Assembly: GCA_000151295.1 (NCBI GenBank) | Contig: GG745363.1 | Location: 360,117 to 424,116 of the forward strand | From: Allomyces macrogynus ATCC 38327 | Taxonomy: Eukaryota; Blastocladiomycota; Blastocladiomycetes; Blastocladiales; Blastocladiaceae | Length of the DNA: 64,000 nt | Reading direction: 5' to 3' | In this document: positions 1 to 64,000 of the stretch, in pieces | Position numbering within the stretch: the first letter of the stretch is position 1 | Layout: each line of letters opens with the position of its first letter | Notes under the pieces: generated by a model | The model's database searches: none | What the model was told of the DNA's origin: nothing | Seen by the model: the letters and a program-made list of their open reading frames with translations, nothing else | Translations under genes and position numbers: made by a program

Positions 1-399
1 GACTCCTCGACCGACTCGCGGCGGTCCTTGCGCTCGCGCTGGCTCGCCGGGCTCGCACTCCTGTTCCCGGCCCCCGGCGCGCGGTTCGTGCGCGAGTACA
101 TGGCGAACGCGGCGCCCGCGCTCCCGCCGGTCGCGTTACTGGACGGTGGCGACGATCCGGCCGCACAGCACCGGCAATTGGCGGCCGAGTTGCAGGAGGC
201 GGCGAGCTCGTTGGCGGATGCGGGCGCGCACCGGCCCCCGCTGGGATTGGACGAGGATGATGATGATGGCGAGGATGATGATGAGACGGTGCTGGGCGCG
301 TCGATGCCGAGGGTCAAGGTGGTCGTGGCGCTAGTGTTCCCTGGGTTGTTGGATGCGCATGGCGCGGTGTTGGCCAAGGCGCAGGTCGTTGCGCAGTGA
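1..399 (+). CDS. 3' end of an unidentified protein gene (5' truncated)
   Basis: The frame is open from base 1 to a TGA at 397-399, so only the last 132 residues are visible and the start lies outside the window. The fragment has an Ala-rich helix, an acidic run of Asp/Glu/Gly, and a hydrophobic C-terminal strand (VVALVFPGLLD followed by VLAKAQVV). The last 30 residues resemble the end of the membrane protein at 51256-53624 (a VFP-x-L-x-D core and a VLAKA-x-V end), so the two may be members of one family. I do not recognise the family. Codon use (G/C third positions) and position at the contig edge support a real gene rather than a shadow frame. Confidence 0.5.
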   Translation, partial: DSSTDSRRSLRSRWLAGLALLFPAPGARFVREYMANAAPALPPVALLDGGDDPAAQHRQLAAELQEAASSLADAGAHRPPLGLDEDDDDGEDDDETVLGASMPRVKVVVALVFPGLLDAHGAVLAKAQVVAQ

Positions 400-960
400 G
401 GATGGAAGTGAGGAAGAGGATGAGGGGCGGGGTTTTCCATTTGGAGGCCCGCGGTTGGGATGAATGGCGTTCGTGTATGTATGTATGGCTTTTGTTGTTT
501 CTGGTTTGGGAATGGTTATCTTGGTTCGTGTTCAATCGAAGACTGCGCGGCAGCAGTGTCTATCCCATGATGATTCGTGTCGACCACAGTGTTGAACAGC
601 AGGAGGGCTGGATGATTGGGGAGTCTTGGTGCGTTGCTGAGATGACCGACTTGATCACGTCCGTTCCGTGCAACGCACCAAAGCCACGAGGAATTGAACA
701 ACGATCAACACATTTGGGTGGAGAAGAGTGAGAATATCATTGGGCATCGATTTGCGTTCGCTCATCCATCTTGGAGCATTGACGTGTCACGTCTCGTTAC
801 TATCGCTGAATCGGCGCTGATGTTTCCACGTATATTGCTTGTGGCCACCGCTCTTGAAACTAATGCTGGCATGCAGTTGAGGAAAATATGTCCATGGTGG
901 CCATCACACACAGTCTCCAGCGAGTTTGAGGAACACAAATGACCAGGTTTCAGTCTGAGT
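400..960. other. intergenic, nothing recognised
   Basis: This stretch follows the 3' end of the partial gene. It is less GC-rich than the coding regions. I see only short overlapping open frames with no family signal and no RNA gene. Confidence 0.4.
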
Positions 961-1482
961 TTGGAGAAAGGATGTGCCAAACTGCTCTCACGCATACAAT
1001 ACGGAAAAAGAGAGCGCATTTACCCAAAAGACAAGAGGGGACGAACGAATATGCGAGAACGAAGTTGTGAGCCGCTTGGTGGCAGGCCGAACTGGCCAAA
1101 CGCCTATGCGTGCTTGCATAACAAGGGCAACACAATGGCAATGAGAGAGCTGTTGGGCGTCGATTTCTCTGATGATGACAATGAGGAGGAGTTGAGCGAT
1201 GTAGAGGAGTATGTGATGATTGATTACTGAACCTGTCAATTTGATCTGACAGCACATGTATTCCAGCCACTCAGGACTGGGCATGACAAGCATCCACACG
1301 GCACTGTGGAATTAAATTTTGGCCGAGTGGAGAGATTAGAGCAGAAATTTCATCGAAGGACTGAATATATTTATGACATGGCAGCCACAAACGGACCCAA
1401 TGGACAGATTTCTTGCCAGATGCAAGGAAATATGACATACACAGCACGAGTAAAAATGGAAGCGGACAAGACGAGGAGATAG
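961..1482 (+). pseudogene. AT-richer open frame interrupted by one TGA
   Basis: One frame runs from 961 to a TAG at 1480-1482 and is broken only by a TGA at 1228-1230. The first half ends in a strongly acidic stretch (residues like FSDDDNEEELSDVEE); the second half is 83 codons of mixed polar sequence. The first ATG in the frame is near 1051. Base composition is clearly lower in GC than in neighbouring genes, so this could be a relic of a transposon or of transferred DNA. I do not recognise a family. It may also be chance, since the frame is short. Confidence 0.25.
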
Positions 1483-1645
1483 TTGCCAACATACTGGCGA
1501 CAGAAATAAGAAACAAGAGACCAATCAAGACACACAACCCGTTTACAAACAATCCACAATCTACAGCTCATGGTCAGCAACTACAATCACTGTCAGCCTC
1601 GTGGTTGCTGTAGCTGCCACCACCAGCAGTCCACATGCTATGCAC

Positions 1646-2282
1646 ATCGCCACAATGCGCACATGTCCACTGCAGGTTGCTGGTGGTCAGGCAGCAAGGC
1701 AGGGCCAGTGCGCTCCCAGTCGGGGTCACAGAGGGTGACACTGGTCCCAGTCACATGCACTGAGGGATAATAGAGTTCCTCGAGGATACAAGCAGTGTTG
1801 GCCGTGAGCACGACGTCGAGCAGATCGCGCTCAAGAGGCCCTTCATCATAGACGCGCGTGGGTGAGATGGAAGCCGACGTCGAGTTGCTGGGTCACGGCT
1901 ATGTGTGGATTGGCTGTGACCAGCTAAAGAAGCATTGCAAAGCTTGCGCTGCGCAAGCTTGTCGTGGTGCGCGCAGTGCCGAAGCTTCACTTTGCTCCCT
2001 GACTGCTCGGCCTGCAGCTGTTTCTCGTTCCAGGTGTGGTCGGTGTGGTTGATCTGCTGTCGGTCGTGCTGGCCGAGGCTGTGGAATGGTGATGCGCTCG
2101 ACCTTGGCCGCAGGTAGGACGAGGCGTCGGCTGCGCCCGGCCAGGGAGTTGCACGTAGTGCTTTTGGTCTGTGCTGTCCAGTAATCCAAATTGGCTCTCG
2201 CGATGATTTTTGCGTCGCCCAGATGGGTGGTTTTTCGAATATCGCTGCCACCGTGGGGGATGAACAAGCCATCCATTCCCAT
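1646..2282 (-). pseudogene. possible decayed protein gene
   Basis: On the minus strand, protein-like sequence begins near 2282 (residues like DGLFIPHGGSDIRKTTHLGDA) and changes frame at least twice before ending near 1646, where a third frame reads VYDEGPLERDLLDVVL and so on. No single frame covers it and no clean GT-AG intron explains the changes. No family is recognised. The alternative is that these are unrelated chance frames. Confidence 0.2.
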
Positions 2283-2441
2283 CTGAAGCCAACTTAACCT
2301 TTGAATCGGCGCTGTGGGAGATGCTCTAAGACCCCGTTTCCTTGGAGGAATGTTCTGTTCTACACATGGAACATTTCAAAAGACCGCGCTCCGTGGTCGG
2401 TGGCGGCCGCGTGAAGCCGTGCGCGTCGCGTCGCGTCGCTC

Positions 2442-2448
2442 ATAAATA
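2442..2448 (+). promoter_or_regulatory. TATA-like element upstream of the GRDP gene
   Basis: ATAAATA lies about 75-80 bases before the ATG at 2522. The same ATAAATA lies about 95 bases before the ATG of the truncated copy (9702-9708), so the duplicated gene pair keeps a similar core promoter. Confidence 0.35.
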
Positions 2449-2521
2449 CGAGGTGCACCCAGCGTGCGGTCCAGTCAGGGTTTGCTCAATTGCCCGCGCT
2501 CAAGTCACCTCCTCGACCACG

Positions 2522-4909
2522 ATGCCCGCGACCGCAGTCATCTCGCACGAGCCCGTCGTGGCCGCTCATGTCGTCGCGCCCAAGGACGTCGATTTCGCCA
2601 CGCATGTGGCCACGCTGCAATCGGCCAAGAATGACGACAAAGTCGACAAGGACGCGCTCGCCAAGCTGCTTGTCGTGATCGCTGAGCAGAGCAAGGATGT
2701 CGTTTCGTGCGACCTGGTTCTCGCGCACCTGGTCCTTCTCGCCGCGTTCCACCAGCAGTTGCGCGATGCCGAAAACGAGGCCAAAGACCTGTACGTGTCT
2801 CTTGCGATGATCATTGATCGATTCTTGCGGGTTTTATTGTTATTTGATGCCAACCGCCTTGTGATTGCTACGTGTAGCGCGTTTTTGTGTGCTGCCGAGG
2901 CGCGTTACCTTGCGTTCATGAGCGCGCTGGGCAAGGCCATTGCCAAGGATGCGTCGCTGATCGAGAACCCGCCGCTGCCACCACTCGATGTGGCCATGAT
3001 GTGGCACTCACACGCGGTACGCCGGTTGACGCTGAGGATCAGGATGCTCTCGAGAGCCACTCACACGAACGCGCACCAACTCTGTCCATAGTTGAGCCCG
3101 ATTCGCTACGCCGATGATATGCAGCGCCTGTATGGCCCGGACATGATTCAGGTCGCATTCCCGATGATGCGTTTGGTACGTCCATTTCTTGCGATTGAGC
3201 ACAAGAGTATCGGCAATGATCGCGAGGCTCATTTTTGCATGTGGCCGGCCGGGTCACTGTAGTCAAAGGTCACTACGGGCACGAACCAGGAGGATCTCGG
3301 CGCTGGCCGCACGTTCTGGGCCGCGCACATGCCCGCCGACATGCCCTACGATTTGGCGGTGGCCGACGTGGACGAGACGGCGGTCAAGAGCAAGATCGCG
3401 TGCGCGTCGTGCCGCGCCGAGCAGACGCTCGCCATGCCCGAGTACGCGGCATTCCGTCTCCACGGTAAGGAGCACACGTGCACGTCGTGCGCGGCGGCGT
3501 TCACGGCTGAGCACCTGGCCGTGCGTCGGTTCCTGGCCAAGGTGGCGCGCGCGTCGCGCTTGGGCATGGTCGCCGGCACACTGCAGCACCCAAAGACGCT
3601 CGAGTTTGTGCCCAAGAACGGCGCCAACATGGCCGACCTGATGAAGCTGTTCGACAAAGCCGTGTGGAAGCAGCACGTAGCGACCCTCCCGTCGCTGCCC
3701 ACCTGGGCCGACGTCGAGGCCAAGGTGCTCGCGCCGATCATGACCGCGACCGCCGACTCGCTCATGTTGCCCGGCAACCGTCGTCGGTTCGCGCTCGTCG
3801 TCAACGCGCACCGCGACGTGACGACCGGCGCGTGGTCCATGGACCTCGTTCGCGCTGTGCGCCGCCAGCGCCGCTTCTCGAAAAACATGACTGAGCACGT
3901 TGTGCATCGCGGGTGCGGCGCGATTCACGCGACCATGACCGAGGCGCTCGTGCAATACCCCAAGTTCTTGGCCATGATGGCCATTCGCCCCACGTATGCG
4001 CTCGTGCCGACCATGTCAATTGATCTCGCGTGGCACACACACCAACTCACGCCGGCCATGTACGCTACGCACACGCGCGCGCTAACGGGCCAGATTGCCA
4101 ACCACGACGACTCGGACGACGTCGAGACCGAGGCGGCAATTGCCGATGGGGCCAAGGCCATGCCTGACGCGTGGCGCGCCGTGTTTGACGAAGACTACTA
4201 CCGCCTGAACATGCATGCGGGTTGCTTCTTGAAGTCGCCAAGCCTCTCTGCGGCGACGACCGTGAAAGACGCGCAATGCTTCTTCAATCGGTGCGGCTTT
4301 ATGCAGTCTACCGTGAAGGACGCGCAATGCTTCTTCAATCGGTGCGGCTATGCGCAGTCTACCGTGAAGGACGCGCAATGCTTCCTGAAGCCGCCGTGCT
4401 TGTTTGCCGCGACCGCTGTGAAGAACGCGCAGTGCTTCCTGAAGCCGCCGTGCTTGTTTGCCGCGACCGCTGTGAAGAACGCGCAGTGCTTCCTGAAGCC
4501 GCCGTGCTTGTTTGCGGCGACCGCGAACGACACGGCTGCCGCTGGCAAGACGACGCATGCCGAGTCGGGCCAGTACTGTGCGTTCTCGCACTGCTTTATC
4601 GGCACTCATTGCGTTCTCGCTGCCACGGATAAGACGGCGAATGAGGCGGCGCAGTGCTTCTGCAACGGCAAGTGCATGGTTGGCCTGAACCGACCGAACG
4701 ACGCGCAGTCGACCATGGTTGCAAACTGTCATTTCTGGGGCACTTGCCAATGGGCGACACATGTTGAGTTGATGGACGGCGATGCGGCCAAGGTCGCAGC
4801 CTGCTTCCGCAACGGCAATTGCATGGTCGGTCCGATCCGGCCTAACGACGCCAAGACGACTGAGGCAGCGGCCTGCTTCCGCAGCGGCAACTGCATCGTG
4901 CGCCCGTGA
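2522..4909 (+). CDS. GRDP/DUF1399-type protein with Cys-rich repeat tail
   Basis: Four exons: 2522-2790, 2878-3016, 3092-3175 and 3263-4909. The joined length is 2139 nt, in frame, coding 712 residues. All three introns (87, 75 and 87 nt) begin GTACGY and end TAG. The N-terminal half carries the family's paired histidine motifs: WHSH followed across a splice junction by L-S-P-x-R-Y, and further on IDLAWHTHQLTP with the following HDD and Y-x-x-D-Y-Y-R-L segments. Between them is a CxxC...CxxC pair (CASC and CTSC) that could bind metal. These fit the glycine-rich-domain protein (DUF1399) family of plants and fungi, whose biochemical role is poorly known. Instead of a Gly-rich end, this protein has tandem Cys-rich repeats (4259-4522) and then further C-x-N-G-x-C units. 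There is no signal peptide or membrane segment. The start is the first ATG in frame after the TATA-like element. Confidence 0.8.
4259..4522 (+). repeat. five in-frame coding repeats of 51/54 nt
   Basis: Units 4259-4309 and 4310-4360 (51 nt, TVKDAQCFFNRCG type) are followed by 4361-4414, 4415-4468 and 4469-4522 (54 nt, VKNAQCFLKPPCLFAAT type). The last two differ by a single silent base, which points to recent unequal exchange. Each unit carries two cysteines. Confidence 0.85.
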
Positions 4910-6255
4910 TCATATGGCGCTGGCATAATCGTGGTACCTCTGGCATTGAGAATGGAGTCGCTGGCGAGGTGTTGAGGCGTGCTAATGCTCAATCCGTGAG
5001 TGCGTGGCATTGTTCAGTTCGGTTCACATTGTTCTTCGAATTTTGATTTTGGATTTGTCAAGAATGGATTTTGGAATTAATTGCTCGTCTCATGCCCCAT
5101 CAAGACAACATGAGCGCCGTGAATGTCGGCAAAAGCATGAGAAGTGGCAATCGCATAAGCTTTAACGTTGTTGTATTGCATTGGCCTGAAAATTATACGA
5201 ACAGACCAAAAAACTTCGAGCCGCAAGGAATACAAACGACAAGCGACTAGGTACTTAACTGGGCGTGAGCAGGACGCCAGATGCATCCCTTATCTCAGCC
5301 TTCAGTCAATTACCATTCGTCTCTCCCAAAATGCGTCCATCCAAGAGTACTTGTGAATGTTGTACACTGCTTGGCACCAAAAGTATGAGCCCCCCCCCCT
5401 CCCTGCAATATTTTTTCCCATCGAACATTGTCAGAGACCGTGTTCCATGGTTGGTGACGATTCGCACGTGTCGAGTCGCCGATAACAATGAGAATTGCTT
5501 TGCTTGTGGGCCAGTTCATTGATGTCAGCTGGCCTGATCTTGCAGCATCCACAACTCAGCTCCACCTGATACGCTGATGTGTAAAGCCGAAGATGATACT
5601 TGTAGCATTCCCGACGATTCATTTCTGACGGATAAGACCTGGTGGCCGTCAAGAAGTATTGTATGCTCAGTAGGGTCATTTGCAATTCAAGTCACATGGG
5701 CCTCACAAGTATGTGATATTCTGCAGATGCTGTGCCACCATAAGCGACTCACGGACCCAGGTCGAAACCCACATTCAGCTTAGATCACAAAATATACAGG
5801 GAGCACTTGGGTGATACTTCTCCCAACTCATGCAACAAATGCACATCAAACTGCTCATTCAGCAGCCCTGCTTGCGCGCTGCATGCACACAACGGGTGGT
5901 GAGTGACCAGGCCACTCGATTCTCGAAGCATGACAGCTGCCGGCTGAGCTGGCGGACCAGCGTGAGCAGGGTTTCTATCCTCGTCTGGGGCAGTTTGCCG
6001 TCCTGGCCGCGGCCGAACAGTCGAGCGCGAGACATCACGCGAAAATCACGCCATGGCGCGGGACAACCACCGTCAAGTCGGGCGAGTGGGCAGGACCACG
6101 ACGACGGCGACGGCCGTCATGATGGCATTGGCATACGCCATGCCAATGCCCACCTTTGCCTTGCCAACTTGCTGCAGCGTGACGCTGAACCTCGCTGCTG
6201 ATCCAGCACCTCTCCGGCAGTCCAACGCTTCACTGCATCGCCGTCAACCGACGCA
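4910..6255. other. intergenic, nothing recognised
   Basis: This holds the 3' flank of the GRDP gene, a 10-C run near 5391 and the 5' flank of the coiled-coil gene. Short frames here have no family signal. Confidence 0.4.
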
Positions 6256-9200
6256 ATGCCACCACCACCACCACAACCACAACCACCACAACCACCACCA
6301 CCACCCTCAACGACGACCAATCCGCACCATGCGCCGCCACCAGCACCGCGATCCGTCAAGGCAGCCTCTCCACCGCCGCCGCCGGCGCTCCCGCCAATCC
6401 CGCGCTCGACGTCACCAGACAAGGGCACAGGAGGCCGCGCCGCCGTTCTCGACCGCGTCCCCGTCTCCCTCGGTGCCGCCGCACGTCGCGCGCAGCACGA
6501 CACGTTTGCCTCTCCACCGTCTTCCGCTGCTCCCGCTCCCCCCGCGCGCCCGCCGTCTGCATCTTCCACCGCGTCGTCTTCGACCGACCTGGTCGTGCGC
6601 GGCCAAGTCCCAGCGGCCGCACCCGCACCACCGCCGCTCCATGCACCCGTTCCCGCCACGGGCTCATTCACGGGTGTCTGCGCGGCGTGCCGTGACGCTT
6701 TGCACAACGTCTACGCGCACTGCTTCGACTCGTCGACCCCACACGCCCTGCCCTCGCCGCACGCCATCGACGCCGCGTCCCACGCGATCCCGACGTCCCC
6801 TGTTCCCGAAGCCCTGCGCTACCTGCGCGTCCCCGGCGCCGCCACAACCGTGGCACCGACTTCGCCGCTCTTCGTCGACCCAGCGACCGATGCGGCCGCC
6901 ACGACTGCGGCGGCCCGCGCGCGTCGTGCCGACGCATTAGCGAGGAGGTTTGCGGGCGCCGTCAAGGACTCGCAAATCGCGCAATTGCGTGCGGCAGCGC
7001 ACATCAAGGATGCCGAGGCGGCAAGGATGGGGGCGACGGTCGTGGCGCTACGGCAGGCGTTGCAGCGGACCGTGCACTATGCGGTGAAGGCCGACGAGTA
7101 CCAGGAAAAGGAGGCGGCGCGGTTGGTCGAGGATGTGGGGGCGATGAAGGAGCAGGTTGCCGCGTTGCTGGTCATGGTCATGCGTGCCGAGGAGGAGAAG
7201 GCGAGGGTATGAGTGTCAAGTGCGGAAGGTGCAGTGGAAGGGAACTAGCAACTGATGCATTCTGATTTTAGGTCGAGCGCGATCTTGCCGCGGCACACGC
7301 AACAATTGCAGGCAAGGACCGCGTGCTCGCCGCGCAACAATCCGAACTCCGGTCCCGGCAAGACGAGCTGCACACGGCTTACAAGGAATACCTGTCGATG
7401 CACGCGACCATTGAACGGCTCGAGCGCGAGGCCCTCGAAGGGTCCGGCGCGGCCCGGTCCCGTGCCGAAGTGCTCGCAGCGCACCTCGACCGCATGTCGC
7501 GCGACTTTGACGCCAATTCACGGCAGCTCATGGCCGCGCAGGACCGCACTCGGCAACTCGAATTTGAATTGTCGGCCGTGATCTCGCAATTCAATTCAGT
7601 CGGCGACGCGCGGTTCGTGTTGCAAAAGGAGCACGACGATTTGGTGGAAAAGTTTGCCGAGTTGGACGCAAAGCATCTGCAGTTGACGGCCGCGCACGAC
7701 GACGCGATGTCGACGCTCGCGACGGTGCAGGTGAAACTCGCGAAGGAGCAGGACGAGCACAAGGTCACCGGGCAGCGCCGCACGGCCGAGGTCGCTGCGC
7801 TCGGCAAGCGCGTTGACGATTTGACCTCGGCCAAGGCGCAAGTCGAGGCGCTTGTTGCACGGCTCAAGGGCGAGTCGGAGAAGCTGCGCATGGACGTGAT
7901 TGAGTTGCGGTCGGCCAAGTCCAACTTGGAAGGGTCGGTCGTGAAGTGGGAGGACAAGTACCATGCCGAAACGACTAAGCTCAGCGACGCCCTCGCGGCC
8001 GCCCAGACGAGCAACGGCAAGCAGGCCGCCGACCTCGTGACGGTCACGGACCACCGCGAGCGGCTGCAAGTGCAAGTCAACGATCTGCGCGCGGCACTCG
8101 AGCGCGAGCATGCGCGTGCCGTGCAGCTCGATACAGAGCTCAAGACGCTCAAGAAAACGGCGAACCAAGCGCGCGACGACCACGAGGCGCAAATCGCGTC
8201 GCTCGCCTCGGCCAAGACCAACCTCGCCGCCGACAAGAAGGAGCTCATGGAAACGCTCACGACGGCGCGACACGATCTGATCGAGAAGCAGGCGCAGTAC
8301 GCCGACCTTGAGGCCAAGATGGAAGAGTATGCGCAGCAAAAAGCCGAGGAGATATCGATTCTGCACGCTGAGATCCAGTCGCTCAAAGACGCGCTCGCCG
8401 CACTCACCAAGCAACACACGACGCTTGTCGCTGCGCATCGTGCGCTCGAGACCGCGCACAAGGGCGTGCAAGGCGAGCACGCGGCCGTACAGGCGACGCT
8501 CGCCAAGTGCGAGCAAGAGCTCGCAACCACGCAGGCGCACATGCGCGCGCTCGACGCTCAGGTCGCTGACCAGGAGCGCCAACTCGCTACAGCCGCTGCG
8601 CAACTGCAGGACGCGCGCGACATGCACACGTTGCAGCAGGACCGGATTTACGCGCTCGAGGCCACGTCGCGCGCCGATCACGAGGCGTGGGCTGTGGCAA
8701 CCGCGCAACGCGACGAGGCGCACCGCACCTTGACGGACAGATTAGCGGCCGCCAAGGACCAGTACCGCGCGCTCGCGCTCGCACACGATCAGGCACTCGC
8801 AGCACACGCGCGGACCAAGCGCGACCTGACACGGACGCGTGACGCGCTCCTGGACGAATCGGCTGCGCGGTCGGTTTTGGAAATGGCGCTCGACGATGGA
8901 CGGTACCGGCTCGACACGGAACGCAAGGCGCGCGCCGCTCTCGAACGTGCCGCTTCGCGGGTCGACCGGAAAGCCGCTCAGTGGGTCGGCGCAAAAGCCG
9001 AGGCGTGGGCTGCACGCGAGCATGCGTGGACGGACCTTGACGAGTGGATGCACGCGCAAGCGGGTCGGCTTGATGATATGGTGCGACTGCTTGAGATTCA
9101 CGAGCCGGGAGAAGCGGCACAAGTAGCAGCGGGACTGGATGAGAGTGGGGGAGGGGGACGACTTGGGAGGGCCAACTCGAAACTGGGACTCGGCGGGGCG

Positions 9201-9341
9201 GGATCACATCGCGGCGGGAGCAAGGCGCCGAGCGCGCGGCCGGGAAGGGGGAACCAGCTGCACGTGCCTGCCGCGGTCGTGTCTGCGAGCGGGCAGTCGC
9301 GCAGCCGGCGGTCGACTGGCGGGTCGATGGCGGCTGCGTGA
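6256..9341 (+). CDS. long coiled-coil protein with Pro-rich head
   Basis: Two exons, 6256-7206 and 7272-9341, separated by a 65-nt GT-AG intron (7207-7271, ending in a T-rich TTTTAG). The joined frame gives 1006 residues. Residues 1-135 are mostly Pro, Ala and Ser. A small Cys cluster follows (C142, C145, C156). From about residue 220 to 900 the sequence is almost entirely heptad-rich with many Glu, Lys, Gln and Ala, typical of a long parallel coiled coil. The tail of about 70 residues is basic and Gly/Ser-rich. This architecture suits a scaffold, golgin-like or cytoskeletal protein, but coiled coils do not identify a family and I cannot name one. The start is the first ATG in frame. The gene lies between the GRDP gene and its truncated copy. 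Confidence 0.75.
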
Positions 9342-9701
9342 CGGTTGACCAATACATACGTTTGGTCAGCTACCCAAACACGCGCCGTGTCTTTCTTGTT
9401 GGTCGCAAGTCCTCCTGCGAAACGCTCTCACGCTTGACGCGCCAAGGTCTGAACTCGCGATGGATATGTGCAGGTGCAGATGAGCGCGGCCACGAAGCGT
9501 GCCGACGCGGTCCTCACAGTCATGGCCTCTGCTCGATGTCGCGTAGCGGCCACGATCTTTCAATGATCTTTCCATCCGTGGAGAGCCGTCCTTCTGAAGA
9601 GAACATGTTGGCCTTCCATGCTCAGCCCCAACGCGATGGTCGGCCTGTAAGAAAAATGACACCCGTCCTTCGCACATGTGTTTGAATGCGTCCAGGAAAA
9701 C
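9342..9701. other. intergenic, nothing recognised
   Basis: Flank between the coiled-coil gene and the truncated GRDP copy. No gene seen. Confidence 0.4.
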
Positions 9702-9708
9702 ATAAATA
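9702..9708 (+). promoter_or_regulatory. TATA-like element upstream of the truncated GRDP copy
   Basis: ATAAATA about 95 bases before the ATG at 9801, matching the element before the intact gene at 2442-2448. Confidence 0.3.
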
Positions 9709-9800
9709 TGGCGACGCGTCTCCGTCCTGTACCATCCGTGCCCCGACTTGTCATCGCAGGCTGAGCCAACTTGCCAACAATCACGGTGTCCGCTGACGCC

Positions 9801-10236
9801 ATGCTTGCCCCCTCGCCCGTGGATCTCGAGCCCACCGTTGATGCGGCCACGCTCGAACAAACGGTGATGGCCCCCGTCGAAAATGGCCTGCCCATACACA
9901 CAGCCGTGCTTAAGGCCGCCAAGGACGGCGACAATGTCGACAAGGACGCGCTCGCCAAGCTGCTCGCTGTGATCACCGAGCGCACCAAGGACATCGTCTC
10001 TCACGACCTGGTTCTCGCGCACCTGGTCCTTCTCGCCGCGTTCCACCAGCAGTTGCGCGATGCCGAAAACGAGGCCAAAGACCTGTACGTGTCTCTTGCG
10101 ATGATCATTGATCGATTCTTGCGGGTTTTATTGTTATTTGATGCCAACCGCCTTGTGATTGCTACGTGTAGCGCGTTTTTGTGTGCTGCCGAGGCGCGTT
10201 ACCTGCGTTCATGAGCGGGCTGGGCAAGGCCATTCG
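9801..10236 (+). pseudogene. truncated, frameshifted copy of the GRDP/DUF1399 gene
   Basis: The start (MLAPSP...) and first 65 or so residues are similar but not identical to the intact gene at 2522. From 10005 the DNA is identical to 2711-2910 for 200 bases, including the entire first intron (10085-10171 here). At 10204/10205 one T is missing relative to the parent, which breaks the frame within exon 2. About 30 bases later similarity stops abruptly, so the WHxH motifs, the CxxC pairs and the Cys-rich repeats are all absent. The product would be a short N-terminal fragment at best. Perfect identity across an intron implies very recent duplication or gene conversion. Confidence 0.85.
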
Positions 10237-10652
10237 TGGGCCCGATCCGCTCGGCGGACGGCAAAACCGAGTGAACGTGAAGCCCGAGAGCGTGAAGCCC
10301 GTGAGCGCATAAAGAGCCCGTCCATTCGAGGGGCCAAGTTTGAGCTTGTTGTTGGGTCAATAGGATGTGCTTGTTGACTTGATGCTGACGCGTTCCCATG
10401 CACGCGTAGGGGCGTTGAGGTCGCACCATGTCTACGTCCTTGACTTTCAAGCATTTCAAGTACCGTTGGCGTTTCACGTTTGCAAAGAATACACCCGGAT
10501 TCCTCATTTCTTTTTGGCCCGTACTATCCAAGATGCGACGGTCTGCAAATACATGTGCTGATGCTCGAGCACCTAGCTCAAAGCCCGACAAGGAGCTGTA
10601 ACTCAAAACGCACGGTTTAGCAATTCCATCTTCTACACCCCCAGACCTCGCC
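10237..10652. other. intergenic, nothing recognised
   Basis: Follows the abrupt end of the truncated copy. It contains a short imperfect GTGAAGCCCG-type repeat near 10275-10305 and the 3' flank of the minus-strand SYP1-like gene. Confidence 0.4.
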
Positions 10653-13600
10653 CTAAAACAGTCCCAACAAGTCCGCCTGGACCCCACTCGTCACAGCACC
10701 CTGTTGCACCGTCGCCGGCCCCACCGTTCCCGTTGTTCCTACCCCCATCATCACTGGCCCCGCCATCGACTCGTGTGCCGGCGCCAGCGCCGGTGCCGGC
10801 AACTTGACACGCACCGCGTACAAATTCGCCTGCAACGCGGCACTCCGTACGGGCACCACCGCCCCAGACTCGACCGCGGTCACGCTCATCCCGCCGAGCG
10901 CCGCGTTCATCGCGAACCGCACTTGCACCTCGACGTACTGTGCGCCCAGCGCTTTCCACACAACCTCGCGTTTCGCGCCGACCGGGACCGCGGGCCACAC
11001 GAGCGCACTTGCGCCTACTGCCGCGACGTCCGGGTTCTCAACCACGTTCTTGATCGCGGCACCGCACGTGACCGTGACGTCCTGGATCGCGAACACGGCA
11101 GACGCCGCGGGGCGCAGGACCACGTTCGCGCGCACCGTGTCCGCTCCACACCACGCCGCATCGAGCGCGACGTGCAGCGGGCACCAGTCGGCGGCCGGCA
11201 TCGTCGTTGACGCCGGCGCGGTGCCGACGTACCGGCATAAAACTCCACCGGCCTGTATGGTAGCCGTCATCTCGGTCGCGGACGATTCCGGGTGGGTGCC
11301 AAAGTCGCGCAGGATCCAGCCGCGCGGATTGGTCAGCTTGAGATGGAGTGGGGTAGCGGTGGAGGTAGGGGAGAAGGTGATTTGGCCCATGATCATGGCC
11401 TTGACGAGTTTGCCGTTCACAATGAGCGTCTTGATTAGTTCTTGGATGACGAGGTCGCCGACGGGTGCGGGTGGGGTCGGGCGCGAGGTGGGGAAGGAGA
11501 CGAGCGACGCGAGCGGGTCGGTGAGTATCGGGTGCGGCGAGGTCGAGGTGCTACTTGAGCTCGGCGCGGGTGGCGGCGGGGTAGTCGGTGGCGGGGATGC
11601 AGCGGATGGCATTGGGGATGCAGTCGATGGCAGCGGCAACGCGGTCGACACCAGATGCGCGGTCGGCACCAAACTCGGCATCATCGCCGCGGGTACCGCC
11701 GCACCGGCCGCAGCCGGCGCATCGGTGGAGAACGACGACAGCAAATCGCCCACGCCCGTTGTGGCCGACGAGGCAGGCGGCGGCGCGTACGCTGCCGACA
11801 TCGCGGGCCGCATTGCCGACATCGCCGCCGGCAATCCCGCGTCGCTCAACGACCCGAGCAAGTTCACTTCCCGCAAATCGACGGCCGGGTACAGAGCCGG
11901 CGCCGCCGGCGCCGAACCAACTTCTTCCAAGATCGCCACCGGCTGCGATGCGGCTGAGCCCGTGTCGCGTGGCGGTGCCGGAACAGGAACAGTCGACAAC
12001 CCAACGGCGACCGACCCGCGACCTAACCGTCCGCGGCGTGGGGCCCCCGTCGCATCAGACGTCACACCGCCAGTCATAAACGACGGCAAAATCGCATCGT
12101 CGCAGGTGGGAGCGGGAGCGGCGCGGCCAACCGTACCTGCGAGCGACGGCGGCAGCGGTGCGAGGGTATCCTGCCCGGCAAACACCGCCGCGTCGATCGA
12201 ACCGGGATCCGGCGACCGGCGCGCCGGCAAGTCCGGCGGCGGCGACCCCTCGGCGGTCGGTCGGCGCTCGGGGAGGGCTGGGGGTGGCATTGCTGTGGCC
12301 ACTGAGGTTGGTTCAATTGGCGCGTCACTCGCCGGTGGTGGTGGTGGACGGGCCTGAATCTCTATCTTGAGCCGGCCCGGTCCACGAGCTGCGGCCATGT
12401 CGTCGTCCGAATCCGAGTCGAACCCGGGGGTCACGACGGGAGCGCGCGCCGCATCGGCCGGACGCACGGCGAATCCGTCAGCGTCGACTTGGTGGATGGG
12501 GGATGCAGTCGATGGCGCGTGTGCCGAGTCGGGTGTCTACAGCACACGTAAAATGGTCGGTGCCGGTTCCACATTCAAATCGATCCGTTTCTGAGGTACA
12601 TACCTCGACATCCCCATCATCTTTCCGCGGCAACGACGTGGCACCTGCGACCGCCGTCCCACGGCGACTCATCGACCATCCTCTCTTGACCCCACCCTGC
12701 GGCACGCGCAGTTTCGGCGCGTCGGGCGAGACGAGTGCGCACAAGTCCGCGACAACGACTTGCTCGACCGTCTTCCCTGTCGCATCATGCACCCCCGCGC
12801 ACAATGCAGTCATGGTCTCGGCACTGTGCCGGTGCGCTTTGGCGACAGCGTTCATGGCCGCGGTCGTGGCCGCAATGAGGGCGGATGCCGTGTTGCACGC
12901 GGCCTACATCAATCACAATCCATCAGACCCCCGCTCGCCCCCCACCCGACACGCGTCAATCGAATACGGACCGGAAACGACGCGCGACACTCGGCCTCCC
13001 ACGCCCCCCTTGCCGCGGCCAACTTCTCATTCGCCTTGTCAACCTTTTTGGCGTTCGGTTTCTTCTTGGCCACCGCCTCATCTTTCGTCTCGGCCAGTTC
13101 CAAATTCTGTGCAACTTTACCGGCGCGTTTTTGCGCGGCCTTCAAGTCCGGCGCCAGGCGTCGACGTGCGCGGCCATCTTGACGCGCTCGGCCTGTGCGG
13201 CCAAGGCGGAGGTGATGGCGGTTGCGTGCGCCGCGTTGTGCTGGAGAAGCGCGCGGAGCGCGGTGATGGGTGGGGAGAGAACGCTACCGGCGGACGAAAG
13301 GAGGGGTGAGCGGGGATCGAAGGGAGAGAAGAGGGAGGGAGCGGACCTGTCGTCGTCGTCGGGCGCATGCTTCTGCAATGTGCGCGTCACGGCTTTCCCA
13401 AACGCGTCGTGCACTTGCGCACTACATTCTCCACCCACTCGCTGGTCAGTTTCCGCGTCGTCCACCCGCTGATCAAGCGCGCCGCGAGCACGTACAGGTC
13501 CTTGAACATATCGACCAGCGCATCGGCCGTATCCCGGTGCCGCAAGATGCGGTCAACGACGGGGTCCACATACTGCGCGGGTTTGGCGACCGTCTACCGT

Positions 13601-13786
13601 GCGCGTGATCGGCGTTAGACCGTCGATCTTTCCAGTCCTTGGAGTGAGAGTGGAGCGGACCAGAAACGCGGTCACGAGAGGCGGTGCCGCGGGCGCCGAT
13701 GTCAGATCGACCGTTGCAGCGGGATCATCGACAGGCTCGACAAGTTCCGGTGGAGGCAGCGGTGCCGGGTCGGCCGGTGCGGCCAT
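10653..13786 (-). CDS. SYP1: SYP1/FCHo-like F-BAR and mu-homology endocytic adaptor (one apparent frameshift)
   Basis: Six exons on the minus strand: 13786-13661, 13593-13496, 13421-13347, 13283-12972, 12903-12604 and 12536-10653. Introns are 67, 74, 63, 68 and 67 nt, most with CTNAC branch motifs. The N-terminal third reads as an F-BAR helix bundle (for example AQVHDAFGKAV, ALLQHNAAHATAI, then a Lys/Ala-rich KKVDKANEKLAAARGAWEAEC). The middle is Pro/Ser/Ala-rich. The last 270 residues fit a muniscin mu-homology domain (starting near VIQELIKTLIVNGKLVKAMIMGQITF). FCHo/Syp1 proteins bend membrane and recruit cargo and AP-2 at early endocytic sites. The exons sum to one base short of a multiple of three: near 13150 the frame must shift between DAWRR and DLKAAQKRAGK, with no room for an intron. 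That is either an assembly error or a real lesion. Orthology to yeast SYP1 is inferred from architecture only. Confidence 0.75.
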
Positions 13787-14112
13787 GACTGGCGATCGAA
13801 AGCTAATCGGGGTTGAAGAACTGCAGCCCGCGAGCCCACGTGCGACGCGAGGCAAGCGGGTCCCGGGGCGCGGATCAGCGGCCTCAGTGCGATCGCGCGC
13901 GATTGCAGCAAGTCAGTCGCGGGATTATCGGTGGAGACAACGGGAAAGAGGTGATAATTCAGTTCAGCGTCGGAATGCAAGCAGTAGCGGAGCAAAGTTG
14001 CGGTGGAGACAATTGAGACACCTGCACAATGCATCACACTCATGTGAAACTCACGCAGCGTCACATCACTTTGACGCATTGAGCCAATTGCAATAAAAGT
14101 CGCAATTTCTCA
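13787..14112. other. former 5' flank of the initiator tRNA gene
   Basis: This lies between the SYP1-like gene start and the left target-site copy. If the retrotransposon is removed, this DNA sits directly upstream of the tRNA gene at 21954. It ends in an AT-rich segment (GCAATTTCTCA just before 14113). No other gene seen. Confidence 0.5.
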
Positions 14113-14126
14113 AGCGTCTTGGCGCA
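14113..14126 (+). repeat. left target-site duplication (tRNA head)
   Basis: AGCGTCTTGGCGCA, identical to the first 14 nt of the initiator tRNA gene at 21954-21967. It flanks the 3' end of the retrotransposon. Confidence 0.85.
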
Positions 14127-14135
14127 AGGACGATG

Positions 14136-14141
14136 TTTATT
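14136..14141 (-). terminator. polyadenylation signal at the LINE 3' end
   Basis: On the minus strand this reads AATAAA, about 10 bases before the 3' end of the element. It is placed as expected for the 3' end of the full-length transcript. Confidence 0.55.
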
Positions 14142-14366
14142 GACTGACCTGCTACAAACCGTGCACGACTAACGACCGTCGCTGGGAGAGCAATACGCAG
14201 AAACAAGAATAGGAGAACCAGGGCGCAGCGTGGGGGTCAGCTCCGATACAAAAATTGTCTGCCCGCACACCCAGCCCACTGCCCTCAGCAACTTGAACGC
14301 GCGGGCAGCCGTCAAAGGGGGCGGCTAGCAGGCTAGCCCCCCTGGAAACGCAACCCGTCAACCAAC

Positions 14367-17300
14367 TCAACCTCCTCCACCCGACCAACCCAACAAATTC
14401 GACGAGTCGGCGCCACGGAGGATGTCCACAATGCGACGGCGGGCCGTGAGCCGCACCTCGCACACAGGGTGCACGTGCCACGCCTCCTTCTCACTGCACT
14501 GCGTGCAGCGCGGCGCAACAGAATAGCGCGGAGCACGACGGATCACAGCGATCTGGCCTGGCTCATGAGCAGTGCACGGTTCACGGTCATGGCGTGGCAG
14601 CACCCATGGGCGCGGCGGCACGTCTTCGACCAGGTCGCGAACGTGTGGCAAGTGCAGTTCCGACTGGATCACAGTCAACACCACGTCCATGAAGCGCACG
14701 AGCACAGCGCGTGGGGTTGGCACCTTGGGCCACAGCAGGGGCGCAACCTGGTCAGCAGTGGCGTGCACGGGCACGGGCACGGCGCACAGCGGGAACAGCT
14801 CCTTCCACTTGGCAAGGTCGGCGCATGTGATCGCGGTGGCTGCAAGACAGCGCAGGTGCAGAGGGCCTGGGTCGTGCGGCAACAGGTACCACGCAAAACG
14901 GTTGGCGAGGTCATGCAGGCCTAGCGGGCGCTCACCCGGCTGCGCGTCGGCAAACAGGTCGCGGACGGCCTTGGCCATGTCAGTGTGGAGCCGGTTGAGG
15001 ACCTGGGCGTGCTCGTTCATGCGACACGGGCACACGAAGTAGTGCAGTTGGTCATCGGCTGCCCCGCACAAACACGCACGGCCAGCCGGGAACTGCTCTC
15101 CGAGCAGGCCATGCAGCCGCTCGTGCGTCATCAGGCTACCGAAAAGCGACTGGAGACGGAACGAGGTGGCCTGGTTCTGCTTGCGTGACGTGACGAGCGC
15201 GAGCAGCCGCACACTGCCATGGAGTGCAAGACCCATCGTGTCCCAGTCGATCAATACAGCAAACGGCAAGCCCCTGAGCTGGACGTCAAGCATGATGGCA
15301 CACCTCTCCATGTCGGCGAGCCGCAGCATGAGACAGCGTGGGTCCGACCACACAGGTACGCCAAGCACTGCCAGTGTCATCACGAGCCCCCACTGCGGAT
15401 GCGTGAAAACCATATCTGTGAGCCAGACAGCTGACCTGGGCGCGCGCACGGCACCCCGCCTGGCGAGCAGGTCAGCAACCTCATTCCCAAAGTCGCCGTC
15501 ATGGCCCTTGACCCATGTCAGCTTGACATCAACGTGCCGCACCGCACGCGCGAGCCGCAGTGCCGACCACAAATCCGTATTCGTCGACCGCATGACACGG
15601 CGCGCCGTGAGAGCAGGCGCCACCTGCAGCTGCATTGCTGCACCTGCAATGGCCGCCTGGGAATCGAGGCGCACGTCGAGCCATGCGCCAAAACTGCAGT
15701 GGTCGACTGCAACGAGGAGAGCAAAAACCTCGGACCGCGTTGACGAGTGCGGGCCAGCAGGCAGGCGTATGGCAACCTCATGCAACACACTGGGAAAAAA
15801 CACGCCAGCACCGGCCACGCCTGTGGTCTGCTCGAGGGACCCGTCCGTGTAGACGACGAGCGGCTGCGCGCCGATGTCGCCGCTGGCGACACGTGACGCA
15901 GTCGACTGGTACTCAGCAGGGTCGGCAGCTGCGACAAACACGCCCAGGCGGGTCATGGCAGTGCTGCAGCTGCACGGCACAGCAATCGGGTGGAACGGGA
16001 GCATGTGCAGGTCGAACTTGCCGCTGCGCCACTTGAGAATCTTGTCGAGGACTATGCGATCCGTCTTGCCGCTGCGCTTGCTGTCACCATGGCCGCGCTT
16101 TCCAAAATGGGACTGGGCGACCATGACCTTGGCGGCGTCATAGCCACAGGCAGTCGTGACGTCGAACGGGAGCACTTGGCCACGGTGGAACTGGTCCAGC
16201 ACGACATCCTCGAAAAAGTAGGCGCCGCACGCCATGGCGGTTGTTTGCCATGCATTGCGCCCAGAGCGGAAGGGGCTGATCAGGTCGGGGAGGACGAGCG
16301 AGAGTGGGATGCGCTGGTCGGCCTGTACCAGCGAGAACTCGCCGTTGGGGAAATCAGTGCTGCGTGGCAAGTCGACCAGGGCTAACCCGCGCGCCGCAAG
16401 CTGCAGTATCAACTGGTCAAACCACGCGCGCATGCCCAGCAGCCGGCTTGAGATGTACGGTGCCGCGAGATCTGGCTGCGACAGCGGCGACATGGGGCAC
16501 ATGGTCTGCGCCTGCAGAAAACCGAGCTCGACACGCACTGGCACGCCATTCGGCCCGTGGTCCTGCAGCATGACAGCAATGTCTGTGAAATGCTGCGCAA
16601 CCACGATGTCGGAGAATGGGACGAGTCCCACAAGCGCACGCACATGGAGCGCGACCAAGGGGAAGATGCACGGCAGCCGGAACTTGGCATGCACAGCCGA
16701 CCGTATCGACGCATCGAGCGACTCGAGCTGTGTCATAGTCGGGACAGCAATGCACGTGTGGTATGCGGCGGCCAGCAGGATCACGGCGTTGAGGAGGTAG
16801 ACGGCGGCCTTGCCCATAACCTGGCGCGGCCGCAGCAGCATGAGCCCATGCTTGATCTTGTCGCGTGCAGCACGGAACCCAGTCGCGGGTGACACAGCGT
16901 CGTTGATGAAGACGCCAAGGTACCGAAAGTGCTTCCCGACCCAAGGGACGGGGGCCCCAGCAGCCATCAGCTGTGTTGCAGCTTCGCCGTCACGCGCATT
17001 GAAGTGGAGGACGGCCCCCTTGGTCAGGTTGGCACGGATCTTGGCGATTTCATTGAACTCGTTGACGCGGTCCATGATGCGCTGCAGCCCCACGCGTGCC
17101 GTCGCATAAAACACGGCGTCGTCCATGAATGCAACGGCCGCGACCGACAGCCGGGCAATTTCCGTACCGCCTTCGTATGCACGCTCGCGACCCAGACGCT
17201 CCTGCATCCCCGCACGCGCGACAAGCATCACGCCCATCCCCACTCCTGGCTCTGACTGCGCCATGTCCTCGACCGTGGCGAGGCACACGTCGTAAAACAC

Positions 17301-19661
17301 GTTCCAAAGAAATGGGCTCTCGACCACGCCTTGCGGGATCCTGCGCCCGACCTGCACCTCGTCTGACAGGCCGTATGCGGTGATGACGCGTGCGGTGCGG
17401 CCCTTGATCATGCCTGCAAAGTAAAACTGCACAAATGCGGGCGGCAGGTGGATCCACTCCATGGCGTGACGCAGCAGCGCGTGGGGGACAGAATCATAGG
17501 CCTTGGACTTGTCCTCAAAATAAGCCCACAACCCCGCCCCTTGCGCGTGCGCCTGTGCTGCAGCCGAGTGCAGGATTGCAATCGGCACCGACGTCTCCGA
17601 CCCAGGTACGCCTGAGAACCGCGCACCACGCATCACGTCGTGCTTGGCAAGGACCTTGTGGATGCGCTCAAGCAACACCTTCATGAGCAGCTTGCTTGCA
17701 GTCTCGAGCAATGTGATCGGGCGCGTGCCCACAGCAAGGCCCACGAAACCGTCCGACAACTTGGGGATCAGGTAAATCAGCCCGGTCCGCCACCCGGCCG
17801 GCATGGCGCGCTGCTCGAGGCACGCCGAAAAGAGTCCGGCAAGCGCACTGAGCGCAGCATCACCCGCCTTCTCGAAAAGTCGAAGCGTGACCAGGGACGG
17901 ACCCGGCGCGCGGTCAAGCGCGCAAACGCACAGCGTGAGCGCAATCTCCTCGGCCGAAATGGGCGCCATGAGCCCGGACCAGATGTCGCCATTGACGTGC
18001 GCCACAGGCGCAAACGCCTGCTGCCAAAATGGATTGGCAATGTGTGCGACGTCCTGTGGTGTGAACCACTCCTGGACCTGGCACGCGATCTCGGACTTGA
18101 CCGTGGATGGGTCACGTGATACCAACTCATCTGCACACACAACACGGTCGACCGTTGCGGGCACCTGGTGCTGCAACAGTGCCGAGTTGATGAACTGGCG
18201 CAAATCCACACCAAACAGCTTGTCCCATTTGTCGATAAGCTTGTCCACCCGGGCGCGCGCCCGCGCCACGTCGGCAACCCACCACGCGACCGACAGGTGC
18301 TTGCGCAGCTGCTTGCCTGCGGCCCGTCGAGACGCGACTGCGCCTGGATCGGGGACCCCATTGACCACCATGACTGGTGTGGCCACTTGCAGGACAAGTC
18401 GGTCGTCTGCGCCCATCGCACGCCCAGCCTTGAGCACACACATTGGCACCCTGCTCAATGGAGACTTGCGCAGCCAGCGGCAGAGGTCTCAGAGCGCGAG
18501 CGACAGTGGGTCGCTGCGACGCGACACATGCCAGCCCGAAATCTTGCCGCCCACACACCGCAGAGGCAGGTGCTCGCGTGCCGCTTCCTCGACTGCCTTG
18601 CGAATTTGCTCCCACATAGCATCCAGCGCACCCTCACGCCGCAGCTCCACCAGCTTGGCACTGGCAAGGCTGGCCTTGACTTTGGCGGCAAACGCAGTCC
18701 ACTGCTCTGGTTGCGTCGACTTGGGGTCAGGCAGCTGGCGTGCTGCCTCAGCCAGAACACGACGCAGTGTACGCACCAATTTGCAGTCAAACAGGTTTGA
18801 CAATGTTGTCCGAAACACGAGTGCCGCGTGGTCGAACGGCTTGGGGACGTCCATCAGGTCCACGGCCACCTCATCACCGCCCTCCCCCTCCCTGTGCAGC
18901 CCACAAGTGACTGTGGTCGACACGGTATAGCAGCGGCAGGAGACGAGAGCAAGCGGCGAGACAAAAATCCGATCAATACGGTTGCGTGAAATGGACCCAT
19001 CGTCGTGGCGCGACAATGGTCCCGTCCCATCAAGTACCCCCTCGGCCTCGGCCAGGTCCACGAGTCTGAGCCGTGACAGTGACTGGAACATGGTCGTGGC
19101 CTCAGTGCGCATGGAGCTTGAGTTGAAGTCCCCGCACACGACGACAGTCCACCCGCGCTCAGACGCATGGCGCACCCGGTCCACGAGCCATTGGCCTGCA
19201 GCCCAGTATGCAGCACCGCCGTTGGCACGGTCGTGCGGTAGGTAGGCGCCAAAGACGGCAAGATGGCCGTCCTCGGCGGTGCGTAAATTCTGTTGGAGGA
19301 CGTAACTCTTGTGAGAATACGTCTCGGCCAAGTACAGATGGAATTGCGCGCGAAAAGAGAGAGTCACGCCATGACCCTCGTCCTTTGAGACTGAACCTGG
19401 TGCAGCAGCAGCGTGCCACACGACCCAGCCCTGTTCCCAGTGCAGATCACGCAACTCAAACTCCACCGCCCAGATCCGGTCAGTCATCAACCTCGTCTCC
19501 ATCAACACCACCATGGACGCATCAGACTCATCGAGCAAGCACCTGAGCGCGTCCATCCTGGCCGTGTGCCCCAATGGATCCCTCAATCCACAGGCATTCT
19601 GGACCAGCAGCATCAGGCCAGGAAGACCTGCTGGTCCTGCAACCACACCCTCCTCACGCAT
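14367..19661 (-). pseudogene. LINE ORF2: endonuclease, reverse transcriptase, RNase H (one in-frame TGA)
   Basis: The frame starts at ATG 19661-19659, which overlaps the ORF1 stop (ATGCGTGA), and runs to 14367, 1764 codons including a TGA at 18491-18489. Residues 20-285 are an exonuclease/endonuclease/phosphatase domain with QNACGL (N22), METRL (E55), GDFN (D178, N180), RIDRI (D230) and FDH (D277, H278). After the TGA comes the reverse transcriptase: FEDKSKAYDSV (motif A region), PQGVVESPF, and FMDD as the catalytic box at about 17129-17118. RNase H follows at about 15860-15450 with YTDGS, TRSEVFALL, LDSQAAI and GNEVADLLA, giving the D-E-D-D set. Two Cys/His clusters (CLCG...HYFVCPC and RCTQC...HVHPVC) lie near the C terminus. 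All catalytic residues are present; the only visible lesion is the TGA between endonuclease and RT. Confidence 0.9.
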
Positions 19662-21864
19662 GAGCGGGAGGGGGCGTGGTCGCAATGGGCGGCCCTGCTG
19701 CTGCTGCATGACCCATTGAGGGAGACAGGTTAGCAGATGCGCCTGGCAGGACGCGGGTGGGAGCTGCAGTGGCGGCAGGCACGGGCGCAGCAGACGTGGC
19801 AGGGTGGCGGGCATGGGGCAGCACGGTGGGGGTGGACAGCAGTGGCACAGCCATGGCGGGGGGCGCAGCTGGGCCAAGGGCGGGCGTGGAGGCCAGGGCA
19901 GCACTCTCCACCACGTGAGCTGGGTGCACAGCAGCTGGGGGCTCACCCTCTGTGTCGGAATCCACCTCCATGGGCTGGTCGACTGGGCCCTCGTCGCCCT
20001 TCTGCCGCTTCTTTGCACAGGTGCATCTCAAGGTCGACTTGGGCACTGCCTGCTGCTGGGTGGGCGGGGTGGGCTGGGTGGGCACAGGTGCAACAGCGCA
20101 TGAGGTGGTACTGGTAGCTGCAGCTGGCAGGGGCGACACGGGATCGAGCAGACTGCAAGCAAAGTCGGCCAAGAGCGATAGGAGCGGGTCAGTGCCCATG
20201 CCATAGACAGAGAGCAGCACCTGGGCCATGTGTAGGTGGCCACGCGCGGCCTCCAGGTCCTTGCGGTTGTAGGCAAGCTTGGTCTCCCGGAACAGTACAG
20301 AGGCTGTGTCGCGCGCGATGCGGGCGGCCTCCTGGCCAGCAGGCGACTCGGGGAACTTGGGGTTGTCGGCAACAGGCAGCAGCAACCCCACCACGGGCAC
20401 TGCAGACGGCACTGGCACCACCCCAGCCTTGCCCTCAGGGGTTGCACTGGGCATAGTAGGCTGCTCGGCAGTGGGCCTGCCAGCTGCAGGTGATAGAACA
20501 TGGGACCAGAGCAAGCAGCCACCAACGACAGGTCCAGGGGCTGCAGGCCAGGCCGCGGGCAGCGCTGTTGCTGGCAGCGACGAGGGCGATACAGGTGGTA
20601 ACCGTGACAAGGGCACCAGCAATGATGACGAGAGCTGAGCCAATGGGCGCACGACGGCAAGTGGAGCCGAGTCGGCACGCCGGGGTGCACCTCGGGCGTG
20701 GTCCTGCCCACCACGGCCACCACGACAAGGGAGCAGTGACCAGTTGAACTGTGGTACGTGCGGCTTGTCACAGGACGTCATGCGGTGGTCCGGCGATCCA
20801 CAAACATAACAGACATGCACACCCACGTCCATGGCAAAGATCTGGCACCCATCAAGCTCGAGCCGCATTGCCTGAACCAAGGCGCGGCTGCGGCTTGTTT
20901 TGCACATTACCTCGGCCATGTGGGACAGGCCGACCTTCTTGTCGCGGTACGTGCGCAGCACTGTGACATGCTTGAAATGGTCCATGGGGAGGGCGCAGTG
21001 GAGGTCAATGTCGGTGTAACCATGGGGGAGGCCATGAAGCCAGAGTCTGCGCGAGCGGGCATCACCAAAAATCTCGTCCATCGGCCGGGAACCAGGGACA
21101 AAATGGACGATATTGTCACCAAGTACAGTGTTGTGCTTCTGCAGCATCACCTTGTGCGCCAGCACACTGCAGACCAGCAGCGCTGTCCACTTGCACTTGG
21201 CCTTGTCCAAGGCGTTGAACTCAGCAACACGCAGCACATTGCACTTGGCCCCGTGCAGCGTGTCGAGCAGCGAACCACGCATCCACTGCGGTGAGAGACC
21301 GAGCACACAGATTGTGCACAGCCCAGACCCATCATCCCCCACAGTCATGTTGCGGACCACCACAGTGCGGTCATTGGCGCCAGCGCCCAGCGCAATCGGC
21401 AGGCCTGCCTGCACCAAGTCACACAGGACAGACTCGTCGAAGACGTCGAATATGACAAACGCCTCCTTGCCAAGGCGCTCGACTCAAAAAGCGTGGGCAG
21501 ACGCACATGCGCATGGGACGATGCGGGCCGCACGGGCAAGGAGGTCCTTGTGCGATTTGTTCGTCGTCTGCGGCATGCGGATGTCGTCAATCTTGAAACC
21601 CGCTGTAACATGGTGGACACGGCAGCCCCAGTGGTCACGCCACAGTTGGTCGTCATCATGGTCGCCGGGCTGGGTCTCGGGTTGGTCGGCGCCGTTGGTG
21701 GGCGCATCAATGTCCATGGCATTTGCAGCAGCCGGGTCAGTCAGTTGTTCATGCGCTGAGGCGGCAGGGGCAATTGGTCCACCTCCACCGTCGTCCCCGT
21801 CGGCCACCACCACCTCGGGCGGCAGCATCACACCCACCACTTCGGCGGGCGCGCTCGCAGACAT
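19654..21864 (-). pseudogene. LINE ORF1: nucleic-acid-binding protein with CCHC knuckle (one in-frame TGA)
   Basis: The frame runs from ATG 21864-21862 (MSASAPAEVV) to TGA 19656-19654, 737 codons, broken by a single TGA at 21486-21484. On the far side the frame continues with VERLGKEAFVIFDVFDES. A CCHC zinc knuckle (C-x2-C-x4-H-x4-C, CYVCGSPDHRMTSC) lies at about 20811-20770, as in ORF1 proteins that coat LINE RNA. The C-terminal third is Pro/Ala/Thr-rich. The stop overlaps the ORF2 start by eight bases, which suggests translation of ORF2 by termination-reinitiation. Confidence 0.85.
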
Positions 21865-21919
21865 TGTTGTTGAACGTCGAGGAATCGATTGCAGCAAGTT
21901 AGGACACTCGGGGGGGGGG

Positions 21920-21953
21920 AGCGTCTTTAGCGTCTTGGCGCAGCGTCTTGGCC
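21920..21953 (+). repeat. extra degenerate copies of the tRNA head at the LINE 5' junction
   Basis: Between the LINE body and the intact tRNA are three abutting partial copies of the tRNA 5' end: AGCGTCTT (21920-21927), AGCGTCTTGGCGC (21929-21941) and AGCGTCTTGGCC (21942-21953). They could come from template jumping during target-primed reverse transcription or from repeated insertions at the same site. Confidence 0.8.
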
Positions 21954-21967
21954 AGCGTCTTGGCGCA
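21954..21967 (+). repeat. right target-site duplication (tRNA head)
   Basis: AGCGTCTTGGCGCA, identical to 14113-14126. It forms the 5' acceptor strand and start of the D arm of the tRNA gene. Confidence 0.85.
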
Positions 21968-22025
21968 GGGGAAGCGCGCAGGGCTCATAACCCTGAGGTC
22001 GCAGGATCGAAACCTGCAGACGCTA
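21954..22025 (+). tRNA. initiator tRNA-Met (CAT)
   Basis: The 72-nt sequence folds as a full cloverleaf. The acceptor AGCGTCT pairs with AGACGCT, with an A1-T72 end pair and discriminator A. The D arm is GCGC/GCGC. The anticodon stem CAGGG/CCCTG holds the loop CTCATAA with anticodon CAT. The T stem is GCAGG/CCTGC with loop ATCGAAA. A at position 54, the ATCGAAA loop and the A1-T72 pair mark the eukaryotic initiator rather than the elongator tRNA. The internal A box (TGGCGCAGGGG) and B box (GGATCGAAACC) are intact, so the gene should still be transcribed although a LINE has replaced its 5' flank. There is no intron and no encoded CCA. Confidence 0.93.
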
Positions 22026-22050
22026 CTGATTTCCTCAATCATAAGAGGAC

Positions 22051-22057
22051 TTTTTTT
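22051..22057 (+). terminator. RNA polymerase III terminator of the tRNA gene
   Basis: A run of seven T 25 bases after the tRNA 3' end, the usual Pol III stop signal. Confidence 0.75.
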
Positions 22058-22091
22058 CCGGTGGCGTCGAAACCGACGGAGTGTGAAGGTG

Positions 22092-22143
22092 GGGTCGACA
22101 TTTTGTGATTCGGCACTGGGTCGACATTTTGTGATTCGGCACT
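22092..22143 (+). repeat. two tandem copies of a 26-bp unit
   Basis: 22092-22117 and 22118-22143 are identical; each begins GGGTCGACATTTTG and ends CGGCACT. They lie just downstream of the tRNA terminator. Confidence 0.85.
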
Positions 22144-22914
22144 GCAACAGCGAAGCGCGCTCCAATGTTCCAAGCTTTCTTGTCGGGACATGGAACCCGC
22201 AACGTCGCAACGTCGTGCGTATTGCATTTGTTGTTTGTTGTTTCGCTCGTGTGTGGCTGCGACCAAACTGCCTGACCCATGCGCATTGTTCCAACCCTCG
22301 GTGAGTTTGTCATTTCTTCGTCCGTCGTTGAGACACGGACTGACCTGACAGGGGCCAGGTGGATAAAGTCGGTGCTCCACCCGTCACCATGTACAGCAAA
22401 AGCGGGACGCAGCGACCCCATTCCGGCCGGCCGCCGCGCTCCAGTGGTGGTATATTTACAGTCGATGTCTGTCGCGCCCATCCGCTGGCCCGCGCTATTT
22501 GCACGAGCCACGAGCGCGACCGGAGAGAGAGAGCAGGGGAGAGGAGGAGGAGGAAGGGGACATGGAGACCAAAACAGCGCGAAAAATAACTGTGAACGGA
22601 GGATTTCAGGGGGGATAGGGGGAAATCGGGGGCTGGTGCAAAAACATGGACAGCGCAAAAAAAAACGATTGCCGGGGCAAAACTGCGGAAAGAGCGGCGG
22701 CGCGTGGGAGGGTGGAGAGTGGGAGAAGGGCGGCCGGCGAAGACGCGTCGGTGCCGCGAAGGAGGAGAGGAGGAAGGGAGGAGGGGAGGGAGTGTGGAAT
22801 AAATACACCCAATGGCAATGGATGAGGAGCGCAAGCGAGCGCGCCGTTCCCGTTTGTCCGGAGAACGCAGCAGCAACAAACCAAAAGCGCAAAAACGGAC
22901 CAAAACTGGATCAC
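22144..22914. other. intergenic, purine-rich
   Basis: Lies between the tRNA region and the 3' end of the minus-strand coiled-coil gene. Strongly purine-biased (many GGAGG/GGGA runs) near 22520-22800. No gene recognised. Confidence 0.4.
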
Positions 22915-25381
22915 TCATTCGGTCGTTGGCGACACCCCCCACCCCGCGGGCGGCGGCGGACTCGGCAACACCCCCATCGTGCCAATCACTGGATGGTACA
23001 GCGTCGCCGACACCGTTGACAGCGTCTTCCCGCGCTCACTCCTTGCCGGTGCCGGTACTGGGTCCGAAAACATCCCGCCGCCCAAGACATGCAACGCCTC
23101 GACCTGATCGGCCCCCGGCGGTCCGGACGCGGCAATCGCCGCGGGACTCGGCGGCGTCGACCGCTGCGACTGTCTCGGCATCGCCGGTTCCGTCGCGGAG
23201 CGGCGCGGCGGCGGCGCGCGAACGCGCGCGAGCGGGCGGTTCGGGTCGGTATCGGCGTCGAGTCCGGCGGTGAATGACGCGGCGGAGGTCGGTGCAAGCT
23301 CCGACGGTTCGGTGCCGACACCGGAAAAACTGAACCCGTAGGTTTCGACGTAGTTCCTTGAGCCACGAAGAGAGCGTGGCGGTCGACTTGACGCGCGCGT
23401 CGTTCGCGGCGGACGCTGCGACGGATGCAGAAGCCGCAGCGGATGCGGCGCCGGAGGACGACGAGGACGCGGGGACGGGGGACAGGAGTGATGCGGTATC
23501 ACGCGTCGGTGGCGGCGCAGTCGCGCGCGGCGGCCACGCGCTGCTGCCGGTGGTCGACGACGAGGTTGCGGCACGGCGCACGGGTGGCGACATGTTGGGC
23601 GGTCCGCCCGTCGCGGTGCCGCCGGTCGACCGCGACCCTTGGCGGACGAGCGGGGTCTCGGACCGCAGGGACGACCGTATACTCGCGCGCACGGTCGCGG
23701 GCTTGCTTGCAGACACGGCTGCAGCAAGACCAGCGGCCGTCAGTTCGCCAGGCAGAGTGCGCAGTGCTGACGCGACCGACTCGACAGCAGACGCCTCGTC
23801 ATCAAACACGACCGGTGCCGGCGCGGACGCCGGCGCAGGAGCGCTCGCAACGGGCGCGAGCACTGCCGGCGGCAACCACGACGTCCCCGTGGCCGTACTC
23901 GGCCGTGGTGGCCTTGGAATCGGCCGATTCGGGCTCGGCGACCGGGACCGCCCTCCCGGCACCTGCGATCGCGGCGGAATCACCGTCCATGTTGTCGCTG
24001 CTGACGGCCGCGGACCATCGAGTGCTGCGCGCAGTTGCATAACCGCAGGCGACGCCGATCCGGACCCGGACGGGGTCGGTGCAACGTCGGCTGAGCCCGG
24101 GACCGACGCGGAAATGGCCGCTGCATGGCTAACTTCGTCAATCGTCTCGTCGGTGGCACCCGGAAGCTGCGACGCCCCGCGCGGCGGGATCGGGATCGCC
24201 GGTGGTGCCGGCGGAGGTGGGGGTGGGACGAACCGGTCGATCGGCGGCTCGGACCGCGACCGAAGCCGGCCGACAGGGCTCGCGTCGCGCGCAGCGGGAC
24301 TGTCGTAGGGCGACGCGGTCGTCGACGAGGAAATGACGACAGGCGCGCCAGCGACGGTCATGGGCCGTGGAACGGGTGGGGACCGTGCTGCATACGCGGC
24401 GGCGTGCGGTAACGTGGGCGGGTTCGAGTCGGCGAGGGACAGCGTGTCGAGCTTGACGGGTTGCTGGAAGAGGTCGCGTGTGTGGTCCTAAACAGCGGAA
24501 TCCGCGGCGGTTAGAGACATCAGGCTCGCGATCACCACTACCACTCCCTCCTGAAAAAAAGATCAAGAACATGCCCAAGCGCGCCGCAACTTCTTGCGCA
24601 TCCCGCCCCACTTGGACGGCGCGTGCGCGGGCCTCCCCGCGGCCGCGTGCACGTTCCCGAGCAGCGCCGCGACCTGATCCGCGTGCGTCCCCGCACCCGC
24701 GCCGACTCCGGGAACCTCGTCCGGCGGAGAGTCCTCGCCACCGCGCGACATCAACCGGGACCGTAACGGCGGCGGCGCCGTATACGGGAACGCCTGGTAC
24801 GGCGACTGCGCTTCCAAGTAAGCGACAATCGCCTCCCAATGCAAGATCGTCGACCGCAGCTCGGCATTCTCCTCGCGCAACGCATCGCGCTCACGCAGGA
24901 CTTTGCGCAACGCCTTGTCGGTTTTCGCGCGGAGCGCTTTTTCGTCGTTCAGCTGCGCCTTGAGCTCGCCCACTTTGGACCGCAACTTAGACGTGACTGT
25001 GGCCCCCGCCGCAGGCCCGTCGTCGTGGAACTCGTCCATCGTGTCGGCGCGCGACCGCGCGCGGCGCACACTCGGTGCGCGGGATGTCGGTGCGGGTGGA
25101 GCCGAGGCAGCGGACTGCGCGAGTGACGGGGAGCGGGCAGCGTCCGGTAGGGATGCGGGCGGGCTGGCGGCGAGCGCCGAGAGCGGGCGCGACGGAGCGG
25201 CGCGGAGGGACGTGGATCGGAGCACACGCGGCGGGCTGGAAGCGGCCGCGAAAGGCGGGTTCCGACCGTGGTCGTGGTGATGGTGGTCGCGGTCGCTCGA
25301 TCCGTGGTGCGAGTGCCGGTCGCCGTGCGGCCGGTGGAAGACGCTCCACAGGAGGCCCTTGGAGCGTGCGCCGCCGGCCAT
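22915..25381 (-). CDS. coiled-coil, Ser/Pro/Ala-rich protein (exon structure partly unresolved)
   Basis: The gene starts at ATG 25381 (MAGGARSKG). The first exon encodes a His/Asp-rich stretch, a Ser/Ala/Pro-rich segment and a clear coiled coil (about residues 115-190, LRSKVGELKAQLNDEKALR...LREENAELRST). It ends near 24600. The second long exon starts at 24487, just after an acceptor reading CTGTTTAG preceded by a CTAAC branch motif, and runs to TGA 22917-22915. It is mostly Pro/Ser/Ala/Thr and ends in a more structured segment (YVETYGFSFSGVG...). I could not place the donor that joins the two parts in frame; there may be two introns. The second exon holds one base too many: near 23354 the frame must shift between WLKE and YVETYGF. 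Function unknown. Confidence 0.5.
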
Positions 25382-25597
25382 TGTCGTGGTGGATGGTGGG
25401 TTGCAGGCGGGCGCAGGAAGGGACAGTGGAGGTTGGCCGGTCGGTCGGCCGGCGAGTTGGCCTGATCAACGGGAAACTGCGCGAGGGTTGCGTTGGTCGA
25501 CTGCGAAACGGGTTCAAGTCCACTCCCAACACCAAGTCGAGCGACAGAGAGAGAAAGAGCGCTGCTGCTCTGGTCCGTCAAGACGACCGACAGCAGG

Positions 25598-25713
25598 NNN
25601 NNNNNNNNNNNNNNNNNNNNNNNNNNNNNNNNNNNNNNNNNNNNNNNNNNNNNNNNNNNNNNNNNNNNNNNNNNNNNNNNNNNNNNNNNNNNNNNNNCCC
25701 CCCCCCCCCCCCC
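25598..25713. other. 100-base assembly gap followed by a 16-C run
   Basis: 25598-25697 are all N; 25698-25713 are C. Frames drawn across it are not trustworthy. The homopolymer probably caused the break. Confidence 0.95.
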
Positions 25714-27405
25714 AAGCGTCGGACAGCCAAAGCGTGCGTGCGGACCGGTCGTCTGTCGAGCGAGCTGGTGGTCCGAGCGGGTGGCGCGCTTGGGTTGGCC
25801 AGTCGGGGCAGTTGGCAGGACGAGCGTCGTAGCGCAGTCGCGCAGGAGGCGGGGGCCGGTGGCGTTCTCGCCGATGCGATGCGCGCGCGGCGCGGCGTGC
25901 GCAGCGTGGAGCGCCGACGTCGGTCGTCGTCGGGACTGGACGGTTCACGAGAGCACGTCGCCGAGCGCGCGCCGTGGGCGTGCGAGCCGGTGCCAAGCGG
26001 AGTGTTGTGCTTGAGGTCGCTGGCTCGTTGCGTGCGAGAGGGTGGCGGTGGCGGTCTCGTTCTGGAGAGGCGAGGTCGAGAACAGAGAAAAGGGTCAGAT
26101 GCTCTGCATTTTTCCTGCTCGCACACCACCAGCACGCATCCGCACGCATCCGCTTGACCCCGCTTGAATGATCACCGGCGATAAAATAAATGGCATGGTG
26201 CTGGACGTACTCGACAATCACGACCGTCGACAATGCCGCAAAATAGGTGGCGAGCGATCAGCGCTTGCAACGAGTTGCTATCGAGAGCGAGGAGGGTCAG
26301 GCAGCACGTTCGTCTTGTTGCTGGCAGTCGCGGGCACAGATGCATGCTCCGCGACCCACGCCAACCGAGTCCCTGAAGCGGGAGCGGATCGCATCGGTGT
26401 GGCGTGTCACGTACGCGGCCAATCCAGATCACAGTGCGTGCTGGCACCCGGCGGAGGCAGGGAGAGAAATGAAGTCGTAGAGCACAGCGGGCAGCTGCTG
26501 GGACGGAGCTGGCCGTCCGTACAAGACTTGAGCAAACAGCAATGCGTGCTCGAGTTGGTGGTGCAAGCAAGGCTCCAACGTTGGCACCGCAGCGCGCGTC
26601 GGGTGGTTCAAGGGACGGTCAAGCGGCGACGCGGGCGACGGCACGCTGCAGAGGGAAGCGATGGGGCCCGCCTCGCACGCCGGTGTGCAAAGGCAAACTC
26701 GGAAGGCAAGAAGGTGCGCGGTTGGTCGTGCCGTTTTCGTCGTTGAGCAGAGTGGGTCGAATCGGGCCTCCACCGCTGATCGTGAACGATGCGAACGCGC
26801 CGCGCCGATCACAAACGCGTTGGGAGCCAGCGCGGCCGCCGAAGATCAGCGCCGTCGTGCTGCTGGTGCCGTCGCAAGCGGGGTCGGTGCAACCCGCGCG
26901 GGGGGTCGTGCGGCGCGTGAGCGTGGGCTTGGAATTTCCGCACGTGGTCGACGTCGTGTGCGACGCGGCGGGCTAGACGGCCCACGGCCAGTTGGATTGC
27001 AGCGCGGGGTGGCAGCCTTGCTTGCTGTCGTCGTGCAGGGGATAAAGTGTCGACACTATTCGCGGCTAGGTCAAGATACAAGAGGGTCAGCCACAACGTG
27101 ATGATGGCCTGCGGTAAAAAGTGCGCGGAGCGGGACAGTAGACTGGAAATACACATCCACTAGTATTACGAAAGGTCATTGCTCAAGCAGATTCGGTGAC
27201 AGGGGGCGGGCTTCCCAGTGGCTTCTGCCTTGTCCGCGTCCGAGCTCGGCACCGTCGCCCTCCTTTCACGTCGTGCAGTTGCGGGCAGACTTGTGCAGCC
27301 GTGTGCTTCCACAGCCAAACAGCCAAGAGTCGATCGATCGTCGATCGATTTGCATTTCCCACCTCTGTCCACGGTTCAATACAAACATCAACCACGACCA
27401 AGCCC
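25714..27405. other. intergenic, nothing recognised
   Basis: GC-rich DNA between the gap and the 3' end of the chitinase gene. Several short open frames on both strands are not supported by family signals. Confidence 0.4.
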
Positions 27406-28731
27406 TTACAGCAGCACGCGGCGCGCCGGGTCCAACAGATCCCCACGGCGGTCCTGCGAGATATCCCATCCGAAAACACCACCCAACCCCAACTCCTTGA
27501 TCGCCTGGCACTTGAGCGTGACCGACTCCTGGTCCTCGTACGAGATCCAAATCTGCGTCTGCGGGTTGTACAGAATCGGCGTGCCCGCGGCCGGATCCAT
27601 GATCCGCTGGTACCCCTGCGCCTGCGTGTACTTGGCACACAGATCATTCCAGTCAACGATCCCCTTGGCCCAGGACCCGTCGGCCATGCCCGCACCGACT
27701 GGTGCGCCAACGTTCGGCGATCCGACACCCGCAAACGCGCGGCCCGACATCGGGATACCGGGAATGATCTTGTGCCGCGGAACACCGCGCATCGTGTACG
27801 CGCGAACCGCGTTCAGGATGCACGACATGGGCGCGGCGTGGCCCGTCGCCGTCGACCACGAACCGACGCACTCGTAGGTCATGATGTTCACGAAATCGCA
27901 CGTGCGCGCCAAGCCAGGCATGTCGAGGAAACGGTGCAGCGACTCGGCGTAGGCGGTCGCGACGGTCAGGAGGTACTTGTCGCGGCCCTGCTGCTGCGCG
28001 AGCTGGTCGAGACCCTGCCGGAGGGACTCGAGGAGGAGCGTGAAGTTTTGCGGGTCGGCCGGGTCGCGCGCGTTGGTCGGGAGACCGCCGCTGCCGGGGA
28101 ACTCCCACTATCGTGACACGTTGTGACGGGGTCAGTTTACGCTGCAGACGCAACTGGCAAACAGCAGCAAGTGAGAAAGGCGTACGTCGAGGTCGATGCC
28201 GTCAAAGTTGTACTTGGTCATCCACTCGCAGACCGACTGCGTGAACGTCTGCCGCGACTGCGGCGTGCGCGCCACGAGCGAGAACTCTGCCAAGACACAC
28301 ATGTCGCTCTCGTCAGTTTCTCGCCGTCGTCACACTCGCCAATCAAGCGCGCAGCGTACCCTTAGAGAAGGTCCACCCGCCAATACTCAGAATCGTCTTG
28401 AGGTGCGGGTTACGCTGGCGCAGTGGCGAGTCGCGGCGGTTGAAGACCTCAAACGCGCCGCGGAACGTGGTGCCGTTCAGCTCATAGGGCTTGTCCATGT
28501 CGGCCCACTGGTCGCCAGGGGCCAAGACGCCGTTGGCAATGTTGGCAAACGCCTAGAGCGCGTGGGGGGAGACCAGTGTCAGCGAACGGTGCGCGTGCGG
28601 GCGGGCAAGCGGCAAGAGGGACGTACATAGTATAGGTGCGTGAGCTTCTCGACGGGGATCTCGTTGGGCGGGTAGGCGCGGTCGTAGGTCGACCAGCTCG
28701 GGTAATAGGCAGCAACGTGCGCACCGGTCAT
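27406..28731 (-). CDS. GH18 chitinase
   Basis: Four exons: 28731-28627, 28552-28360, 28286-28186 and 28107-27406 (1101 nt, 366 residues). Introns of 74, 73 and 78 nt all start GTACGY. The product begins MTGAHVAAYYPSW, then has LKTILSIGGWTFS, the catalytic DxxDxDxE motif DGIDLDWEF created across the third splice junction (E135 as proton donor), FVNIMTYECVGSW, and GGVFGWDISQD near the end. These are the ordered hallmarks of family 18 chitinases, which cut beta-1,4-GlcNAc chains in cell wall remodelling or nutrition. The length fits a bare catalytic domain without a chitin-binding module. No signal peptide follows this ATG. A CCCAACAG acceptor just upstream leaves an in-frame APDNKTK before the Met, so an unseen first exon with a signal peptide is possible. 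Confidence 0.85.
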
Positions 28732-29652
28732 CTTGGTCTTGTTGTCGGGAGCTGTTGGGCGAGAGAGGAGCGGGGAGATTGTATCAGCGCGTGCGGGTTG
28801 TGGACGCTTTTGAACGGAGCGTGTCGACCCAGCGAAGGAACGTGCGTCACGTCACGACGTGGAAGACCGAGCCAGGCACAGCGTCCTTTCGTGCAGCTGG
28901 GTGAAGGCAAGTCGAGCGCATTGGACGGTAGCGACCAGAGGGGCGAGACCACTCGGCGAGACCAACGCCAAGCGCACGCGGCCACGCGCTCGCCAGGTCG
29001 ACCACGCTCGTGTCCACCTATTCCTCGTCTTGTTTTCGGTGCATGTCGATGATCACGGACCAAACGGGTGCAGTCGGGTCCTTGGTCGAGGCTCGAGCTT
29101 GACGAGCGCAGACGAGGAGACAGCACGGAGAGACAGCACGGGGAGAGAAGGCGAGCGAGCAGCCAGCCAGTCGAGAGCAACGAGCTTGGCGGAGCAGAGC
29201 GCGTTGTGCAGAAGAACGCGTGCGTGGTTGTGGAAGGCAGGGAGGTCGAAAATGAAGTAAAGAGGCGCGCGGGCGTTGGAGGTTGGGTCGGAGGGCAACT
29301 GGGCCACCACACGTGAGCGCGACCAGCCAAGCAAAGCATGCGCTTCCAAGTCACTCATCGCTGCGCTTGCCTTCAAGCAAGTCGTCGGACTCTGCGTCCC
29401 GTCGTGCCAAAGAATACGACGACACCTGCGATTTCCCAACGCCGCCTTGCAACCAACCTGGGCGAGTAGCCCTCCGTGTGCTCTCCACCCGTGCGCACCG
29501 TGTCGTGGGCATCGAATCTCGAGAAACCGGCTTTGGACGAGCGACCTCAGCTGCGAGTGTCCATCACGACCAATCATAATGGGAGTTGCCCCAAATCCGA
29601 CCCGCCTGGCACGTCGAATGCGGCCGCCGCCGTACCCGCACCGAGCCCCGCC
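28732..29652. other. intergenic; may hide a first exon of the chitinase
   Basis: Divergent flank between the chitinase and the F-box-like relic. An acceptor-like CCCAACAG on the minus strand near 28755 suggests an upstream chitinase exon, but I could not find its donor or an obvious signal peptide. Confidence 0.35.
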
Positions 29653-30678
29653 ATGTCCTCTACCATCTGTGCCAAGTCTACGGAGCCCCCAGCCGCAGCC
29701 ACGACGCTGACCCCGCCACCACCGACCCCATTTGAGCGCATGCTCGACGACCTGATCGAGTACATTGCCCGGCACTTGATCGCGCTCAAGCCGGACCAGA
29801 GACACACGGCCGCCTCCCTCGCACGGTCCTCCCCTCTCCTCTTCATTCCCGTCATGACGGCGCTTTTGCGCAACGCCATGAGCCCGTTTTCGCTAACGCC
29901 CATGCCGGCCAAGGACGGGTACTCGCTGAGCACGCGCTCGAATTCCAAGGAACCACGATCGGCTACGTCGTGCGCGACCCCATCGGTTCGATTGCCGTGG
30001 TCCAATCTGACGGCGGCACGGCAGGCGCGCACGGTACCTACACGGTGAAGCACGAGCGCCGCGACTTGATTCGGATTCCGCATATTCAGATTCGTCGCGA
30101 TGAGTTCTCTCGCGGGTTTGTCGTCCCGCCGTTCCCCGGCGACGTGGCCGTCATGCACGTACCGAATTTGATTCGTCGCCCGTCAATACGACTGCGTTCG
30201 AGGCGCTCGTCACGAACATGCCGAGAACGGTGCGCACGCCCTCGATTACCGCGCACGGTGTCCTCCCCGCGGGCACCGCCGTGGATATCTTCTCCGCGTC
30301 CCGACGAATTTCACGCACTTCATTTGGGAACATTGCCTTATGAGGACCAACTCCGACGCGACTGCGTTTATTGATGCGATTGCGCGACTCGACGAGCTTA
30401 TCTCGCTCCGCCTCGTGCACTGTTTTCTCGAGGACACGAAACGCACCGCCGACTTGCTCAAGGCGCTGCCGAGGGGACTGCGGCGATTCTACTTTGTCGG
30501 TGGCGCGCGCAACGACCCGGATTACTTTGATCCGCACTTGCTCGTCAAGCATCTGCCGCTGCACTTGCCGGTCGTGCGCAATTGCGCACAGCGGGGCGAT
30601 TGCTATGTCTTACTGGCCAAGAGGTATGTCACCGAAGTGATATTTGATGGAAAGCAAGGGCCGCCACAGAAACGGTGA
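29653..30678 (+). pseudogene. decayed F-box-like/LRR-type gene
   Basis: Starts at ATG 29653. Residues 25-85 look like an F-box helix set (ERMLDDLIEYIARHLIAL...SLARSSPLLFIPVMTALLRN). After about 29885 the sense frame changes to one reading EFQGTTIGYVVRDPIGSIAVVQ, then changes again near 30180 (PVNTTAFEALVTNMPRTVRTP), and the end is in yet another frame (LDELISLRLVHCFLEDTKRTADLL...) that stops at 30678. No GT-AG introns explain the changes. The overall layout resembles the F-box/LRR proteins at 43333-48788. Naming the family rests on weak similarity. Confidence 0.55.
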
Positions 30679-31945
30679 TGGGTGGGTGGGGCTCGCGGGT
30701 TTGAATTCTGTTGATCCTGTTGTGGTCGACGTTTGGTCGTTATGACGAAAAATGCACCGCGGTTCTGATCGCTGCTGCGGATCGCATTGTTGGGTGTGAA
30801 ACCACACTTTCGCAGCGCATATCATGACGCGTCCAAACCTCCATTCCTCATCGATATCTCATGCTCATGGCTCTCGCGCAGCAAGCCAGCGGACAAGTTG
30901 TGTATCAATGTCAACAGTGGATTTGCCATTAGACCCGCGTCCGACTTTTGCATTCGACCATTCACTTGAGAGCCCGCACGAAATTGCGCCTCCATATCCT
31001 CATCATCATGGCGCACATTGTTTCTTTCGGCCCGCGTGGCGAGCCGCAAAATCTAAAAGCACGCGTCCTCAGACATCTTGGACGGAATGGAAGATTTGAG
31101 ATATGAATCGTCGTCACTTATTGTCATGTAGACATGGGTCACAATAATGATTGCATCCCTCTCCTCCCTACCTTGTTCCCAGCCATAAACGTCCAAATCC
31201 AAGCGCCGTCTCAACCACGTGCCGTTGCTTCGTTCGCTTCCGAAAATGGCATTGATAGCGGAACAGTGTTAACCATGCAACCTTGATTTACTGGGTCAGT
31301 CCGTCCTTGCAGTCCATCCATGCTCGATCATACGCAGTCGACCGCCATCCAACTCAGCTTCAGATCCGGTCTGCCCTTGGTCGAAAAGCCCGCGCATACC
31401 CGAGAAGCTCAAGACTGAATGACCGCTCACACAAACATGACCAATTATCTCGCGGACGCGCTCGTCGTCCTCCCTCAATCTGTGTGAGCCCGCACACGGG
31501 TCAATTGTCCGGGGTAACGCCGTCGTGTTCCAAAAGTTTCAGGTGCCGTGACGAACTGGCGGCAGCGGTCCGGTATAATGATCCATCTCACTTTCACCAA
31601 GGGATTTGGGGCTGATGCGGCATGTCATGTCAAAATGATGCGGCCGGCAGAAGCCGGCGCCCAGCGCGCGGTGACGTACGCGCATGCAGAGCCCACGCTC
31701 ACGGACCAGGAGGCGGGTTTCAAAGGAGTGATTTTTGTTTCTTCACGTTGCCGCGCCGGACTTGGTGGTGGACAGGGCAAAGAGCAAAAGCACCAGTCAA
31801 ATGATTGCAATGGGAAGTAATTGCTATTCCAAAAAAAGAATCGCCAACGAGTTGATTCCCTACATGCGACACTGAGACAAAAATCTACCATCCAAAAACT
31901 GCGACACCGCGCATTTGCGCAGTCGCGTCGACTCGACGCCACCCT
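30679..31945. other. intergenic, nothing recognised
   Basis: Lower-GC spacer between the relic and the 3' end of the OPT gene. No coding or RNA signal found. Confidence 0.4.
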
Positions 31946-34844
31946 CTACTCCTCGGGGAACCAGCACGGCTCCGAGACCCACTCGGGGTTCAGCGCCCAG
32001 TTGGGCATGGTCACCTCCTGATCCGTGAGCGCAAACGTGATGATGATGGCGAGCAGGGCCGCGCCGACATCGAACGACGTGGCAAGCACGTAGTTGTACC
32101 GCGACCACCACTTCTGGTGGCGCGAGAACATGTACTTCTGGAAGAAGAACGAGACGAGGAACGACGACAGGACAAACGCCTGGTTGGCACCGGGCGAGCC
32201 GACCGTGTAGAGCAGCGGCGACTGCAAAAGGTGCCACGGGATGATCTTCGAGCCAATGAACATGTCGCCGAGCTTGAACAAGATGGGCGTGACAGCACCA
32301 GCCACGAGACCGCCAATGATGATGGGCGAGTAGATCGACTCGAAGAAGAAACGAATCGGACCAATAGCACCCCAAATGAGCGACGCGTTGTAGAAGACGT
32401 TGAAGTTGGACGCGCCCCAGGTCGAGCCGGCGCCGTCGGCCTTGCCGTTGTCCTTGATCCACTTGACGTGCTCGTCCTTGGAGATCCACAGCTCCATGGT
32501 GCCCCAGCAAACAAACACGGCAATGATCTGCGCCGTCATCTGCACGATGAAAACGTGGCGCGGCGGGATCTTCATGTAGTGGCCGAGCTTCAAATCCGAG
32601 AGCAGGGTCAAGCATTGCAGCGAGACGGTGACACCGAGCGTCTTGAAGGCCATCATGACAACGGGCTTGCCGGGCAGGATGATGCCGATGATGAACTCGG
32701 AGATGACGTTCTAGCGGAGCGAAGGAGGCAAGCAAATTGGTGAGTCTGAGAGGCGACAAGACGGTCAAATCGCACATCATCGTGAAAGCAAACAAAACGC
32801 ACCATGTAAAGACTCACGCCGGACGTTGCGAGCACGACAGCGATCGGGATCGTGCCGATGATCGAGACGGCAATCGACAGGAACTGGTGGAGTGAGCGGG
32901 AGGGAGCGAAGCGAGCGGTATGTCAGCGAAATGTGCGCAAGACCGGCAAAAGCTGCGAGAGCTCGAGGTCAAAAAAAAACGTACGGTGAAGTACCAGGCC
33001 ATCTCAATGCCCGAGAAGTGGCACACGAGGATCGTCAAGACGGTCGTGATGGCAAAGAAGCCGTAGTACCACAGGTCAGGCACCTCAGGGTAGGCGTCAA
33101 TGAGCTTGCAGTGAATGTCCTCCTCGTGCTCGTTGCGGGCCATGCGGAAACGCGCGACAATGTCCTTGCCGTACCACACGCAGGTGTGCGAGACGGCGGC
33201 CATGAACGTGGCCATCGAGCCGAAGTAACTGTAGAGAGATGACGGCGGGATTTGTTCAGAACCGTGCTCAAACGACGGCGGCCAGAAGGCAAGAGAGCGT
33301 GTATGCGTACCTCCAGGCAAAGAACGGCGACATGTAGATAGGCTTGTTGGCCAGGTAGACGTCCTCGCGGATCGTGTTGGTCGACTTGTCAACGAGCTTG
33401 GCAGCGCCAATCGTCGCACCCTTGTTGTTCATGAGACGTGACGTGTTGATGTTGGTCATGTCGAGCGGCTGCTTGAACCAGTTGCCCGAGACTGTGAGCG
33501 GAAGGGAACAAGCAAGCGAATGGGTCAGTTTCGAAGGATCGAGAAAGTCGCCATGGGGGGGGGGGGGGTCGGACGTGCGCCAGGTCAGGCGTGCGCCGGG
33601 CCGAGCAAAATTGGCCGGCCAACTGATCACCGACTGATCACCGACTGATCACAACGCGCTCCAAAGCGACACGGCGCGTCCCGATGCTCTCCTGCGCCAA
33701 AATAAAGCGAATACGCACTGGTGAGAGGCGTGATAATCCACATGAAGATGAGGTATGACGCGAACTGGTTGGCGGCCGACCAGAACGGAATCGACATGGC
33801 AATCGAGCCGACCGTGGTCCAGTCGAGCGTGAAGGCCAGGATACCGGTGCCCGACATGGGCGAACCGACGAGCTGCGCAATGTTCGACGACGCCGGGGCG
33901 ATCCAGCAGAGGATCGGGAAGTACTGGAGCAGCGGCGAGACAAAGCCCGGGCCGATGAAATGCCAGATGGCCATGCCAACGGCGCCGATACCGAACACCT
34001 TCATGCGCGACATGTGCACGACACCGTCCGAGTCGACATCCTGGTCCTTGCCCGAGTGGAACGCGCCGTAGAGCGCGACCGACGGCAGCACCGAGGGCCA
34101 AATCATGTGCGCCGGGCGAATCAGGAAGCGCCGCGACACGCCCGAGATACCGAAACCGAGCGTCGACGAGGCGAGCAAGAAGACAATCGACCAGAACGGG
34201 CCAATCTCGAGCTCGTAGAAGACCTTCTGCACGACCAGGTTATCCGTCCTAGGAAAGAACAAGTGTTCAAATGGTTAGAATCGTGCCGTTCGAAGTCGTG
34301 GGGTGGGGTGCGAGAGCGGATTGAGAGTGCGTACCCGTAGATACCTGAGGCACCCGTCGAGCCGAAAATACCAATGAGCACATGCTCCTTGACTGAGAAC
34401 GGGCCGGGGTTGAGGTTGAAGCCGCCAAGCGGGCCAAGGTTGATTTGGACGGCAGGGACCGTCGCGGCCATGAGCACGCCGAGCGGGTAAGCGAGCAGGA
34501 CAGCGACGTAACTAACCGACAAGAAAATGGCGGCAAAAACGGTGAGGGTCGATTCGATTTCGGGTGGAGAAGGTGCCCACGGTTTCAAAGGAGACGGACC
34601 TCGAGACCTGGAAGACAGTCGTGCGGAACGTGAAGAGCTGGTTCATAGCACCGAGCAGGCACGCGAACAGCAATCCGAGGACCCAGACACGGAACGTGAG
34701 CGAGGGCGTGTTCGTGTCATCCTTGGTCGGAGCAATGTTCATGACGACATCTTCGAAGTCCTTGTCGATGACAAACGACGAGTTCTGCTTCTCGACATCG
34801 CCGCCGGCCTTCTCGGCGACCTTGACGTCGTCGGCAGCGCCCAT
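31946..34844 (-). CDS. OPT-family oligopeptide transporter
   Basis: Seven exons: 34844-34600, 34511-34335, 34248-33719, 33491-33311, 33228-32985, 32883-32803 and 32710-31946. They sum to 2223 nt in frame, 740 residues. Introns are 88, 86, 227, 82, 101 and 92 nt with GTNCGY-like donors. The protein has a short acidic cytosolic head, then about a dozen or more hydrophobic segments. Family landmarks are visible: the first membrane segment ending in NQLFTFR, SYVAVLLAYPLG, GPFSVKEHV, YMSPFFAW, the conserved hydrophilic block DIHCKLIDAYPEVPDLWY, and NVISEFIIGIILPGKPVVMM. OPT proteins of fungi carry tetra- and pentapeptides (or related substrates) with protons across the plasma membrane. Length and order match the peptide-transporter branch; substrate cannot be read from sequence. 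The third intron is unusually long and contains a C run and a triple repeat. Confidence 0.9.
33622..33652 (+). repeat. three tandem copies of an 11-bp unit inside an OPT intron
   Basis: ACTGATCACCG repeats at 33622-33632 and 33633-33643, and as a partial third copy at 33644-33652. It lies in the long third intron of the transporter gene. Confidence 0.8.
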
Positions 34845-35037
34845 GGTGGAAGTTGGTCGCGGGGCAACGCGCGGGCCTAAACGAGTACAAGGAGCGGGCG
34901 TGCGCGCACGGGTGGAAAAGTTGGTTTGGCGAGGGTGGACGACCGCCAAGTGCCTCGAGGTCTAGAGGTCGAGGATGGTGGTCGACGTAACGACGGATTG
35001 GTCTATACGAAACTGAACTCGGCGGCGGCGGGCGTTC

Positions 35038-35043
35038 TTATAC
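35038..35043 (-). promoter_or_regulatory. TATA-like element upstream of the OPT gene
   Basis: On the minus strand this reads GTATAA (context GGAGTATAAG), about 195 bases before the OPT ATG. Confidence 0.3.
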
Positions 35044-35530
35044 TCCATCGCAGCTGAGCGTTGGAAATGGCGAGCGTGCGTGGCCTCTTTTCGACGCCAC
35101 AGGTCCAACGGTGCAGAGCGCAACAGGCGAAGGAGCGAGCGGATTTGGGGTCACGCGCGTGCGCGGTGCGCGTCCGACCTTCAGGGTCGTTTCAGCGGTT
35201 GTCAGCGAGTTTGGGGAGCGCGACGATGATGCGTTGCACAACAATGAAGACACAGTGTTTCGGGCCAACAGAACAAGCCTCATGACCGGCGTAACCTCTT
35301 GGAGACGCGCGGGACGCCTGGAGGCGGGATGAGGCTGTTCCATCGTCGTGCTGGAAAAAGGGGAAAAAGAAAGTCAAGGCGTTGGTTCTCGACGCGAAGC
35401 ACTGCCTTGCTGTGGCTGAAAATCATTGCTATTGCGCTCTTTTTCGGAATAATGTACAGAGATGGGCCCTGCCAGGCTGACAAGCTCGTTGACGATGCCG
35501 TGATCGTGGCAGGTGCCGACCGGCGCACTA

Positions 35531-35610
35531 CGCCAGTCATGTGGCAAACGCCAGCCTTAGACTGGCGTTTGCTGGCGTAGGCTTGGCGTAGACTGGCGGA
35601 GACTGGCGAA
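35531..35610. repeat. cluster of CTGGCG motifs with a perfect hairpin
   Basis: CAAACGCCAG (35545-35554) and CTGGCGTTTG (35562-35571) form a perfect 10-bp inverted repeat with a 7-nt loop. They are followed by four further TGGCG motifs within 40 bases, mostly in the same orientation. Confidence 0.75.
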
Positions 35611-36009
35611 GGTTGCATAGACCAAACAAAACAACCTCCGCCACTCGATACGCACTGTTCAAACTTCAAACATGCACGCGGATGCACCCATGACCCTCTT
35701 CGTCAAACGGAGTTTGCCAGGTGTGGCGCCGCTCGCGTACGGCTCTCGTCCTCGAACAGGAACACCATCGTGACGCCATTCAACCCTTTTTCACCGCGAC
35801 ACTGCGGTTTCTGGTCGTTGCATGCCGCTTCACGAGAGGATCGCCAGGTTGCCGGGCCGTGCACCGCGCTTCGCCGCACACGCGGACACCACACCAGAGC
35901 TGCTGGTTTCGAGTTTCGAGAGGTTCAGCCGTTGTGTTGGCACGCGTTGCTCGCGCCGTCGAAACGGCGTTGGTGTCACCCAAAGGGAAGAAGGTTGCGT
36001 TGCACGCTC

Positions 36010-36157
36010 CTTCGCCAGCTTTGCCAGTCACGATGGTCGAACGCCAGTTTCAACGTCCGCCAGGCGCACGCCGGCTGGCGCTACGCCAGGTCAACGCCAG
36101 GTTCGCCAGCTGGCGCACCAAGACGTTGCTCTGTACGCCAGTTTGCGCCAGTTTCAG
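36010..36157. repeat. second cluster of the same motif, opposite orientation
   Basis: About ten CGCCAG/GCCAG motifs occur in 150 bases, including the palindromic pair CGCCAGCTGGCG near 36104. The dominant orientation is opposite to the cluster at 35531-35610, so the two clusters form a loose inverted repeat about 0.5 kb apart. Confidence 0.7.
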
Positions 36158-37832
36158 CTCGCGCGATGAGATGGGATCGGTGGGACGGGGAGTTGTGCTG
36201 GTGACGGTCGTGTCTGAAACGAGCTCGACGTGCTGGACTTGCATGACCGAGGATGACCCTGCTGAAGCGTCCCTTCGCGTATGCGATGCCCCGTGCCCTT
36301 TGGAGTGGGGGGGGGGGGGGGGGGGTGAAGGTCGCGTTGGGGTTGATCACAGCGCCGCGCGAGTTCGTGATGGTCGTTATGACGGTCTCAACTTGCAGAT
36401 GGCGGTTCGACGAAAGCATGATAAGCGCGGTGCGTCTCAATCATGAAGCGTCCGCTCGTGTTGAAGCAATGGATTGCACTCACAGATATGTGCATGCCAC
36501 GCGCCATCTGCTCTCCCAAGGCGCGGCCCAACTTGCGGTGGGCGGTGGGAGGTGAGGAATGCATCTCAGCGCCATTGTGAGCGTGGACCGACTGGACGTA
36601 CGCTCGCAAGGGGCGCCAGCGGCTTCGGTATGACAGCGCACACCATGCGCTCGCTTGTTGACAGCGGCCACGACCATGTCGCTTGGCCTCCTCAGCAAGC
36701 GGATTTTGGTGCTGGTCGTGGACGACTGCTCGATCGCATCGTAGGCCGCGCTGACCTGGACACTAAGAGGAATGGCGATACGCTACCCACAAACGACACT
36801 TCTGGAGATCGCGCCGATAAATGCGCGCGCGGCTTCTCTTCATTGTGGGTGGGCTCAAGGTGGAAAGGAACAAATGGAACTTTGGCGCTGGGTGAGCCAA
36901 CCCGGTTCAGCGCTACTTTTCCCCGACTTTCAATCACCTAGACAGTCTTAGTTCCCCTGATGCTGACTTGCTCGACGCGTCACGTTAGCACGCGCGGGGG
37001 GCGACACGGTTCGCGCAAGTCGCACGTTTCCTTTGCTCATGTCGCATGCATTGATCCGCGATGCTGACACGGATGGTTGTTGATGTGGCGACGCTGCTTC
37101 AGAGCTCTGATCGCACTGCGATCAAGGCCCAACAGCACGCCGCACCGCAAGTACGCGCTCCACCACAGTGGGTGCGAAGTTTGTGCTCGACCGGCCCGTG
37201 TTGTGCACAAAGGCCTCTTTACCCTGCGACGCGGAAATGTGTACGCGTCCAGCGCGAGAAACGCGCCGTGGTGCGTGTTGCTGAATACCCGCATCGACAG
37301 CTCTTTCTCTTGCAATGGTTCTCTCAGCTCCAGTTGACCAACCCTTGCGCGCTCCCGTGCCCGGTTCCTGCGAAATGATTCCGCGAAGTGGAGGAGTAAC
37401 GAGAAGAAACAAAGAAATGCGGCAGCGTTTGATCGGTCGAGTGCAGTTTGCTCTTTGGTGAACTCAACCATGGTTGCAGAGCAGGGAGTTGACGATCAGC
37501 AAAGACGTACAAGATGATGAGGTCGAGGTGGGCGAATCCTGCCTGCTGTCCAGTCTCTCACTTCGTTGAATCCCACGGCGTGTCGGATCCTGCAAAGCAG
37601 CTGTTGGGGTTTCCGCATCCTCACCTGAAGAACGCTGACTGGGATTCGGGGTTGAAACCAGCCATCCCTATCGTAGTGCTCAGTCATCGAGGCACTCCAA
37701 GTCACTCGCACCTCGTTGCAAGGCTTCGTCTTCACTCTTCACCATCATCGAGTTCTGCGGCTCAACTAGTACTACACCACGACTACTGTCCCACTCCAGT
37801 CCAACTCCCCGCATTCGCGCCAAAACCGCACC

Positions 37833-38528
37833 ATGTCGCTGCAGAGCACCGCCCTGGGCGGCGATGGCAACGATGGCCCGCGCGAGGGCACGCCAACGCA
37901 CGGGTCGCGCACCATGGTCATTGAGCAAGTCGCGTCGGCCGAGGCGCCACCGCCAGCAGTCGACGAAGAGCCCGCGCAAGAGGACCCGGCGGTCGTGGGC
38001 CACATTGACTTGCGCGGCGGACCCCTGTTCGTCAGCCACGTCACCTGGGACGAGTCGGTCGTCGATAACGAGGGGCTCGGCCGCAAGAAGAGCAAAAGTA
38101 CGCCGTTTCCGCGCTGGGCCTGGGTACCGCGTCGGTGCCGCATCGGTGCCGCGTTGCCGATGTGGCGGCGGACACGACGCACCCGTCCTGACCATGCAAG
38201 TCACGGCGGTAACATCGATTGACCGACCCGGTGCCGCCATCCGCCTCTCGTAGTCTGCTGCATCTACCGTAAGGCGCGCGACTGGGACGAGTCCGACTCT
38301 GACTCGTCCGATTTTTCGTCCGACGACGACAGCGATAGCGACGACAGCGACAGCGGTCACGGCAGCTCGAGCAACGGCCACGCGCACCACCACAGCTGCC
38401 GGCACCACCGCGGACTGCCGGGGCCCAACGCGTACGAGCGGCAGCCAAAGTACAAGAAGCGTGCGGGCCCGCCGCCACCGTCTGCTGGGCCGTCTGGGGG
38501 CGGCGACGCAGCGCCGTCCGAGCCGTGA
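37833..38528 (+). CDS. YPI1: type 1 protein phosphatase inhibitor, YPI1/PPP1R11 family
   Basis: Two exons, 37833-38097 and 38254-38528, joined across a 156-nt GTACGC...TAG intron (540 nt, 179 residues). The core reads HVTWDESVVDNEGLGRKKSK, then after the splice ICCIYRK and a Ser/Asp run. This is the signature of YPI1/PPP1R11 proteins: a V-x-W type PP1-binding motif, the VDNE box and an SSK-x-CCIY block. These small, mostly disordered proteins bind and restrain (and help localise) PP1. A His-rich segment (NGHAHHHSCRHH) and YERQPKYKK follow, as in many family members. The start is the first ATG in frame. Assignment is strong because the conserved block is continuous only after splicing. Confidence 0.88.
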
Positions 38529-38722
38529 GCGAGCGAGCGAGTGTGTGCCGTTGTTCTGATTCCCTCCAATCCTGTACAAAGTATTATATACGGCCTTGAG
38601 TCTTCTTTACTTGGTGAACCTGCCGCGCGACTGAACATTTTCGTTTGTCAACGATGTGATCTCTGTTTAAACTTGTTCAACCTTGGTGCTGACGACTGAA
38701 CGTGCACAAATCTCAAACCATC

Positions 38723-41137
38723 ATGTTCCCGGTCCAATTCCTTTGCGCAGCTGCACGACGAGGACGAGCTCTTGCACTCGCGTCCAGTCCCCGCAGCGCA
38801 CTTGCCGGCCCGCCATGGAGCCGTTCAGCCCGCTTCAGGTCGAGCACTGCCGCCGACCCAACCAGCAACAAGCCCACCAGGACCAGACCCGACCCGACCT
38901 ACCCATCCGCTGTTGCTGGCAACCATGACCCCACATCCACCAAGACCAGGGGCCGTTCTCCAGCATACTCGATCTTGAACGCTGACCGGTACTGGGGCGG
39001 CTGGCTGCAGGACTATGCGGGGGACAAGTCGGAGCCGCAACCGGATCCGCTCCTCACTCGCCACAACTACGTTGCCGAAGCCGAGCGCGAGTTCCGCGCG
39101 CACATGGCCAACAACCGGCCCGGCGACCTGCTGCGCGCCGCGTCCTACTTTATGAAGTACGGCACCATTTTCCCGTTCGATTCGAGCGGCAAGGGGTCCA
39201 AGTACCAGCCGAATCCATCTCCTGCCATGTACCACATGGTCCTGTGGGCGCTCGCCAAGGGTAAGATGCCGGAGCGCGCGGCCAATCTGCTCGAGGAAAT
39301 GCCCGAGGCGAGGGTCCCGCGCGATCCGACCGCATGGGCCTACTACACTGCCGCGTGCGGCGCGATTCAGGACGCGGAACGGGTGCGGCAAGCGCACGCG
39401 GCGCTCTTGGCCGACGGGTTCCCCGTGACGGGCCGACCTGCCGAGGCGCTCGTGCTCGCGTACCTGCGGTGCTCCGAGTTTGACCGCGCCATGGCGATCG
39501 TGCGCGACGTGCGCGAGCGGTACCTTGCAACGGCCAAGGCATTGGGTCGCACGATCGATTCGGGTGTGGCACGGCAGACGAAATGGGTGCCGCGGCACCA
39601 AAACAAGGACATCAAGATTGACGTTGATATGGCGTGGCTCGAGGCGCGGCCAAATGCGCAGTACTTGTCGCGCAACACGATGCGGTGGGCGCTCAAGCTG
39701 ACCATGGATGCGGGCCGGATCGCCGACGTGGCCGAGCTCTACCTCGATATGCAAGAAGACGAGCATATTATGCCGCTCATGTGGGCCGATTTGACGCGCG
39801 CGTTTGCGCGGCACGACTACGTACGTGTGTTCTGTGCGCGGTTCGTTCAGTGGTTGCGGCCGACACTGACTTATTGCGCACATTCTTGCATTTAGGTCGA
39901 GTTTGCGCACCAAGCGCTGCACCGGTTGCTGTCCATGACCAAGGCGCTGCGTGAGCACGCTGCCACGCGGCGAGGGGGACCGCGTGCCGACGACGACGGC
40001 CCGGAGATGCGCCGCCCACCTGTAGTCACGTTTCTGATCGACGAGGGCACGTTCACGGCCGTGCTCGAAATGGCCGGGCGCACCGCACGGCCGCAGCTCG
40101 CCGCGCAGATTTTGCAAATCATGCAAGATGAGAAGATGACCGTGCGCGAGCACCATTTCGCGTGCATTGTGCAGGCCTTTGCCGGCGCCAAGGACTTCAA
40201 CTCGGTCTTCCGACTGCTCGGGATCATGCGGTGCGCCGGCATGGACCCGCACGACGCGGCACGGCAGCTGCTCGTGTCTATGGCCCCGCCGCCACAGGCC
40301 ATGCAAGGGACCGACCCGGTCCCGGCGCCGTCGCTGCTCGACGGCACGCTCAGCGACCCGCGCACGCTGATCCGCGTCCTCACTGACCGCGACTTGTCGT
40401 ACGCGACCGCCGCCACCGTCCCCACCGGCCAACGCACGGCAGCGCTCGCGCAGTTGACCGACCTGCACAAGGCCGTGACCTTGCTCCCGGCGCTCCCGCG
40501 GCCGATCGACATCGAGTGTGTCAACGTCCTGATCAACGCCGCGCACCGACTCCGCGCCGACGAGCTCGGACTCGCCATGTACCGCGACCTGGCTGCGCTC
40601 GACCTGAAACCGAACCGGCACACGGCACATGCCGCGCTGGCCTGTGCACGGCGCGACCCGACGGCCCGCGCCAAGATCCTCGACGACATGCACGCGCATG
40701 GGCTTGCGCCGGACGACGCGACGTACCTGTTGCTCGCGGCGGCCGTGCTCGACGCGGGCGAGTTTGACCAGGCGCTCGGGATTCTGGAGTTGGCCAAGCG
40801 CGCCGCGTCGACCGGGAAACCCGCCGTCTCGCGCAGTCTGTATATGATTCTCGTGCGTGCGGCGGTGAGTCGTGCGGACGCGCGCTGGAAACGACTGGTC
40901 AGGGAGTTGCGCGATGCTGGGTGGTTCCTCGATTCGCGCACGGCCAAGGGTATTGCCAAGGCGTTCCCGAATGACCCAGATGTGGTGGAGCTCGCGCAGG
41001 GTGGGGACAGTTTTGCGTCGGCCGGCCGCGACGCGGCGAGCGACGAGGACCGCGCGCTGCAGATGGTGCGGACCTACGGGTGGAATTGGGCGGCGCCGGG
41101 TGTTGACGAGGATCTGGAGCCGTCGTTGGCCGGATGA
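38723..41137 (+). CDS. mitochondrial PPR-like helical repeat protein
   Basis: Two exons, 38723-39820 and 39896-41137, with a 75-nt GTACGT...TTTAG intron containing CTGAC (2340 nt, 779 residues). The first 45 residues are rich in Arg, Ser and Ala with no acidic residues, a typical mitochondrial presequence (ending near FRSSTAA). The rest is built of paired helices about 35 residues apart (for example AMYHMVLWALAKGKMPERAANLLEEM, TAWAYYTAACGAIQDAERVRQ, REHHFACIVQAFAGAKDFNSVFRLL, and DDATYLLLAAAVLDAGEFDQALGIL). That spacing and the Y/F-x-x-L-x-x-A pattern fit pentatricopeptide repeats. Such proteins bind organelle RNA for maturation or translation. The exact target or orthologue cannot be told. 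Confidence 0.8.
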
Positions 41138-41403
41138 GCGGGTCAGTTCGTGGTGGAGGAGGGGTAGGAAGGAGAGATTTGTCCTATATTCCATACTTAT
41201 TGTAACCATAGTCTAGGCAAGATAACGATTTCTGTTGTCAGTGATGCAAGGTCGTTGTTCCTCCATGCATCGGTTTCTTGCTGACAGGAAGAAGGGACCA
41301 GGGACCGGCGCACAACGTCGTCGTCCACACACATTCCCCTTGCCGACACTGCCGACCTCAATCGTGACCCGCCCAGTGGCCACGAGCATTCGCAACCTGC
41401 AGC

Positions 41404-42586
41404 ATGGCACCGACCACCCCGACTGTGCCCGTGTTCTCGAGGCCGTTCATGCTTGCGGCCGCCTCTTCCTCTCCAACGCCACCAGCAAGTCCCGCAACCG
41501 CATTTCAAGCACCCATGGCCAACTTGCAGCAAGACGACGCGTTTGTCCCGCCGTGCCCGATCCGGGCCGAAAAGGACGCCAATCTCGCCCTCGATGCACT
41601 CGCAGCTATCCCTATGCCGGCCTGTTGCGACGCCGAACCCGTGCCGACCACGCCGCGCCTGTTCCCGCCCATCGACTTTGTCGCCGTCGAGCGCGACGTC
41701 TATGCCTACGTGACGCGCACGACGCTCGGCGACGCGGCACCAGCAGCAAGTAACACTACGTCCACGCCCGAGGCTGCTGTCGCGAGGCTGCAGGCGATCA
41801 TTACGGACGCGGTTGGCGTGCTCGAAGCGGCATTGCACCAGTTTACACCCAAGCACTTGGCATTGTCGTTTAATGGCGGCAAGGACTGCACGGTGTTGTT
41901 GCATTTGCTCGCGGCGGTCCTGCACCGAGGGCAGCGGCTCGGCGCGTGGGATTATGACACGAGTGCCGTACAGACCGTGTATGTGATGCAGGCTAACGGG
42001 TTCGACGAGGAACACGAATTTGTCGCCAAGTGCGCCGCGAGGTACTTTTCGTGCCGCTCTGCGACCAATGCCCCGCTTCCTCCGACGCTGACGATCCCCC
42101 CCTCCCCCCTCCCCCTTCACCAGGTACAACCTCGCCGTCGACACCCTCCCGGGTCCCATGCAATCCGCGCTCGCGACCTACACCGACCGGCACCCTTTCA
42201 TCCGCGCCGTCTGTGTCGGCACGCGCCGCACCGACCCATGGGCGTCGCACCTGTGCCCGATGCACAAGTGCGACCCCGGATGGCCCGATCTCGTGCGCGT
42301 GCACCCGGTCCTCGACTGGGCATTTGCGGATATTTGGCTTTTCTTGCTGGCGCTGCGCGTCGAGTACTGCGTGCTCTACGACCACGGGTACACGTCGCTC
42401 GGGCCGAAAGATCGAACGATGCCGAACCCGGATTTGAAAAAGGAGGGTGGAAAGGGTTATTGGCGGGCGTGGCGGTTGCGCGATAGTGCACGGGAACGGT
42501 GCGGGCGGATGCCGGCGCTGAGCATGCCGGCGGCGGTGGGGAAGGGGGAGGAGGGGGCGACGGCGAATGGGGCCGCGAGCGCATAG
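41404..42586 (+). CDS. FAD1: FAD synthase (FMN adenylyltransferase), PAPS-reductase fold
   Basis: Two exons, 41404-42041 and 42124-42586, with an 82-nt intron ending in a C-rich tract and CACCAG (1101 nt, 366 residues). The nucleotide-binding loop SFNGGKDCTVLLHL is at residues 155-168. After the splice come AVCVGTRRTDP, the Pro/Asp segment VHPVLDWAFADIWLFL, YCVLYDHGYTSLG and MPNPDL. This order is diagnostic of eukaryotic FAD synthases, which join FMN and ATP into FAD in the last step of flavin cofactor synthesis. The first 90 residues are a low-complexity extension without a clear targeting signal. It is longer than the yeast enzyme mainly because of that extension and a Gly/Ala-rich tail. 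Confidence 0.9.
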
Positions 42587-43332
42587 CGTTACGACGATGA
42601 CGGCGCGAGGAAGCATTGTCGAGCAGCTCATTTGGCAATAGACCATGACATTCATGTCGATTGTTTTGCGGTCTTTGGATATCCTGATCGCATTGATGTG
42701 CCACGATCGTGCTTACATGGCGGCCCTTCCATGAAGCAAAGCATCTGCACCAGACTCATATCACGTCCAACGCTGCACCTCGGCTGTGTTTAAATCCTTG
42801 TCGACGATGCCCGCACGTGCCTGCCCAACTTGCATCGATCCGATACATTTGATTGCAACACGCACATCACGCCAACCGAAACATTCTTGGACGTGGTGCG
42901 CGGCGGCGCTCCTGTTGTTGTTGTTCCAAGGGATTGTGATCTGCCATCGAATGTCCGTCGTTCGCCCAAACTCTCACGTATCGGTGTTGAGTGCCAGAGC
43001 CTGCCCTGCTCGCACAAGCGAGCAAAACCATGACTTCCGCTCCTCTTGAACATGATCCCCATCCATCCATCCTCTCGTGGTGCGCAATGTTATTTTATTT
43101 TTTTTTATTTTATTTTTTTTTTGTTTGACCGTCATCAGCCGCAGGAATGCATGGAAACACAGGTGACATGATTCGTGACGTGGAAGGGTCCTTCCATGAC
43201 TTGGTTCATCTCGCTCGTTCCCACTGCTCTCAAAGCACGCACGCTCATTCTCTTCACTTCGCTCACATCACGACAACAGCTGCTCTTCGCATCAACGCGA
43301 CCGCAACATTACAAGCCCGCTCTCCAACAGGC
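42587..43332. other. intergenic with a T-rich tract
   Basis: Separates FAD synthase from the F-box cluster. 43090-43126 is almost pure T with a few A, striking in this GC-rich genome and a possible nucleosome-free promoter element for the gene at 43333. Confidence 0.45.
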
Positions 43333-45549
43333 ATGACAAACAGCGTCGAAGTAGTTGGTCAAGCTCGCCACAATCTCGTCGCTTTACCGTCGGAAGTTTT
43401 GCACGTTATTACCAAGTTTCTTGCTGGCCCGCGTCGCAAAGAATGTTATGACGCTCAGTCCCCCATGACACCGACGCTCGTTGCTCTGCGCCATACATGT
43501 CGCACGTGGAGACAAGTGATTGACCACATTTTACGCGGCTGGCATCTCGATCTGTATCTTCGATGTGCCAAAGATCAGCGGCCTGAAGCAGGTCGAAGCA
43601 TCGACCAGTCAGAGCAGTTTGGCGTTGTAACCGAACCTCATCGTGAAGGCCATAGATTGCTCGTATTTGCTTTCAACGACTCGGCGGACCCCTGGAATGG
43701 ACCGTTCCGCCCTCGCCCGACAGTTCGAGTTGCAATCAGCGCCACCAGCATGGCGATCATCCCAGCCGACCACCTCCGTTCTGTGAAACTTGTGGACTAC
43801 GAAAGGCAGCTTCTCGAGCGCAGGGCGTGTCTTGCCACTGTTCTCGTTGGATTGTCCTTGCAGTTTGCGAACCTGACAACACTAGAGCTGCCCAAGCTGG
43901 TGCTGCCTGCTGCTGTCCTCGTGGAAGCCCTTGCACCACTCACCGAACGGCTTGCCGCGCTTTGTTTCCACGTTGTTTTTTCGCAGTGGCATGAGCTCTC
44001 CCGGTCTCTTGCGTTCCCAAACCTGCGCCGGCTCGATGTGACTCTCAACAATGTGAGGGTATTTCCGCCTTTTGAGCCGTCAGAGCTGTGGCAAGTCGAG
44101 ACTTCAGTGCCAGTTTCGGCGTTGTTGCATGCTCCTCAGCTTCAAGCCGTGACCGTCCATCATTCGACTGTGGGTGTCACCCTGGCGTTCATCACGCGCG
44201 TTTTGCACTCGCTTGCTGGCACGTTGCATGAGTTGACGCTTGTTATCCCAGTGGAGGACAAGGAAGTGGAAGAAACGTCTTCACAAGCTCCGCTCGAATG
44301 GCCAGTCTTGCGAACACTGAAAGCATCAGCAACTGTATTGCGTGTCATGTGTGCAGGCCTTGCTGCTTCACGTTCACGTAACACTCTTCCACAACTTCGA
44401 TCGCTCCACGTGGCATCAAGATGCTCATGCTGTTGCCTCCGCGAGGGGTCCGCTCCCAACATGGATCTGCCAGCGCTTCCTGAACTGCCGCGCGTCACGC
44501 ATTTGGAGCTGAAATGGCTGAACGTGGCCACTGCGCAATTGGCTCAGATTGCTGCCACCTCGCCAAAGCTTGTTCACCTGGGCGTCCTCCACTGCTCGTT
44601 CCCTGAGCCGGTGCCCACGACGACCATGCTATTCCCAGTGCTGACCAAGCTCACCACGCACATGAACGTACTGGATTGGCTGGGCGCCGCGATTCAGGCC
44701 CCCCATCTTCACACACTTCACTGTGACGGGTTTCACCCCTCGCCAGAGTGCATTGCGCCATGGTTGCCAATGACAACGCTCATCGTCAAGCCCAAAGTGT
44801 ATTCTGGCAAGACTTATGCCTCTGGCGCAGCCCTGGGCGCTCTGCCACACTTGACGACGTTGCGGCTGCCTTCAGTGAACTTCTACTGGACCGACTACCA
44901 CCAGGTGGTCCTGCCGCGTGTCGCGTCCCTTGCCGGCTCGCACCAGGTCTTGGCCACGGTCATAGCGCCCAACGTGGTCCATGTGGAATCGCTCGGTTTC
45001 GGGGGAGCACATGGCGTGCGGATCGTGCCTGCCAATGCGCGGTCAATCCATGTGCACGACATGCATCTCGAATTGCTCGCTGCGCTCTCGCGCCAGGCCA
45101 ATCTCAAGAGTGTCTCGGCGAAACGGATCTGGCGCGGCGACATGAGCATGCATGTGGTCACGCTTGAATACCGGCAGGGGCATCCGGTTTGGCGCATGCT
45201 GGCAAGGCACCTCGACCTGTTCGCGATTATGGCGTGTCCTAAGCGGCTGGTCGTGCACGTGGTGCATGTGGACGATGCGGACGTGGCCATGGAGGAACTG
45301 GCCATGGGCATTGCGGCATTTGTGCGTGTTCTTGCTGGGCGGTCCGTCAACAGTGATGGATGCGACTGCTGTCATGTTCAAGACGATCCAAGTTGCAAGT
45401 GCGTGCCCATGCCGAAGTTGTTGCTGGATGTGGTGGCCATGGAGTCGGTCGTGGTGCCCATTGTTTCGCTGTTGGAAGCCAAGCTGGCGGCGCTTGAGTC
45501 GGGGCTGACTGTCAGAGGTGTATGGGATTGGTGCAAGTATGAAGGTTGA
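43333..45549 (+). CDS. F-box/LRR protein
   Basis: Single exon of 738 residues from ATG 43333 (MTNSVEVVGQ); the frame is open further upstream, but this is the ATG just before the conserved F-box. The F-box is at residues 13-65 (HNLVALPSEVLHVITKFL...LVALRHTCRTWRQVI). The remainder is a series of irregular leucine-rich repeats (for example LTTLELPKLVLP, FPNLRRLDVTLNNV, PRVTHLELKWLNV, PHLTTLRLPSVNF). Such proteins are substrate receptors of SCF ubiquitin ligases, with the LRR part selecting the target. Two decayed paralogues follow immediately downstream (45672-46923, 47132-48788), all in the same orientation. Shared landmarks such as YRQGHPVWRML and the C-terminal DWCKYEG box tie them together. 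Substrate unknown. Confidence 0.8.
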   Translation: MTNSVEVVGQARHNLVALPSEVLHVITKFLAGPRRKECYDAQSPMTPTLVALRHTCRTWRQVIDHILRGWHLDLYLRCAKDQRPEAGRSIDQSEQFGVVTEPHREGHRLLVFAFNDSADPWNGPFRPRPTVRVAISATSMAIIPADHLRSVKLVDYERQLLERRACLATVLVGLSLQFANLTTLELPKLVLPAAVLVEALAPLTERLAALCFHVVFSQWHELSRSLAFPNLRRLDVTLNNVRVFPPFEPSELWQVETSVPVSALLHAPQLQAVTVHHSTVGVTLAFITRVLHSLAGTLHELTLVIPVEDKEVEETSSQAPLEWPVLRTLKASATVLRVMCAGLAASRSRNTLPQLRSLHVASRCSCCCLREGSAPNMDLPALPELPRVTHLELKWLNVATAQLAQIAATSPKLVHLGVLHCSFPEPVPTTTMLFPVLTKLTTHMNVLDWLGAAIQAPHLHTLHCDGFHPSPECIAPWLPMTTLIVKPKVYSGKTYASGAALGALPHLTTLRLPSVNFYWTDYHQVVLPRVASLAGSHQVLATVIAPNVVHVESLGFGGAHGVRIVPANARSIHVHDMHLELLAALSRQANLKSVSAKRIWRGDMSMHVVTLEYRQGHPVWRMLARHLDLFAIMACPKRLVVHVVHVDDADVAMEELAMGIAAFVRVLAGRSVNSDGCDCCHVQDDPSCKCVPMPKLLLDVVAMESVVVPIVSLLEAKLAALESGLTVRGVWDWCKYEG

Positions 45550-45671
45550 TGCTGTGTCGATTTGATATTGGTTTCTTATCACAAAAAACAGAAGGAATTG
45601 CTTGCTTGCTTGCTTGCTTCTGCCGTTGCTGAATTGAATCATCCTTCGCGATTTCCGTCCATTTCGATGGA

Positions 45672-46923
45672 TGTGCGGTCGGCACACTGCGAGAGCTCAC
45701 GCTCGTGTTGGCAGTGCGACCTGTTGATGAGAACGATGCACCGCTGCCCGTGCTTACCTGGCCGGCCCTGCGGCACCTTCACGTGTCGGCAGCAGTTTTG
45801 CGCATCATGGTCGCGGATCACGCTGTTGTGCAAAACTGGGTCATGCCGACCAATCGAGTCGAACCATGGTCGGGACTTGCGGTTGCCGATTTTCCCTGTG
45901 CTGCCGTGTGTTGCAAGCGTCACTATCCGCGGCCTTGCAGTACCGCGAGTTAATCTTGCTCATTTGGCGGCCACGTCGCCACGCCTTGCCCGCTTCGCCC
46001 TTCTTAGTTGCCCTTCCTTCTCATTATCTCAAATGACCAAGCTCACCGTGGACAACCACCGCATTGAAGTGCTGACCAAGGTCATTGCTGCACAGCAACT
46101 TGCAACCCTTGTTTTGCACATGGTCACAGACGACCCCGTGCGCAAATTTCCGTGGCCCACAATCACGTCGCTCACGATTGTGACGAGCGAGGAGCAAATC
46201 GCCACGTCGAACATTGCGCTCGATGCGCTCCCACACCTCACTGCACTCAAGCTCCTGCCCGTTGTGATTCAATGGCCAGACGGCTCCTTGCCCGCCTTGC
46301 GCAACGTCACGGATTTGACACCATCCGTGGACATAATCGCTCAGCTCGATCCGCCTAATGTGGTGCGCGATGCCAAGGTACTTCAACAACGACGTCGTGT
46401 CCGTCATTCCGAAGCACGCGCGGCAGATCCACGTGGATTATTACATCGACCTTGACCTTTTTGCATCTCTGTCCATGCGCGGTGATATTGAAATGGTGGT
46501 CGCGGGGGGAGATTGTTGGGCATCAGAGTGACCCGCTGGTGCTTTGGTACCGTCAAGGGCACCCGGTTTGGCGTGTTCTTTGCACGGCAAATGTTTGGCG
46601 GGAGGGTCCAATGGCCGAGTGGCTCATTATTTATGTGGCACGCATTGATGACGCGCGTGGTCGTGGCTGAGATAGCCAAAGGGATCGCTGTGATTGCTGG
46701 CGTCAGCGTGAGGCCAGACGCTGCTGGTCAGTCCAATGCGGACGAGGATGAGAAGACCGTCGACTCGGCTCTTCCGCCGTTGCTGGCATCGTCATTTCCG
46801 CTCGACATGGTCCTCACGGAGGCAGTGTCGCCGCACGTCAAGGAGCCGCTGGAAGCGATGATGAGGGCGCTTCGGCCACAAGGGATTGTTGGCGTCGTGC
46901 AGGATTGGTGCGATTATTATTAA
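45672..46923 (+). pseudogene. decayed F-box/LRR paralogue lacking its F-box
   Basis: Fragments in several frames match the intact neighbour. GTLRELTLVL...LPVLTWPALRHLHVSAAVLRIM (from 45672) corresponds to GTLHELTLVI...WPVLRTLKASATVLRVM. YRQGHPVWRVL (near 46545) corresponds to YRQGHPVWRML. The end (VQDWCDYY, TAA at 46921-46923) corresponds to WDWCKYEG. The frame changes at least three times, and the N-terminal F-box region is missing. It lies about 120 bases after the intact gene. Confidence 0.75.
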
Positions 46924-47131
46924 CGGGAGAATGTGCATTGATAGTTTCGTGTTACCTTGTTTTTGGAGTCCGTGAGAATGTCATCGTGGGAGGACGACTT
47001 CACAAACAATAAGAGGTGTTCGACACACTTAACCTGTCTGCTTGACCTCAACTTCTCGACTTGCTGCATTTTCATCGGTCAATTTCGACGTCCCAACTTA
47101 ATACTTGCATCGGCACGGCTCTCGCTTTCCC

Positions 47132-48788
47132 ATGAGCACTGATTTGGCGCCAGGGCTGGCGTGCAGCGACCAGCAGGCCAAGTTGGGCCAAATCTCGCTC
47201 TGCTGCCCGCCGACGTATTGCGCATTATCGCCGATCATATTGTCCAGCTGGACAAGAAGCACTTCACGGCGCTCGGCTACCTCGACGCTGTCTCCTCCGA
47301 GACAGCACCAACGCTTGTTGCGCTGCGCCGTACTTGCTGGGTTTTGCGACATGCTGTCGACAGTGTTGTCCGTGGATGGCATTTTTTCCTCGCTCCCCGC
47401 GTCATGAACATGTGGGATCATGACAGACAGCTCCGCGGCAGTGCCGTTGCTCGAGATGCTCAAGGTGCTCGAGCATGGCTTTTACCTTTCACGAACGCCC
47501 CCTCGTCGCGATTCGGGTTGCGAGTGGCGGCTCACGCACGTTTGTGATTCCAGCAGACCAAGTCCGCTCCGTGGCACTTGCCGACTGCCCAGTTGGCCAG
47601 CTCTTGGAGCAAAAGGTCTGTTTTGATACTGCTCGCCAGTATAACTATGCAGTTTCCGAAGCTCACCGCGCTCAAGCTGCCCCCACTCATTTTCTCTGCT
47701 GAGGTCGTGACAGCAGCTCTTGTACCCCTTACATTGCGGTTAACTTGGCTCCACTTGCGTGTGCTACACTCGGAATGGCATCAACTCGCCATAACACTCA
47801 GCATGACGAACTTGCGCCACCTTGAAGTGCATCTGACCGAACGGTTCGTGGGCTATGTGCCTGATGGTGATCACCAGGGGCGCTATGAGCCTGTGACCGT
47901 CCGTCCTGTTATTGTGGTCACAGGATTTGCAAGTCTTGCACCTTCATGCACCTGGTGGCTTTGTCCTGCCGTTCATTCCCGACGCCCTTCCATGTCTCGC
48001 TGAGACGCTGCGCGAGGTCAAGCTCGTGAATCATGTGGAGGAGACGAACATGGAGGACGATGATGACGAGGAGTTGCCAACTCGCTCATTTGGCCAGTTC
48101 TGCGCATACTGGACGTGCCACTATCGGCATTCCGCATCATGACTGCAGACTCAACGTCAATGCGCGACACCATTCCGCAGCTTTGTTTACTCCGCCTGAA
48201 GACCACTGCACGAAACAACATGTGGCGGTAATCATTCCATCACTCTCTGACCTGCTGTGTGTCACGCATCTGTCGATGACGTCTGTTCAGATGCCGTTTG
48301 CCGAAGTGGAGCGACTTGTCACTTGCTCGCCGCGCCTTGCCCACCTCTCCATTGTCGACTGCTTGTTTTCGGAACCCGCGCCCGCCGCGCCGATTGTGTT
48401 CCCGGCTCTCATCAAGTTGGTCACGCGAAACAACGAACTCGACCGCTTAGGCATTGTCATGATCAGGCCTCGGCTTGAAACCCTTCACGTCGGCGGGGTT
48501 TCTCCTCTAAGCGTGGCTCCATGGTTGTCCATCTCGATACTTACAGTTGAGACGAACGCGGTCACGGTCAGTTCCATTTGTGTTCCTGGAGCTGCTCTCG
48601 AGGCCCTGCCACGCCTGTCAAAACTAACTCTCCCGCAGTTGCTTTCAGAGTGGGGCGACGATCATGTCCCTACCCTACCGCACATTACGTCGCGATATGC
48701 TGATGCTCTTCCTATTTCCCAATTTGCGGTTCTGGCCGAACTCGCCTGCAAACCTGTTTCTTCGGCCATCCGCTCGGCATCTGGTTGA
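47132..48788 (+). pseudogene. second decayed F-box/LRR paralogue
   Basis: A start-like ATG at 47132 is followed, after a frame change, by a recognisable F-box (LALLPADVLRIIADHIV...LVALRRTCWVLRHAV). Further frame changes occur near 47470, 47640, 47930 and 48040 before the last long frame (LLCVTHLSMTSVQMPFAEVERLV...) that stops at 48788. LRR-like segments such as FPKLTALKLPPLIF and SMTNLRHLEVHL match the intact gene. At least five breaks make it non-functional. It lacks the C-terminal box of the intact gene. Confidence 0.75.
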
Positions 48789-49172
48789 TGCATGGAGATA
48801 AAATACCAGTCGAGCATCAAGTGCAGAACAGTGCAAAATGACAGCGCCAACAGCCGAAGCAGTCTTGCAGCGACGATAGGTTTACTTTCAAAGATTCTAC
48901 ACGCAATTATTGACGTGAGTTCACGCTCCATGACTAGGCCAATGCGTGACGACGTTGGCTGGCGGTTCTTGCCGTTCGTTTTGTTTTTGAGATTGATTTG
49001 ATGCGACTAAAAGTTCATCCCTATCCGATGCTTGACTGTACAGCCAACACCGGATGGATATTCATATTGATTGACCCACGTCGTGCATTGACAGCTCACA
49101 ACAATGCTCCAAATGAAACGCATCACAAACCAAATTTTTTCGTCCCGACCGAGACACCCAGAAGCGCGATCT
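48789..49172. other. intergenic, nothing recognised
   Basis: Spacer between convergent decayed genes. Lower GC than the coding regions. Confidence 0.4.
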
Positions 49173-50743
49173 TCACTTCTTCACGCCTGTCGCCGCTTGG
49201 ATCCACATGTGCACGTTCTCCCACCCAGCAACCACGCTAACCTTGGCGCCATCTGCTGTGAGCAGTTGCTCGCCCTCACCATGGCCATTTGCGCCTTGAG
49301 CTGAAACGAGCCCAAATCGTTGCGGAACTCCAGGAGCTGAGTCCCAGACCATGAATCCGTCGTGGTCAAAGTCCTCCTCGGACAGTGGCGTAACTGGTGC
49401 GCGCGCGTGGGCAACAAGTCGTGGCACAATGGGGTCTTGGTACCACAGCGCGGGTGAGAACCACGTGAACCAAACCCCCACAACGGTCATGGCCACCATC
49501 GCGACGAGCAGGGCGTCAACCGGGTAGTAGAGCGTCGCCCTTGATCCAACGAGGAGACTTGGCACAGCAACGAGCGGGTAGTCGCCGACACCGGCCCCAG
49601 CGCGGTCAATTGCAACCCAAACGGGAGTCACATCGCCGCCATTAGCATTGGCGGGCTTCCGCCGAAAATATTGCGTCGTGTACGGGACGGAAGCGTAGGT
49701 TTCCATTATAGCTGGCCGCAAGTACACAAATGGCGCTGAGACCCCGTTTTCCCACTCGAGCGTGTACGGCTGCATGTCAATGTTCATCGTATCGGTCTCT
49801 TTGAGCGCCCAAACGCTGGCCTCGGACAGCGAGCAAAGAACTTGCCAGAGCCGCTTCATGTCTTTGACACTGGGCGGCCAGGCGATCCAGTCAATTACAC
49901 TCCGAGGAATCGAGGAGGAACGGATTTCGGTACTGGAAAAGATGGGGGCTAGGGTCATTTGCACGGATCGCGTGCCGTTCGCCTTGGACAAGAATGCGGA
50001 CGGCCAGTCTTTACTTTCGCTGTCGGTCAGCGACGGCAGTTTCGGTTTTGCCAGCACGTACACAATTTTGCAAATTTGCGATCGCGGCATGTGCCAAGAG
50101 TACAAAACGACTGCCGGATCCACTCTAGCTCGTTTTTGCCAGCGGCAAAATAGTCGAGGCGCCCACGAACTGGATCTTTTGAATCTTGCTGTGCTGTGGT
50201 CGTGGTCACTGCTAAGCAGGATTCGTTCGCAGGAGGAGGAGCATGCACCAAGACAACTCGGTCTGTGGTGCCAGGTCGGCCGTATTCATCAAACCAATGC
50301 GCGATCGAAAGGGCAGCTCCCGGGACTTCGCAGTTAAAAGCCACTGCAGCGCCTGGCCCTCGGCCGTGGTCGTGGACAAGTCAAACACACGCTGCAAGTT
50401 TGCAACAATGGCGCTGCATCCAGATTCATGGTCGACGCCTGCGATCATATCGGCACGAAAATCCAGGAGCAATCCCCGTCAAGTTGCGTTCGTCATAGCC
50501 TACGACCGCGGGCACCGAGTAAAAGTACATGGTCGACAGGAACGAGCTGGCCAGCGACAAGACCCATAGAATGAGCACTACGACGACGACTCGCATTGCC
50601 ATGTGCGTGCGCACACTTTTCATGCTCAAAAACGAGAAAGTTCCGAGCGCGGAGAGGACAAGCAGGGCGCGACGGTACCGCATCTTGTCGAGAAGCACGG
50701 CAATGAGCTGGTTAAGCAAGGTCACAATCAGCGTCTTGGTCAC
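49173..50743 (-). pseudogene. decayed membrane-protein gene
   Basis: The minus strand reads, in order, MTKTLIVTLLNQLIAVLLDKM with a membrane segment (VVVVVLILWVLSLASSFLS); then, after a frame change near 50460, DFRADMIAGVDHESGC; then, after a second change near 50345, CEVPGAALSIAHWFDEYGRPG; and, after a third near 50120, a 316-codon frame with a second membrane segment (VDALLVAMVAMTVVGVWFTWF) ending at 49173. All pieces are in order, which suggests one gene with three frameshifts. The layout is two membrane segments flanking a large, probably external, loop. I do not recognise the family. Confidence 0.6.
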
Positions 50744-51255
50744 TGTGAGCAGTGCCGCAGTTGCAGGCTGTGTAAGGTAAACTTAAACCATGATGGCAAT
50801 TCTCGTCGTGCCGTGATCTTTGGAGCGGTGGGTTGGGTTGGTTATCGCGCAATTAGAGATTTAGTACTTTGTTCTTGTGATCGCAGTACTGCGCTAGCCT
50901 TTTGGCCGACTACCAAAGTGTTCCTGAACGTGTTTCGGACACCATTTAACTACTACTATAGATCAAGACTGAGTGGAAGGGGGTGGGGCGACGGGGGAAG
51001 ACGAGAGGACGGGAGGTTGCAGCTGGTAAGTAACGCCAGGGGTGACAGAAGTCAACGGAGAGCAGCATGGTACATTCCTAAATCATAATTGGACATCAAG
51101 AGGGGGATGGACAACAGAAATGAAGCAAAAAACGCAAAACGGGGGATCAAAAAAGGGATCGAAGTCTGCTAAGGGTAAACTGGGCTGCAAGCGAGGCAAG
51201 AAAAAAGGGTGTTCAAAACGGTAATGCAGGGCACGAAAACGGCGCAAAATTTTGT
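50744..51255. other. intergenic, nothing recognised
   Basis: Between two minus-strand genes. It contains a purine-rich tract near 51100-51210 in the 3' flank of the membrane protein gene. Confidence 0.4.
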
Positions 51256-53624
51256 TCACCCATCGACGCGCACCGATTCCGGCACGACCCAGACGCGCGC
51301 CTTGGCCAGCACGCTCCCGGAACCGACGTCCACGAGCGCTGGGAACACGCTGAACGCGACCAGCCCCGCACCCGGCCGCTCGTCGCGGTCGAGGCACTCG
51401 TCCAGCATGACCGCCGGATGCACAGTCGCGCCCGGCTGCGGCACGACCACGGCGCCAAACGGCGTATGTGCCTTGAGCCGGAACCACCTCTGCGCGATCG
51501 CGAGTAACGTCGCATTCCAGTCGACGGGCGGTGTGGTCGGTCGTGCCGTATTCGAAGTGCCGGATGGGCGTCCGGGTAAGGCTGCGGTCGGGTTCAGCCG
51601 CAGCGCGGCCCAGTCGGCAAGGAACGCACGCGCTGCGGCACGGCAAACGGGTACGAACGGGTTCGAGTGCGTGCCGGTGGACGTGGTGTCGTCAGCGGGT
51701 GCGGCGACCAGGGTCGCGACGAGCGATTCTTGCGACGTGGCGGCGAGCTCGGAGAGCTGGGGTAGGCGCAGCTCGGCCGCGTCGAGGTCGCGAATGGCCG
51801 CGTGCACGACACGGAAGAATGCGCCGAGTTGGCGGGGTTTCGGTGTCGTTACCGGACCGGCCTCGTTTCTGTTAGCGTCGCCCGCGCACTGTTGCCATAA
51901 ACCGAGTAGTCGTGGGTCGACGAGCGCGTCAACGAACCGGCGTACAAGCAGCGCAAGACAATGCATGACGACAGCACGATGCCGGCGCACCGGGTGCACC
52001 GACGTTGGCGGCGTATCTCGCCTGGCCACGCTCGCGCGGTCCAGTGTGGCGGGTGGCGGCGTCACTTGCCGTGCCGCGTCCACGACCACGCTCCACAATT
52101 CGTCGAGCCGCTGCGCCGGTGTGGCCGTGACGACGCGTGCGGCCACATCGCTTAAGTCAAGGTAGAGCGCGGACCAATCGTCCTTGGCGGCCTGGATCTG
52201 CGGGTCGTCGTCGTGACGCGTCGTGGACGGTGGCGCATTGAGACCAAAAGTCGCGAGCGTCACGGCGCACCCGGCGAGCGACACTTCTGGTCCGAGCCGT
52301 GTCGTTGTCGCTTGGTGCTCGACGTCGTCGCCGAGCTTGCCCGTGCGGTCGAGAAACGCGAGCCGGCGACGTAACGAAGCGAGACTGCGCTGCGACGGTT
52401 TGCGTGCCGCCGCGGTAATTGCCGCCGTCGGAACGGGTCGCACGACCTGTATCGGTTCCGTCGCGTCGGTATAGTCGGATCCGGGCAAGTTCTGCATGAT
52501 GCGCGGCGACGGAATCGGCTCGATACTCGCGCCGCGGCCAATAGTCCCGGTAATGGTCCCGACAAAAGACCGCGACAGCGTGCCTTGCCCACCGAGCGTC
52601 GACGAGTACGGGTGCGGCGGCGGCCACACGCCGCTGCTGCCCGAATCCTGCACTTGCTGCATCGTTTCGAGCAGCTTGAGATTCTCGTTGGCGCGTTTCC
52701 AGTTGCGCCGTTGACGACGCCACAAGTAAAACCCGACAATCCCGGCACCGACGAGTCCCACTGGTACAGCAATCAGGAGCGCGAGGACCCATCCAGCGAC
52801 CGACAAGCTCGATCCGGCCATGGATTCGGCCGCCGTGGCGTTTGGCGTCGGGGCAGGTCCCGTGATGGTCGGCACGGTCTGCGATGTCGTCGTCGAGCCG
52901 TTGGTCGAAGCGGACGCGGTTGTGCACAGATTGCGCTGCAGCGCGGTGCCCGCCGAGTTCCACGATAAACTCGAGCACTGCGACGACGAGAAGCAGCCCA
53001 TGACGGCGCCGTAACTGTGCGCGAGCGTGTCGTTGGGGATAGAGGACGCGCGCGAGGCCGTGTTGCTGTTGATCCACCCTACAAAGACAGCACGGTGCGT
53101 GAGCATTCTTATCCAAATTCCACTTGGTCACGACGTGCGGTATGCTTGATCCTACCTCCATTTGGCACCGAAACCGAATCCCTTGCACTCAACAAAGCGG
53201 TGCACGGCATCAAGCACGGCGGATCCACTTGCACAACAACGGTGCCGTCGGTACACAGCCAAGCGACAGTATCGCTGCCTGGTCCTGGCGCGGCGCGCGC
53301 GACCAACGAATTCACCTGCACGGGCGCCACAAGCGACGGCCCCGAGATACTTGCGCCGGCCGCTCCGTAGACGAGCGCAATACAGCCACGCACGGCAATT
53401 TGGTCGAACGCGGGCGCGGCAAGAACGTTGCGATCAAATGCGTCGCGATCAGACGACGGCAGGCGCCCCCATGCCGGCGCCGAGCGCCATGCCGCGGCCA
53501 TTTGAGCGGGTCCGCGTAACGGGAAGCCAGTGCAGGCGTTGTCGACATCAGACGCGTCGGTGCTGGTGATGCTGGAGCTTACAGCTGTGGCGGCCGAGGA
53601 TGCTGCAGCAGGCGGGCTTGCCAT
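51256..53624 (-). CDS. single-pass membrane protein of unknown function
   Basis: Two exons, 53624-53156 and 53078-51256, joined over a 77-nt GTAGG...TTTGTAG intron (2292 nt, 763 residues from ATG 53624). The frame is open further upstream without an ATG, so an earlier exon with a signal sequence is possible. Residues up to about 245 are Ser/Thr/Ala-rich with several Cys and would be extracellular. A single membrane segment lies at about 250-276 (VAGWVLALLIAVPVGLVGAGIVGFYLW), followed by the basic stop RRQRR. The cytosolic part of about 480 residues is helical and unrecognised. Its last 30 residues resemble the partial gene at 1-399. The layout suggests a surface sensor or wall-stress-type receptor, but that is only an analogy. 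Confidence 0.7.
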
Positions 53625-54158
53625 GATGATGATTGTCAGGTCCGCGCGGGCGAGCAGGGTCGGGATCACGGCGGGCAGGTTGCTGGAAGTGCGCAAGACG
53701 TTTGCACCATGTCCGGCGGGAGGATTCGACAGGACAAGAAAGTACACGAAGGGACACGAGGGATGATCAGCTTGCAGCAAGCGTTGGCCGTTAGCCAATA
53801 CGAGATCGACCGCACTGCGAAACCAGCTGCTGGCAACCGCCGATCTTGGCAAGTCCGCCACACATCAAAAGCAACCCTGTTCCTGTCCAACATGCTTGTC
53901 CGTATCTAAAATATGTCTTGCTCGTCCCGCCGCTCCACCCGCCGGTCCACAGTCTTGCTATAACTTTGCGGCTGTTGCAATTTGCACAGTGAAGCAGGAT
54001 GTGCCATTACTGAGCATTGCTTCTGTGGTTTCAACATCAGCGACGATGCTCTCGATCCGCTGCGAATCCCAAATGTGCCAAACGCCAATTTGCGAATTGA
54101 ACGTGCAATTTCCGAACGCTACCACGACCAAACAACATAACACCTAACGCAACACATA
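53625..54158. other. intergenic; may hide a first exon of the membrane protein
   Basis: The frame of the membrane protein continues upstream to about 53861 without an ATG. No clear signal-peptide exon was found. Nothing else is seen. Confidence 0.35.
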
Positions 54159-54825
54159 TCAGCAGCCGGCCTGGAAGGCAATGGTATCGATGATCGCCAT
54201 CCTCAAGCCCAGCCTCACCCACATCACCTTGTCAGGAATGCGGTCCCCATCATCATTGATTCTGGTAACATTCACTGCAGACCCGCCGAGTTCATGGTAT
54301 AGCTCCTTGACCTGGAGAAACGTGAGGGACGGTGATGCCAGGACGGGGACCTCATTCCCTTGGGCATCACGTACAATCAGCATCATTGCAACCGGCCCAA
54401 GACCTGTGCATCCTTGAGCTTGTATGAATCCAAAACGGCAGCCGCTCGTTCATGGCAAAATAGGCGCTCGTGTCCAAAATATGCGTGTACCAAACCGTGC
54501 TAATAATCATTCTTGGCGAGAGCAGGAGAGCGTGGCTGTCATTATAGGCCAACTTGAGAACGAGGGACCGGAGATACTCGCGAAGCGCCAAGTCAATGTC
54601 GTCGGCCAGCACGAGCACGCTCGGGTCGCTGGCCAGATTTTTGGCAAGCTCGGCGAGGTCCAGCTTGTGCTCGAGGAAATGAAGTGCCGCGTCGGTATTC
54701 AACAGTAGTGATGGGTGGTTGGTGTCAGGATGTGCTGGTCGGGTTGCCTTGGCCTCTGATTCTGAAGCGGTTCCAGAGGTCACGGTTCAAGGCTCGATAT
54801 ATGCTTGCAGAGAATTTGACGACAT
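54159..54825 (-). pseudogene. relic of a WHxH-motif protein with a ubiquitin-like end
   Basis: From ATG 54825-54823 the frame meets a TGA at 54789-54787, then continues for 130 codons with ALREYLRSLVLKLAYNDSHALLLSPRMIISTVWYTHILDTSAY. This resembles the widespread LSPS...VDxxWHxHILDTxxY motif, distantly related to the WHTH motif of GRDP/DUF1399 proteins. Near 54400 the frame changes and a C-terminal segment follows (MLIVRDAQGNEVPVLA...FLQVKELYHELGG) with the look of a ubiquitin-like fold, ending at 54159. One nonsense codon, one frameshift and a Tyr in place of the expected first His (WYTH) all argue for decay. Confidence 0.5.
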
Positions 54826-54959
54826 TGCGCTGCAAGAAACAGAAACGGTGAGATGGAGCGGGATGGGTGAGAGTCGACCAGACGCGTCAGCGTTGGAAAA
54901 GTTTCACGCGGAAGCGAACCAGCTGCAGCATCATTCATGTCACTCCTCTTGACGAGGGT

Positions 54960-55739
54960 CAGGTCGGTCAGAGTACATAGCACCAGCCGCGGACTCCAAG
55001 TTAGAAGAACATGATGCCATCATGTAAGCAGGACTCAGGCCTGCACATGTCAGCCTTGGGAGCATTGGAAGGCCGACCAACATATTCTCATCCTTAAAGA
55101 TATCGATCGGGATTATCAGCGTGCGCAGCTGAGGCATAAACTGGGCATCATCCTCTTCTGGTGCACCTGAGAACAAAAATTGGAGCACACTTGAGGTGGC
55201 AATGAGATGGGAGAGCAGCGACCATGACGTGGGCAGCTCATGGTTGCCAGGGAGCACAAATATTACCCGCGAATTTCGAACGAGCGGATTGTTGGAGCTG
55301 CGACGTTGATGAGTTCGTGGAAGCAATTCGAGCCAAGGAGCAACGACTAGAGGGCAGGAGCAACAATGGGCGAAGTGTTGAGCATGGGACCCCAAATCGT
55401 TTGCTCCTGAAATCGCCCAAATGAAGCTCGTGCAGGTGAGCAATCGTCAAGGTTGAAAACGGCCTTTCCTGCTCCTCGGGTAAGATCGTAATGGCAAGAC
55501 GAAGCATGGTCAGGCTGTTCTGGATCGACATGGGTAAGGACGCGAAAATGCCAGCCACTGCAGTTACAGGCAGCAAGCACCGTGGCGATGCCGGAGCAGT
55601 CATGGCCAATGAAATCAAGGACAGAGACCTTTGGAAATCGTGCGAAGGGAGACGGAAGCAGTGCTGTGAACATGCAATCTGTAGAGACAATCAAAACAAA
55701 ACTTGTATGATTCCAAAATTCTCCCCACTGATCCGCCAT
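54960..55739 (-). pseudogene. decayed LRR-type gene fragment
   Basis: The minus strand holds leucine-rich pieces in three frames: FPKVSVLDFIGHDCSGIATVL, SIQNSLTMLRLAITILPEEQERPF, and LLSHLIATSSVLQFLF...MPQLRTLIIPIDIFKDENMLVGLPMLPRL. They resemble the LRR part of the F-box proteins at 43333-48788. No intact frame and no F-box is visible. Confidence 0.45.
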
Positions 55740-56413
55740 GCGTGAACGTGTGCTGACCTATAAAGAAGGACTCACGCCAAAATCTGGTCCTCCTTTGGAC
55801 GAGGTTGAGCATGAGCACGCCAGTCTCGGAGGCAGTTGCATGTGCCGAGCAGGGGTCGTATCGCTGGCTGCTCTCATTTCTCTTGGTGAGCCTTCCATTT
55901 GTGTTCTCTACCAGCAAGGAAAATGAGCCCTAGAGGTGTTGGGACAGTGCGGCGATAACGCACATTCTTGCTCTTTCTCCGTTGCTCTTCTTCGTGAAGC
56001 ATTACTGTTTTGTCGCTCACTATATTGAGCCCTGAACTATTTGATCAAGCTCGAAGAATGCACGGCCCGTCTTGTTTTGAGTGTCATCCCCAACCAAACC
56101 ATTGGATGCGGTTTACAGTGATGCGATTGCATCAAAGGCTTCCTTCGCCTTCGACCCACGTACGTTCAACTTGCAGGCACCGCACCGCGCTTAAACTCTC
56201 GCGACTAATCAGCAGCAGTTTGCCAACCGGTCGTAGTCCAGGACCCTGGTCGTGGCGGCGAAACACTCTCAGCGGTCATGGTGTGGTTGTCGCTCTGGTC
56301 CTCGACGACACTCACGACCACAGTACCTGCAATCATCCCGCCCTCCCCACCCCTCCATCCAAGAGTCGAGCAATCGCATCTATGCAATACCCGCAACCCC
56401 ATTCTCCCCTTCA
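55740..56413. other. intergenic, nothing recognised
   Basis: 3' flank of homoserine kinase and flank of the LRR relic. No coding signal found. Confidence 0.4.
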
Positions 56414-57776
56414 TCAAAACAGATGCTCGCGCAACGGCACAACCTCGGTCCCCGTGACCACATCCAGAGGCAACACGTCGACGCCCACCTTCTTCCCCGG
56501 CCGTTCCGGATGCGGCAACGCCTCGTACACACCACGCACGACCTTTTCCACCGCTTTCGGGTCGACCCCATCGACGGCGAGAATCAGGACTGTTGGGCCT
56601 GCACCAGAGACGCACGCGCCGAGAACGTGTGGGACGGCGCGGAGGGCCGTGCGGACGGATTCGAATCCGGGCAACTATGACATGGGCGCAAGCGGTGAGT
56701 ATGGCGGTGGAAAGGAGGTGGAGGGCACCGGAAGTGTACCAAGTGTGCGCGATGCGGCTGGTGCAACACATCATCCAACAAGTCGGCAAACACTTCCTGC
56801 GTCATCCCGGGCCGGTACTGCGTGGCCGTCGGGTTGGCCAGGACCGCCGTGAGCACGGCCACGCGCTGCAGCGAGTGCACAATGTCGGGCATCGTGTAGG
56901 TGGCCGGCAACGCTGCGCGTGCGGCGGCCGTCGGCACGTGGTAGTCGGGTACGGCCGCGAAAATGCGCAGCGATGGGTCGAGCGGAAGGTTGACCGCGTA
57001 AACTAGGAAATCACGAGTGCAGACACAGAGTGAAATCTTGTTCGCTGAGGTCCACGCGACCACGCGCGGTAGGCAGGATGCATCGCATCGAATCCCATCG
57101 CGTGAACAAACGTACCGGACTTGGGCGTCAAATACGCCGCGACCATCCCGCCCAACAAACTCGGCGCGACATTATCCGGATGCCCTTCGACCGCCACCAC
57201 CTTCTCGAGAATTTCCTGCACGCTCCACCCACACTCCCCCACCCAATTCGCCAAGACCACGCCCGCGACCACCGCCGACCCGGACGACCCGAGTCCACGA
57301 CCCAACGGGATCGGGTTACTCACGCGCACTTTCACCCTCTTCCCCACTTTTTGGGAACCGAGCATGTCGAGCATCGTCGCCGTGATCAGGTTCGCACGCG
57401 GGTCCGCCGGGATCGTGCCCGGGTCGTTCCCCGCGTACTCGACATTGTCGACGATGAGTGACGGGGTGGAGATGGGGACGCAGGTCGCGTGGACCTCGAG
57501 GTACAGGCCGAGCGCCATGCCGAGCGTGTCGAACCCGGCGCCGAGGTTCGCCGTGGATGCGGGCACGCGGATCGTCACGGATTGCGCGGGGCCAGTGGCC
57601 GCGGGCGGTGCAGCGGTGGGGGCGGCCGCGGCGGTCTTGGGGACGCCATTTGGTACGGATGCGCGAGCGGTGCCATTGGCGACGGGCGCGGCGGCTGACT
57701 TCGGCGCGCTGCCATTGGCGGCGGCCTTGGGCACGTTCTTCTTGGCGGGCGATGCGTTGGCGCGTTTCTTGGCCAT
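56414..57776 (-). CDS. THR1: homoserine kinase
   Basis: Three exons: 57776-57056, 57002-56740 and 56674-56414 (1245 nt, 414 residues). The introns are 53 and 65 nt. GHMP-kinase landmarks are in order: VPASTANLGAGFDTLG (residues 71-86), the phosphate loop PLGRGLGSSGSA (157-168), EGHPDNVAPSLLGG, and GACVSGAGPT near the C terminus (created just after the last splice). The enzyme phosphorylates homoserine on the way to threonine. The first 65 residues are a Lys/Ala/Pro-rich extension absent from typical homoserine kinases; it has no obvious targeting signal. The first donor (GTGGAC) is weak, but it is the placement that keeps frame with the segment YAVNLPLDPSLRIFAAVPDYHVPTA. Neighbouring N-acetylglutamate synthase is on the same strand but about 0.6 kb away. 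Confidence 0.88.
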
Positions 57777-58337
57777 CGTGGTGGTGGTCGTGGTTGCTGC
57801 TGTCGTGATGCTTGCACGTCGCGGTCGGTCCGACTTGAAGAGCGAGAGGACAAGCTCGTCGGCGCCAAGTTAGATTGGCCGGCAGCGGTTCGGCGGTGCG
57901 TTGGTGGTTCTTTTCTTGAAAATGTGGAGTCATCAGATCAGTCCGCAAAATTTGGCGACACTTTTAGCGACGCGTGACTCGCGGTCATGTGTTGCCCATT
58001 GAGGAAATGCGGCGTAAGGCGTGCGGAAGTCACGCCGTGGTGTCTCGCGCCGAGGTGCGAGACGCGCGGCAGCGCCATTCTACCAAAGCGGCGCCGTTGT
58101 ACGCCGAAGCAGGCAAGGCAAGCAAAGCAAACACGAGCGAACGAGCACGAGCCGCGAGCGAGCACCACGCGCGGGTGGCAAGGAAGAAGACGAAAACGAA
58201 GACGACGACGATGATATCGACCAGGCACGCTTGACCGGGCATGCACCACTCAGCAAGGACGATAACGACGACAACACGACAAGCAGCTAGAGTGTCACGA
58301 CCATATATCTATCACCCCACCCTCACCCCAAACCACC
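57777..58337. other. intergenic, nothing recognised
   Basis: Promoter of homoserine kinase and 3' flank of N-acetylglutamate synthase. It contains a (GAC/GAA)-rich stretch near 58190-58220. Confidence 0.4.
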
Positions 58338-60272
58338 CTACACAAAGCTCGCCGGCACCCCCCGCGCCACCTCAACATACTCGTCGACTCGCTCCGGCCC
58401 ATACCAAAACACCGTCCACCCGCTCTTCTCCCCCTGCGGCAAATTGCCCAATTTCACCATCCCATCCGCGCGATCAAAATACCACGCGTTCACCGGATTA
58501 TTCCCGCGCGACCGCCAGACCAACTCCCGCGGACACACCTCCCTCAGACCGCGCCAGACAACATCCACTAACCCGCCACCGGCAGTTTGCCGCGGATGCA
58601 CGGCGAGTTTGTCGAGGTACATGCACCCGCCGCTGCCGCCGCCGGGCGACTCGCGCGTCACGATCGCCGCGCCCGCGTAGTCGCCCGCGATCACCGCGGA
58701 ATGCAGGTGGGTGTCGAGCCGCGCGAAGTAGGCGTCGCCGTCGAGCGACCGCCCAAACGCGGATTCAAGCAAGTCCACGACTTTCGCGCGATCCAGCGTG
58801 CTCGTGGACGTGTGCACGACCACCTTGGGCCCGGCACGCACGACCGTCGGCGGCCACGCGCCCGAACTGCCCCCCTTCGTCCCGCTCGCGCGCGGCTTAT
58901 CCGTCAAGACGTGCGCGACCGCCGCCCACCCGGCATCCGCGGCAGCCGCGACCACCGCCGTCGCCGTCGGCGGCATCCCGCTGAGCGCGGCTTCGACCAA
59001 ATCCAAATCCCGCACCGCGCGTGACCCCGCGGGCAGACGAGCCCGCAGTGCGTCCGCTTCGTTCGCCAAATTCACCGCCGGCACCCCCGCCGCCGGACGC
59101 ACCCCACGCCGCCCGCCCACACCCCGCACCCCGGGAGCGGGCGGAACTCCACCGTCCGACTTGTTCAAAACAACCAGTTTCACCGGCTTGATTCGGCGCG
59201 CGAGGACCGCGTCCGGGTCCTCGGCCACGCGCAGGGCCTGCGGCCCACCACCCGCGCCAGCGGCCGCCGAGGCCGGGTGCGCCGGGGTTTGGGCGAGATG
59301 GCGTGCGAGCGCGACTGTCGCGTCGCCCGCGGGAATGGAAACGGTGCGGCCCGTCGACCAGTCGTGTGCAAGCGGCGCAATCACAGGCGTGTGGCCCAGT
59401 GCGAGGCACGAGCGCAGCGGGGCCAGGTCAATGTCCAAAGAGGTGGGGGTGGTGATGAACAGACCCGAAGTCACGGGCCGCGCGCGGTGGCCTGCGAGGT
59501 CGATCAGCCGCGCGAGTTGCGAGGCCGCGTCGGTGAGATGGGCGCGGAATGCGCTCGCCGCAGCGACCGGGTCGGTCGTGGACGTGGGATCAGCGTCGTC
59601 GTCGGACGAAGAGATGGGGGAGGGCGGGTCGACGTGCACGACGACCACCGGATGCACCGCGAGTCGTGCCATCGCGGCCAAGTCGGCCGCGACGGACGAC
59701 GCGGTCCCGGGCGGGAGTGGCCACGCGAGGTGCACAAGCGAGACGTGGATCGCGGAACTCGAGTCGTCGCCGCCCGAGGAGGTAAGGTCGGATGCGGCGA
59801 GCCATGGCGGGGCGCCGGAACCGACGTCGAATTGTTGCTGCGCGGCGCCGGGGGGTGGGACTGCGTACCGCCGCAAGTAACTCGCGGCTTCCCGTGGGGT
59901 CGGCGCGCCGGCCGCGAGAATGCGGTGCACGAGCGCCTGTGTCGAGGAGGCCGGTGGTGGGGTCGGGGTCGCTAGGGAGCTCGGCTCGACAGATGGAGCG
60001 GTGGGGGAGGGGGTCGAGGTGGATGAAGAGAGCCGGTACGATGCGGATGCGCGCTTGCACGTCCATGGCGGCGATGGCGGGACGGCTGCGCGTGACGTGC
60101 CGCCGGTCGGGCGTGGGTAAGCGGAGAGCGTGCTGGTGGAGAAGGTGCGCAAAGAAAGCGGAATGTGCCAGGCGGGAAGTGCTTGGGATGGGAATGCTCG
60201 GATTGCGCGCGCGAGGCCCGATCGCGCCGTCAGGAGCGCCGGCGTCGTCGGGGCGCGGAGTGGTAACGTCAT
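58338..60272 (-). CDS. ARG2: N-acetylglutamate synthase, mitochondrial
   Basis: Single exon of 644 residues from ATG 60272. The first 60 or so residues are rich in Arg, Ser, Ala and Thr with few acidic residues, a mitochondrial presequence (RTFSTSTLSAYPR). The middle is a degenerate amino-acid-kinase-like domain (LVHLAWPLPPG, VVVVHVDPPSP, GLFITTPTSLDIDLAPLRSCLALGHTPVIAPL). The last 170 residues are the GNAT-type acetyltransferase of vertebrate-like/fungal synthases (VVDLLESAFGRSL, GAAIVTRESP, CMYLDKLAVHP, LVWRSRGNNPVNAWYFDRADG, GWTVFWYG). It makes N-acetylglutamate from acetyl-CoA and glutamate, the first step of arginine synthesis in the mitochondrial matrix. Several low-complexity insertions make the middle longer than usual. 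I did not see the upstream arginine-responsive peptide known in some filamentous fungi. Confidence 0.9.
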   Translation of the reverse strand: MTLPLRAPTTPALLTARSGLARAIRAFPSQALPAWHIPLSLRTFSTSTLSAYPRPTGGTSRAAVPPSPPWTCKRASASYRLSSSTSTPSPTAPSVEPSSLATPTPPPASSTQALVHRILAAGAPTPREAASYLRRYAVPPPGAAQQQFDVGSGAPPWLAASDLTSSGGDDSSSAIHVSLVHLAWPLPPGTASSVAADLAAMARLAVHPVVVVHVDPPSPISSSDDDADPTSTTDPVAAASAFRAHLTDAASQLARLIDLAGHRARPVTSGLFITTPTSLDIDLAPLRSCLALGHTPVIAPLAHDWSTGRTVSIPAGDATVALARHLAQTPAHPASAAAGAGGGPQALRVAEDPDAVLARRIKPVKLVVLNKSDGGVPPAPGVRGVGGRRGVRPAAGVPAVNLANEADALRARLPAGSRAVRDLDLVEAALSGMPPTATAVVAAAADAGWAAVAHVLTDKPRASGTKGGSSGAWPPTVVRAGPKVVVHTSTSTLDRAKVVDLLESAFGRSLDGDAYFARLDTHLHSAVIAGDYAGAAIVTRESPGGGSGGCMYLDKLAVHPRQTAGGGLVDVVWRGLREVCPRELVWRSRGNNPVNAWYFDRADGMVKLGNLPQGEKSGWTVFWYGPERVDEYVEVARGVPASFV

Positions 60273-62287
60273 CGTGGGGCAGGGGTGCGTCGTCGTCGTC
60301 GTCGTCGTCGTCGTCGGTCGGAGCGCCGGCTCGGGAGCACGGCACGGGAATCACGTCGTGGAAAGTCGATCAGGTCGAGAGCGCGCAAGGCTCGATCGAT
60401 GTTGGCGTGTGGAGCACCGAGTGCAGCGAGTGCGGGAAGTCGAGGGCCCCGCTGGTCTCTAAATATCAGCTTCGTGGCAGCAGCGCGTGCCGTGCAGGAG
60501 CGAGAGGAGCGTGGAGGAGAAGACGACGACGACAGCAAGCGACGTCGACGAGGTGCGGATGCTTGTCGTTGCGTTTCCGTGATCAGACTGCTCAGATCAG
60601 GCCGTCCCCGAAGGCGCGGGAGACAGTTTCTGTTCAAGGCTGACTCGCTTGCTCACGCCCAAGTCACGCCTTGGGAGACATTGTAAGCAAGCACGTCAGT
60701 GCCGGCCGTCTGACGTGGTTGCGGTGGACCGTGTGACGCAGACGCGCGTGACGTGTCCGCACGCGTCTTGCTTGCGGACGTCGCATGCTTGCCGGTTCAT
60801 GTCCAAGCGTCCCGTCGACGACGAGAACGATGCACCGCACCGGGACCGGCCGCACGGAGCGCATGGAGCTTGTGTCCGCGCGCTAGGACGGGCAAGCGGT
60901 GGGTGGCGCAGCCAAATTGGTTGCTGGTTTCGAGCACGGCCGAGTCGGCCGGTCGCGACCGCCCGCGTACGTCGGCAACGGCCTCTTGATGCCGTCGTGG
61001 GTGGGCTCGGTACGGTTCGTCGTGTTCACTTGGTGACGGACATGGCCGTCGACGACGATGGAGAAAGTGCCCGCCCGCACATGCGTGAAGTTGCTCACTT
61101 TGTTGCTCGCTTTCGCGTTCGCGGACAGGTTGCGTCGTTGAGCGCAGCGTGTGTTCGCTCCCTCGCCCGACGCGGCGAGCGGTGCGCTGGCCTGTCCATC
61201 AGCATCAGCCAGCCAACAACGCAAGCACACGGCCTTGTTTTGTGTCGCACGCACCGTCGCTTGCAGCGAGCTCTTCTCACTGACGAGCCAGCCAACGGAC
61301 GTGGTCAGGAACCGTCTGACGAAACGACGCGACGCAGCGCAGCAGCAGCCTCGTCTCTTTGAAGTGGCGTTTGGAGCCAAGGCCGCATCGCTCACCAAAG
61401 AGCAACAGCAGCAAGCATTACCGCCACCGACGTCACCGACTCCACCGCCCAACCCGCCACGTCGGCGAGCTTGTTGCACCGGATTGCCCGACGTGGCCGC
61501 GATCGCTCCCGCTTTTTGCTTGCATCGCGTTGCTCGACCCCAAGTCGCAGAAAGTCTTTGTTCCGCGCACGCCGACCGTGTTGCAAGCGGCCCGCCCGCT
61601 CGAGTGGTCTGCCTGTCGTCGGCACGTTGGCCGGGTCCTTGCTCGACGGCAAGGACTGCGACGGCGTCTCGCCTCCTCTCCCGCTGCGCACGCGAGCGAT
61701 CCAGATTGCTCTGCTCGCTTGTGCCGGGAACGACGACCTTCATCGAGCCGCTGCTGTTGCGCGCCCGCTGTCCCTCACGCGCCGCTGCTGCTGCGCTTGC
61801 AACGAGAAAAGACGATCGATTAATCCACGAGCAAGTATGTGTACCCCCCTGTTCTTCGTCTCCGCGCACTACTGCTCCACGGTCCGTCGGCCACGGATCC
61901 GCACCATGGCCGCGCGCGCGGTCCCCTTGACCGTGGCGGTGGTGCTGGCGTGCGACGTTGACGTGAGCGGTGGTTCAATATTGACTGACTTGGTTCGTTC
62001 GGTTCGTTGGCGGTGCGGTAACAGATTGCTCGCTCGATTCGCTCTCGATTTCACCTCAACGCGCGCGGCATTTTTGGAACCGACCGCGTTGGATTGCCTT
62101 GTGCTGCTGCTCCTGCTGCTACTGCACCTCGGCACACAACGCGCGACGCGACGCGACTTGCCCGACAGTACCAGCATCGATTTACCGCACCAACCGACGC
62201 GACGCGACCGCAGATCGCGCGTTCTCGTCCACCCGTCCCGCGTGATCCTCGACTCCTCCAATCGCTCCCCTCTCCACCTTCTCCACC
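60273..62287. other. 2-kb divergent intergenic region
   Basis: Lies between the starts of N-acetylglutamate synthase (minus) and the RRM gene (plus). Open frames here are long only because of high GC; none has a family signal. Confidence 0.45.
60288..60316 (+). repeat. (CGT)n microsatellite
   Basis: About nine and a half CGT units, 15 bases before the start codon of N-acetylglutamate synthase and probably in its 5' leader. Confidence 0.85.
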
Positions 62288-63913
62288 ATGTCGACCCCAC
62301 CCGGCCTCCCAACCATCCCCGGGACCCCGTCCTCGTCCGACCCGCCGAGTACCGACCCGCACCTGTCCCCCCCACCTGGCCTGCTCACGACCCCACCCAA
62401 GACCCCCGCACGGCCCGTTGGCGCGACAACGCGCGCACTCGCGCATTCGGCGCCCACGACCCCAAACGACCACGCCCTACGTCGCGCGCGCGGTGCCGCG
62501 CCCACCGCCGACGACTGGACGCCCGTGTTGGCGGTCGCGGCAGCCGCAGAACACGCGCCGGTCTCGCCCGCGCGGTCGACCAAGTCGGCGTACGATGCGA
62601 TTGGCGTGGAGGACGAAGCGCTGGAAAGTTTGCGCGACGACTTTGTCTCGTTTCCCGCCGCCGACACGCCAGCGGCCGCACCGCCCGCGACGACAGTGAC
62701 CAGGGAGTCGTCGACCAACGTCTACATCAAAGGCCTGCGCGGCCTCACCGCCACCTCCGACACCGTCCTCCACTCGACCCTCGAGGCGCGGTACGGCCCC
62801 GTCCTCTCGGCCAAAGCCATGCTCGACCTCGCCACCGGACGTGGGAAAGGGTTTGGGTTCGTCCTCTTCGCGCACCCACGGGACGCAGCCACCGCGCTCG
62901 CCCGCATCCCGCACGATTTCCCGGGATGGACCGCCGCGCCCGCACACGTCTCGCCGAAAGTGGCCCTGCGCGCACTGCATGATCCGAATTCGACCAATGT
63001 CTACTTTTCGAATCTGCCCGTCGAATGGAACGAGGAGGATGTGGTGAAATTGGTGCGGCCGTGGGTCGTCAGTTCGGCGAGGGTGATCCGGCATGCGGAT
63101 GGACGGTCGAAGGGGGTCGGGTTTGCGCGGATGGTGGATCGCGAGGCTGCGCGAAAGGTGATTGAGACGTGGAATAAGCGCGCGGTGCCCGGTGGGAGTG
63201 GAGGGGTGCCATTGCAGGTGCGGTTTGCGGATTCGGAGCGGCAAAAGGAGATGAAGCGCGCGATGGGGCAAGGGGGCAAGGACACGATGGTAGGGACGGC
63301 GACGGGGACCCGCGCGAGCGCGACCGCGGGACCGACGACGCCGGCGGGACTTCGGCCGGCGACGACGACGACGACGGCGCAGCACCAAGTGCGTCGCGAT
63401 TCGCGCGGCCACCACCACCACCACCACGCGCACGCGCGCGGACCAGCGCCGTTGTCGGCCCCCACACACTCGCACGGGCCGCCGCACGCGCCGATCGCGG
63501 CCCTTGCACCACTCGCGCCCGCGTCCGCGTCCGTTCCATCGGCCCCGCAGCCGTCACCGACCGACGCACCCACGACCCCGATCTCCCCGACGCACCCGCA
63601 CCCGCACGCGCATGCGCATGCGGCGTACTTGTACGGCGCGATCCCCTTGTGGCCCATGTACCAGCACCCGCCGCCACCGCACGGCGTGTACGGCGCGCAC
63701 GTGCCGCCACCGCCGCCGGGGCTGCCGGAGGGGGTCCCGCAGCCGTACGCGGTGCCGTACCCGTACGCCGCCGCGGCACCGGCGAGTGGGGGAGGAGAGT
63801 ATTGGAGGCTCTACGCGTGGCCCACGGGCAGCGCGGATCCGCAGGGAGGGGTTGTAGTCCAGGGACCGCCAGGTGCGCCAGGTGGATCGGGGCCGGGCCA
63901 GGGTGGCGGGTAG
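62288..63913 (+). CDS. two-RRM RNA-binding protein, RBMS/MSSP-like
   Basis: Single exon of 541 residues. The ATG at 62288 has a good context (CTCCACCATG). The N-terminal 140 residues are Pro/Thr/Ala-rich. RRM1 starts near residue 144 (RNP2 VYIKGL, RNP1 GKGFGFVLF), and RRM2 near 236 (RNP2 VYFSNL, RNP1 SKGVGFARM). The close spacing of the two domains, the paired T-N-V-Y openings and the GVGFARM box resemble the MSSP/RBMS family of single-strand nucleic-acid-binding proteins. The C-terminal 210 residues are disordered, with His-rich, Pro-rich and Gly/Tyr segments, suited to condensate or polyadenylated-mRNA association. Targets are unknown. The stop is TAG at 63911-63913. Confidence 0.88.
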   Translation: MSTPPGLPTIPGTPSSSDPPSTDPHLSPPPGLLTTPPKTPARPVGATTRALAHSAPTTPNDHALRRARGAAPTADDWTPVLAVAAAAEHAPVSPARSTKSAYDAIGVEDEALESLRDDFVSFPAADTPAAAPPATTVTRESSTNVYIKGLRGLTATSDTVLHSTLEARYGPVLSAKAMLDLATGRGKGFGFVLFAHPRDAATALARIPHDFPGWTAAPAHVSPKVALRALHDPNSTNVYFSNLPVEWNEEDVVKLVRPWVVSSARVIRHADGRSKGVGFARMVDREAARKVIETWNKRAVPGGSGGVPLQVRFADSERQKEMKRAMGQGGKDTMVGTATGTRASATAGPTTPAGLRPATTTTTAQHQVRRDSRGHHHHHHAHARGPAPLSAPTHSHGPPHAPIAALAPLAPASASVPSAPQPSPTDAPTTPISPTHPHPHAHAHAAYLYGAIPLWPMYQHPPPPHGVYGAHVPPPPPGLPEGVPQPYAVPYPYAAAAPASGGGEYWRLYAWPTGSADPQGGVVVQGPPGAPGGSGPGQGGG

Positions 63914-64000
63914 TCCGGGGAACGACGAGTCAAGTTGAGGTTGGTGAAGATGAAGAGCATACGCGTGGTTGCAGCGAGTCGGATGTCGTCAAGGACGAGG

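Follow-up and report, generated by a model that had tools for sequence, protein, structure and literature searches.

Repeated insertion of a predicted APE-type LINE family at a fixed point within tRNA genes of Allomyces macrogynus

Results

The window, a stretch of 64,000 nucleotides of the Allomyces macrogynus genome, contains a complete tRNA-Met(CAT) gene on the plus strand (21954-22026, identified by ARAGORN) that, judging by its A1:U72 pair and T-loop features, we take to be an initiator tRNA (iMet) gene. Upstream of this gene, on the minus strand, is a full-length LINE of approximately 7.79 kb (14127-21919) whose 3' end lacks a poly(A) tail. On the far side of the element lies an orphan iMet head, nucleotides 1-14 of the tRNA, on the plus strand (14113-14126). 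The 14-mer AGCGTCTTGGCGCA is found exactly at 14113-14126 and again at 21954-21967, where it forms nucleotides 1-14 of the gene; these are the left and right copies of a target-site duplication, and the perfect repeat and complete neighboring gene reported in the preliminary description were thus both recovered. The same description had extended the element from 14127 to 21953. Its start is upheld, and its end moves to 21919: the remaining stretch (21920-21953, plus strand) consists of three extra, incomplete tRNA heads (9, 13, and 12 nt) between the 5' end of the element and the gene, and includes the third exact 14-mer of the window (21929-21942).

All features of the element lie on the minus strand. 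The 3' untranslated region (14127-14366, 240 bp) terminates in ...AATAAACATCGTCCT against A14 of the target, and the 3' end of the element, ...CATCGTCCT, abuts the head directly, without an oligo(A) tail. ORF2 (14367-19711, putative start at 19711) encodes an APE-type endonuclease domain (PF03372, 18924-19574, E 3.9e-8, above the curated cut-off), a reverse transcriptase domain (PF00078, 16911-17729, E 1.7e-15), and an RNase H domain (PF00075, 15450-15860, E 1.2e-16). A Pfam search with ORF1 (19654-21864, putative start at 21864) returned no match; by eye, its translation contains a CX2CX4HX4C motif, CYVCGSPDHRMTSC. In-frame TGA codons interrupt ORF1 (at 21484-21486) as well as ORF2 (at 18489-18491) in the window copy. 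The endonuclease and reverse transcriptase predicted in ORF2 identify the element as an APE-type non-LTR retrotransposon (LINE), and other LINE traits (a fixed 3' end, variable 5' truncation, and target-site duplication) were found across its copies.

The 40 nt that precede left heads were compared with the flanks of empty iMet genes, a test in which true pairs of empty iMet flanks score 24-40 and for which 2,860 random stretches served as control. The 40 nt before the orphan head in the window matched the flank of the empty gene L012 at 26 of 40 positions, a score equaled by 1 of the 2,860 random stretches, and the flank of a decayed head at C51:340930 matched that of L015 at 27 of 40 (none of the 2,860). 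The left flanks at C51:234 and C67:631 matched weakly (21/40; 27 of 2,860 random stretches as good), and the C75 flank was unlike those of empty iMet genes (17/40; 1,090 of 2,860). The two strong matches indicate that at least two left heads are the original 5' ends of iMet genes, separated from the tRNA by the element, as had been proposed for the window.

We then consider the whole genome (54 Mb in 75 contigs, one haplotype assembly, in which C40 is the window contig). A protein encoded in the window shares 86-87% identity, across 83% of its length, with proteins of Allomyces arbusculus and A. javanicus, and 43% identity with a Blastocladiella emersonii protein. A tRNA search yielded 24 iMet matches: one was poor, one came from a gene without nucleotides 1-19, and 22 were complete genes. 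Eight of the 22 complete genes are preceded, at a distance of 0-34 bp, by element sequence: those at C40 (the window), C75, C51:323, C51:234, C67:631, C67:534, C31:294, and C31:195. Around each of the remaining 14, the 1.5 kb on both sides is free of the element. The C75 copy is also full length (7,794 bp); along that length it shares 91.9% identity with the window copy, and it carries the identical exact 14-bp repeat. Exact 14-bp duplications flank the insert at four of the eight occupied genes, with inserts of 7.8 kb (C40), 7.8 kb (C75), 186 bp (C51:234), and 102 bp (C67:631). An exact left head is lacking at the other four: C51:323 runs into an assembly gap, the 3' end is missing at C67:534, and the arrays at the two C31 loci have decayed. 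The element is antisense to and upstream of the gene, its 3' junction is fixed after tRNA nucleotide 14, and nucleotides 1-14 are duplicated in iMet genes.

The 14-mer itself occurs exactly 28 times in the 54 Mb, with a random expectation of approximately 0.4 (by arithmetic, at equal base frequencies) and no occurrence of the reversed control, which rejects a chance repeat. All 28 were assigned: 21 belong to genes, and the rest adjoin elements, as orphan heads at the 3' end (5) or extra heads at the 5' end (2). Several independent copies share one site, as in target-specific LINEs. Insertion at iMet genes reflects targeting and not a single accident, in agreement with the targeting of the initiator tRNA that had been suggested from the window alone. 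The other copies were found at tRNA genes with tRNA-derived duplications, rather than at unrelated sites without them.

The initiator tRNA is used repeatedly, yet the elements are not confined to it, and on this point the preliminary description was too narrow. A second subfamily, with 48-52% amino-acid identity over the part compared, is inserted at the same point in tRNA-Gln(TTG) genes. The 17 exact tRNA-Gln heads listed are all accounted for by 12 genes and 5 orphan heads, and 3 of the 12 genes (C12, C14:47446, and C61:232) adjoin an element. Two arrays of heads and truncated copies end in a tRNA gene, one in tRNA-Val(CAC) and the other in tRNA-Pro(TGG); in the C64 tRNA-Val array, which has four heads, the head nearest to the gene has no mismatch and the three farther ones have one each. 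By eye, the duplication measures 16-18 bp in the Gln/Val lineage, compared with 14 bp in iMet copies. Lineages of one APE-type family thus use the same tRNA point in at least four types: initiator, Gln, Val, and Pro.

Alanine, arginine, glycine, and serine tRNA genes are likely further targets. At C53, a short piece of element bearing an exact Ala head precedes a tRNA-Ala(TGC) gene; the C46 copy, whose Ala head is a near match, lies ~280 bp before a tRNA-Ala gene; and at C56, the end of an Ala head was all that fell within the stretch read. Copies occur near tRNA-Arg(CCG) genes, with 36-39 bp of unexplained sequence between copy and gene at C49 and C30. A tRNA-Ser(ACT) gene has a copy inside its head with a repeat of 7 bp instead of 14 bp (by eye), an apparently damaged tRNA-Gly(CCC) gene adjoins a copy, and one array holds tRNA-Gly-like heads with no tRNA gene within the stretch examined. 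The tRNA inventory is incomplete, as the Rfam tRNA search scored 63 of 794 candidates.

Element 3' ends were also surveyed. From 95 motif hits, 48 ends, not all of them independent, were picked by hand for the likeness of the adjoining downstream sequence to the element. Against a set of 22 tRNA heads, 36 of these ends score at least 11 of 14, 31 score at least 12, and 13 match perfectly; the tRNA type named for an 11/14 match is uncertain, and the first two letters of the Gly(CCC) head in the set were deduced from the acceptor stem at L129. In the random control, drawn from the loci under study and thus including tRNA heads, 162 of 18,989 positions reached 11/14 and 36 reached 12. The 12 ends without a head at the 11/14 threshold are those at C23, C35, C57:551837, C57:689, C63, and C71:233566, two of the three at C69, and both at C55 and C74. 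One of them, C57:551837, has a Pro head followed by extra bases, and C71:233566 scores 10/14; decay, longer duplications, or off-target events are readings that could be offered for the twelve. The C66 and C69:1744476 ends have both flanks in common and are probably one duplicated insertion.

A tree of 27 of the 48 ends (30 were entered and 3 of fewer than 140 bases dropped) contained two well-supported groups, with 5 of its 24 inner branches reaching the mark for strong support. Group membership was extended to all 48 ends by hand, with C66:1269289 and C69:1744476, found only by an iMet-type 3' end, placed in group 1. The motif TGGCGCA is present at 7 of 17 group 1 junctions and TRGTGTA at none; in group 2, TRGTGTA is present at 16 of 31 junctions and TGGCGCA at none (Fisher p 4e-6 for ends with either motif, among which related copies are not independent). 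T8, G10, and A14 are common across the target heads used. The occurrence of the two groups on different box A sequences suggests that nucleotides 8-14 are read by the endonuclease, by pairing of element RNA, or by both.

A script found a head prefix of at least 11 nt at four of the eight known 5' ends (the window, C75, C12, and C30), and 0.85% of 2,000 sets of eight shuffled 5' stretches held any such prefix. The C30 end has a full head followed by 36 nt of unexplained sequence, the C31:195 end has, by eye, a degenerate head likeness only, and no head prefix was found at the C61, C40:262, and C32 5' ends. A 15-base 5'-end pattern was present at 67 places, of which 20 regions were read and 4 more fell in loci already under study. 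Two of the 20 were known 5' ends. Among the other 18, two contained new element 5' ends beside a tRNA (C30 and C32), the C26 region had a tRNA-Lys and no clear element, and 15 had no tRNA. DNA searches with two of the 5' ends returned 7 and 6 places, all among the eight known.

Where an extra head is of the same type as the target, carry-over from a donor, re-copying of the 14-nt overhang, and fill-in after an abortive cut explain it equally well. At C12 the types differ: the copy resides in a Gln gene, but the 11 nt of head at its 5' end are of Val type. In the 3'-end tree, two Gln copies, C12 among them, nest among Val copies, with weak support (fork 82/49). Together, the Val head and the nesting suggest that a Val-to-Gln target switch may have occurred.

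Discussion

The window LINE is very probably one copy of a tRNA-gene-specific LINE family that would insert as follows. Overall, target-primed reverse transcription is likely, the two cuts being staggered by 14 bp, in the manner of R1 in rDNA. Judging by the 3' junctions, the APE-type endonuclease would first act on the tRNA-sense strand, leaving a nick behind A14, a conserved base of box A. Reverse transcription of the element RNA would then be primed by the 3' end of the head, a step that we infer because 3' ends are fixed, 5' ends vary, and no poly(A) tail is present. A second cut would fall on the opposite strand 14 nt away, at tRNA nucleotide 1 (16-18 nt away in the Gln/Val lineage), and with such a stagger repair would duplicate nucleotides 1-14. 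One duplicate would remain as an orphan head with the old flank, and the other, presumably after fill-in, would rebuild the tRNA at the 5' side of the element. The rebuilt gene could again serve as a target, which would account for the accumulation of copies in arrays separated by heads.

What sets the choice of target is less certain. We lean slightly toward recognition of the box A motif by the endonuclease alone, with lineages that differ only in protein specificity. The presence of an APE domain, the recurrence of T8, G10, and A14 in the heads used, and the division of the groups by nucleotides 8-14 are all in keeping with this explanation. It fits less well with the distribution of the iMet-type copies: among the 48 ends, the heads that these adjoin are of iMet type, with one Arg(CCG) exception, and include none of the Asn, Arg(TCT), and Trp heads examined (a subset of such genes), which also end in TGGCGCA.

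We hold more tentatively, as a possible but rather unlikely explanation, that target choice is inherited by RNA pairing: a read-through transcript would carry the antisense head of the donor gene and pair with the nicked strand of a gene of the same type. By sequence logic, the read-through of a resident copy would complement the primer strand, and the element groups keep to targets that share nucleotides 8-14. The Gln-resident copies among Val-resident ones, and the Val head at C12, point the same way, as does the 3' read-through into 28S sequence inferred for Drosophila R1 (PMC2718515). Recognition of box A by protein alone, however, would give most of the same pattern, and tree support is low. 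Somewhat more doubtful still is the broader picture of a radiation of LINEs homing by RNA memory, in which the antisense head would direct priming to another gene of its own type and rare switches between similar box A sequences would found new lineages, each leaving a 5' fossil of its previous target such as that seen at C12.

It is highly improbable that segmental duplication copied a single occupied tRNA gene without repeated targeting. The left flank common to C51:234 and C67:631, and the two flanks shared by C66 and C69:1744476, are what such copying would leave; yet the C51:234 and C67:631 inserts differ in length (186 vs 102 bp), the other loci differ in their left and right flanks and truncation points, and other lineages occupy other tRNA types. 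These different inserts and flanks lead us to reject it as a general cause. Least probable of all is a tRNA-derived terminus of the kind common in SINEs, with the 14-bp repeat or the entire tRNA forming part of the element: the repeat changes with the target gene and so lies outside the element, no element is present within 1.5 kb of 14 of the 22 iMet genes, and the old 5' flank is recognizable at some orphan heads.

Because the duplicated segment is exactly the one that insertion would sever from the tRNA, the element can reside in an essential gene whose coding sequence usually stays complete, and the tRNA sequence is indeed intact in most occupied iMet genes. The earlier suggestion that such insertions are harmless is nevertheless too strong. 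The natural upstream flank of occupied genes is displaced by element sequence; the occupied iMet gene at C31:195208 (L030) is mutated at several positions; and a tRNA-Gly gene beside an element on C32 (L129) has TT where the acceptor stem calls for GC and appears to have lost two acceptor-stem pairs. The C75 iMet gene has one base change, in the anticodon stem. Target-specific LINE proteins are reportedly in use for gene insertion into rDNA (PMC11371274). With lineages at the same point of several tRNA types, arrays, and a possible switch all in one genome, the acquisition and change of LINE targets become directly testable.

Comparison with known systems

A protein search, in which the best 8000 candidates were scored, yielded 15 relatives, the nearest named ones being from Blastocladiella emersonii (42% and 38%). 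Searches of solved structures gave no match for the endonuclease piece; for the reverse transcriptase/RNase H piece they gave R2 and LINE-1 ORF2 proteins and RNases H, a result that does not place the clade. In the open-access literature searched, we found no account of APE-type LINEs that insert within tRNA genes, nor any report of such elements from Blastocladiomycota.

Several mobile elements are described as using tRNA genes. Dada elements insert in several tRNA gene types, many of them at nucleotides 8-13 in box A (PMC8869645). The preliminary description had cited them among non-LTR elements, but PMC8869645 describes them as DNA transposons: they move by a transposase, a different mechanism from that of the reverse transcriptase element described here, so we reject a relationship and regard the shared target as convergent. 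NeSL-1_TV (tRNA-Pro), LIN15_SM (tRNA-Arg), and LIN25_SM (tRNA-Glu) are reported as tRNA-gene-specific non-LTR elements; they are discussed there among relatives of the NeSL clade, with a restriction-like endonuclease, in contrast to the APE-type enzyme of the Allomyces element (PMC4640811).

In dictyostelids, TRE5/TRE3, NLTR-A, and NLTR-B are non-LTR elements at tRNA genes, the two NLTR elements sharing RNase H with the Allomyces element, with reported insertion points 2-6, 39-64, or 40-54 bp upstream or 40-150 bp downstream (PMC5911963, PMC5006619). The Allomyces element resembles TRE5 in lying upstream of the tRNA gene in the opposite orientation. It differs from the oligo(A)-tailed TRE5-A and TRE3-A in having no such tail, and from the dictyostelid elements as described in having its junction inside the tRNA, between nucleotides 14 and 15, with the head duplicated. 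Where those elements insert outside the mature tRNA, the iMet copies have their 3' junction after nucleotide 14 and their 5' junction at nucleotide 1; the copies near tRNA-Arg at C49 and C30 are exceptions.

A further parallel is R1 of arthropod 28S rDNA, for which a 14-bp duplication and tandem arrays of copies separated by that duplication are described (PMC2718515), and whose clade has an APE-type endonuclease (PMC4640811). Like R1, the Allomyces element is a site-specific non-LTR element in a multicopy RNA gene with a predicted APE-type endonuclease, and its iMet copies have a 14-bp duplication and arrays spaced by heads; the RNase H domain is an observation from the Allomyces side of this comparison. 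Members of the R1 clade insert in 28S rDNA, whereas the copies described here are located at tRNA genes. The Allomyces family differs from R1 in targeting several types of tRNA gene, in a duplication that rebuilds the 5' end of the gene it enters, and in its fungal host.

Other element and tRNA loci

Elsewhere in the genome, at C61:234440-234494 (contig C61), only ~20 bp of element 3' end separates two tRNA-Gln heads (copies of the start of the gene); this locus is a minimal 5'-truncated insertion. At C64:689427-689479, an initiator tRNA-Met gene lacks its first 19 nt and an initiator-like upstream flank joins the shortened gene directly, at a 4-nt AGCG repeat, a junction that is possibly the scar of cutting without insertion. 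Near tRNA-Arg(CCG), at one locus on C30 and one on C49, 36-39 bp of unexplained sequence precedes the gene, and is itself preceded by an extra head in C30 and by an element in C49. Two element 3' ends (C55:936865 and C63:419499) have a long non-tRNA left flank in common, which would mean that the locus was duplicated or that the elements hit a further target more than once. Finally, multiple tRNA genes repeat every ~6.4 kb across C5:41480-64768, on a 65-kb contig, a recurrence that suggests a tandem tRNA gene cluster.

Divergence of the two full-length copies

Both in-frame stops noted in the window copy are TGA (18489-18491 and 21484-21486), as are the majority of stops in further element copies, among those listed. 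A prevalence of TGA is expected under CGA-to-TGA change. Comparison of the window copy (14127-21920) with the full-length copy on C75 (1453744-1461537) over 7,792 aligned bases revealed 618 transitions and 14 transversions. CpG context, summed over six CpG/TpG/CpA classes, accounted for 590 of the 618 transitions, with changes found in both copies. This excess of largely CpG transitions looks like the product of CpG-specific C-to-T hypermutation, either RIP-like or driven by methylation, and suggests a young age for both insertions.
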